Positions 1 to 45,707 of a DNA stretch of 45,707 bases are shown piece by piece. The translations under genes and the position numbers were made by a program. Below the pieces are notes generated by a model, which saw nothing but the letters and a program-made list of their open reading frames with translations, ran no database searches and had not been told where the DNA came from. Each line of letters starts with the position of its first letter. Within the stretch, counting starts at the first letter, position 1. The DNA comes from Treponema sp. (GTDB lineage Bacteria; Spirochaetota; Spirochaetia; Treponematales; Breznakiellaceae), in contig JAISSH010000130.1 of NCBI GenBank assembly GCA_031273265.1, positions 1-45,707 on the forward strand. The letters are read 5' to 3'.

Positions 1-257
1 TTGTCTTCCGGCACGACGACCGTTATAAACGGGGAACTCAGGTACCAGCCGTACATGGTCGCTGAAATGTTGGATCCCATGCCGATATGGGGATTCCAGT
101 TGACGGGGTAGGCGTTGTAAGCGCGCCATGTGTACTTCGCTTCCTGCTGTGAAGCCGCGGGACCCCGGCCCGCGTTGGTGTTGCAGGCCGCCAAGACCAA
201 GGCCGCCGTTAAAATCAGGGCCCCGGCAATCAAACATGAGTTAAGCTTCTTCGTCAT
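1..257 (-). CDS. Solute-binding lipoprotein, family 5-like, N-terminal part only
   Basis: The first 85 codons of a gene that runs off the left edge. The start is ATG at 257 with a strong ribosome site (AGGAGG, 262-271). A charged N-terminus (MTKKLNS), a hydrophobic stretch and the lipobox LAAC form a lipoprotein signal peptide, so the mature protein should be lipid-anchored from the Cys. The following segment (YTWRAYNAYPVNWNPHIG) resembles the start of the mature domain of peptide/oligosaccharide ABC-transporter binding proteins (SBP family 5), where an early 'NP' segment precedes the first lobe. Inference: substrate capture for an ABC importer whose other genes lie outside the window. Ligand cannot be judged. 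The overlapping plus-strand reading frame at 130-426 is a shadow. Confidence 0.72.
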   Translation of the reverse strand, partial: MTKKLNSCLIAGALILTAALVLAACNTNAGRGPAASQQEAKYTWRAYNAYPVNWNPHIGMGSNISATMYGWYLSSPFITVVVPED

Positions 258-370
258 TCGTTTTCCTCCTAAAGTAAGCTATCGTTATAAAATACCCGAA
301 TTCCGGGTTGCCCGCAATGTTTTTCGCAACCCGCTCCTTGCTTCGGTTATTCGTGTTGAGGGGTTTAATA

Positions 371-463
371 CCCCGCCTCTGGGGCGGTTAAAAAGGTATT
401 ATACCCCGAATACAAATACCTTATAAGAACAACATACCCCGTCCCTTTAGGGCGGGGTTGTTG
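371..463. repeat. Two GC-rich hairpins, one shared with the right end of the window
   Basis: Between the lipoprotein gene and the ATPase gene lie two inverted repeats: a short one at 371-388 (CCGCC/GGCGG) and a longer one at 430-463 with arms CAACA..CCCCG and CGGGG.TTGTTG around CCCT-tt-AGGG. The core ATACCCCGTCCCTTTAGGGC recurs, inverted, at 44720-44758. There is no T-run after it here, so it reads as a dispersed palindromic repeat more than a clear terminator. Nothing else codes in 258-524 apart from the promoter described separately. Confidence 0.6.
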
Positions 464-464
464 A

Positions 465-516
465 TTGACAGACAGTCATTTTTCGGCTAAAATCGGTATA
501 TAACCGATATTAGCCG
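465..516 (+). promoter_or_regulatory. Promoter with palindrome covering the -10 (ATPase gene)
   Basis: TTGACA (465-470), a 17-base spacer and TAAAAT (488-493) form a good sigma-70-type promoter. A 33-base palindrome (484-516) starts just before the -10 and ends at the ribosome site: arms 484-497 and 503-516 match at 13 of 14 positions around ATATA. It could be a repressor operator, or a hairpin at the very 5' end of the mRNA. Confidence 0.7.
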
Positions 517-524
517 AGGAATAA

Positions 525-1760
525 ATGATTGATTACATTAACCGGCACTTAAAAGACGCTTTTTTACGGGCTTCTGCTGAGTATCCTGCCATACTTTTAA
601 CAGGACCGCGGCAAACAGGCAAGACTACCCTGCTAAAGCGGCTCATGGACGCTGAAGGACGGAATAGGACATATGTGAGTCTTGATGATTATGATGCTTT
701 GACTATCGCGTTAGGCGATCCTGTTATGTTTTTTCAAACTTATAAACCGCCGCTTCTTATAGATGAAGTTCAATACGCGCCCGGTCTTTTCACAGGAATA
801 AAACGGCTGATAGATAAAGGGGCGGTTCCCGGTGATTTTTGGATGACAGGCTCTCAGCTTTTCAAGATGATGAAGGGAGTTCAGGAATCACTTGCCGGAC
901 GCCTGGCTCTGTTTCATCTGTCCCCTTTGTCTCAACAGGAGATTTTTCCCAACTTTGAACCCGGGGTATTTAAACCCGACTACCAGCTTCTTCTGAGCCG
1001 GCAGGAAAAGACCGCCCCGCTTGCCGCTGTTGATATATACGAGCGCATTTTCCGCGGAAGTATGCCGGCTCTAATCAGCGGAAAATTCAGCGACAGGGAT
1101 CTCTATTATTCAAGTTATGTGAAAACATATCTGGAGCGGGATATTCGGGACATTGCGTCTGGAATTGATTTCCTGAAATTCACGGATTTTATACGAGCCG
1201 CTGCCGCGCGGACAGCGCAGTTGATAAACTATAAACATATTGCCGATGACGCGGGAATAAATCAGGAAACAGCCAAAAGCTGGCTGCAGCTTCTCGAAAC
1301 TCTTGGAATAATTTTTTTTGTAAGACCATATCACCATAACACACTGAAACGTATGATAAAAACTCCTAAACTTTATTTTTACGATACAGGATTTGCGGTT
1401 TTTTTAACGAAATGGAATTCCCCGGAAACATTGATGAACGGCGCAATGAACGGCGCTTTTCTGGAAAACTATGTTACATCGGAAATAATCAAAGGCTGCG
1501 AAAATTCCGGCAAAGAAGCCGCCCTGTATTTTTACCGGGACAAGGACTCAAAGGAGATAGACCTTCTGCTTGAAAGCGACGGTATGCTTGAACCTGTCGA
1601 AATAAAAAAGACAGCGTCCCCTTCAAAAGGAATGATTTCTTCTTTTGCAGTTCTTGAAAGACCTCCCCTTCGCCGCGGGACAGGCGCTCTTATCTGTTTA
1701 GCCGAACATCTTGGCGCATTTGACAGCGAAAATTTAATTGTACCTGTGGGTCTTGTGTAA
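525..1760 (+). CDS. AAA_14/DUF4143 family ATPase
   Basis: A 411-residue protein of the widespread AAA_14 plus DUF4143 family. Visible are the Walker A motif GPRQTGKTT (about residues 27-35), the Walker B motif LLIDEVQYAP (about 77-86) and a sensor-like TGSQ. The middle and C-terminal part is the DUF4143 region, ending in an acidic/lysine pattern (KEIDLLLE...EPVEIKK) that resembles a PD-(D/E)XK nuclease-fold core. Length is normal, so the gene looks intact. The biochemical role of the family is not settled; copies are common in accessory regions of treponemes and other anaerobes. It stands alone, transcribed from a promoter overlapped by a palindrome, with ATG 525 preceded by GAGGA. Confidence 0.88.
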   Translation: MIDYINRHLKDAFLRASAEYPAILLTGPRQTGKTTLLKRLMDAEGRNRTYVSLDDYDALTIALGDPVMFFQTYKPPLLIDEVQYAPGLFTGIKRLIDKGAVPGDFWMTGSQLFKMMKGVQESLAGRLALFHLSPLSQQEIFPNFEPGVFKPDYQLLLSRQEKTAPLAAVDIYERIFRGSMPALISGKFSDRDLYYSSYVKTYLERDIRDIASGIDFLKFTDFIRAAAARTAQLINYKHIADDAGINQETAKSWLQLLETLGIIFFVRPYHHNTLKRMIKTPKLYFYDTGFAVFLTKWNSPETLMNGAMNGAFLENYVTSEIIKGCENSGKEAALYFYRDKDSKEIDLLLESDGMLEPVEIKKTASPSKGMISSFAVLERPPLRRGTGALICLAEHLGAFDSENLIVPVGLV

Positions 1761-1950
1761 TGCGGCGGCGTGAAGTCCTGCCGGTTTTTTGCTTTCATAC
1801 GAGTGTACGGCGAAAAAATGAAAAAACCCGCCCCAAAACGGATGTTTGAGCAGGTCTTTTTATCCAATACATTATAATGCCAATAATGCCAGCCCCAATG
1901 AGCTGATGGGCGGACTGTAGCCGCCCCAAAAGAACAAATACGAGGAAGCT

Positions 1951-2298
1951 TTAATTTCTGGCTGCAGCAGGTTGGCTTACATATTGTATGGCAATGCCTG
2001 TTGCTACAAAAACTGCCCCGTGCCCTGTCCGTGTTACACTCTCGATTCTAATATCAAGTACAGCGTTGGCGGCCGGGAAAGACTCCCTTGCATGGTTAAG
2101 CATATCCGCATAGGATATACCCTTGCGTTGGGGTTGTTGAAATTCTACAATTCCTAGAACGGTAAAATCACGTGGATTTGGCTGTATCCATTTTGTTTCC
2201 ACAGGATCTACTACTGTAATTGACGTACAGCCCGTCATTGAGAACCCGATTATAGCGGCAATGGCTATAATCCCCAACAGTTTCATTTTGTTCTTCAT
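1951..2298 (-). CDS. Small lipoprotein of unknown function
   Basis: A 115-residue protein with a clear lipoprotein signal: KNKMK, a hydrophobic run and the lipobox MTGC at about residues 21-24. The mature part (about 90 residues) contains a FTVLGIVEF segment and SYADMLNHAR, a pattern seen in small spirochaete lipoproteins, but I cannot assign a function. The ribosome site AAGGAGTT sits close to ATG 2298. The gene is divergent from an XRE regulator at 2495, and its leader (GGTATCaCAAAAAAGGAGT) is nearly identical to that of the small gene at 44470-44634, which is also divergent from an XRE gene. The 1761-1950 gap downstream holds only an imperfect GGGCGG/CCGCCC hairpin (1908-1926) and no gene that I can see. 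Confidence 0.75.
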   Translation of the reverse strand: MKNKMKLLGIIAIAAIIGFSMTGCTSITVVDPVETKWIQPNPRDFTVLGIVEFQQPQRKGISYADMLNHARESFPAANAVLDIRIESVTRTGHGAVFVATGIAIQYVSQPAAARN

Positions 2299-2388
2299 AA
2301 AGAACTCCTTTTTTGTGATACCCGTCCTTTTTACAGATAATCACATTGAATTAACCGCCCTCAAGAGCGGTATATAACGGCGGCGAGC

Positions 2389-2461
2389 CATATTTTAGTC
2401 CTTAAAAGACACAAATATTGCTCGCTTGGTATTATAATACACATATTTTAGTCGTTGTCAA
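2389..2461 (-). promoter_or_regulatory. Promoter and repeated motif between lipoprotein and XRE gene
   Basis: On the minus strand TTGACA (2456-2461) is followed after 16 bases by TATTAT (2434-2439), or after 19 by TATAAT, driving the lipoprotein. The 12-base motif GACTAAAATATG (minus strand) lies in the spacer (2442-2453) and again downstream (2389-2400), a direct repeat 53 bases apart. This suggests operator sites for the neighbouring XRE protein. An imperfect ACCGC/GCGGT hairpin is at about 2354-2371. Confidence 0.5.
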
Positions 2462-2494
2462 GGTATATTACCAATTTTTGTGTAATCTGCTTTA

Positions 2495-2803
2495 ATGGGA
2501 TTTGGAGAGAATTTAAAACAAGAATTGACCTATAATGGTATGTTAAAAAAGGAATTGTCCGCTTTATCGGGAGTTAATAAAAGGGCTATAGATACATATG
2601 TGCGAACAAGGGCTTCTATGCCCCCCGCCGATGCCGCGGTGAAAATCGCGAAGGCATTGGGGGTTACGGTAGAATATCTGGTTACAGGGGAAGATTCTTC
2701 CATGTCCAAAGAAGTCAACAGGATAACACGCAGTATCCTCAGCCTCAATCAGCGGGATCGTAAGCTTGTTGTTTCGCTGGTTAAGTCAATGGGTGAGTTA
2801 TAG
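2495..2803 (+). CDS. XRE-family helix-turn-helix regulator
   Basis: A 102-residue Cro/CI-type regulator. The helix-turn-helix spans roughly residues 5-65: LKQELTYNGMLKKELSALSG, then VNKRAIDTYVRTRASMPPADAAVKIA, followed by ALGVTVEYLVTG, the typical end of an XRE domain. The C-terminal 30 residues (SILSLNQRDRKLVVSLVKSM) form a short helix, possibly for dimerisation. No Shine-Dalgarno is visible before ATG 2495; a TGTAAT at 2481-2486 could be a -10 that would give a nearly leaderless mRNA. It is divergent from a small lipoprotein and probably autoregulatory; the likely target is the shared intergenic region. A related protein is at 44816-45202. Confidence 0.85.
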   Translation: MGFGENLKQELTYNGMLKKELSALSGVNKRAIDTYVRTRASMPPADAAVKIAKALGVTVEYLVTGEDSSMSKEVNRITRSILSLNQRDRKLVVSLVKSMGEL

Positions 2804-2862
2804 AAAAACGGTAAAATTGGTCAGAATGCGGCGAAAAAGCCCCGCCGGGGACAGTTTCAGCC

Positions 2863-3270
2863 TTATAATGCCAAAAATTCATCAGGAGTAATGGCAGGAA
2901 CTGGTGATTTGGAATAGTCTTTAATATTTCGCGTTATGATGTAATCGGCTTTTTCCCGCTGGGCAATAGCGGCAATAACTGCGTCCTCAAAGTCCGAAAA
3001 ACCTAATTCTGCCGCAGAAAAAACATCGTCTACCAGAGTGTTTACCGGTTTAATGATTTCCAGAAGGTCGAATATAAATTTGACTGCGGTTTTTGTATCG
3101 GCATATTGTTTTCTAATCAAATAGTAAATATCTGTAATGGAGCTTGTGCCAACTATGCCCTCTATTTTTTCTTCTGCTGTGAGCATGAAAATCTTGTTTG
3201 AACTTTCAAAAAATGGCTCTCTGTGTTTAAGAATATCTATGATGATGTTTGTATCAAAATATAACTTCAC
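2863..3270 (-). CDS. PIN-domain toxin (VapC-like ribonuclease)
   Basis: A 135-residue single PIN domain. The expected acidic residues are visible: D6 in YFDTNIIID, an acidic residue in TSSITDIYYL (about 47), D93/D96 in GFSDFEDAV and D118 in TRNIKDYS. PIN toxins of VapBC systems are Mg-dependent ribonucleases that cut tRNA or rRNA and are held inactive by the upstream-encoded antitoxin. The start is GTG (3268-3270), overlapping the antitoxin stop as GTGA, a translationally coupled arrangement that is standard for toxin-antitoxin pairs. Length is normal and the motifs are intact, so it is probably functional. Confidence 0.85.
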   Translation of the reverse strand: MKLYFDTNIIIDILKHREPFFESSNKIFMLTAEEKIEGIVGTSSITDIYYLIRKQYADTKTAVKFIFDLLEIIKPVNTLVDDVFSAAELGFSDFEDAVIAAIAQREKADYIITRNIKDYSKSPVPAITPDEFLAL

Positions 3271-3497
3271 TGGCGGCTGAGTCTTTCCATACGGGCTTCT
3301 TCAAGTGTTATATCGCTGTCTGAAAGAATACCGGTAATTCTACCAAGAGCGGCAATTTTTTCCCTTTTATCAATATTGCCTTCTGCCTGATTCGCCGGTT
3401 TCAGGAAAGTAACAATCACATCGTATTTATTACTGACCGGCACTGGCTCGCTGATTGTTATGCTTCCATCAGCATAAATTCCTTGAACGGCAAACAT
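3267..3497 (-). CDS. Antitoxin partner of the PIN toxin
   Basis: A 76-residue protein read from ATG 3497, chosen because a ribosome site (GGGAGA, 3505-3510) lies at the right distance; the longer frame beginning at 3545 has no such site. The N-terminus (FAVQGIYADGSITISEPVPV) is a beta-strand-rich segment like the AbrB/Phd-like DNA-binding end of small antitoxins, and the C-terminus (DSDITLEEARMERLSRQ) is charged and helical, a typical toxin-binding tail. It ends in a GTGA overlap with the PIN toxin gene. Function is inferred mainly from this context. It probably neutralises the toxin and represses the pair. Confidence 0.75.
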   Translation of the reverse strand: MFAVQGIYADGSITISEPVPVSNKYDVIVTFLKPANQAEGNIDKREKIAALGRITGILSDSDITLEEARMERLSRQ

Positions 3498-3558
3498 ATT
3501 ATAATCTCCCTGTACAAATATATCGCAAAAAACAAGAGAATGCAATAGTATACCCCTC

Positions 3559-3587
3559 TCGACAAAACTTTGAAAATTGCGTATAGT
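3559..3587 (+). promoter_or_regulatory. Predicted serC promoter
   Basis: TCGACA (3559-3564), 17 bases, TATAGT (3582-3587). The start of transcription would fall near 3594, at the beginning of the duplicated hairpin leader. Confidence 0.6.
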
Positions 3588-3593
3588 ACAAGT

Positions 3594-3686
3594 AAATCGC
3601 CGCTTGCGCGGCTGATATAGGAGTTATTGTTTCCGCGTTGCGGAAACTTTCGGTTGAAATCGCCGCTCACGCGGCTGATATAGGAG
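3594..3686 (+). repeat. Duplicated hairpin leader upstream of serC
   Basis: Two copies of a 30-base unit (3594-3623 and 3657-3686), differing only in the two bases of the small hairpin loop (CCGC-TTGC-GCGG versus CCGC-TCAC-GCGG), each ending in GATATAGGAG. Between them lies a perfect 8-bp hairpin (3629-3636/3640-3647, GTTTCCGC-gtt-GCGGAAAC). The second copy supplies the serC ribosome site; the first has the same site but no start codon after it. All three hairpins should be in the mRNA leader. Confidence 0.75.
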
Positions 3687-3691
3687 ATAAA

Positions 3692-4792
3692 ATGCGTGTT
3701 TTGAATTTTTCCCCAGGACCCTCGGCTCTTCCATTGCCGGTTCTTGAAAGAGCCGCGGCTGAGATGACGGACACAAATGGCACAGGACAGTCGGTAATGG
3801 AGATGAGTCACCGTTCAAAGGACTTTAAGCCCATTATCGAGAAAACGGAAGCTCTTTTGCGCGAGCTTATGGGAATTCCGGCGAATTATAAGGTGCTTTT
3901 TTTACAGGGCGGCGCCTCGCTTCAGTTCTCGATGATTCCGCTTAATCTTGCCGCGGGCGATGCGCCGGGCAAAGGGAAAAAGGTTTCCTATATTGATACC
4001 GGCGTTTGGTCGGATAAAGCTATAAAAGAAGCGAAGAAATACGCCGCTGTGGAAGTTAGGGCGAGTTCCAAAGACAAAGCCTACACATACATACCGCAGG
4101 CGCCCGCGCCGGGAGCGGACGATGCTTATTATCACATAACGCTGAATAACACAATCGTCGGTACAAAGTGGGATAAGATTCCTAATACCGGCTCTGTCCC
4201 TCTGGTTTCGGACGTTTCGAGTTGTATTCTTTCCGAGCCGCTTGACGTGGGCAAATTCGGGATTCTTTACGCCGGGGCGCAGAAGAACCTCGGTCCTGCC
4301 GGGACAACCGTGGTCATTATCCGCGAAGATTTAATCGGCAAAGCGCCCGACTGGGTGCCGGTGATGCTCCGCTACGACACTCATTCCGCCGAAGGTTCAA
4401 TGTACAACACTCCGCCGTGTTACGGCATCTACATAATTGGTCTTGTTCTGGAATGGCTGAAAAATTTGGGCGGCGTTGACGCAATCGGTAAGCTGAACCG
4501 GGAGAAAGCGGAGTTGTTTTACAATTATCTTGACAACTCGAAATTCTTTTATTCGCCGGTGGAAAAACCCTATCGCAGTCTTATGAACATTCCCTTTGTT
4601 ACAAGGGAGAAAGATGAAACAAAGAAGGGCGAACTGGAAACGCGCTTTGTCAAAGAAGCGGCGGCGGTCGGTTTGCTGAACCTTGCCGGACATCGTCTTG
4701 TAGGCGGTATGAGGGCAAGTATTTACAACGCTATGACTATAGAAGGAGTCAAGGCGTTGATAAACTTTATGGAAAAATTTGAGAAGGTGTAA
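3692..4792 (+). CDS. serC: Phosphoserine aminotransferase
   Basis: Converts 3-phosphohydroxypyruvate and glutamate to phosphoserine with pyridoxal phosphate, the second step of serine biosynthesis. ATG 3692 is chosen because it follows GGAG and begins with the family's N-terminal pattern (NFSPGPSALP); the frame could extend to 3638 but that would translate the leader hairpins. Further family marks are VMEMSHRSKDF, LFLQGGASLQFSMIPLNL, the PLP-lysine region (GILYAGAQKNLGPAG) and the C-terminal GHRLVGGMRASIYNAM. About 366 residues, normal for the family. The gene ends two bases before serA, so the two are an operon. It sits behind a promoter and an unusual duplicated hairpin leader. Confidence 0.95.
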   Translation: MRVLNFSPGPSALPLPVLERAAAEMTDTNGTGQSVMEMSHRSKDFKPIIEKTEALLRELMGIPANYKVLFLQGGASLQFSMIPLNLAAGDAPGKGKKVSYIDTGVWSDKAIKEAKKYAAVEVRASSKDKAYTYIPQAPAPGADDAYYHITLNNTIVGTKWDKIPNTGSVPLVSDVSSCILSEPLDVGKFGILYAGAQKNLGPAGTTVVIIREDLIGKAPDWVPVMLRYDTHSAEGSMYNTPPCYGIYIIGLVLEWLKNLGGVDAIGKLNREKAELFYNYLDNSKFFYSPVEKPYRSLMNIPFVTREKDETKKGELETRFVKEAAAVGLLNLAGHRLVGGMRASIYNAMTIEGVKALINFMEKFEKV

Positions 4793-4794
4793 CT

Positions 4795-5961
4795 ATGTTT
4801 CGTATTCAAACATTGAATAAAATTTCCCCTGTCGGGCTGGATCTCTTTCCGAGGGACAAGTATGAGATCGCCAGCGATATTCCCAATCCCGACGCGATTT
4901 TGGTTCGCAGTGCGGACATGAACAGCGTTGAAATTCCCTCTTCTGTTCTGGCAATTGCCAGAGCGGGGGCGGGGTACAACAATATTCCCGTTCAGCGCTG
5001 CAGTGAGAGCGGGGTAGTGGTCTTTAACACTCCTGGCGCGAACGCCAACGCCGTAAAGGAAATTACACTGGCGGCGATGCTTCTTGCGTCACGCGACATT
5101 GTCGGCGGCATAAACTGGACTTCTTCCGTCGCGGACAGAGCCGATGTAGCGGAACTTGTAGAAAAAGAGAAATCCAAATTTACGGGACCGGAACTGAAAG
5201 GCAAGACGCTGGGCGTTATCGGTCTTGGCGCTATCGGCGTAATGGTCGCGAATGACGCGGTTGCCCTGGATATGGATGTTATCGGCTATGATCCGTACAT
5301 TTCCGTAGACGCGGCGTGGAATCTTTCCAGAGAGGTTATTCGCGCCGAAACGCTTGAAAGCCTGCTTTCAAAATCCGATTATATTACTCTGCACATTCCC
5401 TTAAGCGACGCGACCAAAGGTCTTCTGGACGCCGAAAAATTCCGCCAGATGAAAAAGGACGCCAAAATTTTCAATTTTTCGCGTAACGCGCTTGTGAAAG
5501 ATAAGGATATAATCGAAGCGTTGAATTCCGAAAAGTTAAGCGCGTATGTTACGGATTTCCCCACTGTCGAGCTTTTATCCTGTAAAAAAGTGATCTGCAT
5601 TCCGCACCTTGGGGCGTCCACTCCCGAAGCTGAGGACAACTGCGCGATTATGGCGGTTAGGCAGACTATTGATTTTCTGGAAGCCGGAACAATTCGCAAC
5701 TCTGTAAATTTTCCGCGCTGTAAGCTTGACCAGCGCGCACCCCACAGGCTTCTTGTGGCAAACAAGAACATTCCGAACATGGTAGGTCAGATTACGACTA
5801 TTCTCGCGGGCGCAAGCCTGAATATTACCGACTTAATCAACCATCATCGCGATGAATATGCGTATAACATTATAGATACCGAACAAAAGATTCCTTCTCA
5901 AGTGTTGGATCAAATTGGCAAAGTGGAAGGAATTATCAGGGTTCGTTCAATTGAAAGGTAA
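4795..5961 (+). CDS. serA: D-3-phosphoglycerate dehydrogenase
   Basis: Catalyses the NAD-dependent first step of serine biosynthesis. The 388-residue protein shows the N-terminal substrate domain (AIARAGAGYNNIPVQ), the nucleotide-binding motif (GKTLGVIGLGAIG, about residues 138-150), the catalytic-region segments (DYITLHIPLSDAT, FNFSRNALV, IPHLGASTPEAEDN with the catalytic His) and a C-terminal ACT-like regulatory domain (about 315-388, NIPNMVGQITTILAGASLNI). This is the short form with one ACT domain, typical of spirochaetes and Bacteroidetes. The usual active-site 'FSRG' reads NFSRNALV, that is Asn in place of Gly. Start ATG 4795 is two bases after the serC stop, so translation is probably coupled. 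Confidence 0.93.
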   Translation: MFRIQTLNKISPVGLDLFPRDKYEIASDIPNPDAILVRSADMNSVEIPSSVLAIARAGAGYNNIPVQRCSESGVVVFNTPGANANAVKEITLAAMLLASRDIVGGINWTSSVADRADVAELVEKEKSKFTGPELKGKTLGVIGLGAIGVMVANDAVALDMDVIGYDPYISVDAAWNLSREVIRAETLESLLSKSDYITLHIPLSDATKGLLDAEKFRQMKKDAKIFNFSRNALVKDKDIIEALNSEKLSAYVTDFPTVELLSCKKVICIPHLGASTPEAEDNCAIMAVRQTIDFLEAGTIRNSVNFPRCKLDQRAPHRLLVANKNIPNMVGQITTILAGASLNITDLINHHRDEYAYNIIDTEQKIPSQVLDQIGKVEGIIRVRSIER

Positions 5962-5973
5962 ATTTTTCCGCAG

Positions 5974-6744
5974 ATGAATTTTTATAGCGTTAGAATAGAA
6001 AAAATAATTCCCCTGTTTACGGGGGTGTTGGGCTCTCTTGTTTTGTGTGCGCTAATCGCCTTTCACACTTCCTTTTTTGTTAAACCGGAAATTGCGGCTG
6101 ATACGGCGGAATTTTCCATTGAAGAAAAATATGAAGCCGCCGGACTGCTTTTAACGGAGAAGGAAATAGTTCCCGACTCTGTTCTGGAATATTACCGTAA
6201 TGATGAATACCGGGAATGGGTAATCAGTTTCTTTACGGGGCTGTGTTCAAACCGCGATATAGCGAAGGCTATTTTAAGCGGCGCTGATGAATATGACGTA
6301 CCTGCCGCTCTTGCCTTTGCACTTAGCTGGGAAGAGAGCAAATTTAATCCGCGCGCGGTGAACCGCCGCAACCGGGACGGAAGCATAGATCGAGGTCTTT
6401 TTCAGCTTAACAGCAGATCGTTTCCCGATTTGGATATAAGTGATTTTTACGGCATTAGATCCAACGCGCGTTACGGAATAGGTCACCTGCGGCATTGTTT
6501 GAATTCGGGAGGCAGTGAAGTTTCCGCTCTTGCGATGTACAACGCCGGAGCAGGAAAGGTGAATAATACCGGCGCGCCAAAGGTTACGCTGGATTATATC
6601 AGCCGCATTTTGGAAAACAGAAGCAAGATAGAGAGCCGTTTTCATACCCTGCTTATTGAAGAAGAGGAAAGCCGCATCGTGGAAGAAATCAAACCCGCCC
6701 AGCCTCAATTCAGCCGCACTTTAAGCTCCGCCTCTCCGCTGTAG
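5974..6744 (+). CDS. Membrane-anchored lytic transglycosylase (SLT family)
   Basis: A 256-residue protein with an N-terminal membrane anchor (about residues 10-35, no clear cleavage site) and a soluble-lytic-transglycosylase domain (about 95-215). The catalytic glutamate is in SWEESKFNP (E121), followed by RGLFQLN and AMYNAGAGKV, the classical motifs of family 1 enzymes. Such enzymes cleave the MurNAc-GlcNAc bond of peptidoglycan, forming 1,6-anhydro ends, in wall turnover or in making room for envelope machines. The start is 12 bases after serA; it may be co-transcribed. The gene's last 40 bases overlap the convergent glycosidase gene, so the acidic/basic C-terminal tail (about 230-256) is encoded over the other gene's end. 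Confidence 0.87.
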   Translation: MNFYSVRIEKIIPLFTGVLGSLVLCALIAFHTSFFVKPEIAADTAEFSIEEKYEAAGLLLTEKEIVPDSVLEYYRNDEYREWVISFFTGLCSNRDIAKAILSGADEYDVPAALAFALSWEESKFNPRAVNRRNRDGSIDRGLFQLNSRSFPDLDISDFYGIRSNARYGIGHLRHCLNSGGSEVSALAMYNAGAGKVNNTGAPKVTLDYISRILENRSKIESRFHTLLIEEEESRIVEEIKPAQPQFSRTLSSASPL

Positions 6745-8588
6745 TTGTCATTGTAAAGAAAAAGCCGCTGTTCTTCGTATTGATAATCGTACCGCAGGCT
6801 TTCTCCGGTTGAAGCGCGCGCTTCAATTTTTGGAGAGGGTCCGAAAGTTTCCGCCGGAAGAAAAATGACGCAAGGAGAAGCGATGTTTTTATCGGCATTG
6901 AAGCGGAAAATAAATTCGCCGCGTTTCATGTTCCAGTTGATAAAAAGCGGCTTGCCTGCGGTTGCCATAGGGTAGGGGCGTTTCCAGCCTTTGGCGGCTC
7001 TTTCTCTGCCTTCGGAAAAAATTGAAAGGTCTTCTTCGTTCCAACTGTCGCCGTATTTGTTCGTATTGCTTGCCGAATAATTCCATATTGTCGAATGAAG
7101 CAGATTGGAATCCACCGCGTCATAAAACATGGACAGCGCTTTTTCATGCAATGAATAGTCGCCGGTTTTAAAACCTATCCGGTTGTTTGTGTCAAAGGCA
7201 AGCCCGAATTCTCCCAGAAGAGAGGGCATATTTCTCATTTTTTCTTTTGTTATGCCAATTCCCTGCGCCAGACACTTAGCGTAAAACGCCTTTATTTTTT
7301 TTTCGCCGAGGAGGACTTTCGGTCCGTCAACGTCAACATTGAACCATGAACGGAAATTTTTTGTATAAAGAGACAGACCGTCGTACCAGTGAAAGGCGTT
7401 GACCACATTGGAAGGATCGGCGCTGTTCCAAGACGGGTGTGATTCATTTTTTCTGCAATTTGCCAAACCTTCAATAAAGAAAAAACTGTGTTCGTCCGCT
7501 TCTTTCATTGTGTTGATGTATTTTACAATGAAAGGTTTTAAGAAGTCATCGGCAAAATCGGGACGGCGTCCCTGATAACTGTTAAAATGATCTTTTTTAA
7601 GCAGTTTTGGCGCGCCGCCTTCAATGTCCCAAACGCCGGCTTGTTTCCACGGACAGTTAAATCCTTCTTTGAACAGGGATATTTTCTGCGGATTGATAAT
7701 TTCGTGATGTGAAATCCGTTTGCCTATGGAAATTGTGCTGTATACCGGAACCTTTACCGCGAAACCGGAAGCGGCGCAGATTGACTGCCACGGAGACGGT
7801 CTCGGTCCTATTGGTATCATAACCTCTTCGGTTTTTTCAAGATTTTTATAAGAGAGATAACCCTGATGCGGCTCATTCATCGTCCCCCAGCCGGCAATTG
7901 CGGCGCAATTTTTCAGACGGCGCTGTGCGTGCCTGAACGCGGCGATGTAATGGTTTTGCAGCCAGTCCTGTACATTTTCTCCGTCTATCATCAAATTCGC
8001 CGCGTATGTTTTTCCCGCGAAAAATAAACTGAACATGGTCGCGGCGGCATAGCGGTCATAGTTGCTTGGCCAGATCATTTTTCTGTAGGGCTTTCCGCTG
8101 TGAATACTGTAGCATTGTTTTGTAACCGCGGCGCCGCAGTGATCGGTCATTTCCAAATTCATTCCAAGTTTTTCCATTGTCCATGACGGAGCGCCGTCGC
8201 CGCCCGTCCACCTGCTCCACACGTCCTGATGCGGATCGATGAAAACTGAAATGCCGTTTTCTTCGGCAGCGAGCAGAATTTTTCGAAGATATGCAAGGTA
8301 CGCTTCGTCGTAAATACCCGGTCCTTCATGTTCAATGGCTTCCCATGTAACAAGAAACCGCAGGAAAGTCATGCCGGCTTTTTTCAGACGAAGAAAATGC
8401 TCCTGCGCTTCTTCAAGAGGAAATGGTCTTCCAACAAAGGAAACTTCATTACGCGGATTTAAAAAATCGGGCTTAATTTCGTTTCCCGGCGCACAGAAGG
8501 GTATCTTGGAATCTCCGCCAAGATTCACGCCGCGAAGAATCAGAGTCCTGCCTTCGTTATCAAGAATTAAATTATCGCTGATGCGCAT
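6705..8588 (-). CDS. GH5 family glycosidase (endoglycoceramidase/sterylglucosidase-like)
   Basis: A 627-residue glycoside hydrolase of clan GH-A. The N-terminus (LRGVNLGGDSKIP) and FLRFLVTWEAIEHEGPGIYD fit endoglycoceramidase-like GH5 enzymes, including the GH5_12 group whose fungal members act on glucosylceramide or sterylglucoside. The acid/base is in GWGTMNEPHQGY (E239) and the nucleophile in LLGEFGLAF (E460). The C-terminal ~90 residues look like the beta-sandwich found after the barrel in this group. There is no signal peptide, so the substrate must be intracellular, perhaps a host- or diet-derived glycolipid or glucoside. It is encoded 28 bases after a PtsN-like EIIA gene, probably one operon, and overlaps the convergent transglycosylase gene by 40 bases. 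Exact substrate is unknown. Confidence 0.85.
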   Translation of the reverse strand: MRISDNLILDNEGRTLILRGVNLGGDSKIPFCAPGNEIKPDFLNPRNEVSFVGRPFPLEEAQEHFLRLKKAGMTFLRFLVTWEAIEHEGPGIYDEAYLAYLRKILLAAEENGISVFIDPHQDVWSRWTGGDGAPSWTMEKLGMNLEMTDHCGAAVTKQCYSIHSGKPYRKMIWPSNYDRYAAATMFSLFFAGKTYAANLMIDGENVQDWLQNHYIAAFRHAQRRLKNCAAIAGWGTMNEPHQGYLSYKNLEKTEEVMIPIGPRPSPWQSICAASGFAVKVPVYSTISIGKRISHHEIINPQKISLFKEGFNCPWKQAGVWDIEGGAPKLLKKDHFNSYQGRRPDFADDFLKPFIVKYINTMKEADEHSFFFIEGLANCRKNESHPSWNSADPSNVVNAFHWYDGLSLYTKNFRSWFNVDVDGPKVLLGEKKIKAFYAKCLAQGIGITKEKMRNMPSLLGEFGLAFDTNNRIGFKTGDYSLHEKALSMFYDAVDSNLLHSTIWNYSASNTNKYGDSWNEEDLSIFSEGRERAAKGWKRPYPMATAGKPLFINWNMKRGEFIFRFNADKNIASPCVIFLPAETFGPSPKIEARASTGESLRYDYQYEEQRLFLYNDNYSGEAELKVRLN

Positions 8589-8616
8589 CGTATCCCCTTT
8601 CGCCTGGGGCTTTGTA

Positions 8617-9063
8617 TCACTCCGCCAGTATTTTTAGAACTTCCTCAGGCGTTTTTGCATTCAGGATTTCTTCCCGTTTTTCGGCGCTTTTGAACAGAAG
8701 ACTGACTTCCGCCAAAAATTGCAAATGGGGACCTGTTTTTTCCACCGGCGAAAGTGTCATTATAAAGATTCTGCACGGTTCGTGATCCAGAGAATCAAAA
8801 TCAACCGGTTTTTCAGAAACTCCTATGCAGGCAATCAAGTCGTCAATCGCGTTGCTTTTTCCGTGTGGAATGGCGATGCCGTGTTTCATACCGGTAGACA
8901 TTTTTTCTTCCCTGTCCATGACGGCGGTTAAAGCGGCTTGCTTGTCCTGGATTTTTCCCGTCCTGACAAGAATATCAAGCAACTCATTGATTATTTCTTT
9001 CTTTGTAGAACCTTTCAAATGAAGGTCTATCGTATCTGTCGCAATTACTGTTTTAAGATTCAT
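8617..9063 (-). CDS. PTS EIIA domain protein (PtsN/fructose type)
   Basis: A 148-residue stand-alone EIIA domain of the mannitol/fructose/nitrogen type. The phosphorylated histidine is in GIAIPHGKS (H67), with the preceding ATDTIDLHLKGSTKKEIINEL typical of PtsN. In spirochaetes with incomplete phosphotransferase systems such proteins are thought to be regulatory, sensing phosphoenolpyruvate through HPr, not sugar-transporting. No EIIB or EIIC gene is in the window, which supports a regulatory role. It is followed 28 bases later by the GH5 glycosidase, so it may share a message with it. Start ATG 9063; the ribosome site is weak. Confidence 0.88.
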   Translation of the reverse strand: MNLKTVIATDTIDLHLKGSTKKEIINELLDILVRTGKIQDKQAALTAVMDREEKMSTGMKHGIAIPHGKSNAIDDLIACIGVSEKPVDFDSLDHEPCRIFIMTLSPVEKTGPHLQFLAEVSLLFKSAEKREEILNAKTPEEVLKILAE

Positions 9064-9116
9064 GATGCTAATTTTATCCTATAAAATTCAAAAAGTCAAT
9101 GGTAAAACCCCATATT

Positions 9117-9189
9117 TGAGCCGTGCAGGATTCGAACCTCCGACCACCGCCTTAAAAGGGCGATGCTCTACCGACTGAGCTAACGGCCC
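9117..9189 (-). tRNA. tRNA-Lys (UUU)
   Basis: Full cloverleaf on the minus strand: 7-bp acceptor (GGGCCGT/ACGGCTC), D-arm TTAGCTCAGTCGGTAGAGC, anticodon loop CTTTTAA (anticodon UUU), T-arm with GGTTCGAATCC. Discriminator A; CCA is not encoded. Confidence 0.95.
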
Positions 9190-9242
9190 GTGGCTAAAAC
9201 GCTGTGCATTCCAACCGTGCTCTTAAAAGAGCGTGAATTCTA

Positions 9243-9271
9243 TATATAAAGAGAAAATCGAAAAAGATCAA
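9243..9271 (-). promoter_or_regulatory. Predicted tRNA-Lys promoter
   Basis: On the minus strand TTGATC (9266-9271), 17 bases, TATATA (9243-9248). A small hairpin (GCTCTT/AAGAGC) lies between it and the tRNA in the 5' precursor. Confidence 0.55.
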
Positions 9272-9279
9272 GAGGTTTG

Positions 9280-9600
9280 TTAATTGGACTTGCGGTTTCT
9301 AAGATCCGCCTCTTTCTTTTCTATTGAGTCTTTTATCACCGCGATTTCGTCCAGAATTGTCCTGAATTCCGCCGTTTCGCGGTCAATAGAGCCTTGATCG
9401 TGCTCGGTAAAAGCGATATAGGCTTCGTTTCCCATGCGGGTAAGAAGCTTTTGAGCCTGACTTTCCAACTGTTTGATTTCAATCATCAGCATGCCGCGCT
9501 CGCTTAAATCCTGCGCTTTTGCGCCCGCTTTTACGGCAAAGTCTTTGGACGCCGCCCATCCCTGTTCCAAAACTTCTTTCATTCTTTCGCTAAATGTCAT
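9280..9600 (-). CDS. Small coiled-coil protein paired with the phosphatase
   Basis: A 106-residue, soluble, strongly charged protein predicted to be almost all helix: SERMKEVLEQGWAASKDFAVKAGAKAQDLSERG, then a coiled-coil-like stretch (IEIKQLESQAQKLLTRMG and EIAVIKDSIEKKEADLRNRK). No catalytic motif is visible. It overlaps the end of the SpoIIE-type phosphatase gene by 11 bases and comes second in that operon, so it may be made with it in fixed proportion. Function is not known to me; the context hints at a structural or partner protein in the phosphatase pathway. Confidence 0.75.
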   Translation of the reverse strand: MTFSERMKEVLEQGWAASKDFAVKAGAKAQDLSERGMLMIEIKQLESQAQKLLTRMGNEAYIAFTEHDQGSIDRETAEFRTILDEIAVIKDSIEKKEADLRNRKSN

Positions 9601-11200
9601 TTTTTTCTCCTTGCTTGCGTTTAATTCCTAAAATTGTAAGGTCATCGTACTGCTCATCTTCCTTAACATGAGTATAATACATATACGCCGGATTTTCAGG
9701 ATATTCTTTTGTGTGCAGGCAATAGTGTTCGTACTGCAGGAAGTGTTTTTTCAGGAATTCATCAACTTTCTTGTCTACCAGAACGCGGGAGTCTTCTCCG
9801 GCATTCGGGTTTTTATAACAGCGGAACATTTTTTCCACCGAAACCAACGCCATAATTACATCTTCCACTCTGCCTTCGCAGCTTGTAAAGTCAAATTGAA
9901 GATCGCCTGAGTCTTCCGGGTTGTGGTATTTTTGCAGAGTGTAAACTTTGCGCGCCATTACCGCATTGATGATCGCCTCAACGCGCTCCGACCCCATTTC
10001 CTCGTCAGCCTGTCCGCAAAGATGATTCCCGTGCGGCTCATCCAGATCGCCTTCCATGCAGAGTATTTCCCTGAAATCTTCTCTGCGGAATTTTCGTTTT
10101 GATTCTTCGATGCCGTCTGTGTAGAGCAGAAGAATATCGCCCCTGTCGATTGTTATTGTTTGAACTTTGTAACCGCCCGCGGATTCGATCATATAATTTG
10201 GGAGTATGCCGGCGGCGGGCGCTTCCGGCAGAGTTATTTTTTTTAATCTGCCTTCTGATGCGTCGTAAAGGTGAATGACATTATCGCCGGCGTTGCAGAA
10301 GCGTACCGCGCCTGTTACGGAATCATACAGGCAGAGAGTGAAAGCGGCAAAGCGTTCCTTGAAAGCCAGAGTTTCAATAAATTCGTTAATTTGATAAACC
10401 ACTTTTTCAATATGCATTCCATTTTTGTTTGGTTTCCATTGTTTGAAGTAGTTCAGGAACATGGTCGCCACCTGAATCATGATAAGCGCCGCCGGTATTC
10501 CCTTGCCTGCCGCGTCGCATTTGATGATGGCGAAGTAACGCCCGTCCAGGTCTCTGTAATCAAAATAATCTCCCGATACGCCCTTAGCTCCTTCATAATA
10601 GCCGAAGAAGTTGAGGTTTGGCGTTTTTTTGAAACCGGATGTCAGTTTGTTGCCATGGCTGTCCAGTTCCAGCGGGATAAATTTTTTCTGTATTTCCTTT
10701 CCTATGGAAAGGTCGGACGCAGCAATGGCGGCTTTTACAAGTCCGTGAGTCATATCATTGATGGTTCCGCCAAGCACCGCTATTTCGTCTCTGCTTGAGA
10801 TGTTAATGTTAATCCCCGCGAGTTTTGCCTTGTCTTCGGTGTCGCGGATAACTTCAATATGGCTTACCAATTTTTGTATCGGTCTTATGATCAGGCTGGA
10901 AAATATCAACGCGCCAATTGTTGCGACTAACAACGCCGCGAACGCGAAAATTCCAATGATGAGCAGAAGCCTTGCCTGTTCATGGTTAATTACATCCATT
11001 ATCGAATCAAGCGATATTCCTGAATGTTCGTATAATCCGTCCATCAAGGTTTTTCGCATTGTTCCGGTCATCAGAATATACATCGGCGTGGAGATCATAA
11101 TGATCACCGAAAGAACCAGCGCAATCGAAAATGCCGCAAGTTTATAGCGAAGCCCTATTCCCCTCTTATGTATTTGCGCTGTTTTTTTATTTTTTTTCAT
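9590..11200 (-). CDS. Membrane HAMP-SpoIIE/RsbU-type PP2C phosphatase
   Basis: A 536-residue protein. Two membrane spans (about residues 22-45 and 78-105) flank a short periplasmic loop, followed by a HAMP linker (IIRPIQKLVSHIEVI) and a cytoplasmic PP2C/SpoIIE phosphatase domain. The metal-binding motifs are present: GVSGDYFDY, KCDAAGKGIPAAL, LLYTDGIEES and the final YDDLTILGIK. RsbU-type phosphatases dephosphorylate STAS-domain anti-anti-sigma factors in partner-switching pathways. The periplasmic loop is short, so the signal is probably read in the membrane or by the HAMP region. A ~100-residue insert with basic and acidic patches sits in the late phosphatase region. The downstream 106-residue coiled-coil gene overlaps by 11 bases. 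ATG 11200 follows AGGGGA. Confidence 0.9.
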   Translation of the reverse strand: MKKNKKTAQIHKRGIGLRYKLAAFSIALVLSVIIMISTPMYILMTGTMRKTLMDGLYEHSGISLDSIMDVINHEQARLLLIIGIFAFAALLVATIGALIFSSLIIRPIQKLVSHIEVIRDTEDKAKLAGININISSRDEIAVLGGTINDMTHGLVKAAIAASDLSIGKEIQKKFIPLELDSHGNKLTSGFKKTPNLNFFGYYEGAKGVSGDYFDYRDLDGRYFAIIKCDAAGKGIPAALIMIQVATMFLNYFKQWKPNKNGMHIEKVVYQINEFIETLAFKERFAAFTLCLYDSVTGAVRFCNAGDNVIHLYDASEGRLKKITLPEAPAAGILPNYMIESAGGYKVQTITIDRGDILLLYTDGIEESKRKFRREDFREILCMEGDLDEPHGNHLCGQADEEMGSERVEAIINAVMARKVYTLQKYHNPEDSGDLQFDFTSCEGRVEDVIMALVSVEKMFRCYKNPNAGEDSRVLVDKKVDEFLKKHFLQYEHYCLHTKEYPENPAYMYYTHVKEDEQYDDLTILGIKRKQGEKNDI

Positions 11201-11232
11201 AGTCCCCTGTAATTATTGCCTCGCTTTCAGCA

Positions 11233-12828
11233 TTATTTTTTACGGCGGAATACACGATAATTGATATTCGGGAAAATATTGTGGCGGCGTTCAAGAGATG
11301 TCAGCCATTCTGTGCTGATGTAGTTGCTGCCAAGCGCCTCGTATATCGTGGTAAAATTGCGAAGCGCATTTTCAACCTGATTGCGCGCATATTCGGTGGA
11401 ATCCTGCCTGTACAAAAGAGCCGGCCAGTCCGAAGACTGGGCGATGAGAATTTCGCGGGCGGCTTGATTCAACGCGCGTTCTTTAAGACCTGTATCATCG
11501 GGGAAACGTTCAGCCAGTTCCGTCATTCGTTCCATGGAGCGGGCAAGGTGGCGGTAGATCCAGTCATTGGAAGCGTCCAGCCACGTTTCCGCGTAACCGT
11601 TAAAACCTATTGAGGAAAATTCGGGAATAACGACTTGAAGAGAGGAAAGGTCTTGTTTGTAAATATATTCACTGGGGCATAAAAAACGGAAATCGCTGTA
11701 TTCCGCCGACAAGCGGAAAAGAGCCTCGATAAACTGCATTCCTTCGTTCCAAAAACATCCAAAATTGTCCGCGTTATGTGCATAAAGGCACAGGGGCGCT
11801 TCCTGCATATGTTTGGAAACTTCTTCCAGCCGGGCAATTGTGTTTTCAAGAAATAATCTGGCGTGTTCAATTACTCTGTCCGAAGCCGCCTGCGGATCAT
11901 AAATAGTATCCTGCCCGTAACCCGAACGAGTCCAGTATTTATAGCCGGTTCTGCGCCGTTCTCCTTCCGCGCTCAGGAACGGACTGACAATTTCCGGCGG
12001 AAGTTCATAGCCTACATCGCGGTCGTTGTTCAAGTACTGATCATCGTTTTTAATTTTTTTTATTTCCCGCGCCGCGTAAAAATCTCTGGCAAGAATAAAA
12101 GTGCCGTTGGGAGTTTTTACGGGATAAAAACTTCCGTTCTTTGGCGATGGTCTGCCGTACAAAAGACCGTGGCTGTCTAAAATGGTATAGCTGAAATTGT
12201 ACGCTCTTAGATACGGTTCCAGAGCGGAAGTCCAGCCAAGCTCAGGCAGCCAAAAACCCTGCGGACAACTTCCAAAATAACGGCGGTAGACGGAGACAGG
12301 TATCTCCATTTGAGCCTGAAGCGATTCGGAATTGTGGCTGATAAACGGCAGAAAAGCGTGAGTCGCGCTGCTTGCAAGAATTTCAACTTTTCCCTTGCGC
12401 CTGTAAAATTCCAACGCCTTGATAATATTTCTTCCGTATCGTTCAGTAAAAGCAATCCTGCTGTCCAATATCCTGTTGTAATAGGACTGAGCCAGCGTAT
12501 TCATTTTTTCATCAACACCTGCGGTGCGTTCTATCTCCTGTTTGCCGAACTCAATCTGCTTGTCCGTGTAATGAAGGAATTTATTTATCAGATGTTCGTC
12601 GGTGAGCATGTGGCAGAGAATGGGTGAAACTGCCAGTCCAAGACGGAAAGGAATATGCGCGTTTTCCAGCCTGTCCATAACGCCCAAAAGGGGGAGCAGA
12701 GTTTCAGATACAGATTTAAAAAAGCGACCTTCTTTTCCTGACTGGGAAAGATCATCTTCTCCGTTGAATTCCTTTACATATGGCAGGTGCAATTCCAGAA
12801 CTATTGATGACGCATAACGGAATTCCAT
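11233..12828 (-). CDS. GH57 protein with DUF1957, catalytic residues altered
   Basis: A 531-residue protein of the GH57 branching-enzyme group: conserved N-terminal LHLPYV, nucleophile region GFWLPELGW (E196) and the C-terminal DUF1957 pattern (AQSSDWPALLY...). GH57 branching enzymes make alpha-1,6 links in glycogen. Two features depart from what I know of active members. The first motif reads ELH where HAH is usual. The general-acid region, normally D-x-E-L-F-G-H-W-W, reads N-A-D-N-F-G-C-F-W (352-360), so the acid Asp is Asn and the following His is Cys. It may therefore be inactive or altered, perhaps glucan-binding or regulatory. It follows the DUF4912 gene by five bases, with its ribosome site inside that gene's end. 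Confidence 0.85.
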   Translation of the reverse strand: MEFRYASSIVLELHLPYVKEFNGEDDLSQSGKEGRFFKSVSETLLPLLGVMDRLENAHIPFRLGLAVSPILCHMLTDEHLINKFLHYTDKQIEFGKQEIERTAGVDEKMNTLAQSYYNRILDSRIAFTERYGRNIIKALEFYRRKGKVEILASSATHAFLPFISHNSESLQAQMEIPVSVYRRYFGSCPQGFWLPELGWTSALEPYLRAYNFSYTILDSHGLLYGRPSPKNGSFYPVKTPNGTFILARDFYAAREIKKIKNDDQYLNNDRDVGYELPPEIVSPFLSAEGERRRTGYKYWTRSGYGQDTIYDPQAASDRVIEHARLFLENTIARLEEVSKHMQEAPLCLYAHNADNFGCFWNEGMQFIEALFRLSAEYSDFRFLCPSEYIYKQDLSSLQVVIPEFSSIGFNGYAETWLDASNDWIYRHLARSMERMTELAERFPDDTGLKERALNQAAREILIAQSSDWPALLYRQDSTEYARNQVENALRNFTTIYEALGSNYISTEWLTSLERRHNIFPNINYRVFRRKK

Positions 12829-12833
12829 AATTA

Positions 12834-13511
12834 CTACCCCTTTAATCTGGATTGACGATCCATGCTTTTAATGGTCGCCAATTCCTGAATACCGGAAAGG
12901 CGCAGAAGAGGATTCTGCTCGATAACACCGTCATCAATATTTAAAACCAGCTTTGGAAGGGAAAAAGGAGCCGAAACCGCAATTTGAATTTCCGTATCGC
13001 CGCGGACAGCCGCAATCACAATAATATAGCTTTTTTCGTCCTGTAATGATTGTTCGGTAAATCCCAAATATCTGGAAGAATCGTCCGCGTTGATAGTTAC
13101 CGTAAATGAATTTTCCTTGGACTCCGGGGCGGTATCCCCCCTGTTCATCGGAATGACACGCAGGACATAACCGTTAAAATCCGCAGCGTTTTCGTGAATT
13201 TCCCTGTCATGCCCTTTAATTTCCCAAAAAACATAAACCCAGAGAGGATCCCTGATAATAACATCGACAAACGAGATATTGTACTGTTTGGGCAAAGCGA
13301 CCGATTCCGAATAGGACGGATTGATCTCTATTTCGTCCCCGGTTTCCGGCTTGTCCGCCGCGGAATACTCAAGCAGTTCTTCGATTATGAATATCCTCTG
13401 CAAATCCGGCGGAATGTCAATATCGACGCTTTCGGCAAGTTTGATAAGTTCGCCCGTACTCAAACTTTCAAGCTGGGAGCGTGAAAAAGTAACATTATAG
13501 AAATCGTCCAT
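12834..13511 (-). CDS. DUF4912 protein
   Basis: A 225-residue protein with the DUF4912 core: LPKQYNISFVDVIIRDPLW and VYVFWEIKG (about residues 72-100), then a beta-rich part ending around residue 195. The N-terminal 50 residues (SRSQLESLSTGELIKLAESV.IDIPPDL) look like a small helical SAP/Rho-N-like module. DUF4912 proteins are repeatedly found beside GH57 glucan enzymes, and the spirochaete order is the same here; the domain may bind glucan or the enzyme, but the function is not established. It is the first gene of a two-gene operon with the GH57 protein (five-base gap). The upstream region 13512-13683 has no obvious strong promoter. Confidence 0.85.
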   Translation of the reverse strand: MDDFYNVTFSRSQLESLSTGELIKLAESVDIDIPPDLQRIFIIEELLEYSAADKPETGDEIEINPSYSESVALPKQYNISFVDVIIRDPLWVYVFWEIKGHDREIHENAADFNGYVLRVIPMNRGDTAPESKENSFTVTINADDSSRYLGFTEQSLQDEKSYIIVIAAVRGDTEIQIAVSAPFSLPKLVLNIDDGVIEQNPLLRLSGIQELATIKSMDRQSRLKG

Positions 13512-13595
13512 ATTCGCTTAATTGTGAGGAAAATAACGATTTAAGTCAATTAGATGAAACGCGCCTCATCCTCGCATTCGCTCGGCGCGGACTTC

Positions 13596-13615
13596 GGTTC
13601 AATTCCCCTCACCTC
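13596..13615 (+). repeat. Inverted 20-base copy of the tRNA-Ala 3' end
   Basis: GGTTCAATTCCCCTCACCTC is identical to the T-arm and acceptor 3' side of the neighbouring tRNA-Ala (13686-13705) but in the opposite orientation, 70 bases away. The rest of 13512-13683 is AT-rich, with no gene visible. It may be a leftover of a recombination or integration event, or a hairpin-forming element. Confidence 0.75.
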
Positions 13616-13683
13616 TGTTAAATTTGTTGGGTTTTAATTAATTTTTTATTGTGAGTAAATTTACTTGCTGAAAATAAAATTCC

Positions 13684-13757
13684 TGGAGGTGAGGGGAATT
13701 GAACCCCTGACCTCTTGAATGCCATTCAAACGCTCTAGCCAACTGAGCTACACCCCC
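13684..13757 (-). tRNA. tRNA-Ala (GGC)
   Basis: Cloverleaf on the minus strand: acceptor GGGGGTG/CACCTCC, D-arm GTAGCTCAGTTGGCTAGAGC, anticodon loop ATGGCAT (anticodon GGC) on stem TTTGA/TCAAG, T-arm GGGGTTCAATTCCCC. Discriminator A; CCA not encoded. Confidence 0.93.
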
Positions 13758-13815
13758 GGAAGTCTCCCTACTCTACACAATGGACGGGCTTGTGTCAAGC
13801 GGGGTACAATGCCGC

Positions 13816-14631
13816 ATGATTGTCAGCGTTTCCAGACGGTGCGATATTCCGCGATTTCAGTTTGACTGGTTTATGGAAAGGGTAAGAGAGGGGTTTGTTG
13901 AAGTTACGAATCCGTACAACGCCCGTCAGATAAAGCGCGTTTCATTACTGCCGGAAGACGTTGACGCTCTTGTTTTTTGGACGAGAGACCCGCGCAATAT
14001 TCTTGCAAACGCAGATGAACTTGCGGAGCGGGGCTTTCGCTATTATGTGATGGTAACGGCAACAGGTTACCCAAACGCGCTTGAGCCGGATATGTCTCCT
14101 GCGCCGGAGGTTTTGGCGGCGATGAAAGAACTGTCGCGGAAAATCGGGGCGGACAGGGTAATCTGGCGTTACGATCCGGTCATTTTAACCAGCATTACCG
14201 ATGAAGATTTTCACCGGCGGAATTTTAGCGAGTTGGCGCAAGAATTAGCGGGCTATGTCCGGCGGGTCATTATCAGCATATATGACGAGTACCGTGAGGC
14301 AAAAAAGCGTCTTGATGAAATGGAAAAAAACGGCGAATTAAAATTGCTGGAAACGGACGGCGTTCTTCCCGAACTGCTTGCGGATTTTGCAAAATGCGCC
14401 GAAGCCGCAGGCATGGAAATTCAAACCTGCGCCGAAAAGGAAGATTTTTCTTCACTTGGAATTAAGCCGGGCGCGTGCATTGACGCGGCTTTAATCAAAA
14501 GATTGTGGGGCGCGGAATTAAACGGCAAGGACAGAAACCAGCGTCCAAATTGCCTATGCTGCAAAAGCGCGGACATCGGCTCTTACGGAACTTGCACCGC
14601 AAAATGCGTGTACTGCTACGCCTGGCACTAG
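13816..14631 (+). CDS. DUF1848 family protein, probable iron-sulfur protein
   Basis: A 271-residue DUF1848 protein. The N-terminal segment (MIVSVSRRCDIPRFQFDWF, NPYNARQIKRVSL, ALVFWTRDPRNI) and IWRYDPVI are family marks. The C-terminus carries a cysteine cluster (C-x-C-C..., GTCTAKCVYCYAW) whose CxxxCxxC spacing resembles a radical-SAM 4Fe-4S site placed at the wrong end of the protein. The overall TIM-barrel-like organisation is reported for this family; the reaction is unknown. ATG 13816 matches the family N-terminus; an upstream in-frame ATG at 13780 is possible but would add unconserved residues. No strong ribosome site is visible for either. It stands alone, just past tRNA-Ala. Confidence 0.85.
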   Translation: MIVSVSRRCDIPRFQFDWFMERVREGFVEVTNPYNARQIKRVSLLPEDVDALVFWTRDPRNILANADELAERGFRYYVMVTATGYPNALEPDMSPAPEVLAAMKELSRKIGADRVIWRYDPVILTSITDEDFHRRNFSELAQELAGYVRRVIISIYDEYREAKKRLDEMEKNGELKLLETDGVLPELLADFAKCAEAAGMEIQTCAEKEDFSSLGIKPGACIDAALIKRLWGAELNGKDRNQRPNCLCCKSADIGSYGTCTAKCVYCYAWH

Positions 14632-14699
14632 GTGAAGAACAGCGAAAAAGAACACGGCGGTTAGCGACACATTGACAAAAAATGTATATAGTATAAAAC

Positions 14700-15068
14700 A
14701 TGAATATTTTTGTAGTAGCTATTACATTTGTACTCATATTATTATTTTCAATAGATATGGCAATAACATTTTTATTGTATAATATTGCAGGGATTTTATT
14801 CTCAATAATTAATAATAAAAAAATATATTTAACAATAATTTCTTGCATAGCATTTATTATATTACAACTAGTTTTCATTGGATTTTTAGATGATGTTGCA
14901 ATGGATCCTGTTAATTATTTTTTGAAAAGAGGTTATACTTTATCTCTCAGGATAATTTTAGCTGTTTTATTATTTCCAAATATACTATCTTTTTTAGCTG
15001 CATTTATCATCAACTTGATATATAATAGCTGTAATGAAAAGACACTTCAAGATGATGAGAAAGAATAA
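14700..15068 (+). CDS. AT-rich small membrane protein, unknown
   Basis: A 122-residue protein with three or four hydrophobic spans (about residues 3-35, 41-62 and 85-112) and a charged tail (NEKTLQDDEKE). I recognise no family. The base composition is far more AT-rich than the flanking DUF1848 and rlmB genes, which suggests recent acquisition. No Shine-Dalgarno precedes ATG 14700. A GCGACA-17-TATAGT pair (14664-14692) would put the transcript start almost on the ATG, so translation may be leaderless. The gap to rlmB (15069-15133) holds a TTAGCC/GGCTAA hairpin (15086-15104). The gene could be spurious, but the run of hydrophobic codons supports it. Confidence 0.55.
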   Translation: MNIFVVAITFVLILLFSIDMAITFLLYNIAGILFSIINNKKIYLTIISCIAFIILQLVFIGFLDDVAMDPVNYFLKRGYTLSLRIILAVLLFPNILSFLAAFIINLIYNSCNEKTLQDDEKE

Positions 15069-15133
15069 TGAAATATAAGAATACATTAGCCGCGTGCGGG
15101 CTAAAGTTCTAACGCCCTTTGTGAGCCTTCCCC

Positions 15134-15868
15134 TCACCCTCTTTGCCTTCGCACTTCGTAAAGCAGCACGCCGGCGGCTACTGACACATTGAGCGAATCA
15201 ATTCTGCCGTAGGAGGGTATTCCCACCATGCCGTCGCATTTTTCGCGCAACAGGCGGGAAATGCCGCTTCCTTCGCCGCCAAGGACAAACGCGACTCTGC
15301 CGCGCAGGTCTTTTTCGTAGACAGGGTCGCCTTCCATGTCGGCTCCGTAAATCCAGAAACCGGCTTCTTTTAGATCTTCCATCGCGCGGACAAGGTTGGG
15401 GGTTTCCGCTTGGGCGACCCATGAGACGGCTCCTGATGAAGTTTTGGAAATGACTTCGGCGTGTTTTGCGTTTCGGCGGTTACGGCTGAGAACCAAATCC
15501 ACGCCGAACTGATCGCAGCAGCGCAGGATAGCGCCGTAATTATGAGGGTCGGTGATTTCGTCAAGAATGAGGACAAGCGAGTCTTTGCGTTCCCCCAGAC
15601 CGGCGATGAAGTCTTCAAGACTGATGTCCGCTCCGGCGGCTGAGATATCTTCAACTTGAAGGGCGATTCCCCGATTGTCGGGCGCGATACCGTCCAAATC
15701 GAACGTTCCGACCCGTTCAAGGCGGATTTTGTTGTTGACCGCGAGGGTAACAATCTCCCGCGCGCGCGGTCCGGCTTTTGCGACAAGCAAAGGACCGCAA
15801 GACTGGCTTCCTGCCTTGCCTGATTTTATTCGTTCTTCAATGGCATGGAAGCCAGTTAGGTACGTCAT
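15134..15868 (-). CDS. rlmB: 23S rRNA 2'-O-methyltransferase, RlmB-like (SPOUT)
   Basis: A 244-residue TrmH/SpoU-family enzyme. The short N-terminal substrate-binding domain (LTGFHAIEERI) is followed by the knotted SPOUT methyltransferase domain with all three motifs: DEITDPHNYGAILR, FVLGGEGSGISRLL and IPSYGRIDSLNVSVAAGVLLYE. It uses S-adenosylmethionine to 2'-O-methylate a guanosine in 23S rRNA (G2251 in E. coli for RlmB); the close relative TrmH acts on tRNA, so the exact target is inferred. Length is normal. It lies just downstream of the 20-codon lysine-rich gene on the same strand and may partly depend on its promoter. Confidence 0.9.
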   Translation of the reverse strand: MTYLTGFHAIEERIKSGKAGSQSCGPLLVAKAGPRAREIVTLAVNNKIRLERVGTFDLDGIAPDNRGIALQVEDISAAGADISLEDFIAGLGERKDSLVLILDEITDPHNYGAILRCCDQFGVDLVLSRNRRNAKHAEVISKTSSGAVSWVAQAETPNLVRAMEDLKEAGFWIYGADMEGDPVYEKDLRGRVAFVLGGEGSGISRLLREKCDGMVGIPSYGRIDSLNVSVAAGVLLYEVRRQRG

Positions 15869-15936
15869 GAGTTTTCTTCCTTAAGTTAACAATAATTGAA
15901 AAAGCGCACAATAGGAAGAAAACGTCCGTCCACTGC

Positions 15937-15999
15937 TTACTTTTTCTTTGCAGGTTTTTTTGTCGCAGTTTTTTTTGTCGCTTTTTTTGCTTTAGCCAT
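15937..15999 (-). CDS. 20-residue lysine/alanine-rich micro-protein
   Basis: A 63-base frame on the minus strand, below usual size cut-offs: ATG 15999, TAA 15937-15939. It encodes a peptide of repeated AKK/TKK units (MAKAKKATKKTATKKPAKKK), eleven lysines in 20 residues and no acidic residue, like the tail of histone H1-type or chlamydial Hc proteins. GGAGGGG (rc of 16004-16010) is a strong ribosome site four bases upstream, and a consensus-like promoter and leader hairpin precede it. This supports real expression. Likely role: binding DNA, RNA or another polyanion (inference). Another frame covering 15837-16037 is also lysine-rich by coincidence but lacks a matching ribosome site. Confidence 0.6.
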   Translation of the reverse strand: MAKAKKATKKTATKKPAKKK

Positions 16000-16017
16000 A
16001 ATACCCCTCCCCTTATT

Positions 16018-16074
16018 TGAGCGTATTTTACGCTCATCTATTTTAAATATAGCAGATTAAATAAAAACTGTCAA
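16018..16074 (-). promoter_or_regulatory. Promoter and leader hairpin of the lysine-rich micro-gene
   Basis: On the minus strand TTGACA (16069-16074), 17 bases, TATATT (16046-16051): nearly perfect sigma-70 consensus. Downstream, TGAGCGTA-ttt-TACGCTCA (16018-16036) is a perfect 8-bp hairpin located between the transcript start and the ribosome site. Confidence 0.75.
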
Positions 16075-16083
16075 CATGATAGA

Positions 16084-16977
16084 TCAAATTTGTCCAATAA
16101 ATTTTTTCACAAAACCGCAGGGGCGGTAAGTCATTTTTGCCTGACGCAGTCCCTCATTGCCCAGATCCTGTTCGCGGTTTATAAGCGTGAAAAAGCGCGG
16201 AAGAGAGGCGGCAAACGCCTGATTCATAAACTGGTAAATGCCCTTGTACTCTTCAATCGCTTTTTCAAAATGAATGGCGAACATCTTCCCCCTCGCGATG
16301 CTTTCGCCGAGGCAATAGGCGGCGGGTTTTCCGGCGACAAAAAAGATTGCGCCGCGCTGAGGAAGAGAATCGAAAAGTTCCAGAGCTTCTCTTGCCGGTT
16401 TATAATCGCCGCTTTCGCCCTTTTCCTGCCGCCAGTGTTCTATAATCTCCATTGCCGCCGGAATTGTCTCCCTGCTCATCTGCTTCTGCTCGTAATCGGG
16501 ATATGTATGCAAAAAGTGATTCACATGATTCTTCTTTTTGTGAAACTTTTTTCCAGCCAGCTCCGCCAGTTCCTCGCGGTAGTAAAGATAATCAAAGTTG
16601 TCCCTGTCTTCCGCGAAAACAACACCGTGCTTTTCCAGCGATTCGCGGACAGGAGACAGCACGGACTCTGAAACATTTTTCCAGTAATCGTGAGTTTTAA
16701 ACAAAGATTGCAGGGTATCCCACTGCGGCGCGGCGCAGGGCGTCGAAAAAAATCTTTTCTCAGCCTCGTCTCCGTGCGCGGGCTGAACTCCCGAAATGAT
16801 AAAGCCGCCGTCCTGTCCATCGCGCGAAATGCGGTAATTGTACCTGTTCCTGAAAAGGTAAAGCCCGGAAAAGGTAAATTCAGAAACGCCGTCCTGAGTC
16901 AAAGACAGGCGCGGGTGCAGACTTTCCCTCGCGTTAATATCCAGAGGTATAAATTCCGGGTAACATGGAACGGACAT
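16084..16977 (-). CDS. DUF2156 (GNAT-like aminoacyl/lysyl-transferase type) protein
   Basis: A 297-residue DUF2156 protein, related in fold to the C-terminal catalytic domain of phosphatidylglycerol lysyltransferases (tandem GNAT domains). Family marks include YLYYREELAELAGKKFHKKK.NH.NHF, a central ALELFDSLPQRGAIFFVAGKPAAYCLGE, the HFEKAIEEYKGIYQFMN segment and the closing NREQDLGNEGLRQAKMTYRP. It has no membrane domain, so it is a soluble transferase-like protein; substrate unknown. It is encoded three bases after the AI-2E-type permease gene, on the same strand, so the two are one operon and may cooperate at the membrane. Confidence 0.85.
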   Translation of the reverse strand: MSVPCYPEFIPLDINARESLHPRLSLTQDGVSEFTFSGLYLFRNRYNYRISRDGQDGGFIISGVQPAHGDEAEKRFFSTPCAAPQWDTLQSLFKTHDYWKNVSESVLSPVRESLEKHGVVFAEDRDNFDYLYYREELAELAGKKFHKKKNHVNHFLHTYPDYEQKQMSRETIPAAMEIIEHWRQEKGESGDYKPAREALELFDSLPQRGAIFFVAGKPAAYCLGESIARGKMFAIHFEKAIEEYKGIYQFMNQAFAASLPRFFTLINREQDLGNEGLRQAKMTYRPCGFVKKFIGQI

Positions 16978-16979
16978 AG

Positions 16980-18077
16980 CTATGTTTCGTTTCTCTCGTT
17001 CTCTGCTTTTTTCGCGTTAGCCGATTTTCGCGATCCTATTAAAATTGAAACCGGCTCCATAATCGGAATGTTTTCGCATACAATTTTAATTATAACCGTC
17101 ATGGGAACGGCAAGAACCATTCCGGCAAATCCCCACAGATAACCCCATATCAGCAATGAAACCAGAACCATTAATGGAGAAAGCCCGACACGGTCGCCTA
17201 TAATTTTCGGGTCAAGCACATTTCCAAGTATGATATTTGTTCCCAAAACAATAGCGACCACAATGATTACCGGAACGGGGTTAGGCCAGAATTGAATCAA
17301 CGCGAAAAGAGATATTCCAAAGCCTATGATTATACTGCCCAATGCCGGGATATAATTCATGAAAAATTGAAGGACAGCCCAAACAACGGCAAATTCAAGC
17401 CCGACCAGAGAAAACGCGATGACGAAGACGACGGCGTTTATCAGTGAAAGCAGAGTTTTTGCAGCTAAATACCGGCTCACCTGCGACATCAGATCATGCC
17501 CCATCCGGTTGATGCGCTCCGATCTTTTTTCAAACGCGGCGTTCAGTTTTTCCTTAAAATAGCTTGCTTCCAACAGTATGAAAACCATGAAAATTAATAT
17601 TAAAACCGCGTTTTGCATGAATCGTAAAAAAATGTTGGAAAAAGAGCGGGCGAAATGTCCAACCCATGTGCGAATTCCCAGTTGACCCCATAGATTTTCC
17701 CAAAAACTTAAAGATTCATCGTAAGAAAGCTCAAATAATCGCGCTATCCAGATGTAAATTTCGGTTAAACGGTTCTCGTATCTGGGATAATATGAATAAA
17801 TTGTCTTTCCTAATGAAAAAAGCGCAAATCCCATAACGTACAATATGGCAATCATAATGACTACTATCAAAAGAATTGATAAAAGACGGGGAAATTGGAA
17901 TTTTTCGAGCCATTTAACCAGCGGGTACATTACAAAAGCCAGCAAAATGGCAATAGTGAAGGGCAGTATCACCGATGAGGCGATTTTCAGCACGGCTCCG
18001 ATAAGGACACAGCAGATAAAAACCATCAGAAAGAAGATGGCGCGCCCCGAATGGAATGTCCTGAATGTGTTTTTCAC
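16980..18077 (-). CDS. AI-2E/PerM family transporter
   Basis: A 365-residue integral membrane protein of the AI-2 exporter-like (PerM) family. Hydrophobic spans are at the N-terminus (about residues 13-75, three helices), in the middle (about 150-170) and in a C-terminal block (about 205-345). Family marks include the central NAVVFVIAFSLVGLEFAVVWAVLQFFMNYIPALGS split over the C-terminal helices, the motif DPKIIGDRVGLSPLMVLVSL and FAGMVLAVPMTVIIKI. Members transport or export small solutes, some acting as Na+/H+ antiporters; substrate cannot be told from sequence. It is the first gene of an operon with the DUF2156 protein. Confidence 0.87.
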   Translation of the reverse strand: MKNTFRTFHSGRAIFFLMVFICCVLIGAVLKIASSVILPFTIAILLAFVMYPLVKWLEKFQFPRLLSILLIVVIMIAILYVMGFALFSLGKTIYSYYPRYENRLTEIYIWIARLFELSYDESLSFWENLWGQLGIRTWVGHFARSFSNIFLRFMQNAVLILIFMVFILLEASYFKEKLNAAFEKRSERINRMGHDLMSQVSRYLAAKTLLSLINAVVFVIAFSLVGLEFAVVWAVLQFFMNYIPALGSIIIGFGISLFALIQFWPNPVPVIIVVAIVLGTNIILGNVLDPKIIGDRVGLSPLMVLVSLLIWGYLWGFAGMVLAVPMTVIIKIVCENIPIMEPVSILIGSRKSANAKKAENERNET

Positions 18078-18143
18078 TGCTTAAGTATGTCATAAATTAC
18101 GGAAATGGGCAATAATTAGTTGAAACCGGTAAATTGAAAAAGT

Positions 18144-18207
18144 TATCAAAAACCTTGATAAATTTTTTATTACGATTTAAAATGACACAATTTCAATATT
18201 TGTCATT
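18144..18207 (+). promoter_or_regulatory. Promoter with two inverted repeats before acyl-CoA synthetase
   Basis: TTGATA (18155-18160), 17 bases, TAAAAT (18178-18183). One inverted repeat, TATCAA-aaacc-TTGATA (18144-18160), covers the -35; a second, AATGACA-13 bases-TGTCATT (18181-18207), begins at the -10 and spans the start of transcription. This looks like a repressor-controlled promoter. Confidence 0.65.
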
Positions 18208-18225
18208 TTGGAGAGTAAATTTTTT

Positions 18226-20142
18226 ATGGAAAAAACCTTACCGTTAATGCTGAGAGCCAGAGCAAAAGATAACCCGGAAATCGTTATTCAATACTATAAA
18301 GACAGGGAAGGGAAATACCGTTCAGTCACCTACCGTAAATTTTATGAAGACGTTTGTTTTCTTGCGGCAGGGCTTGTGGAACTTGGCGTTAAGCGCGGAG
18401 ACAGGGTAGGGCTGATTGCGGATAACCGTCAGGAATGGATGCTTACCGATTTTGCCGTTCTTTCCGCTGGAGCCGCCGACGTTCCGCGCGGTTGTGATAT
18501 TACAACGCAGGAGCTTACCTACATACTGAGTTTTACCGGGTGCGAGGTTGTCTTTGCGGAAAACCAAAAACAGGCGCAGAAAATTCTTTCATGTAAAAAG
18601 GATATTCCGTCTCTTAAAACACTGATCAGTTTTGACCCGGTGGACGGCGAAACCGAAGCCGCCGCCGAGTCCGCCGGAGTAAAGGCGCTGTACTTTGCCG
18701 AAGTAACCGCCATGGGTCAGAAACGCGAAACTATGTCGCCGGGCGGCGCGGAAGCGGAAATGGACAAAGGAGACGGCGAGGATATAGCGAGTATCATTTT
18801 CACTTCGGGAACAACGGGCGAGCCAAAGGGCGTTATGCTTCTGCACAGAAATTTTTTGTGCCAACTGCCGTCTTTCATTTTATTTTTTGAATTGAAGCCG
18901 GGCGACATTTGGATTTCCATGCTCCCGGTCTGGCACGTTTACGAGAGGCTGATTGAATACTCAATTTTTTATTACAGCACCGGCATTGCCTATTCAAAAC
19001 CGATCTCATCAATTTTGATGGAGGACTTTAAGGCTATCCGCCCGAACTGGATGGTCAGCGTTCCCCGCGTTTGGGAAGCGATCATGGACGGCATTAACCG
19101 AAGCATAAAAGCCAAAGGCGGCTTTACGAAAAAGATGTTTGACATTGCGGTTTCAATGTCTATGGTTTACACCTACTTTAAGGATTTGACATTCGGTCTC
19201 TTGCCGAATTTTCACGGACGGCTGCGCGTGCTGGACGCGGTGATGGGATTTTTCCCCTGGCTTCTGCTTCTTCCCGCGCGGGGACTCGCGCAGATCGTTG
19301 TCTTTAACCGGATTAAGGGCGTATTCGGCGGGCGCTTTAAGGCGGGTATTTCAGGCGGCGGCTCTCTGCCGGCAAAAGTAGACCTGTTCTTCAACGCGAT
19401 TGGCATACGCCTTCAGGAAGGTTATGGTTTAACGGAAACCGCCCCGCTTCTTTCGGTGCGGCAGCACAGGCGTTCGCGGCGCGGCACTATCGGACAGGTA
19501 ATGCCAAACACCGAAGTAAGAATTATAGACGGCAAGGGAAAGTTACTGCCGCCCGGACACAACGGGATAATTTTCGCCAAAGGCGCTCAGGTGATGAAGG
19601 GCTATTATCAAAAGCCGGAGGCGACTGCCGCCGTTCTTAGCGCGGACGGCTGGTTTAACACAGGCGATATTGGAATGCTCACCCACGACAATGAATTGCG
19701 CATAACAGGACGCGCCAAAGACACGATTGTTCTGCGCGGCGGCGAAAACGTGGAGCCGGTCCCGATTGAGTGCAAACTGCGCGAAAGCCCGTTCATTCAA
19801 CAATGCATGGTCGCAGGTCAGGATCAAAAGTATCTTGCCGCGATTATCGTCCCCTGGCAGCAGGCTATCATGGATTTTGCCGAAGAAAACGCAATTCCCA
19901 TTGTCGATTACGAACTGCTTTTGCAACAGCCGGAAATCAACGCGATAATAGCTTCGGAAGTCGCCGACCGCGTAAGCCCTAAAACTGGCTTCAAGCCGTA
20001 TGAAAGGGTGTACAAGTTCGCCCTTCTGCCGAAATCTTTTGAGCCGGGCAAGGAACTTTCCGGCAAGGGCGAGCTTCTGCGCCACCACATCACGGCTGCA
20101 TACGCGAAGGAAATTCACAGGCTGTTCAAAGCGGATAAGTAG
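18226..20142 (+). CDS. Long-chain acyl-CoA synthetase (AMP-forming)
   Basis: A 638-residue acyl-CoA synthetase/AMP-binding protein. The ATP-phosphate motif IIFTSGTTGEPKGVML (about residues 187-202), EGYGLTETAP, GWFNTGDIGML and the hinge/fatty-acid signature ITGRAKDTIVLRGGENV are intact. It activates fatty acids with ATP and coenzyme A for lipid synthesis or degradation; spirochaetes that scavenge fatty acids carry several such enzymes. ATG 18226 is chosen, ten bases after TTTGGAGAG; an upstream in-frame TTG at 18208 is less likely. The promoter carries two inverted repeats, suggesting repression, perhaps by a fatty-acid-sensing regulator (inference). Downstream, 20150-20180 has an imperfect GGGAACG/CGCTCCC hairpin between the convergent genes. 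Confidence 0.92.
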   Translation: MEKTLPLMLRARAKDNPEIVIQYYKDREGKYRSVTYRKFYEDVCFLAAGLVELGVKRGDRVGLIADNRQEWMLTDFAVLSAGAADVPRGCDITTQELTYILSFTGCEVVFAENQKQAQKILSCKKDIPSLKTLISFDPVDGETEAAAESAGVKALYFAEVTAMGQKRETMSPGGAEAEMDKGDGEDIASIIFTSGTTGEPKGVMLLHRNFLCQLPSFILFFELKPGDIWISMLPVWHVYERLIEYSIFYYSTGIAYSKPISSILMEDFKAIRPNWMVSVPRVWEAIMDGINRSIKAKGGFTKKMFDIAVSMSMVYTYFKDLTFGLLPNFHGRLRVLDAVMGFFPWLLLLPARGLAQIVVFNRIKGVFGGRFKAGISGGGSLPAKVDLFFNAIGIRLQEGYGLTETAPLLSVRQHRRSRRGTIGQVMPNTEVRIIDGKGKLLPPGHNGIIFAKGAQVMKGYYQKPEATAAVLSADGWFNTGDIGMLTHDNELRITGRAKDTIVLRGGENVEPVPIECKLRESPFIQQCMVAGQDQKYLAAIIVPWQQAIMDFAEENAIPIVDYELLLQQPEINAIIASEVADRVSPKTGFKPYERVYKFALLPKSFEPGKELSGKGELLRHHITAAYAKEIHRLFKADK

Positions 20143-20202
20143 CCGCGCAAAAAAACGGGAACGTAGGAGGACGCTCCCGCTGTTATGACATCAATTTCGC
20201 AA

Positions 20203-21882
20203 CTAGTTCTTGGTCACCGTAATCGAATCATACGGCGTATTTGCATTAAAATTATAACCTTCTTCAGCGCCGTCAACCTTACTGCTCACGGTGGCGATGG
20301 CGTAGGTTTTGAATGTTATAGTTTTGCCGTTAACGTCAACAATGGTGTAGCTCGGTATATAGGGCTGAACAAAAGCCGCGTTGGAGACGGGCAAAAAATC
20401 TCCGGTCAGGTAATCGGTGCTGCCGACATGAGTGGAACTGGTTCCTTCTTGGTCTGTGACATTGTCCAGATACGGATATGCTGTGTTAGGTGTAGGATCA
20501 GCTCCACCCACATAAAGGGTGTTTTTATATACAGAAGTTTTATCCGCCGCTACCGCGTAGTATTTCAGTCCGCTGCCGGTGGTGAAGGTAAGATAAATGG
20601 GGTTGCCGGGATTGTTCCATGTGGAACCCGAAGCCTTATTAAATCCTGTTTTAATCGGCACGGAGACCTTGCCGCCGTCCCTGCCTGAAAGCGGGTAACT
20701 TCGGGCGTATACATGGTCATGTCCGGCAAGGACAAAATCAACATTTTCGTCGGACATCAATTTTTCAAAGCCGGCTTCCACATAGCCCTGTATATCCCGG
20801 TCGGCGCAGTGATCGGCAACGCTGGCGGTGGATTTGTGATGCTGAACAATGAGCCAGTCGTATTTTCCCGCGAACTTGGCTTTCGCTGCCTGGATTGTAC
20901 TTTCAAACCGGTCAATGTGTAGTTTGGCATCGGCGACGGGAAAGACGGTTAAGTGGTTGCCGCTAGTAGTAGCATAGGGAGCTGTGTTCAGGACTACAAA
21001 AAGGATGTTGTTGTAAAGGTAAAAATAGTTTCTTCTCGCCGCAGTGGGCACCGTTTCGTCTGCAAATTCCTGCACGTTGGGCAAGTTATAGTGGTAGTTA
21101 AAATTAAGGTGATTGTCGTGGTTGCCGGATACGGGAGCAAAGGGAATACTCCGCAGTCCCGTCGGGGCGTAGAAAAGAGTATATTCGGCTTCATTGCCGG
21201 CGCTGGCGTCTACCTGATCTCCGCCGCTGACGATAAAACTTACATTCGCGGCTTCGATTTTCTTCATTGTTTCCTCCCAGCCGGCGCCTGTGTTATCGCC
21301 GTTAACAGGGTGGTATCGATTAAGAGCGTCCCAAGTCGATGCGTGAAGCTGTGGGTCTGCTATTACGGCAAAACGGAAAGCGCCGGTGGCGGCAGGAACC
21401 TTAAAATTATACAAAGGACTCCAGTTGTCTCCATCGTTTGACACCGCGTACTGATAACTAAAACCCGGCTTCAATCCTGTTATCGTAACTTTATGGGCGC
21501 TATAGCCGGTTGCCGCGTTACTCACTGCACCGGTTTCTTCAATTAATTCAGTTCCAGCGATGATGGTTCCCCTGATGAACCTGACCTGCGCAGTCTTGCC
21601 GGCAGAGGCTCCCGCGGAATACCAGTTAAGGTTAATCTCCGTTGTGTTATTCCCAGGATTCAAACCCAGTGTTAATGGTTTTAATTCAAGTCCCCAACTA
21701 AGCGCGTCTGGTCCGCTTGAATAGTTTGTAATAGTTTCAGTCTCTTCCGCTGATGTATTACCCCCTACCTTGCCTCCCAGATCATCATCGGCACACGCTC
21801 CCGCAAAAAACGCAAAAGCAATAACCAAAGGCAAGACAGCCATTTGAAACACAGGAATTTTTTTCTGTTTCTTAAACAACAT
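20203..21882 (-). CDS. Purple-acid-phosphatase-like metallophosphatase lipoprotein
   Basis: A 559-residue exported protein. A lipoprotein signal ends in FAGAC; an acidic/Ser linker follows, then a fibronectin-like N-terminal domain (about 50-165, TGLKPGFSYQYAVSNDG) and a calcineurin-type phosphoesterase domain. Metal ligands are visible: VIADPQLH, GGDQVDA, VSGNHDNH, VQHHKS and LAGHDHVYARSYP. The order of an FN3-like and a metallophosphatase domain fits the purple acid phosphatase family. Start ATG 21882 follows AAGGAGG; the frame could be read from 21942 but without that signal. It is divergent from the barrel/SPFH/ATPase operon. TTTAAC repeats lie between and resemble Pho-type sites. Role: probably phosphate-ester or nucleotide scavenging at the cell surface. 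Confidence 0.88.
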   Translation of the reverse strand: MLFKKQKKIPVFQMAVLPLVIAFAFFAGACADDDLGGKVGGNTSAEETETITNYSSGPDALSWGLELKPLTLGLNPGNNTTEINLNWYSAGASAGKTAQVRFIRGTIIAGTELIEETGAVSNAATGYSAHKVTITGLKPGFSYQYAVSNDGDNWSPLYNFKVPAATGAFRFAVIADPQLHASTWDALNRYHPVNGDNTGAGWEETMKKIEAANVSFIVSGGDQVDASAGNEAEYTLFYAPTGLRSIPFAPVSGNHDNHLNFNYHYNLPNVQEFADETVPTAARRNYFYLYNNILFVVLNTAPYATTSGNHLTVFPVADAKLHIDRFESTIQAAKAKFAGKYDWLIVQHHKSTASVADHCADRDIQGYVEAGFEKLMSDENVDFVLAGHDHVYARSYPLSGRDGGKVSVPIKTGFNKASGSTWNNPGNPIYLTFTTGSGLKYYAVAADKTSVYKNTLYVGGADPTPNTAYPYLDNVTDQEGTSSTHVGSTDYLTGDFLPVSNAAFVQPYIPSYTIVDVNGKTITFKTYAIATVSSKVDGAEEGYNFNANTPYDSITVTKN

Positions 21883-21971
21883 AATATCCTCCTTGTTGTT
21901 TTGATGATGAAAAAATACAAACTCAATGTTAGGAAAAAACAAAAATAATGTTTAATTTTGATTTAATTTCG

Positions 21972-22001
21972 GTTAAACAAATATGTTAAAAGATCGTTAA
22001 A
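21972..22001. promoter_or_regulatory. Three TTTAAC direct repeats in the divergent region
   Basis: GTTAAA occurs at 21972, 21985 and 21996 (TTTAAC on the minus strand), 13 and 11 bases apart, about one helical turn. The sites are 90-120 bases upstream of the phosphatase gene and 74-103 upstream of the barrel gene. The spacing and TTAAC core resemble the TTAACA direct repeats of Bacillus PhoP boxes. Confidence 0.4.
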
Positions 22002-22074
22002 TTTATTTGAAATTGATAAAACTGATTGTCTTATGTCCAAAAATATTTACTATGAAAAACCTAAGGAGACAAAA

Positions 22075-23574
22075 ATGAAAAATAAAATTTTTGGATGTAC
22101 TTTACTGTTTGTTATTACGGCTGCGGGAGCATGGGCGCAGAATTTGCCAAATGTCCCAAACACAACTACCGGTCTTTGGTCATCGCCTCAAAGTACCATT
22201 ACAGAAGGAAGATACCGCAGTAACGCGGATAACTTTATTCGTCCCGATCAGTATACCGGCGTAAGCTTTGACAAATGGTTTGGAATGGTATCCTTTCTAT
22301 CTGACGATAACAACAGCGCTATCGCAACTGTCGGTCTTGCGACTAAAATCAGCGACTTGTATTTCGCCATGTTCTACTCGGGCAATATGTGGGCAGGTAA
22401 ACCTGTGAACAACTACATCGAACAGGAGCCAGGCACAGTTCCGGCAGGCGGCGCTGACGGCAAGGTCTATGATGTCTATACCAGCACTCCCAACGTGGCG
22501 ACAGGTCCCGTCAACAATGTCGCGTTGTTATTCGGCATTGGCAATATGGGTTTTAGAATCACCTATCGTACCAACTATCAGTCGTTCAAAGAGAACAACA
22601 TTGTGGTTGATACAACGCCCACAGGTCAACAGAACCGTACTTATCAACTGTACAGTGATTACTATGCTGAAAATGGTTATATCGCTCCGCAGGTTGCCTG
22701 GGCGCTGGCGAAGGATTTAACTAAAGACGGAATCAGACCCTATTTAACCGTCGATGGGATATTCAACCGTGATTATCAACAAACGAAAACGGCAGGCGAC
22801 GACAGCTTTGGTAATAAAGGTGAATTAATAGGACGCTCGTCGAATCATACTGATCCGTCTTTTGCCGTCGGTCTGGGCGGGTATCATATCTACAACAAGG
22901 ACGGTTTCAGACTCACCGCCGATCTTGACTATGTGCTTTCCTTTAAATTCTATAACAATGAGTACAGTTATGTTGATAATGGCGTGTATAAAACCGGAAA
23001 TATCAAAGGAACGTATAGTCCCGGCAGTAATCCCTACATTGAAAGGTCTTTTAATTCAAACCTTGTTACCCCTTCTCTCAGCGGTCAATGGAGCAGAGAT
23101 AAACTCGCGCTCAGGTTTAAATTTAATCTGCCGTTAACGTTCGAAAACGATGAACAAAATTCTATGACCCAGAATGAATCTGGAAAACTGGTTTATAATA
23201 ACGCAAGCAGTTCATCTTCCTCTTTTATCTTCCGTCCAGATTTGCGGCTTGCACTGCAATTCAAGATCGTTCCCGACAGGCTTACATTGAATGCCGGTGC
23301 GCGGCTTCAGGCTACAGCGGCTACGCTGAAAACGGTTGTTGAAAAATCCTATGACAACGGTAAAAAAGTCTATACGCGAAAACTGCATCAAGACTCGTAT
23401 GGCAGCGGTTTCGTCAGCCGTTTCAGCATCGGACCTACTCTTAACTTTACGGAAAATGCCTGGCTAGAAGCAGCCACCGGAGTTACTAACGTCTACGGTG
23501 ACGGAGCTATTGATGTATTTGCGCCGGGCGGTTTCTTCTCTTTCGGCAGTTTACTTGTAGGACTGAAATTCTAG
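22075..23574 (+). CDS. Outer-membrane beta-barrel protein
   Basis: A 499-residue protein with a cleavable signal peptide (MKNKIFGC..., cut after about AWAQ) and then alternating hydrophobic/polar strands rich in Tyr, Asn, Gly and Ser. It ends in LLVGLKF, a terminal Phe typical of proteins assembled by the BAM complex. Predicted location is the outer membrane. No known porin family is recognised; it resembles treponeme-specific barrel proteins. ATG 22075 follows AAGGAGAC. It is the first gene of the cluster with three SPFH proteins and a P-type ATPase (11-base gap to the next). It might provide the outer-membrane passage for that system, which is inference from position only. Confidence 0.75.
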   Translation: MKNKIFGCTLLFVITAAGAWAQNLPNVPNTTTGLWSSPQSTITEGRYRSNADNFIRPDQYTGVSFDKWFGMVSFLSDDNNSAIATVGLATKISDLYFAMFYSGNMWAGKPVNNYIEQEPGTVPAGGADGKVYDVYTSTPNVATGPVNNVALLFGIGNMGFRITYRTNYQSFKENNIVVDTTPTGQQNRTYQLYSDYYAENGYIAPQVAWALAKDLTKDGIRPYLTVDGIFNRDYQQTKTAGDDSFGNKGELIGRSSNHTDPSFAVGLGGYHIYNKDGFRLTADLDYVLSFKFYNNEYSYVDNGVYKTGNIKGTYSPGSNPYIERSFNSNLVTPSLSGQWSRDKLALRFKFNLPLTFENDEQNSMTQNESGKLVYNNASSSSSSFIFRPDLRLALQFKIVPDRLTLNAGARLQATAATLKTVVEKSYDNGKKVYTRKLHQDSYGSGFVSRFSIGPTLNFTENAWLEAATGVTNVYGDGAIDVFAPGGFFSFGSLLVGLKF

Positions 23575-23585
23575 GGAATTAATAG

Positions 23586-25406
23586 ATGAGATTGTTTCCG
23601 GTTATATTGGGGATTGCAGCCGTTGTCTGTATAAGGATTTTATCTTTTTACAGAAACGGCTTCCCCATATTATCAAGCCTCGCCAGCCTTACCCTGTCTT
23701 TGACGCTTTTCCTTATTCTGATAACGGTTGTTGATCTTCTAAACAGGTCTGACTTTAGTAAAACCGGACTTTGGGAAAAAGTTAAAAGATTTTTTTATAA
23801 AATTAAGGTTCTGCCAAAAATAAATGAAGAGCCAGAAGAAAATGAAAAAACCGCCGTTCAGCACGGCAATTTACAGCAGGACGGTCTAACCGAAATAAAA
23901 AGAAAAAATTCTTCACAGCCGCGCGAGACAGGCGTAAGTCTTGAAAAGCGGATATACGCGATTTTTTATATCATCTCCTTTTTAGGCATAGCGTTTTGGC
24001 GCATAATCGTAATTTTTAAGGTTATACCGTGGTCGTACGCAATGACGGATGCTGTTCAATACCGCGCCGGTATTGTTGACGCGGTTTTACTGCTTGTTTT
24101 CCCCTGCGTCTGCGTCCTCTACCTGAAAATGAGGGAAAACGGTTCATATCCCACAGATAAAATTTCGGGCGATATACTGATTTTATTTTCATATACTTCG
24201 TTTATCTACGCGGCGGTTATCGCGGCTGTCTCGGTATTGAATATAAATATTCTGGTTGTTTTGAAGTGGGTATATTACGCCGTTTCGGCGTACATTGTTG
24301 TTTCACTGGCGGTTAATATAGCGTTTTCAATGTTAAAAGGAAACATTTTAAGTTTTGATTACGCGCTGTTTCCAAAAGCTGGGACGCAGGAAGTAAAGTG
24401 GAATGTTTCCCTTAAATCGCTGTATACAATAAGGTACACCTTAACCATTTTGCCCGCTCTGGCGCTTGCCCTTGTTTTTGTTTTATTTCTGTCAACAACC
24501 GTTTTTGTCGTACAACCGCATCAACAGGCGGCGGTGTATCGTTTTGGAAAACTCAGCCCATCTTCTATAAAAAATGAAGGCGTCCATTTTAAATTTCCCT
24601 GGCCTGTTGAAAAAATTGAAAGTTATGATGTTCATCGCGTTTCTTCCATGCAAATCGGTTATCAATCGTCGCTCAGCGCGAATTTTTTATGGACAAAGAC
24701 GCACGATGGCGGCGAATATATGCTGCTTCTTGGAAACGGCAATGAAATGGCGGCGGTAAATTTAAAAATTATGTATATAATTTCCGATTTATATTTATAT
24801 ATCAAAACTTGTACAAACCCGGAAGCTGTGTTATCCGCCGCCGCTTACAACGCGCTTATGAGCCGGACTGTAAATACCACGCTTGATTCGTTTTTAAGCA
24901 TAGACAGAAATTCTCTTTCGGCGTCTGTATCTAATGAGTTGTCTCAGTTTTGTAAATCAGAAAAACTTGGGTTTTCAGTTGTGCAGGTTATTATTGAAAG
25001 CATACACCCTCCCGTAGAGATTGCAGACGTATATCAAAAAGTTGTAAGCGCTTCCATCGAAAAAACAGCGTTAATTACAAGAGCTGAAAGTTACGCCGGA
25101 GCAAAAGTCATTGAAGCGCAGAGACAAAGCAAAACCGCTATTGATGCCGCCCAAGCCATGCAGTACAGCAAAATCAGCGATGCGCAAAAAGAAACGGCTG
25201 TTTTTTACGCCACAATACAGGCGCAAAGAATATCCGGCGGCTCTTTTGAGTTGTCAAAAAACCTCGATGTTTATGAAAAGATTATCAAAAGCAATAAAGT
25301 ATATGTATTTTCACCCGGAGTGCAAAATGTCATATCAAAATTTATTATAGGAAAGGTAAACACGGTAAATTTATCGGGTGTTAATCAAGGAGACGGCAAT
25401 GAGTAA
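23586..25406 (+). CDS. SPFH/band-7 protein with multi-span N-terminus (HflK-like)
   Basis: A 606-residue protein of two parts. Residues 1-310 hold about seven hydrophobic spans (near 5-20, 33-52, 122-145, 163-182, 197-218, 222-246, 283-308) with a charged cytoplasmic insert at 55-120. Residues 310-600 are an SPFH/band-7 domain: VVQPHQQAAVYRFGK, GVHFKFPWPVEKIE, then an Ala/Glu-rich helical coil (SASIEKTALITRAESYAGAK). SPFH proteins form large ring assemblies that organise membranes and regulate proteases such as FtsH. An HflK-like domain fused to so many spans is uncommon. It is the first of three SPFH genes, overlapping the next by eight bases. Confidence 0.85.
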   Translation: MRLFPVILGIAAVVCIRILSFYRNGFPILSSLASLTLSLTLFLILITVVDLLNRSDFSKTGLWEKVKRFFYKIKVLPKINEEPEENEKTAVQHGNLQQDGLTEIKRKNSSQPRETGVSLEKRIYAIFYIISFLGIAFWRIIVIFKVIPWSYAMTDAVQYRAGIVDAVLLLVFPCVCVLYLKMRENGSYPTDKISGDILILFSYTSFIYAAVIAAVSVLNINILVVLKWVYYAVSAYIVVSLAVNIAFSMLKGNILSFDYALFPKAGTQEVKWNVSLKSLYTIRYTLTILPALALALVFVLFLSTTVFVVQPHQQAAVYRFGKLSPSSIKNEGVHFKFPWPVEKIESYDVHRVSSMQIGYQSSLSANFLWTKTHDGGEYMLLLGNGNEMAAVNLKIMYIISDLYLYIKTCTNPEAVLSAAAYNALMSRTVNTTLDSFLSIDRNSLSASVSNELSQFCKSEKLGFSVVQVIIESIHPPVEIADVYQKVVSASIEKTALITRAESYAGAKVIEAQRQSKTAIDAAQAMQYSKISDAQKETAVFYATIQAQRISGGSFELSKNLDVYEKIIKSNKVYVFSPGVQNVISKFIIGKVNTVNLSGVNQGDGNE

Positions 25407-26277
25407 AATATACAAGGTTTTTTTTGTTTTGATTTTTATTGTTATTGTGGCGGCGGCTGGATTCACATTTACTGTAAAAGAAGGTTACAGCGTTATCATC
25501 TCGCGTTTCGGGAAAATAGTTGATGTATGTCAGGACGCAGGGCTGTATTTTAAGCTTCCCTGGCCTGTTGATAAAATAATAATTTATGATACCAGAAATC
25601 AATATATGGATTCCGGCTATAATGAAACTCTTACCAATGATAAAATCAATATTATCCTTCAAACATATATAGTTTGGAAGATAGCTGATATAAGGAAATT
25701 TCACACAAGCATAGGAGATTATAACGCCGCTCAAAGACATCTAAACGATCTTGCGGCAACCGCAAAAAACAGCGTCCTTGGAAATTACCGGCTTTCTTCG
25801 CTCGTTTCAACTAACATTGATGAAATAAAGATAGATGAAATATGTAGAACTATCGAAGAAAAGACGGCTCAGGGCGCGCTTGCCAATTACGGCATAGAGA
25901 TTCAAACATTGAAGATAAAACGGCTTGCGCTGCCCGAAGCCAACATCAGAAGCGTTTTTAATCAGATGATAGCGGACAGGCAAAAATACGTTTCACAGTA
26001 TGTAGCGGAGGGGGAACGGGACGCCGCGTTAATCAGAGGCGAAGCGGACGCAAGAGCCGCCGAAATATACGCGCAGGGCAAACTTGAAGCGTCGGAAATA
26101 GAAGCCGAAACAGAAAGAATGATAGCGAGAATCTACGGAGAAGCGTACGACAGAAATGCTCGTCTTTTTACCTTTCTAAAAAAACTGATCGTGCTTGAGA
26201 ATTCTGTAAACGCTGACACAACAATTATTATGCGCGCAAATGAATCTCCATTTGACATAATAACGGGGTCAAATTAA
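25399..26277 (+). CDS. SPFH/band-7 protein, HflC-like
   Basis: A 292-residue protein with one N-terminal membrane anchor (about residues 7-26), an SPFH domain (KEGYSVIISRFGKIVD, AGLYFKLPWPVDK) and a C-terminal helical segment rich in charged residues and alanine (AALIRGEADARAAEIY). This is the layout of HflC/stomatin-type proteins, with the SPFH domain exposed on the outside of the inner membrane in the HflKC case. ATG 25399 overlaps the previous stop by eight bases with GGAGACGG as ribosome site. Translation is coupled to the preceding HflK-like protein, so the two should be made in comparable amounts and probably co-assemble. Confidence 0.85.
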   Translation: MSKIYKVFFVLIFIVIVAAAGFTFTVKEGYSVIISRFGKIVDVCQDAGLYFKLPWPVDKIIIYDTRNQYMDSGYNETLTNDKINIILQTYIVWKIADIRKFHTSIGDYNAAQRHLNDLAATAKNSVLGNYRLSSLVSTNIDEIKIDEICRTIEEKTAQGALANYGIEIQTLKIKRLALPEANIRSVFNQMIADRQKYVSQYVAEGERDAALIRGEADARAAEIYAQGKLEASEIEAETERMIARIYGEAYDRNARLFTFLKKLIVLENSVNADTTIIMRANESPFDIITGSN

Positions 26278-26288
26278 GGCAGCGGCAA

Positions 26289-27248
26289 ATGAAAAACAGA
26301 ATTTTTAGCGTTTTCACGCAAATAATGGAATACATCATAAAATATTTTAAATTAACTGTGTGTTTCGCTGTTATATTGATTGTGCTTTCGGGAGTATACC
26401 GCGTGGAAAGCAGTCAGACCGCCGTTGTGCTTCGTTTCGGCAGGCTGACGGGCGTTACTCCTGAAAAACAGGTAAAAAAGCCGGGACTGCATTTTGCTTT
26501 TCCGTTTTTTATAGATAAGGTAATTAAGATTCCGGTGTATGTCATACAGGAAAGGGAAATCACTGTGCATTATAAACCAGATGGAAGCGTAGTCTCTCCC
26601 GATATTGAAGAAAACGGCTATGTGTTAACCGGCGATAAAAATGTTGTACTGATAAGGGCAAAAATAAAATATCAGATAAATGACGCGGTGCGTTTTACAT
26701 TATTCAACAGCGACGCCGGCGTTATGATCGACGGCATAATCAGCGGAGAGTTAACCTGTATAGCCGCACATTCAAATGTGGATTCAATACTTACAAGCGG
26801 CAGAGCGCAGTTATCGCAGGATGTTATGCGCAATTCGCAGAAAATTATAGATGATTTAAAATTGGGAGTCCTTGTTTCCGGCGTAGAATTAACTGAAATT
26901 ACAGCGCCTGCCGAAACGATCAGATATTTTGAAGAAGTAAGAAACGCCTCTGTGTTTAAGGCAACCAGTTTTCAGCGGGCGCAGGAATACGCCTCTACAA
27001 GGATACTGGGAGCGCAGGCGGCGGCAGGCGCTCTTAAGCAGACCGCCGTAACTGAGCAGGCCGAAAGGCTGACAAAAGCCCGCGGCGAAATGGCGCAGTT
27101 TAACGGACTGTACGACCAATACGCGAGAAACCCGCAGATCATAATGTCCGGGACATTCAGGCAGAGAGTGGGAGAAGTTTTGAAAAAAGCGGGCAAATCA
27201 ATAGTTGTTCCGGCGGGCACAGAGACGCCGGTTTTCCTTTTACCGTAG
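26289..27248 (+). CDS. Third SPFH/band-7 protein of the cluster
   Basis: A 319-residue protein with an N-terminal membrane span (about residues 22-38), an SPFH domain (SSQTAVVLRFGRLTG, KPGLHFAFPFFIDKV) and a helical tail (EYASTRILGAQAAAGALKQTAV). It differs from the HflC-like neighbour in having a ~20-residue insert around VHYKPDGSVVSPDIEENGYVL split through the domain. Three consecutive non-identical SPFH genes are unusual; HflK-HflC systems have two. ATG 26289 comes 12 bases after the previous stop and the metal ATPase starts 10 bases after this gene ends, so all are one transcription unit. Likely a subunit of a hetero-oligomeric SPFH assembly. Confidence 0.83.
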   Translation: MKNRIFSVFTQIMEYIIKYFKLTVCFAVILIVLSGVYRVESSQTAVVLRFGRLTGVTPEKQVKKPGLHFAFPFFIDKVIKIPVYVIQEREITVHYKPDGSVVSPDIEENGYVLTGDKNVVLIRAKIKYQINDAVRFTLFNSDAGVMIDGIISGELTCIAAHSNVDSILTSGRAQLSQDVMRNSQKIIDDLKLGVLVSGVELTEITAPAETIRYFEEVRNASVFKATSFQRAQEYASTRILGAQAAAGALKQTAVTEQAERLTKARGEMAQFNGLYDQYARNPQIIMSGTFRQRVGEVLKKAGKSIVVPAGTETPVFLLP

Positions 27249-27257
27249 GGGTGAGTA

Positions 27258-29156
27258 ATGAAGAATATGGCAGACATTGCAGGTAACGGACATTTTTCAG
27301 ATGTGCATCTTTCAGACAAAGAGAAACTGAAGTTCAAAAACAGCATCCTGTCTCTTTCGGGCGCGCTCGTTTGCCTTGCCGCCGGACACATTTACGGAAG
27401 AATTTTTCCGCAGCAGGATATAATTCAGGTAATTATTTACCTTGTCGGTATTTGCATAATAGGAATTCCCATGTTTATTACCGCGATACGTGGACTTGTC
27501 TGTAAAGATATGAAATACGCTATGGAAATACTTGTAACAATTGCTATGATCATATCAACTTTAAGCGGACAATTTTTGCTTGCAATACTCATTCCCGTTA
27601 TTCTTACTTTTGTTCATTTTCTTGAAGAAAAAAGCATTATGGGAGGGCGGGACGCGATTGAAGGTTTAAAAACGATGCAGGCGGAAAAAGCAATCATATT
27701 AAAAGACGGAAAGGAAATTTTGATTGACGCGAAGGAATTAAAATCAGGCGATACAATTATAATAAAGCCCGGAATGTATTTGCCTGTCGACGGCGAGGTT
27801 GTATTTGGCGCGTCAAGCATTGATCAAAAATCACTCACAGGCGAATCCATACCGAAAACAGTTGAGATAGAAGATCCGGTATTTGCCGGAACGGTAAATA
27901 TTGACGGCAATATCAAAGTTAAGGTTACGAAGGAGTATGCGGATACTTCTTTCCAGAAAATAGTAAAACTGCTTGAGGATTCAGGACATATTCAAATGCC
28001 CGATACTAAAATTGTTGACAAGTTTATTTTTTACTATATTCCGCTAACGCTTGTTACGGCTCTTTTGGTGTGGCTGTTTACGCAGGATATAACAAGGGCT
28101 ATCGCCATCCTTGTCGCCAGTTGTCCATGCGGTCATCTGCTTATCAATTCCGCTCCTATGATTGCGGTGTTGGCAGACTCGGCAAAAAGGGGAATCCTTA
28201 TAAAAAATTCGTCCTTTGTGGAACATCTTGGAGAAACCGATTTTATAATTTTTGACAAAACAGGCACTATAACAAACGGAATTTTGGAGGCTGGCAGTTT
28301 CCATTTGGATCATGCATCTGATTTTAACGAACTTATTATGGCCGCTTCCTGCGCCGCGCACGCGTCGCTTCATCCAATATCGAAATCAATTATTTCGTTA
28401 TGCGAAAGAAAAGATATAGACAGGGACTTTGAAATAAAAGAACATATCGGTAAAGGAATTGAAGGAAAAAAGGGAGACGATGTGATTTATCTTGGCAGTT
28501 ACAGTTGGATGCGCTCACTGGGTTATCAAGTTTCTGATAAATATGAAAACTCAGGCGCATGCGACTGGGTTGTTAAGAACGGCAAAATACTCGGATGCAT
28601 TGTATTCAAAGATACGCCCCGTGATAACGCCGCGCAGGTTATAAGTCAACTAAAGAGCATGGGCGTGTCAAGAACATGCCTCTTGACAGGGGATCATTTT
28701 CAGTCGGCGAAAAAAATACAGGACGCGGTGGGAATTGATGAAATGCAATGTGAATTACTGCCGGAACAGAAGCTTGATTGTGTCGAAAAAATGATGGAAG
28801 GGCATACCGTTACGGTTATCGGAGACGGTATCAACGACGCCCTTGCCCTGTCGCGGGCGCATGTGGGAATAGCGATGGGAGCTATGGGTTCTGATACGGC
28901 GATTCAAAGCGCGGATATTGCTCTAATGAACAACAATCTTTCCAATATTCCCTATGTAATCAAACTGGCGCGGAGAACAAAAGATATTATTTATCAAAAC
29001 ATTATTTTGGCTTTTTCTGTAAGTATTATCATGATATTTTTGGCGGGAGCCGGTATTGTAACGCCAATCGCCGGCGCGTTTTTCCATAACATTGGCGCTT
29101 TTTTGGTATTACTAAACAGCAGCAGGGTGAGTCAATTCGGCAGTGCGCAGACTTGA
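27258..29156 (+). CDS. P1B-type metal-transporting ATPase lacking HMA domain
   Basis: A 632-residue heavy-metal P-type ATPase. Motifs in order: TGES (about 194-197), the metal-site CPC in ASCPCGHLLI (289-291), the phosphorylated Asp in FDKTGTITN (333), the HP motif of P1B enzymes (AHASLHP, about 368-373), TGDHFQSA and the GDGINDA hinge. A C-terminal pair of spans ends in HNIGAFLVLLNSSR. No N-terminal HMA (CxxC) domain exists; only a short leader with a few His. CPC followed by GH is atypical, and the terminal HN..NSSR resembles non-copper P1B groups, so substrate is uncertain. ATG 27258 follows AGGGGTG. It closes the barrel/SPFH cluster, which suggests the SPFH ring organises or regulates this pump. 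Confidence 0.9.
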   Translation: MKNMADIAGNGHFSDVHLSDKEKLKFKNSILSLSGALVCLAAGHIYGRIFPQQDIIQVIIYLVGICIIGIPMFITAIRGLVCKDMKYAMEILVTIAMIISTLSGQFLLAILIPVILTFVHFLEEKSIMGGRDAIEGLKTMQAEKAIILKDGKEILIDAKELKSGDTIIIKPGMYLPVDGEVVFGASSIDQKSLTGESIPKTVEIEDPVFAGTVNIDGNIKVKVTKEYADTSFQKIVKLLEDSGHIQMPDTKIVDKFIFYYIPLTLVTALLVWLFTQDITRAIAILVASCPCGHLLINSAPMIAVLADSAKRGILIKNSSFVEHLGETDFIIFDKTGTITNGILEAGSFHLDHASDFNELIMAASCAAHASLHPISKSIISLCERKDIDRDFEIKEHIGKGIEGKKGDDVIYLGSYSWMRSLGYQVSDKYENSGACDWVVKNGKILGCIVFKDTPRDNAAQVISQLKSMGVSRTCLLTGDHFQSAKKIQDAVGIDEMQCELLPEQKLDCVEKMMEGHTVTVIGDGINDALALSRAHVGIAMGAMGSDTAIQSADIALMNNNLSNIPYVIKLARRTKDIIYQNIILAFSVSIIMIFLAGAGIVTPIAGAFFHNIGAFLVLLNSSRVSQFGSAQT

Positions 29157-29187
29157 CCGGCACACGCGCCGTGTATTACCATTAGTT

Positions 29188-29295
29188 GCTCTGCGTCAGG
29201 AACCGTGCGAACAGTCGCCGCCTAACCCCGCCAGGTTCGGAAGAAAGCAACGGTAAGCGGATGTCTGCTGCGCCGCGGTCTCCCTGACGCGGGGC
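29188..29295 (+). ncRNA. ffs: Signal recognition particle RNA (4.5S type)
   Basis: A long hairpin: GCTCTGCGTCAGG (29188-29200) pairs throughout with CCTGACGCGGGGC (29283-29295), allowing G-U pairs. The apical loop region carries the diagnostic domain IV sequence CAGGTTCGGAAGAAAGCAAC with GGTAAGCGG, where FtsY/Ffh bind. About 108 nt, the small bacterial SRP RNA without Alu domain. Its position before dnaX-ybaB-recR is the usual neighbourhood. A TTGACC at 29153-29158 may be its -35, but the -10 is weak. Confidence 0.93.
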
Positions 29296-29374
29296 GCCCA
29301 ATAATGCACAGCGAAGCTGTGTAGATGAATAATTTAGCACGGCGTGGCGCTAATAAAACGTCACTGTGACAAAT
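29296..29374 (+). other. Structured spacer between SRP RNA and terminator
   Basis: No gene. It holds a perfect hairpin CACAGC-gaa-GCTGTG (29307-29321), an imperfect TTAGC...GCTAA hairpin and a small GTCA-ctg-TGAC hairpin (about 29360-29370), followed by a factor-independent terminator. It could be the extended 3' part of the SRP precursor or a separate small RNA. Confidence 0.4.
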
Positions 29375-29413
29375 AAAGGCGCGAGGGCTTTAGCCCGAGT
29401 GGTGCGCCTTTTT
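29375..29413 (+). terminator. Rho-independent terminator after ffs
   Basis: AAAGGCGC pairs with GCGCCTTTTT around a nested GGGC-ttta-GCCC hairpin, with a T-run. It separates the SRP RNA unit from dnaX, which starts 41 bases on. Confidence 0.75.
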
Positions 29414-29453
29414 GCCACTGGTTATTTCTCCCACTATTCTATAAACTACTTCT

Positions 29454-30935
29454 ATGGCAGATTCAGGCGCTCAGGGATATGAAGTTACGGCTTCCAAACT
29501 CAGACCCAAAACTTTTGACGAGTTAGCGGGGCAGGAATTTGTGGTTTCTACCCTGAAAAATTCTCTGCAAAGCGGGCATATCGCGCACGCTTACCTTTTT
29601 TCCGGTCCGAGGGGCTGCGGTAAAACCAGCGCGGCTCGTATTTTGGCGCGTTCGCTGAATTGCGAAAAAGCGGCGGAAGCGGGGTATAATGGGAATCCCT
29701 GCGGGGTCTGTGATAATTGCCGCGCTATCAGTCAGGGCGCGAGTATCGACGTGCTGGAAATTGACGGCGCGTCCAACAATTCGGTCAACGATGTGCGGCA
29801 GATCAAGGATGAAGTTCTTTTCCCGCCGCAAGCCGGACGTTACAAAGTTTATATCATTGACGAAGTTCATATGCTTTCCGGCAGCGCGTTCAACGCTCTG
29901 TTAAAAACCATCGAAGAGCCGCCGCCGTATATCGTTTTTATTTTTGCCACGACGGAACTGCACAAAGTTCCCGCCACGATAAAAAGCCGCTGTCAGCAGT
30001 TTAATTTCAGGCTTATACCGGTCGAAATAATTCAGGGGATACTGAAAAAAATCTGCGCCGAGAATGGAATCGAAGCTGAAGATGACGCGCTGTTCTGGAT
30101 AGCCAGAGAATCCACCGGCAGTATGAGGGACGCATTCACTCTTTTTGATCAGGTTGTCTCTTTTTCTTCCGGCGGCATACGCGGCGATCTGATCCGCGAA
30201 AAACTTGGCATAACAGGTCTTGAAAAACTGAACGAGTTGGCGGAGACATGCGCCGTGAACGACGCGTCCGGCGCTTTCGCGCTTATTGATAAAATTTTGG
30301 AATCGGGAGTCGCAATCGAACAGTTTGTAATTGACCTTGCCGGTTTTTTCCGAGGTCTTCTTCTGCTCAAAAACGGAGTAACAAGGGAATCGCTTTTGGG
30401 TTACCGACCCGCCCTGTTTTCCGCGAAGGCGTTGGAAACTTTCGATTCAATCCGTCTTGAACAGGCGCTTGATATTTTACTTGACTGTTACCGCAACATT
30501 CGCTATTCGGTGTCTCCGCGTTTTGAACTGGAAACCGCTGTTTCAAAACTGACATGGTTAAGCCGCTGGATTTCTCCAACGGAACTGAAGGACGCGGTGG
30601 AGAGCGCAAGGGGTGTTTTTCAACATTTACCTGCGCCCGCTGCTTATAAACAGCCGGTGAACAGTCCGCGTCCCGCACAGACGGAAACAGTTTCGCGTAA
30701 CGGAACGCCGGCGGCTCCCGCCCGCGGCTCACCTCCTGTTAACCAATCTGGCGGAGGGGATGATTCTTTTTCCAATGCTTTTCAGCGGATGATTGCTTCA
30801 AGGGAAAACGGTTCGGCGGAGGAAGATGATGTTCCTCTTTGGGACAGCGCGGTACATAAAAAAGACACTGAGGCGGAAATGCCGCCTCAGGTTGAACGCG
30901 TGCTTTCTATGATTCCCGGAACAGTCGTTCCTTGA
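29454..30935 (+). CDS. dnaX: DNA polymerase III gamma/tau subunit
   Basis: Clamp-loader ATPase, 493 residues. N-terminal LRPKTFDELAGQEFV, Walker A GPRGCGKTS (about 51-59), zinc cysteines (NCEKAAE..., CGVCDNC), Walker B/DEVH (YIIDEVHMLS), sensor 1 (FATTELHK) and the arginine finger SRCQQF are present, then domain III and a Pro-rich linker. The C-terminal tau-specific part is short compared with E. coli (643). Near the 3' end, AAAAAAG (30858-30864) is followed after three bases by a perfect 9-bp stem-loop (30868-30890), like a frameshift signal; the -1 frame stops after two codons. ATG 29454 has no clear ribosome site. It is followed by ybaB and recR, the usual order. Confidence 0.93.
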   Translation: MADSGAQGYEVTASKLRPKTFDELAGQEFVVSTLKNSLQSGHIAHAYLFSGPRGCGKTSAARILARSLNCEKAAEAGYNGNPCGVCDNCRAISQGASIDVLEIDGASNNSVNDVRQIKDEVLFPPQAGRYKVYIIDEVHMLSGSAFNALLKTIEEPPPYIVFIFATTELHKVPATIKSRCQQFNFRLIPVEIIQGILKKICAENGIEAEDDALFWIARESTGSMRDAFTLFDQVVSFSSGGIRGDLIREKLGITGLEKLNELAETCAVNDASGAFALIDKILESGVAIEQFVIDLAGFFRGLLLLKNGVTRESLLGYRPALFSAKALETFDSIRLEQALDILLDCYRNIRYSVSPRFELETAVSKLTWLSRWISPTELKDAVESARGVFQHLPAPAAYKQPVNSPRPAQTETVSRNGTPAAPARGSPPVNQSGGGDDSFSNAFQRMIASRENGSAEEDDVPLWDSAVHKKDTEAEMPPQVERVLSMIPGTVVP

Positions 30936-30949
30936 GTAACGGAGTGGAA

Positions 30950-31291
30950 ATGAATATTAATCCATTTGATATATTAAAAAACGCGCAGAAAATTCAGGAG
31001 CAGATGAGCGGCTTTCAGGAAAAACTGGAAGCTATCACGGCTACAGGCTCTTCCGGCGGCAGTATGGTCGAAATTGATCTGAACGGAAAGCTCGAAGTGC
31101 TTGACGTGCGTATCGCGCCGCAAGCCGTTGACGGCGGAGATGTTGAAATGCTGGAGGATCTGATCATGGCGGCTTTTACCGACGGCATGAAGAAGGTGAG
31201 AGATGAGATAAGCGGCGAAGTCGGAGCAATGACCGGCGGCTTGGATCTGAGCGGCTTAAATATACCGGGTTTCCCCGGCAGTCCCGGTTGA
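30950..31291 (+). CDS. YbaB/EbfC family nucleoid-associated protein
   Basis: A 113-residue YbaB/EbfC protein, a small dimeric DNA-binding protein that coats the nucleoid in Borrelia (EbfC) and other bacteria. NPFDILKNAQKIQEQMSGFQEKL is the typical N-terminal helix; then the GSSGGSMVEIDLNGKLEVLDVRI core and a glycine-rich tail (GLDLSGLNIPGFPGSPG). ATG 30950 follows GGAGTGG; a TTG at 30932, overlapping the dnaX stop, is the longer alternative. It lies between dnaX and recR as in most bacteria and is probably co-transcribed with both. Confidence 0.9.
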   Translation: MNINPFDILKNAQKIQEQMSGFQEKLEAITATGSSGGSMVEIDLNGKLEVLDVRIAPQAVDGGDVEMLEDLIMAAFTDGMKKVRDEISGEVGAMTGGLDLSGLNIPGFPGSPG

Positions 31292-31301
31292 TGAGGTTGT
31301 C

Positions 31302-31940
31302 GTGACGCCGAAACAGGAATCCGAGTTCGCCGCCCGCCGTCCCAATGCCCTCGACAGACTGATAACGTTGTTTTCAAAACTTCCCGGCATTGGTAAAAAA
31401 AGCGCGGGCAGAATTGCGTATCACATTTTGGATAACAATCCGGCTCTAGCGCAGACGCTGGCGAACGAGCTTGCGGGCTTGCATCAGGCGATCCGCCGGT
31501 GTAGTACCTGCGGCGGCTTTACCGAAACCGATCCTTGTTCTGTCTGTTCCGACCCCGGACGCGATCATACAATTATCTGCGTTGTAGAACACGCACAAGA
31601 TATGCGAATCATCGAGGAGTCCCGCGAGTTTCCGGGAGTTTATCATGTTCTCGGCGGGTTAATAGCGCCGTTGGAAGGAGTGGGCGCGGGAGACCTTTCT
31701 ATCGACAAACTTATCGCCCGCATTCGTGAGGCGGATGCGGACCGGCAGGTTAGGGAACTGATTCTCGCTTTGAACCCCACGGTCGAAGGAGACACCACTT
31801 CCCTGTACCTGCAAAAACTGCTGAAAAATTTTCCAGTGGAAATTACGCGCCTTGCGTCCGGTATGCCTGTCGGCGGAAACATCGAATATATTGACAAACT
31901 CACGCTGTCGCGAAGTTTCCGGGGACGCGTTAAGCTGTAG
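31302..31940 (+). CDS. recR: Recombination protein RecR
   Basis: A 212-residue RecR with the helix-hairpin-helix (KLPGIGKKSAGRIAYHIL), the four-cysteine zinc site (C67/C70/C79/C82) and a Toprim domain (IICVVEHAQDM.II). It works with RecF or RecO in loading RecA at gapped DNA. The last residues contain the conserved MPVGGNIEYIDKLTLSRSF. The start is GTG at 31302, about ten bases after the previous stop with GAGG upstream. This completes the dnaX-ybaB-recR group. It converges with polA, whose stop lies 28 bases away. Confidence 0.94.
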   Translation: MTPKQESEFAARRPNALDRLITLFSKLPGIGKKSAGRIAYHILDNNPALAQTLANELAGLHQAIRRCSTCGGFTETDPCSVCSDPGRDHTIICVVEHAQDMRIIEESREFPGVYHVLGGLIAPLEGVGAGDLSIDKLIARIREADADRQVRELILALNPTVEGDTTSLYLQKLLKNFPVEITRLASGMPVGGNIEYIDKLTLSRSFRGRVKL

Positions 31941-31967
31941 TTTTTACAGCCGCGCTTTGATTCCTCT

Positions 31968-34829
31968 TTAGTGAAAATCTCCCCATCGTTTCCCGGTTTC
32001 TACACAAACGCGCAGTGGAATTCGCAGGGAAGCCGCCTGTTCCATTTCCGTTTTGACCAGCATTGCCGTCTTTTCAGCGTCTTTTTCCGGGCACTCAAGA
32101 ATAAGCTCGTCATGAACCTGCAATAAAAGACGCGCGCCGCTTCGTTCCGCAGTAAGCCGTTTGTCCAGATTGAGCATGGCGGTTTTTACTATATCCGCCG
32201 CCGACCCCTGAATGGGAGTGTTTACGGCAATGCGCTCCGCCGACGCTTTTTCGGTTTTATTGCGCGAATTGATGATGGGAATGTAACGGCGGTGTCCTGA
32301 TATTGTTGTAACATAGCCCGTCTGTTCTGTTTTTTTGATCAGGTTTTCAATAAACTGACGCACGCCGGAATATGTGTTAAAATAGGCACTGATAAAATTT
32401 GCCGCGTCGGTGCGGCTGATATTCAATTCATTTGCGAGGCGGAAGGAGCTCATGCCGTACATAACGCCGAAGTTGATTGTTTTCGCCATGCGCCGCTGTT
32501 CGCTTTTCACTTCGCTTTCATCAATCCCAAAGATCAAAGCCGCGGTGCGGGCGTGAACGTCTTTGTTTTCCAGAAAAGAGGAAATAAGATTCTTGTCTTC
32601 GGAAAGATGAGCCAGCACAACAAGCTCGATCTGGCTGTAGTCGGCGGAAATGAGAAGGCATCCGGGTTTTGCGACAAACGCTTCGCGGATGCGCCGTCCC
32701 TCTTCCGCGCGGATAGGGATGTTCTGCAGATTGGGTTCTCTGCTGGAAAGGCGACCTGTGGCGGTTCCGGTCTGCACAAAGTTGGTGTGAAGCCGCCCTT
32801 CGCTGTCAGCCATGTCAGCTAACGTATCGACATAAGTTGATTTTAATTTCGATAATATGCGGTGGCGCAGAATCAGAGCCGGGATAGGGTCTTCGCGCGC
32901 AAGTTCTTCCAGAGCCGCCGCGTCGGTAGAGTAGCCGGTCTTTGTTTTTTTGCCGGGAGTAAGTTTGCGTTCAACAAAAAGCACGTCCTGAAGCTGTTTT
33001 GTGGAAGAGAGGTTGAATTCATGCCCAACGGTTTTCCACGTTTCTTCCTGAATTTGATCCAGTTCCCGCGCAAGTTCTTTGCCGTAATCAATGAGCGCTT
33101 TTGGCTCAATTTTAATTCCTTCACCTTCCATTTCGGCAAGAATGGGAAGCAGAGGCATTTCCAGTTTTTCAAAAAGCTCCATAGAATCGGTTTTTTCCAG
33201 CATGGGCTGAAGGTAATGCTTCAGTCTGATGCAGAAGTCTGAGTCTTCGCCGGAGTAGCGAGTCGCTATTTCCAGAGGAACGGCGTCAAAAGTATAGCCC
33301 TTCGGCACAATGTCAATGTACCGTGTGGGCGAACAGTCAAAAGTGTAGGATACAAGCGAGTCCAGCGAATAGTTGTTCCGCTCAGGATCGGAAAGCCATG
33401 CCGCCACCATTGTGTCCCATACTTTGCATTGCCAGCGTTCAATACCCCAGCCGCGGCTCACCTTGTAATCGAATTTCGCGTTATGTGCAGCGATTGTCAT
33501 TTCTTCGTCCGCAAGAAACGGGGCAAGCATTGCGCGTACTTTTTCAGGATCGTTAAACGGCGAACCCGCGCCGCTGTTTTCCGCTTTTACTCCGTGAGGC
33601 GCAACAGGCACATAAAAGCCTTCTTTCGGTTTTACAGCCAGAGAAATCCCGATAGGACGGGAATTCCACGCGTCAAGAGAATCTGTTTCAAAATCAAGGG
33701 CTAAAAATTTCTGCTTTTTCGCCTCTTCCAGAATGGATTTCAGTTCTTCAAGGTTGAGAATTGTTTTATAGACTCCGTCGCCAAGTAAAGATCGATCTGC
33801 CGGGGTGAATCCCGCCCTTTCAACATTTGTTTCGTCCTGTTGGACATCCTGCGCCGCGACAGCCCTGGCTTCCGGGTCGAGTTGTTTCGCGCTCTGCCGG
33901 ATGCCTTCGCGCATAAGCACGTTTGCGCCGGCGGTACGGTTCAGGTTTTCCGTAGACAGATCGTCAATGTTTTCTACCGGCAGTGGTACGTTGTCTCTAA
34001 GCCGGATCAATGATTGGGAAAAGTAGGCGTCCTCTTTTCCCTCCGACATTTTTCTTCCGGTCGCGCCCTCAATCGCGGCGATGTTTTTGTATATTTCGTC
34101 CAGCGAACCGTAACGCGCCATCAGCTTGACCGCGATTTTTTCACCTATACCCTTGACTCCGGAAATGTTATCGGAATTGTCTCCGGTAAGCGAAAGCAGA
34201 TCCAGCACTTTTTCAGGCTCTACGCCCCATTCGGCTTTTACTTCGTCCGGTCCGACAAGTTCCCATGCGGGACCTGAACTTGACATGCCCGCTTCACTGC
34301 TTCTGTTAATTTTTGCGGGACGCAGTTCAAAGATTCCGCCGCCTACAAGCTGCAGCAGATCTTTGTCCGAAGAGAGAATATAGCACTGACGGTTTTCAGC
34401 GCGGCATTTTTCGGCAAGGGTGGCAATGATGTCGTCAGCTTCAAAGCCGTCAACTTTCAAGCATTTAATTCCCAGAGCCGTTAAGAATTCTTCAACTAAC
34501 GGAACCTGTTCGTGCAGATCCTCCGGCGCTTTTTGCCTGTTTGCCTTGTATTCACTGTACATCTGGTGACGGAAAGTGGGAGTGCGCGAATCAAAAACTA
34601 CAGCAAGCCGTGTGAGTTTTTGTGATTTTTCCAGAAGTTTGCCGTTGTTATCCGCCGCAGGCGCGCCGTCATAAAGCAGTGAAATCAGCGTGCGGGCAAA
34701 CCCAAACAGGGCGGAAACATTTTTGCCCGCGCTGTTTCGCAAAGGGCGGGTAAGAAAGGCAAAGTAAGAACGGTAAATGAGACCGTAAGCATCGATAAGA
34801 TATAGCGGAGGCGCGGAAACACTTTTCAT
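31968..34829 (-). CDS. polA: DNA polymerase I
   Basis: A 953-residue full-length family A polymerase. The 5'-3' exonuclease is at residues 1-300 (LIDAYGLIYRSYFAF, DSRTPTFRH, LSSDKDLLQL, GVKGIGEKIA). A 3'-5' proofreading domain (about 370-570) keeps its acidic residues (LALDFETDSLD, HNAKFDYKV, YSGEDSDF). The polymerase domain carries SADYSQIEL, the finger helix (AKTINFGVMYGM) and VHDELILE. ATG 34829 matches the N-terminus; the frame runs upstream to 34877 but no ribosome site is there. ATGACA (34859-34864), 17 bases and TATCAT (34836-34841) put the transcript start on the A of this ATG, so the mRNA is probably leaderless. Confidence 0.95.
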   Translation of the reverse strand: MKSVSAPPLYLIDAYGLIYRSYFAFLTRPLRNSAGKNVSALFGFARTLISLLYDGAPAADNNGKLLEKSQKLTRLAVVFDSRTPTFRHQMYSEYKANRQKAPEDLHEQVPLVEEFLTALGIKCLKVDGFEADDIIATLAEKCRAENRQCYILSSDKDLLQLVGGGIFELRPAKINRSSEAGMSSSGPAWELVGPDEVKAEWGVEPEKVLDLLSLTGDNSDNISGVKGIGEKIAVKLMARYGSLDEIYKNIAAIEGATGRKMSEGKEDAYFSQSLIRLRDNVPLPVENIDDLSTENLNRTAGANVLMREGIRQSAKQLDPEARAVAAQDVQQDETNVERAGFTPADRSLLGDGVYKTILNLEELKSILEEAKKQKFLALDFETDSLDAWNSRPIGISLAVKPKEGFYVPVAPHGVKAENSGAGSPFNDPEKVRAMLAPFLADEEMTIAAHNAKFDYKVSRGWGIERWQCKVWDTMVAAWLSDPERNNYSLDSLVSYTFDCSPTRYIDIVPKGYTFDAVPLEIATRYSGEDSDFCIRLKHYLQPMLEKTDSMELFEKLEMPLLPILAEMEGEGIKIEPKALIDYGKELARELDQIQEETWKTVGHEFNLSSTKQLQDVLFVERKLTPGKKTKTGYSTDAAALEELAREDPIPALILRHRILSKLKSTYVDTLADMADSEGRLHTNFVQTGTATGRLSSREPNLQNIPIRAEEGRRIREAFVAKPGCLLISADYSQIELVVLAHLSEDKNLISSFLENKDVHARTAALIFGIDESEVKSEQRRMAKTINFGVMYGMSSFRLANELNISRTDAANFISAYFNTYSGVRQFIENLIKKTEQTGYVTTISGHRRYIPIINSRNKTEKASAERIAVNTPIQGSAADIVKTAMLNLDKRLTAERSGARLLLQVHDELILECPEKDAEKTAMLVKTEMEQAASLRIPLRVCVETGKRWGDFH

Positions 34830-34835
34830 AAAATT

Positions 34836-34907
34836 ATGATAACAGAAAATGAAGCGGATGTCATTTACAATTTTCACCTTGTTACAGCGCGTGATTTATG
34901 TGATAAT
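34836..34907. promoter_or_regulatory. Divergent promoters, polA and FliK-like gene
   Basis: Minus strand: ATGACA (34859-34864), 17, TATCAT (34836-34841), predicted +1 at 34829, the A of polA ATG. Plus strand: TTGTTA (34879-34884), 17, GATAAT (34902-34907), with +1 near 34914, followed by AAGGAAGG. Confidence 0.55.
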
Positions 34908-34925
34908 TCAGGCAAGGAAGGACAC

Positions 34926-34967
34926 ATGGGAACAATATCAAAAGCGGAACTCATGTTTGCCGGATAG
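34926..34967 (+). CDS. 13-residue upstream frame, same phase as the FliK-like gene
   Basis: ATG 34926 has the good ribosome site AAGGAAGG that ATG 34971 lacks, and reads 13 codons (MGTISKAELMFAG) to TAG at 34965-34967. The phase is the same as that of the large frame starting four bases later. So either a short leader peptide is coupled to re-initiation at 34971, or a nonsense mutation interrupts the true start. Confidence 0.5.
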   Translation: MGTISKAELMFAG

Positions 34968-34970
34968 TTC

Positions 34971-35981
34971 ATGTACCTGCACAAAACCGCAGTCGGCGCG
35001 GTTAACAGCAAGACCGCGCCTGAGTCATCCGCGCAAAATGTCTCGTCTAAGATACAGGCGCAGACGCAGGCAGCGAAACCTTCCGCGTCTTTGCCGCCCG
35101 TTTCCCCGCGTTCAATTTCCTCGCTGATTGCCGCCGCCGGGCTTCCGTCCGATAAACTTTCAGCTTCGATTGTTTCTTTTGCCCGCTTTTTTTCCCTGCC
35201 GCTCAAACCGGAATTGATGGCGGCGATTCGCCGTCAGGCTTTTGCGCCGTTGCCTCAGCAAACACAGCCGACCGCGGCTGAAAACGCGTCCGGCGCTTCC
35301 GCCGCAAAAAACCGCGAGGCGCTTTCATTGGCTGCCGCCACCGCTGAGAGCAAGGGAGTGGAACTTAACCCGAAAGGGCTTGAGGCGTTTGCCGAAGCCG
35401 TTGATCCCGATTGGCAAAAGCGGCAGGAAAGCGAAAGCCGCAGACGGGGACGGCGTAATAAAAATGAAAATGAGCGCGAAGATGAAAAAACTCAGTCAAA
35501 AACCGGCGCAATTACAGCAGACGGTCTTAAAGAGCTGGCGCTTGAATCCGCTGAAAAAGCTTCGTTACTCGCAATACTGAACAGGCTGCCCGGCAAAAAC
35601 GGACGCTGGATTGTGCTTCCGTTTAGTTTCAGCGAAAACGGCAGAGATTTTTTTGTGTCGCTTAGAATTCTGCTTGAAACGGAACAGTTTTCGAGTAACG
35701 CTGTCTGTATGGCGCTGGATATTGCCGAAGGTTCTGAAAAGCAATGGCTTTTTGTAATGGAAGCGGCAAGCGGCTCAGCGCAGAAGTTATCTTTTAATAG
35801 ACTAACCGTTCACGTTCAGCCTGAACTTCCGTCCGCGTCTCTTCCTTCGTTTATCCGCGAATTATCTCAAGTTCTGGACATTCCACCTGAACGCGTTTCA
35901 GTAAAAAACAGAAAAGAATCCTTTCCCTTCGAGTCAGGTTACGGCGGCGATACGTTATGTGCAATTGACGAGGCGGTGTAG
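34971..35981 (+). CDS. Possible FliK-like hook-length/substrate-switch protein
   Basis: A 336-residue protein with no clear domain hit by eye. The N-terminal half is low-complexity, rich in Ala, Ser, Pro and Gln, with a very basic/acidic stretch near residues 150-170 (SESRRRGRRNKNENEREDE). The C-terminal third is more ordered (NGRWIVLPFSFSENGRDFFV, LRILLETE, NRLTVHVQPELPSASL). A disordered N-terminus and globular C-terminus, followed two bases later by an FlhB-like gene, fit FliK, which controls hook length and talks to FlhB. Evidence is contextual, so confidence in the name is low. ATG 34971 has no ribosome site of its own; see the frame at 34926-34967. Confidence 0.6.
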   Translation: MYLHKTAVGAVNSKTAPESSAQNVSSKIQAQTQAAKPSASLPPVSPRSISSLIAAAGLPSDKLSASIVSFARFFSLPLKPELMAAIRRQAFAPLPQQTQPTAAENASGASAAKNREALSLAAATAESKGVELNPKGLEAFAEAVDPDWQKRQESESRRRGRRNKNENEREDEKTQSKTGAITADGLKELALESAEKASLLAILNRLPGKNGRWIVLPFSFSENGRDFFVSLRILLETEQFSSNAVCMALDIAEGSEKQWLFVMEAASGSAQKLSFNRLTVHVQPELPSASLPSFIRELSQVLDIPPERVSVKNRKESFPFESGYGGDTLCAIDEAV

Positions 35982-35982
35982 C

Positions 35983-36228
35983 ATGAGAAGGAAAGTAGCG
36001 TCCGCCGTTGGTTATTCGCCGGATGAACCAGCGCCAAAACTTCTCGCTTCGGGCAGGGGAAAAGAAGCTGAACAAATCATCGCCATAGCCCATGAAGCGG
36101 GAGTCGCTGTCGTAGAAGACTCCGCCCTTGCCGCCCTGCTTGATACAAGCGCGAAACCCGGCGATTTTATTCCGCCATGGTGCTGGGAAGCCGCGGCAAA
36201 AATCCTTGCCTTCGTAACAAAGTACTAG
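35983..36228 (+). CDS. FlhB-like C-terminal domain protein (FhlB)
   Basis: An 81-residue protein equal to the cytoplasmic C-terminal domain of FlhB/EscU/YscU export-switch proteins: AVGYSPDEPAPKLLASGRGKEA, then IIAIAHEAGVAVVEDSALAALL and a final IPPWCWEAAAKILAFV. It lacks the membrane part and the NPTH autocleavage motif, so it represents the post-cleavage piece as a free protein. Such stand-alone FhlB proteins occur in many flagellated bacteria and can partly replace the FlhB tail. ATG 35983 begins two bases after the previous stop, coupling it to the possible FliK-like protein. The stop overlaps the convergent rimO stop (CTAG). Confidence 0.85.
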   Translation: MRRKVASAVGYSPDEPAPKLLASGRGKEAEQIIAIAHEAGVAVVEDSALAALLDTSAKPGDFIPPWCWEAAAKILAFVTKY

Positions 36229-37550
36229 TTACCCATCAACATTACTTCCAGATCGAAACTGCGGCGGGCGACGACTTTGCACTTGGCAAACGTCCCAGCC
36301 GCAGGAGTCGCCGTCGCAACGCCGCCGACAATTACCGCCGCTCCGTCGATTTCCGGCGCATGGCAGTAGAGCCGTCCCAGCCAGAGATTTTCCCCTTCGT
36401 CTCCGCAGTCGATCCGCTCTTCAATCAAAACTTCCAATGTAAGACCCGCGAAGCGATCCATGTTTTTTTCCGTAATCGGGACCTGCCGCTCTTCGATTAA
36501 TTGTTTGCGCGCCGCGGCGGTTTTTGCCGGGACGCGCCCCTTCATCGAAAAGGCTTCCGTGCCCTCTTCCCTTGAGTATGTAAAACAGCCAAGCCAGTCC
36601 AGCGCGGCTTTTTTCTGAAAATCGAGTAACGCCGCGAAATCCTCTTCCGTTTCGCCGGGAAAGCCAAGCAAAAAAGTTGAGCGGATAACCGCGCGCGGCA
36701 GCCTGTCACGGATAGTTTCGAGTAACGCAAGGTATTTTTCCGCAGTGCCCTGCCGGTTCATTGCCGCGAGAATTTTCGCCGACGCGTGTTGAAAAGGAAT
36801 GTCAAAGTAGGGAAGAATGCGCGTATCTTTTTCCATAATGTCAAGAATTGGCAGGGGAAAATGGTCGGGGTGAATGTACAAAAGACGCGCCCAGAAATTT
36901 CCTTTCAGCGAGGAAATCGCGTCCAGCAATTCCGGCAATTTTGAAGCGGCGGCGTTTTCCGTTCCGAAAGAGCCGATGTCCTGTCCGATGATGCAGAGTT
37001 CCCTAATACCGCGATCCAAAAGTACGCGGCATTCTTCCAGAATGTCGGGGATTGTCCGGCTGACAAGACCGCCGCGAATGAGCGGAATGGCGCAAAAAGA
37101 ACAGCGGTTATCGCACCCTTCGCTGATTTTTACATAAGCCGAACCCGGCAGTGACAGGAGCGGACGTTCTCCCGTTGAAAGAGAGGCGTTCGCGGTTTTT
37201 ATTTTTTCGCTTTTAATTATATCCGCCGCAGCTTGCGTAATTTCCGCAATGTTTGAGACCCCGAAAAAACCGTCCGCTTCCGGCATACTTTCGGAAAGCT
37301 CTTTCGCGTAACGCTGGGCAAGACAGCCGGCAAGCAGTATTTTTTTTTCGGGATATAGTTTGCGCCATTCAAGAACGGCGTTAATAGATTCCTTTTTCGC
37401 GCTTTCGATAAATCCACAGGAATTGATGATAATTAAATCCGCTTCTTCGGCGGACGCGCTTTCCCATCCCGCTTTGTTAAGATGAGACATCATATTTTCC
37501 GCGTCAACCTGATTTTTTACACAGCCAAAAGGATCGAGAAAGTAGCGCAT
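36225..37550 (-). CDS. rimO: Ribosomal protein S12 methylthiotransferase RimO
   Basis: A 441-residue methylthiotransferase of the MiaB/RimO group. N-terminal UPF0004 domain with C10, C45 and C76 for the auxiliary iron-sulfur cluster; radical-SAM site CDNRCSFC (C146, C150, C153); then a C-terminal TRAM domain (from about residue 375). The short N-terminus (RYFLDPFGCVKNQVDAENM) and PGSAYVKISEGCDN distinguish RimO from MiaB. It adds a methylthio group to an Asp of S12 in E. coli; that residue is assumed here. Its stop overlaps that of the convergent FlhB-like gene by the palindrome CTAG. It is likely downstream in one operon with the rodZ-like and lolA-like genes. Confidence 0.92.
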   Translation of the reverse strand: MRYFLDPFGCVKNQVDAENMMSHLNKAGWESASAEEADLIIINSCGFIESAKKESINAVLEWRKLYPEKKILLAGCLAQRYAKELSESMPEADGFFGVSNIAEITQAAADIIKSEKIKTANASLSTGERPLLSLPGSAYVKISEGCDNRCSFCAIPLIRGGLVSRTIPDILEECRVLLDRGIRELCIIGQDIGSFGTENAAASKLPELLDAISSLKGNFWARLLYIHPDHFPLPILDIMEKDTRILPYFDIPFQHASAKILAAMNRQGTAEKYLALLETIRDRLPRAVIRSTFLLGFPGETEEDFAALLDFQKKAALDWLGCFTYSREEGTEAFSMKGRVPAKTAAARKQLIEERQVPITEKNMDRFAGLTLEVLIEERIDCGDEGENLWLGRLYCHAPEIDGAAVIVGGVATATPAAGTFAKCKVVARRSFDLEVMLMGN

Positions 37551-37560
37551 TTACCCGGTA

Positions 37561-38679
37561 TTAAATTGGAGAAGTGCTGGTTTCAAGACGTATGAGCATA
37601 AGACGAAACTGGTTATTTTCATCTCTGATCCAGCGAATGTCTACTACAACAACCTCGCCTGCTCCGCCAATTTCCACCGGTATTGTGCGCCCGCCGCCTA
37701 TCACCTGAAATTTTCCCGCCTGTGCGTTAGACGTCCATATACGGATTCCGTTTTGCGCTTGAATATTAAGCTCGTCCGAGCGCTGAAGGTAGCGCTCGAT
37801 CCTGTCCCGCCGGTCGCGTTCATCAAGTATTTCCCAGCGGAACATGCAGTAATTTTGAAAACTTGCCTGTAAAGTAAAAGGAAACGCGCTTGGCGCGGCG
37901 GGGAGTACGATGGTGCTTGATGAGCTTACGGGGCTGCTCGTGTATGGAATGTCTTGATCACCGTGCGCGGCAATATCGTATAACGCGGCGGCGTCCATCA
38001 GGTAGAAATGGAGCAAGGCTCCCATGTCCGCGTTGTTTTTCGCAAAGTCCGCCAGCGTTACGCGCAATTCAGGAATCCCGTCGTTGTTAAGGTCGATATT
38101 GGCTTCCTGGCTTAAATCCAGAATAACTGAACCGCCAGGAGTGCGGATTGTAACAACTTCTCCCAGATTGGCAAGCTCCAGCTTGTACATGCTGGTATCT
38201 ATCGGAATCAAAACCGAATCGCTTCTGTAAAACCGCCTCTCCATGGAATTTCCTTCCATCACATATTCAGACGGCTGGCGGCTTGACGGCTTGTTATCGA
38301 CAGGTTTTCTCTCTCTGACGAAAAGAAGGTAATAAACGCCCCAGCCTATTCCGCACGCGATTAATAATACAGCCGCGGCGGGAATTATGAATTTTGGAAA
38401 TTTGGGCGGATGTTTCAAAAGCTGTTCAACCGGAATCGGCTGTTCCTGAATTCGGAACGCTCTGTAAAGTGAAATTAATTTTTGAACGTCAAGATCAAGA
38501 TAGGCGCCGTAATTTTTTAAAAAACCGATAACATATGGCTCGCCGGGGAAGACCGTGAAATTTTCAGTCTCCAGAGCTTCAAGGTATCGAATTAAAATAT
38601 TTGTTTCCCGGCTGATTTGATCAAAACTAAGCCCTTTCTCAACGCGGGCTTCTTTTAATTTTTCACCAAGAGATTCCAT
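37561..38679 (-). CDS. RodZ-like cytoskeletal/HTH membrane protein
   Basis: A 372-residue protein: an N-terminal HTH domain of the RodZ type (residues 1-75, GEKLKEARVEKGLSFDQISRE), a membrane span at about 96-121 and a large periplasmic region whose final ~100 residues look like the DUF4115 domain (IDERDRRDR..., IWTSNAQAGKF). RodZ links MreB filaments to the wall-synthesis complex and helps set cell shape. The middle of the periplasmic part is unusually long and includes an acidic LNNDGIPELRV segment. The gene is followed 10 bases later by rimO and preceded by a lolA-like gene with 11 bases between, so all three are probably one operon. Confidence 0.88.
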   Translation of the reverse strand: MESLGEKLKEARVEKGLSFDQISRETNILIRYLEALETENFTVFPGEPYVIGFLKNYGAYLDLDVQKLISLYRAFRIQEQPIPVEQLLKHPPKFPKFIIPAAAVLLIACGIGWGVYYLLFVRERKPVDNKPSSRQPSEYVMEGNSMERRFYRSDSVLIPIDTSMYKLELANLGEVVTIRTPGGSVILDLSQEANIDLNNDGIPELRVTLADFAKNNADMGALLHFYLMDAAALYDIAAHGDQDIPYTSSPVSSSSTIVLPAAPSAFPFTLQASFQNYCMFRWEILDERDRRDRIERYLQRSDELNIQAQNGIRIWTSNAQAGKFQVIGGGRTIPVEIGGAGEVVVVDIRWIRDENNQFRLMLIRLETSTSPI

Positions 38680-38690
38680 CTTCCCTCCGT

Positions 38691-39377
38691 CTAATCAGAA
38701 TCCCTGAAAAGAAAGTTGTTGTACATATTTGCCGAAGCCGGAGAGTCATAAATAAAACGCTGTTCCGGAATCCCCTGATTGATTTTGACTTTTGTAAAAT
38801 CGAAACTCACGTCGCTTTCCGCGATTGTCCGCCCCTCGATCCTTCTGATTAACTTTGTATTTGGATTGATGCTTAAAATAATTTCTCTGAAACCTTCAGA
38901 AATTGAACGTCTGGTAAGGCGCAGTTTAACGACATTCTCTCTGGAATTATTATCCAACGGTTCTGGATTGGGACCTGTAACAAAGGACGTTACATAGTTG
39001 CGCCGTAACAGAGTAAGTCCCTGCGCGCTTGCCATTGACGCTCCGGCGGTGCTTGATCTTCTGCTCTGATTGATACTCTGGCTTAAAACCGCCCTGAACT
39101 CCGGCAGGTACACTGTCAGCAGTTCTCCGTTAAAAACAATTACCTGTTCCGCGGGCTTTGAAAAATCTATCCGTAAAAATGACGGAGCCAGATGGCTCAC
39201 GGTTCCCGTCATATCGGTATTTCCTGAACGGATCACAATTTCCGCCTCATAATCCCTGATTGCGCCGTATTCTTCGGACACTATTTCCAGGTACTTTTCC
39301 GCCGTAATAATTTCCTGACCGAAAAGAAAGTTTAAATTCAGGACAAATAAAAATAGGAAAATCGCTTGTTTTGACAC
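38691..39377 (-). CDS. LolA-like lipoprotein carrier
   Basis: A 228-residue periplasmic protein with a signal peptide (MSKQAIFLFLFVLNLNFLFG, cut near GQE). It has an open-barrel LolA-type fold pattern (YGAIRDYEAEIVIRSGNTDMTG, then PSFLRIDFSKPAEQVIVFNGELLTVYLPE). LolA carries lipoproteins from the inner to the outer membrane; outer-surface lipoproteins are abundant in spirochaetes, including several in this window. The assignment rests on pattern, not on unique residues, so the class of LolA-like/MucB-like protein is sure only in outline. It is first in the rodZ-like/rimO operon. Confidence 0.78.
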   Translation of the reverse strand: MSKQAIFLFLFVLNLNFLFGQEIITAEKYLEIVSEEYGAIRDYEAEIVIRSGNTDMTGTVSHLAPSFLRIDFSKPAEQVIVFNGELLTVYLPEFRAVLSQSINQSRRSSTAGASMASAQGLTLLRRNYVTSFVTGPNPEPLDNNSRENVVKLRLTRRSISEGFREIILSINPNTKLIRRIEGRTIAESDVSFDFTKVKINQGIPEQRFIYDSPASANMYNNFLFRDSD

Positions 39378-39455
39378 GACATACCTCTGTCTTCTATATT
39401 TTAATTAATTCTAAACAAATTAACGGTAAAAATCAATAGCGCGGGGGCTGTAAAG

Positions 39456-39484
39456 TTGACAATACACCCCTTTTAAATGATAAT
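39456..39484 (+). promoter_or_regulatory. Promoter for tRNA-Arg, tRNA-Gly and ppk
   Basis: TTGACA (39456-39461), 17 bases, GATAAT (39479-39484), placing the transcript start about seven bases before the tRNA-Arg. No further promoter is evident before ppk. Confidence 0.7.
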
Positions 39485-39496
39485 TTAGGCGTATTT

Positions 39497-39569
39497 GGTC
39501 CAGTAGCTCAGGGGATAGAGCGGCCGCCTCCTAAGCGGCAGGTCGGCCGTTCGATTCGGCCCTGGATCA
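39497..39569 (+). tRNA. tRNA-Arg (CCU)
   Basis: Acceptor GGTCCAG/CTGGATC, D-arm TAGCTCAGGGGATAGAGC, anticodon loop CTCCTAA (anticodon CCU) on stem GCCGC/GCGGC, T-arm GGCCGTTCGATTCGGCC. Discriminator A; CCA not encoded. Confidence 0.94.
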
Positions 39570-39586
39570 CATAGCACGTAGGTAAT

Positions 39587-39657
39587 GCGGCCGTCGTATA
39601 ACGGTATTACCCTAGCTTCCCAAGCTCGTGACGCGGGTTCGACTCCCGTCGGCCGCT
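39587..39657 (+). tRNA. tRNA-Gly (CCC)
   Basis: Acceptor GCGGCCG/CGGCCGC, anticodon loop TTCCCAA (anticodon CCC) on stem CTAGC/GCTCG with one mismatch, T-arm CGGGTTCGACTCCCG. Discriminator T, as in glycine tRNAs; CCA not encoded. The last base is one before the A of the ppk ATG. Confidence 0.93.
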
Positions 39658-39658
39658 T

Positions 39659-41887
39659 ATGGACGAAATTGAAGAAAACGAAATTCACTCTTTTCCCTGT
39701 CTCAGCCGCGACATTTCATGGGTCGATTTTAACGGGCGCGTGCTGGAAGAAGGTCTGCGAAAAGAACTGCCTCTGCTTGAAAGGTTTCGTTTTTTGGGTA
39801 TTGTTTCGTCCAATTTTGACGAATTTTTCATGGTCAGGGTTGCGGCGTTAAAACGGATGCTTAAATCGGACGCGATTGGGCTGGTTGTTGACCCTTCAGG
39901 TTTAACTGTGGCGCAGCAGCTCAAGACGATTTCAGAAAAAGCCCACTCCATTTTGAACAGGCAGTACGATTGCATCCGCAATGAACTTTTTCCCGGTCTT
40001 GCGAAAAACGGGCTGGCAATTCTGCGCCCGGATTCCTGTACTGTCCCTCAGCTTGATTTTCTCGATTCGTATTTTGTCGCTCAAATTTATCCCGTCCTGA
40101 CTCCGCTGAGGCTGGAAGACGACAAGCCCATGCCTTTTATCGAAAGCCGGTCGCTTCATGCCGCCTTTGTTCTTGAAAAAGAAAAAACTGAAACCGCGGC
40201 GGGGGACGAAGATGCGGCGGAGCCTCAGGAGTGGAAGGTTATTGTGCCCCTGCCGCCTGTTCTTGAAAGAATCATCTGGCTTCCGAGCGCGGATAGCATG
40301 ACAGCTAACGGAGAGAAAGAGAAGCTTCAACTGGTTCTTCTGGAAGACGTAATCATTACATGGGGCGCTTATCTTTTTCCCGGCTTCCGCGTTAAGGAAA
40401 GCATGTTATTCAAAATTAACAGGGACGCGGATTTCTCCGTTGATGAACAGCGTGATGAGGATTTTGTAGAAGCTATGGAAGAGGTTCTGGAAGGCAGGGG
40501 AAAATCCGAAGTTATACGGATGGTTTATTCACCCGGAAGCTCCATGTTGAGGGACGAGCTTGCGCGGCGTTTTTCGCTGGATGCCGATTATCTTTACGAA
40601 GTTAACGGTCCGATAAACCCGATGGATTTTTTGGAATTATCAAATATCGCCGGTTTGGAGGAGCTTACCGAAAAACCCTGGAAGATATATCCGTCGGACG
40701 ATTTCAACGAAGAAGTTCCCATTTGGGACAGAATCAGTCAGGGCGATTGTCTTCTGCATTTACCATACCAGTCATTCGATCCTGTTGTGCGTTTTTTTCA
40801 GGAAGCCGCGAATGATCCGCAGGTAATTTCAATAAAGACCGCGCTTTACAGAACAGGCGGCGCAATTCCGGGAACAGGCGCGAACGCGGGCTCCTCGTCA
40901 TTTTCGCCGGTGGTCAGGGCGCTGGAACAGGCGGCACTTAACGGAAAGCACGTAACGGCGCTTGTTGAGCTGAAGGCGCGCTTTGACGAGGAGCGAAACA
41001 TTTCGTGGGCGAACAGGCTGGAAAAAGCCGGCGTTATCGTCATATACGGTCTTTCGCGCCTGAAGGTACATTCAAAAGTTACAATGGTTATGCGCCGCGA
41101 GAATGACAGGATAAAGCGTTATGTGCATCTTTCTACCGGAAATTACAACTACAGAACGGCAAAATATTACGAAGACCTCTGTCTTTTTACCTGCCGCGAA
41201 GATATTGCCTATGACGCCGGCGTTCTTTTCAATATGCTGACAGGTTATTCCTCAGTTCAGTCAATGGTAAAGCTGACAGTCGCGCCGACAGGCATGAAAC
41301 GCCGCTTTTTGGAACTTATCGAAAGGGAAGCGAGCAGGGCGCAGCACAAGTATCCAGCCAGAATAACGGCAAAATTGAATTCGCTTACCGATGATGATAT
41401 TATCAAGGCTCTGTATTCTGCTTCCGGCGCGGGCGTGAAAATTTCCCTTTGTATACGCGGTGTCTGCACGTTGATTCCCGGTATTCCAAAAATTTCTGAA
41501 AATATAAAAGTTATCAGCGTAATTGATCATTACCTTGAGCACTCGCGAATTTATTACTTTTCCAACGGCGGCGCGGAAGAGATATACCTGTCGAGCGCGG
41601 ACTGGATGACGCGTAACCTTGAACACCGCGTGGAGATTCTGTTCCCCATTCAAGATGAAAAACTTCACGCGCGTCTGCGCGACATTTTGTTTGATTACTT
41701 CAACGATAACTGTAAATCATCAATTCTTGACAGCGGGGGAGCGTGGGCACATATTAAACCGGAAGAAGGGGAAAAACCGTTCCGCGTCCAAAAGGAAATG
41801 CTTTCGCGCGCGGCAATGGCAAGTGAAAATCAGGGGACGGTAAAATTGGATTACAATGTCCGCCGCAGTCCGCCCATGACCGCGTAG
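39659..41887 (+). CDS. ppk: Polyphosphate kinase
   Basis: A 742-residue PPK1 that makes polyphosphate from ATP reversibly. Family marks: N-terminal SRDISWVDFNGRVLEE, SNFDEFFMVR, the phospholipase-D-like half with HSKVTMVMRR and the catalytic-His region YVHLSTGNYNYRTAKYYEDL, then ADWMTRNLEHRVE. A variable insert of about 40 residues, rich in Glu/Asp/Ala, is near 165-205. ATG 39659 is one base past the end of tRNA-Gly and no ribosome site is possible outside the tRNA; the conserved PPK N-terminus begins only 15 codons later, so a later start is unlikely. The mRNA probably arises by tRNA 3' processing and may be read without a leader. Confidence 0.94.
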   Translation: MDEIEENEIHSFPCLSRDISWVDFNGRVLEEGLRKELPLLERFRFLGIVSSNFDEFFMVRVAALKRMLKSDAIGLVVDPSGLTVAQQLKTISEKAHSILNRQYDCIRNELFPGLAKNGLAILRPDSCTVPQLDFLDSYFVAQIYPVLTPLRLEDDKPMPFIESRSLHAAFVLEKEKTETAAGDEDAAEPQEWKVIVPLPPVLERIIWLPSADSMTANGEKEKLQLVLLEDVIITWGAYLFPGFRVKESMLFKINRDADFSVDEQRDEDFVEAMEEVLEGRGKSEVIRMVYSPGSSMLRDELARRFSLDADYLYEVNGPINPMDFLELSNIAGLEELTEKPWKIYPSDDFNEEVPIWDRISQGDCLLHLPYQSFDPVVRFFQEAANDPQVISIKTALYRTGGAIPGTGANAGSSSFSPVVRALEQAALNGKHVTALVELKARFDEERNISWANRLEKAGVIVIYGLSRLKVHSKVTMVMRRENDRIKRYVHLSTGNYNYRTAKYYEDLCLFTCREDIAYDAGVLFNMLTGYSSVQSMVKLTVAPTGMKRRFLELIEREASRAQHKYPARITAKLNSLTDDDIIKALYSASGAGVKISLCIRGVCTLIPGIPKISENIKVISVIDHYLEHSRIYYFSNGGAEEIYLSSADWMTRNLEHRVEILFPIQDEKLHARLRDILFDYFNDNCKSSILDSGGAWAHIKPEEGEKPFRVQKEMLSRAAMASENQGTVKLDYNVRRSPPMTA

Positions 41888-41938
41888 GTTTTGTTGAATA
41901 GTCTGGTAAAGGACAAAAAAACTTTTAAGGAGTGAATT

Positions 41939-42619
41939 ATGTATTTTGACGAATATTATTTATATTTAGTTGTCCCTACTATCATTCTTTCTCTTTTTGC
42001 GCAAATAAAGGTCAAATCAACATTCGCCAAGTATTCAAATATTTTCTGTTCGCGGAAAATTACGGGAGTGGACGCCGCGGCTCTTTTAATGCGGGTGAAC
42101 AATATCAACGATGTGAAAGTCGAAGCGGTCAGGGGTTCTCTTACCGATCACTACGATCCGTCCGCGAAAAAACTGCGTCTTTCAGAACCTGTGTACGGCT
42201 CCACTTCGATTGCCGCCGTGGGAGTCGCCGCCCATGAAACGGGACACGCCATTCAGCACGCGGTCAAGTGGGGACCGCTCGTTATGCGAAGCACGCTTGT
42301 GCCTGCCGCGAACATCGGCTCTAGGTTCGGTCCCTGGCTTGCGATTGCCGGGATTTTCCTTTCATTTCCGCTCTTGCTCAACATTGGAATAGTTCTTTTC
42401 AGCGCGGCTGTGCTTTTCTATGTAATCACCCTGCCTGTGGAGTTCGACGCTTCCAGCAGGGCGATTGCCATTCTGCGCGCCAACAATGTGTTAAGCGAGA
42501 GTGAACTTAAAGGCGTAAAAAAAGTTTTAACCGCCGCGGCGTTAACCTATGTAGCTTCCGCGCTTACCGCGATTGCAAGCCTTTTGCGCTTTATTTTACT
42601 GTCCCGCAGAAGAAGATAA
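41939..42619 (+). CDS. Membrane zinc metallopeptidase, YugP family
   Basis: A 226-residue integral membrane protein of the YugP/DUF zinc-peptidase family. The zinc motif is AAHETGHAIQH (H99, E100, H103), with a further acidic residue in the typical place (VEFDASSRAI). Hydrophobic spans are near residues 7-22, 128-165 and 195-220. The family is membrane-embedded and conserved in many bacteria, with unknown substrates. ATG 41939 follows AAGGAGTG. It is encoded 51 bases after ppk and may be co-transcribed with it. Confidence 0.9.
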   Translation: MYFDEYYLYLVVPTIILSLFAQIKVKSTFAKYSNIFCSRKITGVDAAALLMRVNNINDVKVEAVRGSLTDHYDPSAKKLRLSEPVYGSTSIAAVGVAAHETGHAIQHAVKWGPLVMRSTLVPAANIGSRFGPWLAIAGIFLSFPLLLNIGIVLFSAAVLFYVITLPVEFDASSRAIAILRANNVLSESELKGVKKVLTAAALTYVASALTAIASLLRFILLSRRRR

Positions 42620-42724
42620 CCGGCGATTCGGAAGATGCGGTTTCCGGTTTTAAGAATGTTACACCTTTTTTATAGAAAATCAAGTGATATTGCCGTGATT
42701 GAGCACACAGTGAGATATATTTCC

Positions 42725-42825
42725 AGAAGACCTCACGCAGAGGCGCGAAAGCGCGGAGGACGCGGAGAAGAAAGATTTACCACAGAGTTACACAGAGGGA
42801 ACACGGAGTTTCACGGAGGGGGAAA
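42725..42825. repeat. Degenerate CAC(A/G)GAG dispersed repeat
   Basis: A run of imperfect units (CACGCAGAGG, CGCGGAGAAG, CACAGAGTTACACAGAGG, CACGGAGTTTCACGGAGG), typical of a GA-rich dispersed repeat seen in several bacterial genomes. The frame at 42635-42886 through it is not a credible gene. The rest of 42620-42724 holds nothing that I recognise. Confidence 0.7.
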
Positions 42826-42829
42826 AGGG

Positions 42830-43759
42830 TTAGATTTTATTATCACTTCCTATTTTTGGTATTTCAAAATTAATTCCAAGAACTAAATTTTTTGGTATTA
42901 TTTCCTTTAAATAATCCCAAAAATATTTAATGTCTTCATCTTTTACATCTGATGTAATTTTAGCACCTGTAAAATTTTCCTCACGTATTATTCCTTTCTC
43001 TTTTGACCATTTTGAAAAATACTTATTCAATTTTTTATTTTTCTCTTCATAAAAATCATCCGGCATAACAATTCGAGAAAACCCTGTTTTCTTGCTTTCA
43101 TATTTCATAGCTGGTACATAAGAATACATACCATTTATTTGTTTATCAAATGTTGCTCCAAAATACAATCTTCTTTTTATATATTCTATATTTTCTTCTT
43201 CATGACAAGCCATATTAAGTACTATATCAAAGTACAATCCCATGTTTTTAAGACTATCATCTAATGGAACATAATATTCTTTAGATGATTTTATAACAAA
43301 TATTGTATCTATTACAAATCGATCATTTACGCGAGAGCCAAATAGAATTAGTGAACCATTTTCTAATTCTTTTAGTTTAGGTTTTTTATCCATTCGACAA
43401 ATTGAATATTTGAAACAATCCCCAAATACAAAAGGATCTGAATTTTGATATTTTTTCCCTTGATATTCCTTTTTTATTTTTTCCATTGAAGGTAATACTG
43501 GTGTATGTAAATATTGCGGATAGCGTTCATATTGTAATTTTTTATTTGGGAGAGTAATTCTTTCTACGTTACTTGGCGGTTCCCATTCACACCAAAAAAG
43601 TAATTCCCCTTCTTTTTTCACATTGTTTTCTATATAATTACCCTTGCTTTTTATATATTTTCGTTTATGATCACTATCATTCCATTTTTTATATGTTTTT
43701 GAAAATGAATCTGGACCATGCTCACCACCCGGATGAAAAAATTGAACGATACTAGGCAT
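42830..43759 (-). CDS. AT-rich HPGGEH-type protein, function unknown
   Basis: A 309-residue soluble protein with the N-terminal block VQFFHPGGEHGPD, then ELLFWCEWEPPSNVE, DPFVFGDCFKYSICR and GSLILFGSRVND.FVIDTIFVI. I have the impression of similarly arranged blocks in proteins of other phyla, often in accessory or phage-defence settings, but cannot verify this here. The conserved His, Glu, Cys and Trp residues of the first two blocks may form an active or metal site. It is much more AT-rich than the core genes (rough ~33% GC by eye), has no neighbours of related function and lies beside a dispersed repeat, so it was probably acquired recently. ATG 43759 follows GGAGG. Confidence 0.7.
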   Translation of the reverse strand: MPSIVQFFHPGGEHGPDSFSKTYKKWNDSDHKRKYIKSKGNYIENNVKKEGELLFWCEWEPPSNVERITLPNKKLQYERYPQYLHTPVLPSMEKIKKEYQGKKYQNSDPFVFGDCFKYSICRMDKKPKLKELENGSLILFGSRVNDRFVIDTIFVIKSSKEYYVPLDDSLKNMGLYFDIVLNMACHEEENIEYIKRRLYFGATFDKQINGMYSYVPAMKYESKKTGFSRIVMPDDFYEEKNKKLNKYFSKWSKEKGIIREENFTGAKITSDVKDEDIKYFWDYLKEIIPKNLVLGINFEIPKIGSDNKI

Positions 43760-43821
43760 GGAAAACCTCCAAAAACTTATTTCAAAATACTCTACTACTC
43801 AACTTTTGTCCAGATACCCAT

Positions 43822-44424
43822 TTATCTATAATAGCGATAAGCGGTCATCTTACCAGAAGACCTTCCTCCGCCGTCATAATAATTAAGTTCTAAATAATCG
43901 GGATATGCATAAAGATTCCAGATTTTTATTGTAACACCATAACTATAAGAATATTCCACAACCCAATTTGCAATATTTTTTAATGATTCCCATTGTCCTT
44001 GGGTTAAACCAAGAGAACCGCTGGTACATTCTAACATTTCTTGCGGTGTCATACCACGTTTTAGAGCGCCATCTCCTGTCTTTACAGACACTGGTGATGA
44101 TTGAGTGCCTACAGTATTACCTTTCTGTCCGGCAACTTTGTATGTATAGGTGGTATTTAAAACAAGCCCAGTATCAATGTAATTGGTTTCTTGCAGTCCT
44201 GCCTTTATAATTTGGTTCCCTCTATAGACGATATAACTATCTGCTCTAGAAACGTAGTTCCAGCTTAATCTAATACTTGATGTTGATAAAGAAACAGCAT
44301 TTAATCCTGTCGGAGCTGGAATGCTAGTTATATTTTCATCCGTATCATCATCACACCCAACAACCGTCATTCCGAATACCAGCGCCATTACCAGTATTCC
44401 CAACAAAAATTTTTTGTTTGCCAT
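43822..44424 (-). CDS. Fibronectin-type III-like lipoprotein
   Basis: A 200-residue lipoprotein with a treponeme-style signal (ANKKFLLGILVMALVFG, lipobox VVGC), an acidic spacer and one fibronectin-type III domain (about 40-120, LSWNYVSRADSYIVYR, TTYTYKVAGQKGNTVG). A ~70-residue C-terminal part with Trp and Tyr follows (LTQGQWESLKNIANWVVEYS), which I cannot assign. Probably a surface-exposed adhesion or assembly protein. ATG 44424 follows AAGGAGAG. The low GC content is similar to that of its HPGGEH neighbour. Confidence 0.78.
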   Translation of the reverse strand: MANKKFLLGILVMALVFGMTVVGCDDDTDENITSIPAPTGLNAVSLSTSSIRLSWNYVSRADSYIVYRGNQIIKAGLQETNYIDTGLVLNTTYTYKVAGQKGNTVGTQSSPVSVKTGDGALKRGMTPQEMLECTSGSLGLTQGQWESLKNIANWVVEYSYSYGVTIKIWNLYAYPDYLELNYYDGGGRSSGKMTAYRYYR

Positions 44425-44469
44425 TGTTCTCTCCTTATACTTTAGCAACAAAATATAATTATGTACATT

Positions 44470-44634
44470 TTATGGTACATAACCCTCTCCCACATCCCCC
44501 AACAGTTCCTTCTTCTCCCTCTGAACCTTCAAAAGTTTTCTGGTAACGAACAAAACCCTTATCCGTTCCTTAACAGATAACTTCTTGAAATCCTTGTCAA
44601 AACCTGCGGGTAATCCCTTCTTTTTTCCGTTCAT
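44470..44634 (-). CDS. Small basic protein under an ideal sigma-70 promoter
   Basis: A 54-residue lysine-rich protein (MNGKKKGLPAGF, then DFKKLSVKERIRVLFVTRKL and an acidic tail). The frame runs upstream to 44697, but that start lies upstream of the transcript start of a perfect promoter (44669-44697), so ATG 44634 with AGGAGTG is the real one. The leader GGTATCtCAAAAAAAGGAGT matches that of the lipoprotein at 1951-2298. No family is recognised; the basic helical middle could bind nucleic acid. It is divergent from an XRE regulator, which probably controls it. Confidence 0.65.
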   Translation of the reverse strand: MNGKKKGLPAGFDKDFKKLSVKERIRVLFVTRKLLKVQREKKELLGDVGEGYVP

Positions 44635-44668
44635 AATACACTCCTTTTTTTGAGATACCCTATGCAAT

Positions 44669-44697
44669 ATTATATGATTGCTATGGGCATTTGTCAA
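44669..44697 (-). promoter_or_regulatory. Consensus sigma-70 promoter of the small basic gene
   Basis: TTGACA (44692-44697), exactly 17 bases, TATAAT (44669-44674), a full consensus match on the minus strand. The plus-strand motif TTTACGACTAAATTT (44701-44714 region) next to it is related to the ACGACTAAAATATG motif at the other XRE locus. Confidence 0.85.
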
Positions 44698-44719
44698 TAT
44701 TTACGACTAAATTTAAAAA

Positions 44720-44758
44720 AACAGCATACCCAGCCCTAAAGGGACGGGGTATGCTGTT
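44720..44758 (-). terminator. Palindromic repeat with T-run (terminator reading leftward)
   Basis: AACAGCATACCC pairs perfectly with GGGTATGCTGTT around CCCT-aa-AGGG; on the minus strand it is followed by seven T residues, like a factor-independent terminator. The core is shared, inverted, with 430-463. No obvious minus-strand gene to the right ends here, so it may simply be a dispersed repeat. Confidence 0.6.
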
Positions 44759-44815
44759 CAAAGCATGAAGGCGATAATTGCAATTTGTTCCCGCTTTATC
44801 TATATTGAAAGCGGG

Positions 44816-45202
44816 ATGATTGCCAAAATTCAGGACAGGTTAGTCGCTGTCAGAGAGGCGCTTGAAATTACTCAAAGGGATTTTTGCAGGGGCATCTACG
44901 TTAGCCAGTCCTACTACGCTCAGATTGAGAGCGGAAAAAGACCCGTAAATGACCGTTTAATCGCGCTTGTCTGTTCCCAATACGGTGTGTCAAAGGAGTA
45001 CCTTATAACCGGAAAGGGAAAAATGTTCAGCGAAGACCTTGCCGATCTTCAACTCCAACAACTGTTGGATATTTTTACCGAGCTTGAACCTCCTTTTAGA
45101 GACTATGTAATTTTACAGGTTAAACAACTTGTAGAAGCCGTGAAAAGGCAAAAGGGACGCCCTACCCGCAAGGATAAAAAACCGCCCCAAAACCCCAAAT
45201 AA
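44816..45202 (+). CDS. XRE-family helix-turn-helix regulator
   Basis: A 128-residue regulator. The HTH domain is at residues 3-65: AKIQDRLVAVREALEITQRD, FCRGIYVSQSYYAQIESGKR, VSKEYLITGKG. The C-terminal half (LQQLLDIFTELEPPFRDYVI) is a helical dimerisation-type region ending in a basic tail. The start is placed at ATG 44816, at the beginning of the conserved domain; an in-frame ATG at 44765 would add 17 unconserved residues and has no ribosome site. It is a relative in style of the regulator at 2495. It is divergent from the small basic gene under a consensus promoter and probably represses it. Confidence 0.82.
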   Translation: MIAKIQDRLVAVREALEITQRDFCRGIYVSQSYYAQIESGKRPVNDRLIALVCSQYGVSKEYLITGKGKMFSEDLADLQLQQLLDIFTELEPPFRDYVILQVKQLVEAVKRQKGRPTRKDKKPPQNPK

Positions 45203-45298
45203 TTCACTTATGCCAAGTACATATATTATAGCATATTTTTTAGTAGAAAATTTAAAAGTACTAACTGTATGAAAAAGTATACACTCTGACACATTGTC

Positions 45299-45321
45299 CG
45301 GGAATTATGGTATTTTTCCCG
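45299..45321 (+). promoter_or_regulatory. Inverted repeat upstream of the toxin gene
   Basis: CGGGAA and TTCCCG flank an 11-base AT-rich centre just upstream of the toxin gene. It could be the operator for autoregulation by the antitoxin. No strong promoter is visible beside it. Confidence 0.4.
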
Positions 45322-45342
45322 CTTGTGGGGTAAAATGAGGTT

Positions 45343-45615
45343 ATGGGACCGGACATAATCTTTGTACCGTCAGCGTTTAAACACGCTTTTTCGGAGGATA
45401 ATATTCGTTGGGTTCTGTTGAATTCTCTCGCTGATGGTGTAATTGAGGAAGATGATGAAACAAAGTATTTATCTATTGGATTTGACAAAGCAGGGAATTT
45501 ACTGGAAATAATGTATAATTACATTGATGAAAAAACAATTAAAGTGTTTCATGCAATGAAATGCCGGAGGCAGTTTTATAAAAAATTGGAAGAGGAGGGA
45601 TTATGGCAGATATGA
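45343..45615 (+). CDS. BrnT-like toxin
   Basis: A 90-residue protein with the pattern of BrnT-type toxins: an N-terminal FVPSAFKHAFSEDNIRWVL helix, then TKYLSIGFDKAGNLLEIMYN (compare IGY...GRLLVVVYT in BrnT) and a basic C-terminal helix (KCRRQFYKKL). BrnT is a ribonuclease toxin; here the usual active-site residues cannot be confirmed by eye, so this is a family-level call. ATG 45343 follows GAGGTT. The stop codon overlaps the start of the next gene by 13 bases, the order toxin-then-antitoxin being that of BrnTA. Confidence 0.65.
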   Translation: MGPDIIFVPSAFKHAFSEDNIRWVLLNSLADGVIEEDDETKYLSIGFDKAGNLLEIMYNYIDEKTIKVFHAMKCRRQFYKKLEEEGLWQI

Positions 45616-45707
45616 CCGATGAAGAGTATGACGCTCTTGATGAACGCTGGACAAAAACAACGCCAAAGGTAAACTTTTCGCGTCCCGGTGTTTTTGCCCG
45701 CCAACGC
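45603..45707 (+). CDS. Antitoxin-like protein, cut by window end
   Basis: At least 35 codons beginning MADMTDEEYDALDERW, overlapping the toxin gene by 13 bases and running off the right edge. The start follows GAAGAGGAGG inside the toxin gene. BrnA-type antitoxins have an acidic N-terminal toxin-binding part and a C-terminal ribbon-helix-helix DNA-binding domain; only the first part would be visible here. The acidic start and TPKVNFSRPGVF fit such a role, though the DNA-binding end is missing from view. Confidence 0.6.
   Translation, partial: MADMTDEEYDALDERWTKTTPKVNFSRPGVFARQR

Follow-up and report, generated by a model that had tools for sequence, protein, structure and literature searches.

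The window, a 45,707-nucleotide stretch of a Treponema sp. contig, contains five tightly packed plus-strand genes, for which the open reading frame coordinates reproduce the gaps of 11, -8, 11 and 9 bases given in the initial annotation. The first gene (22,075-23,574, with its ATG at 22,075 and the mechanical ORF beginning at 22,033) encodes an outer-membrane barrel of the TDE2508 family (NCBIfam NF049865, 128.2 bits; cut-off 125). It is followed by K1 (23,586-25,406), an HflK-like SPFH protein of 606 aa with a Band_7 domain at residues 308-503 and 96.4 bits against the HflK model TIGR01933; by C (25,399-26,277), an HflC-like SPFH protein of 292 aa (TIGR01932, 140.5 bits); by K3 (26,289-27,248), a second HflK-like SPFH protein of 319 aa (TIGR01933, 139.3 bits); and by a P1B-type metal-transporting ATPase of 632 aa (27,258-29,156). 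Both C and K3 carry a single N-terminal anchor helix. The earlier reading of three SPFH proteins and an HMA-less P1B ATPase stands, with Band_7 scores of 57, 92 and 71 bits for K1, C and K3 (cut-off 23.6), 479.7 bits for the ATPase against TIGR01525 (ATPase-IB_hvy) and no match to the HMA profile. On the minus strand upstream lies a divergent gene for a purple-acid-phosphatase-like protein (20,203-21,882; PF16656 and PF00149), whose N-terminus looks lipoprotein-like by eye, and downstream a plus-strand bacterial small SRP RNA (29,194-29,292; Rfam RF00169, 61.3 bits) forms the boundary, outside the cassette described below.

Consensus searches for promoters and terminators returned 25 and 16 matches, compared with 16.1 +/- 4.5 and 8.7 +/- 3.1 in shuffled sequence, or about 2 SD above. 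One plus-strand promoter-like match (23,579-23,608) straddles the barrel-K1 junction, where a separate promoter is possible; the later junctions, as far as the ATPase, are crossed by no such match, and plus-strand terminator-like matches are absent from every junction within the five genes.

The last four genes, K1-C-K3-ATPase, constitute a real unit. In every locus with sufficient sequence (17 of 17, from Treponema, Bacillota and Synergistota) their order and strand are the same, so that the co-occurrence of three SPFH genes with an HMA-less P1B ATPase holds well beyond this genome; recurrence of the order in three phyla places the arrangement beyond chance. Every pair of the four gene trees has 9-12 of 13 splits in common, and C shares 55-86% identity with 11 cassette relatives. 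In these comparisons the frame-broken locus L068 was excluded from alignments A3-A6 and from the trees, its pieces being scored separately, and L067 was excluded from the K1 alignment A6 and the SPFH clade tree and included in A7 and the four-tree comparison. Beside other P1B ATPases, SPFH genes were found at none of 22 control loci (21 distinct, L013 and L101 being the same place) with flanks of mostly about 1.5-3 kb a side, shortened to 0-0.2 kb on one side in L021, L022, L023 and L053; these controls were picked by ATPase score and exclude the ZntA-type pumps near the distant trios L093 and L096, which were reached through the SPFH search. Flanking genes vary among cassette loci, and the 30 flanking proteins scanned include no conserved regulator or accessory gene, apart from a phosphatase tendency. 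The cassette is rare among the genomes searched, occurring in 5 of the 36 from this genus and in 4/391, 5/149 and 1/398 of the other search sets, search centres counted. None of the papers listed by the literature searches describes it, and the passages found in PMC2636767 and PMC13086221 contain no P-type ATPase.

The assignment of the ATPase is supported by its catalytic motifs and CPC (TGES at 194, CPC at 289, DKTGT at 333, HP at 372 and GDGIND at 522), together with the TIGR01525 score above cut-off, all of which are characteristic of a P1B-type metal ATPase; an HN motif lies at 610. CPC289 and HN610 are invariant across 13 aligned rows, and both motifs are present in 19/19 cassette ATPases. 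According to PMC9374683, CPC combined with an HN conserved in the final helix of the metal site defines CtpC-type, P1B6-like ATPases, a combination that the cassette ATPase shares, CtpC itself being known here by description rather than by sequence. Within the tree, the cassette ATPases form their own clade (support 100/99) adjoining CPC+HN relatives. The CPC-x6-Pro context of SPFH-less CPC+HN pumps is absent from them: the HN relatives read CPCALxLATP, whereas the cassette ATPases have CPCGx[LM]L[IV][NS]SAP or CPCAQILVSST and, unlike the compared pumps, lack Pro at +7. Judged by sequence, the cassette ATPases are a separate subclade with an altered CPC context. With ZntA/CadA (P1B-2) pumps they share the P1B core and CPC, but lack HMA, carry HN where ZntA-type relatives read DVG, and fall in a separate clade. 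A plasmid-borne form of the cassette is unsupported, as a search of 72,556 plasmid records gave no match at E 1e-100; at E 1e-60, the 25 listed of 1727 records are pumps of about 32% identity, nearly all CadA.

Among the closest known parallels is CtpC-PacL1 of mycobacteria, in which, according to PMC9374683, a CPC+HN P1B ATPase is encoded together with a membrane protein proposed as a pump-platform scaffold. The cassette likewise encodes such a pump next to membrane proteins. However, PacL1 is described there as a small DUF1490 protein and the foci as forming without flotillin, whereas the cassette encodes three SPFH proteins, and the N-terminal metal-binding domain reported as essential in CtpC contrasts with the HMA-less cassette ATPase. 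DUF1490 and DUF6110 were matched by none of the five window genes and by none of the 30 flanking proteins scanned in relatives (few smaller ORFs included), and the window holds no ORF of at least 80 aa between the ATPase and dnaX.

The SPFH trio resembles HflK and HflC. Among solved structures, C is nearest to HflC (chains in 7vhp and 9paw) and K1 to HflK, in both cases from FtsH-HflKC assemblies. C exceeds the NCBIfam HflC equivalog cut-off of 134.4 bits (the genome's other HflC scores 279.5), and K1 and K3 fall under the HflK equivalog cut-off of 159.4 bits (the other HflK scores 300.4). That other HflK/HflC pair, on contig C21, lies above both cut-offs and rules out the trio as this genome's ordinary HflKC pair. 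In a tree built from 10 of 16 usable cassette loci plus four distant trios, the three cassette SPFH clades stand apart from the HflK/HflC of the genus; K3 forms its own clade (SH-aLRT 100), as does C (SH-aLRT 99), which does not group with the genus HflC, although the genus rows are partial (44-49% of columns). The initial annotation had argued from the lack of FtsH in the window that the trio is not simply the standard protease modulator; the lack is confirmed, two M41 peptidase matches lying elsewhere in the genome, and the separate pair and distinct clades uphold the conclusion. Compared with the HflK-HflC-FtsH complexes (7vhp, 7wi3, 9cz1/9cz2; PMC12048511), the cassette likewise has HflK- and HflC-like SPFH proteins predicted to be extracytoplasmic, but it has three of them, one with six additional membrane helices, and the partner encoded with them is a P1B ATPase rather than FtsH.

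These likenesses leave room for a dedicated FtsH adaptor, in which an HflKC-like trio would deliver the pump to FtsH or shield it from the protease, so that pump abundance tracks need. The solved relatives and the C score favour such a role, as do the distant trio L093, where C and K3 each pass their own NCBIfam cut-off, and the M41 peptidase matches obtained in 16 of the 18 genomes that carry the cassette; in 8/18, moreover, no separate tandem SPFH pair was seen, so the trio could also serve FtsH there. Against it, the M41 match is off the cassette's contig in all 16 genomes except G474, where it is about 0.2 Mb away, two cassette genomes, both draft, have no M41 match, and the present genome owns a separate HflK/HflC pair. 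We regard the adaptor role as unlikely.

Another component to be weighed is the barrel, which the initial annotation took for the outer-membrane exit of a trans-envelope metal export path built from an SPFH cage and the pump. Such a path is suggested here by the barrel ending 11 bases 5' of K1. Among the 17 other cassette loci, several of which have short upstream DNA, only one (G032) has a barrel homologue, on the opposite strand and past a phosphatase gene, and the barrel is therefore no fixed member of the cassette. The cassette is also present in Bacillota, most of which have no outer membrane. The barrel was accordingly rejected as an exit pore in general, and the trans-envelope path, largely refuted as a general mechanism, is extremely improbable.

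A broader perspective is offered by more distant spirochaetes, where the first protein of a homologous SPFH trio bears a fused CDF (Cation_efflux) domain in 4/4 distinct cases, with HxxxD pairs in three of the four. Two of the four trios (L093 and L096) adjoin ArsR and an HMA-bearing ZntA-type ATPase; one distant trio, G683, has no ATPase within the 16 kb examined. The fused domain relates the distant K1 homologues to cation diffusion facilitators such as ZnT and YiiP, whereas window K1 has no detectable CDF sequence similarity. Its hydrophobic segments, initially read as about seven extra spans, total seven only when the SPFH anchor is counted: a predicted six-helix N-terminal membrane domain precedes the anchor helix, and the SPFH domain is predicted to lie outside the cytoplasm. 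The N-terminal helices show no conserved polar motif across 16 aligned sequences; PF01545 is absent from window K1 and from eight scanned cassette K1 relatives; and hhalign gives a probability of 0.7% against the fused CDF domains, that is, no profile similarity. A first model of K1 was of low confidence (pLDDT 56.9). With a model of the N-terminal domain (pLDDT 71.8, pTM 0.64), a fold search gave ZnT4 and ZnT1 the top query-normalised TM-scores, non-significant at 0.33-0.38 (E 5.8-9.0). Read as a degenerate CDF, this domain lacks profile support, with a hint from the fold search only.

Co-inheritance of the SPFH genes with the pump, together with the CDF-fused distant trios, agrees with a cage linked to metal transport. 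Gene content, order, conservation, co-inheritance, families, motifs and predicted topology come directly from the sequences, and the physical complex, its metal, the direction of its effect and the role and function of the dome are inferred: the three SPFH proteins probably form an HflKC-like extracytoplasmic dome dedicated to the co-encoded P1B metal exporter. The dome of K1, C and K3 would rest on the outer surface of the cytoplasmic membrane, and the CPC+HN ATPase would move a soft divalent metal out of the cytoplasm, with zinc the likeliest candidate. The six-helix domain of K1 may lie within the patch of membrane under the dome and link ring and pump, a place occupied in the distant systems by the fused CDF transporter domain. 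Such an assembly could stabilise the pump and gather it in clusters, or keep exported metal confined. Alternatively, the four genes may be merely co-regulated: an operon answering envelope and metal stress, with SPFH proteins guarding the membrane, the pump removing toxic metal, and no physical contact between the two. SPFH proteins have general membrane roles, which agree with this view, and tight gene spacing is accounted for without a complex; yet composition and order are invariant across three phyla despite varied flanking genes, the gene trees are congruent, and in the distant trios a transporter domain is covalently joined to an SPFH protein, all of which make co-regulation alone distinctly unlikely.

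A dome dedicated to the pump would have a parallel in human stomatin, whose domes enclose AQP1 and UT-B according to PMC12407830. In both cases an SPFH dome would corral a transporter in a membrane patch, enclosure of the cassette pump being the predicted part; stomatin, however, is a single human SPFH protein without a dedicated operon partner. The four-gene unit in three phyla suggests that in some bacteria a metal pump may have a protein cage of its own, and a candidate client of an SPFH assembly becomes legible from the genes, the trio being inherited along with a single metal pump and an SPFH protein of related trios bearing a fused transporter domain. The cassette also provides a small, expressible test system for SPFH domes as transporter enclosures and for the effect of enclosure on transport, and the poorly characterised CPC+HN P1B ATPases gain a second partner type besides PacL.

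The phosphatase neighbour bears on what a dome might do with the metal. The window phosphatase is the sole PF16656 match in this assembly, and four other genomes have PF16656 phosphatases near the cassette, giving 5/18 genomes with one within about 6 kb against 0.2 expected (P ~6e-4 with the Treponema genomes collapsed to one lineage; post hoc, family and distance having been chosen after the matches). The phosphatases are strongly divergent between lineages and so were not simply carried along with one cassette. A connection with secreted purple acid phosphatases is no more than suggestive, and the window phosphatase is a possible functional partner. Under a metal-loading model, exported metalloenzymes such as these would gain their cofactor beneath the dome, a reading to which the enrichment and divergence lend support; the post hoc test and the 13/18 cassette genomes without a phosphatase neighbour, several with short upstream DNA, weigh against it, and we consider it very unlikely. 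A wider version, in which SPFH domes with a built-in CDF or a co-encoded P1B transporter would be metal-transport compartments supplying secreted metalloenzymes rather than merely dumping metal, seems distinctly unlikely. A further observation in keeping with a loading chamber is that two of the distant trios adjoin a PPIC-type isomerase.

In the window, a TDE2508-family outer-membrane barrel (22075-23574, plus strand) lies upstream of the four plus-strand genes of the cassette, namely the SPFH proteins K1 (23586-25406), C (25399-26277) and K3 (26289-27248), each with a Pfam Band_7 match, and a P1B ATPase (27258-29156) with Pfam E1-E2 ATPase and hydrolase domains, in which a Pfam scan found no HMA domain. 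Against NCBIfam models, C scores over the HflC cut-off, and K1 and K3 fall under that of HflK. A small SRP RNA (29194-29292) and a dnaX-like gene (29454-30935) lie downstream of the ATPase, and a divergent gene with a purple-acid-phosphatase-like domain match (20203-21882) lies upstream of the barrel.

Among 59 relatives, an ATPase search recovered cassette-type pumps in 5 of 36 genomes of the window's genus, all at 78% identity or above, and in 0 of 23 others, the next-best match by E-value being 36% identical. Scanning of genome contigs with the ATPase gave 13 loci, all from MAGs (four Treponema, six Bacillota, three Synergistaceae); a class sample of G063 added G374, G126 and G361 (4/391 genomes, the centre counted), and a phylum sample of G065 added G474 and G570 (5/149 genomes, three already known), so that all searches combined yielded 19 cassette-type ATPases. 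The order K1-C-K3-ATPase on one strand was found at all 17 loci with sufficient upstream DNA, and gene order is still kept in L068, where the reading frame is broken in the assembly; the G009 contig begins within K3, and that of G570 stops within the ATPase. Of the 15 relatives whose K3-ATPase spacing was measured, 14 have 6-112 bases and L067 has 879. Among 22 other P1B loci (21 distinct, CPC+HN pumps included), none had an SPFH gene in its flanks, mostly 1.5-3 kb per side; these controls were chosen by ATPase score, two ZntA-type pumps near SPFH trios having been reached via the SPFH proteins instead. Some non-cassette P1B ATPases have PF02583 repressors of the metal-sensitive CsoR/RcnR type just 5' of them (L099:1504-1791; L102:282-608).

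For every pair of the four genes, trees built from 16 loci have 9-12 of 13 splits in common, and in these trees the window cassette clusters with other Treponema and adjoins a Clostridia MAG (L060), inside a group of Bacillota cassettes. Because of this placement, together with patchy presence in the genus and 3' genes that vary from one Treponema to another, the compared sequences point to spread by horizontal transfer. Plasmid records gave no cassette match at E 1e-100.

The catalytic motifs of the window ATPase are intact, and CPC and HNxGAF occur in 19/19 cassette ATPases. The mycobacterial pump CtpC is described with the motif pair CPC and HN and is termed P1B6-like (PMC9374683); the likeness of the cassette pump to CtpC rests on this published motif description rather than on the CtpC sequence. 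In the ATPase tree, the cassette clade adjoins CPC+HN pumps, apart from ZntA types, on long branches that meet and drew a program warning. Unlike both of these groups, cassette ATPases lack Pro at +7 after CPC. By analogy with CtpC and with the ArsR-ZntA genes adjoining some distant SPFH trios, zinc would be our guess for the pumped metal; CtpC was earlier assigned to manganese, as the same source reports (PMC9374683).

A tree of 60 SPFH domains places cassette K1, C and K3 in one clade each (SH-aLRT 99, 99 and 100), separate from genus HflK and HflC, the HflC part being weaker as the genus HflC rows are partial. The window's genome carries a separate pair over the HflK and HflC cut-offs on contig C21 (300.4 and 279.5 bits) and two M41 peptidase matches; across the 18 cassette genomes, 10 have a separate tandem SPFH pair and 16 an M41 match. 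G474, whose genome of 1.7 Mb came from sampling the phylum of G065, has no Band_7 match beyond the three SPFH genes of its cassette on contig C1. C and K3 each have a single N-terminal hydrophobic segment and K1 has seven, the final one being the SPFH anchor; given an N-terminus inside, all three SPFH domains are predicted to be extracytoplasmic, like those of HflKC.

Further SPFH trios were encountered when a C profile search of 392 Spirochaetota genomes matched the window and five others, all five with the K1-C-K3 order. The first protein combines Cation_efflux (CDF) and Band_7 domains and heads the three-gene operon in L092 (213-2630), L093 (5966-7477), L095 (8043-9785) and L096 (8374-9924). 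Because L094 (G915) duplicates L093 (G969), with an identical first protein and equal gene table in different genera, these are four distinct cases; the identity would be explained by a recent transfer between the genera or by one assembly being contaminated. C and K3 of L093 exceed the HflC and HflK cut-offs, respectively. HxxxD pairs occur in the CDF domain of three of the four fusions and are absent in L092. When the phylum was searched with the fusion protein, only those of G969, G915, G950 and G667 among the matches listed cover the CDF part too. Next to the trios of G969/G915 and G950 are genes for an ArsR regulator, a ZntA-type ATPase with an HMA domain and a PPIC isomerase; G683 has no ATPase within the 16 kb examined around its trio, and the G667 contig is too short to show one.

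For the N-terminal domain of K1, a CDF origin is hinted at by modelling. The first K1 model was poor (pLDDT 56.9), matching HflK/C and stomatin folds, with ZnT4 at E 1.4; modelled alone, the domain reached pLDDT 71.8 and pTM 0.64, and none of its fold matches was significant, the top query-normalised TM-scores in a list of 32 being those of its three ZnT chains (0.33-0.38). As no match reaches significance and an hhalign comparison with the fused CDF domains yielded a probability of 0.7%, this is a hint rather than a finding. The alignment holds no conserved residue suggesting transport by the domain itself.

By the features tested, the cassette does not simply belong to the HflKC-FtsH systems, though C exceeds the HflC cut-off, or to the PacL systems. 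The most economical account would be a dedicated SPFH dome for the metal pump, acting in the manner of the FtsH-HflKC and stomatin enclosures (PMC12048511 and PMC12407830, respectively) and holding for the pump the role that PacL1 has for CtpC. For transport, such a dome may cluster or stabilise the pump, contain the metal, pass it on to secreted enzymes or place the pump under FtsH control. In the open-licence literature searched, whose long result lists were covered in part, no description of an SPFH trio associated with a P1B pump was found.

Purple-acid-phosphatase domains lie within ~6 kb of the cassette in 5 of 18 genomes (G000, the window's own, G005, G032, G060 and G065), the 18 having 34 over-cut-off matches in total; the neighbouring gene is the genome's only one in G000 and G065 and the only one over cut-off in G032. 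By position, 0.2 genomes were expected (P 4e-7 uncorrected, 6e-4 with Treponema as one lineage), values that are too favourable, the family and distance having been picked after the hits were seen. Such genes near the cassette span three lineages, between which they show distant relationship or no match (window 20203-21882; L048:8455-11889; L051:13834-15678; L083:9998-11557; L066:1-1245). The window and G032 phosphatases share 63% identity; the G005 and G060 proteins share ~23-27% with these two, and the G065 protein has no BLAST match to the other cassette-near phosphatases. Thirteen of the 18 genomes lack such a neighbour, several with little upstream DNA.

Other neighbours include a phytase-like esterase (PF13449; L066:1391-3814) encoded divergently to K1 in a MAG of the Synergistaceae, a PemK/MazF-family protein just 5' of K1 in one Treponema (L048:7649-7993), a WD40 beta-propeller protein adjoining the cassette of a Treponema MAG (L049:2797-3762), and, in G126 and G361, a YibE/F-family membrane protein encoded immediately 3' of the cassette and in the reverse orientation to it (L079:5059-6246; L080:9435-10604).
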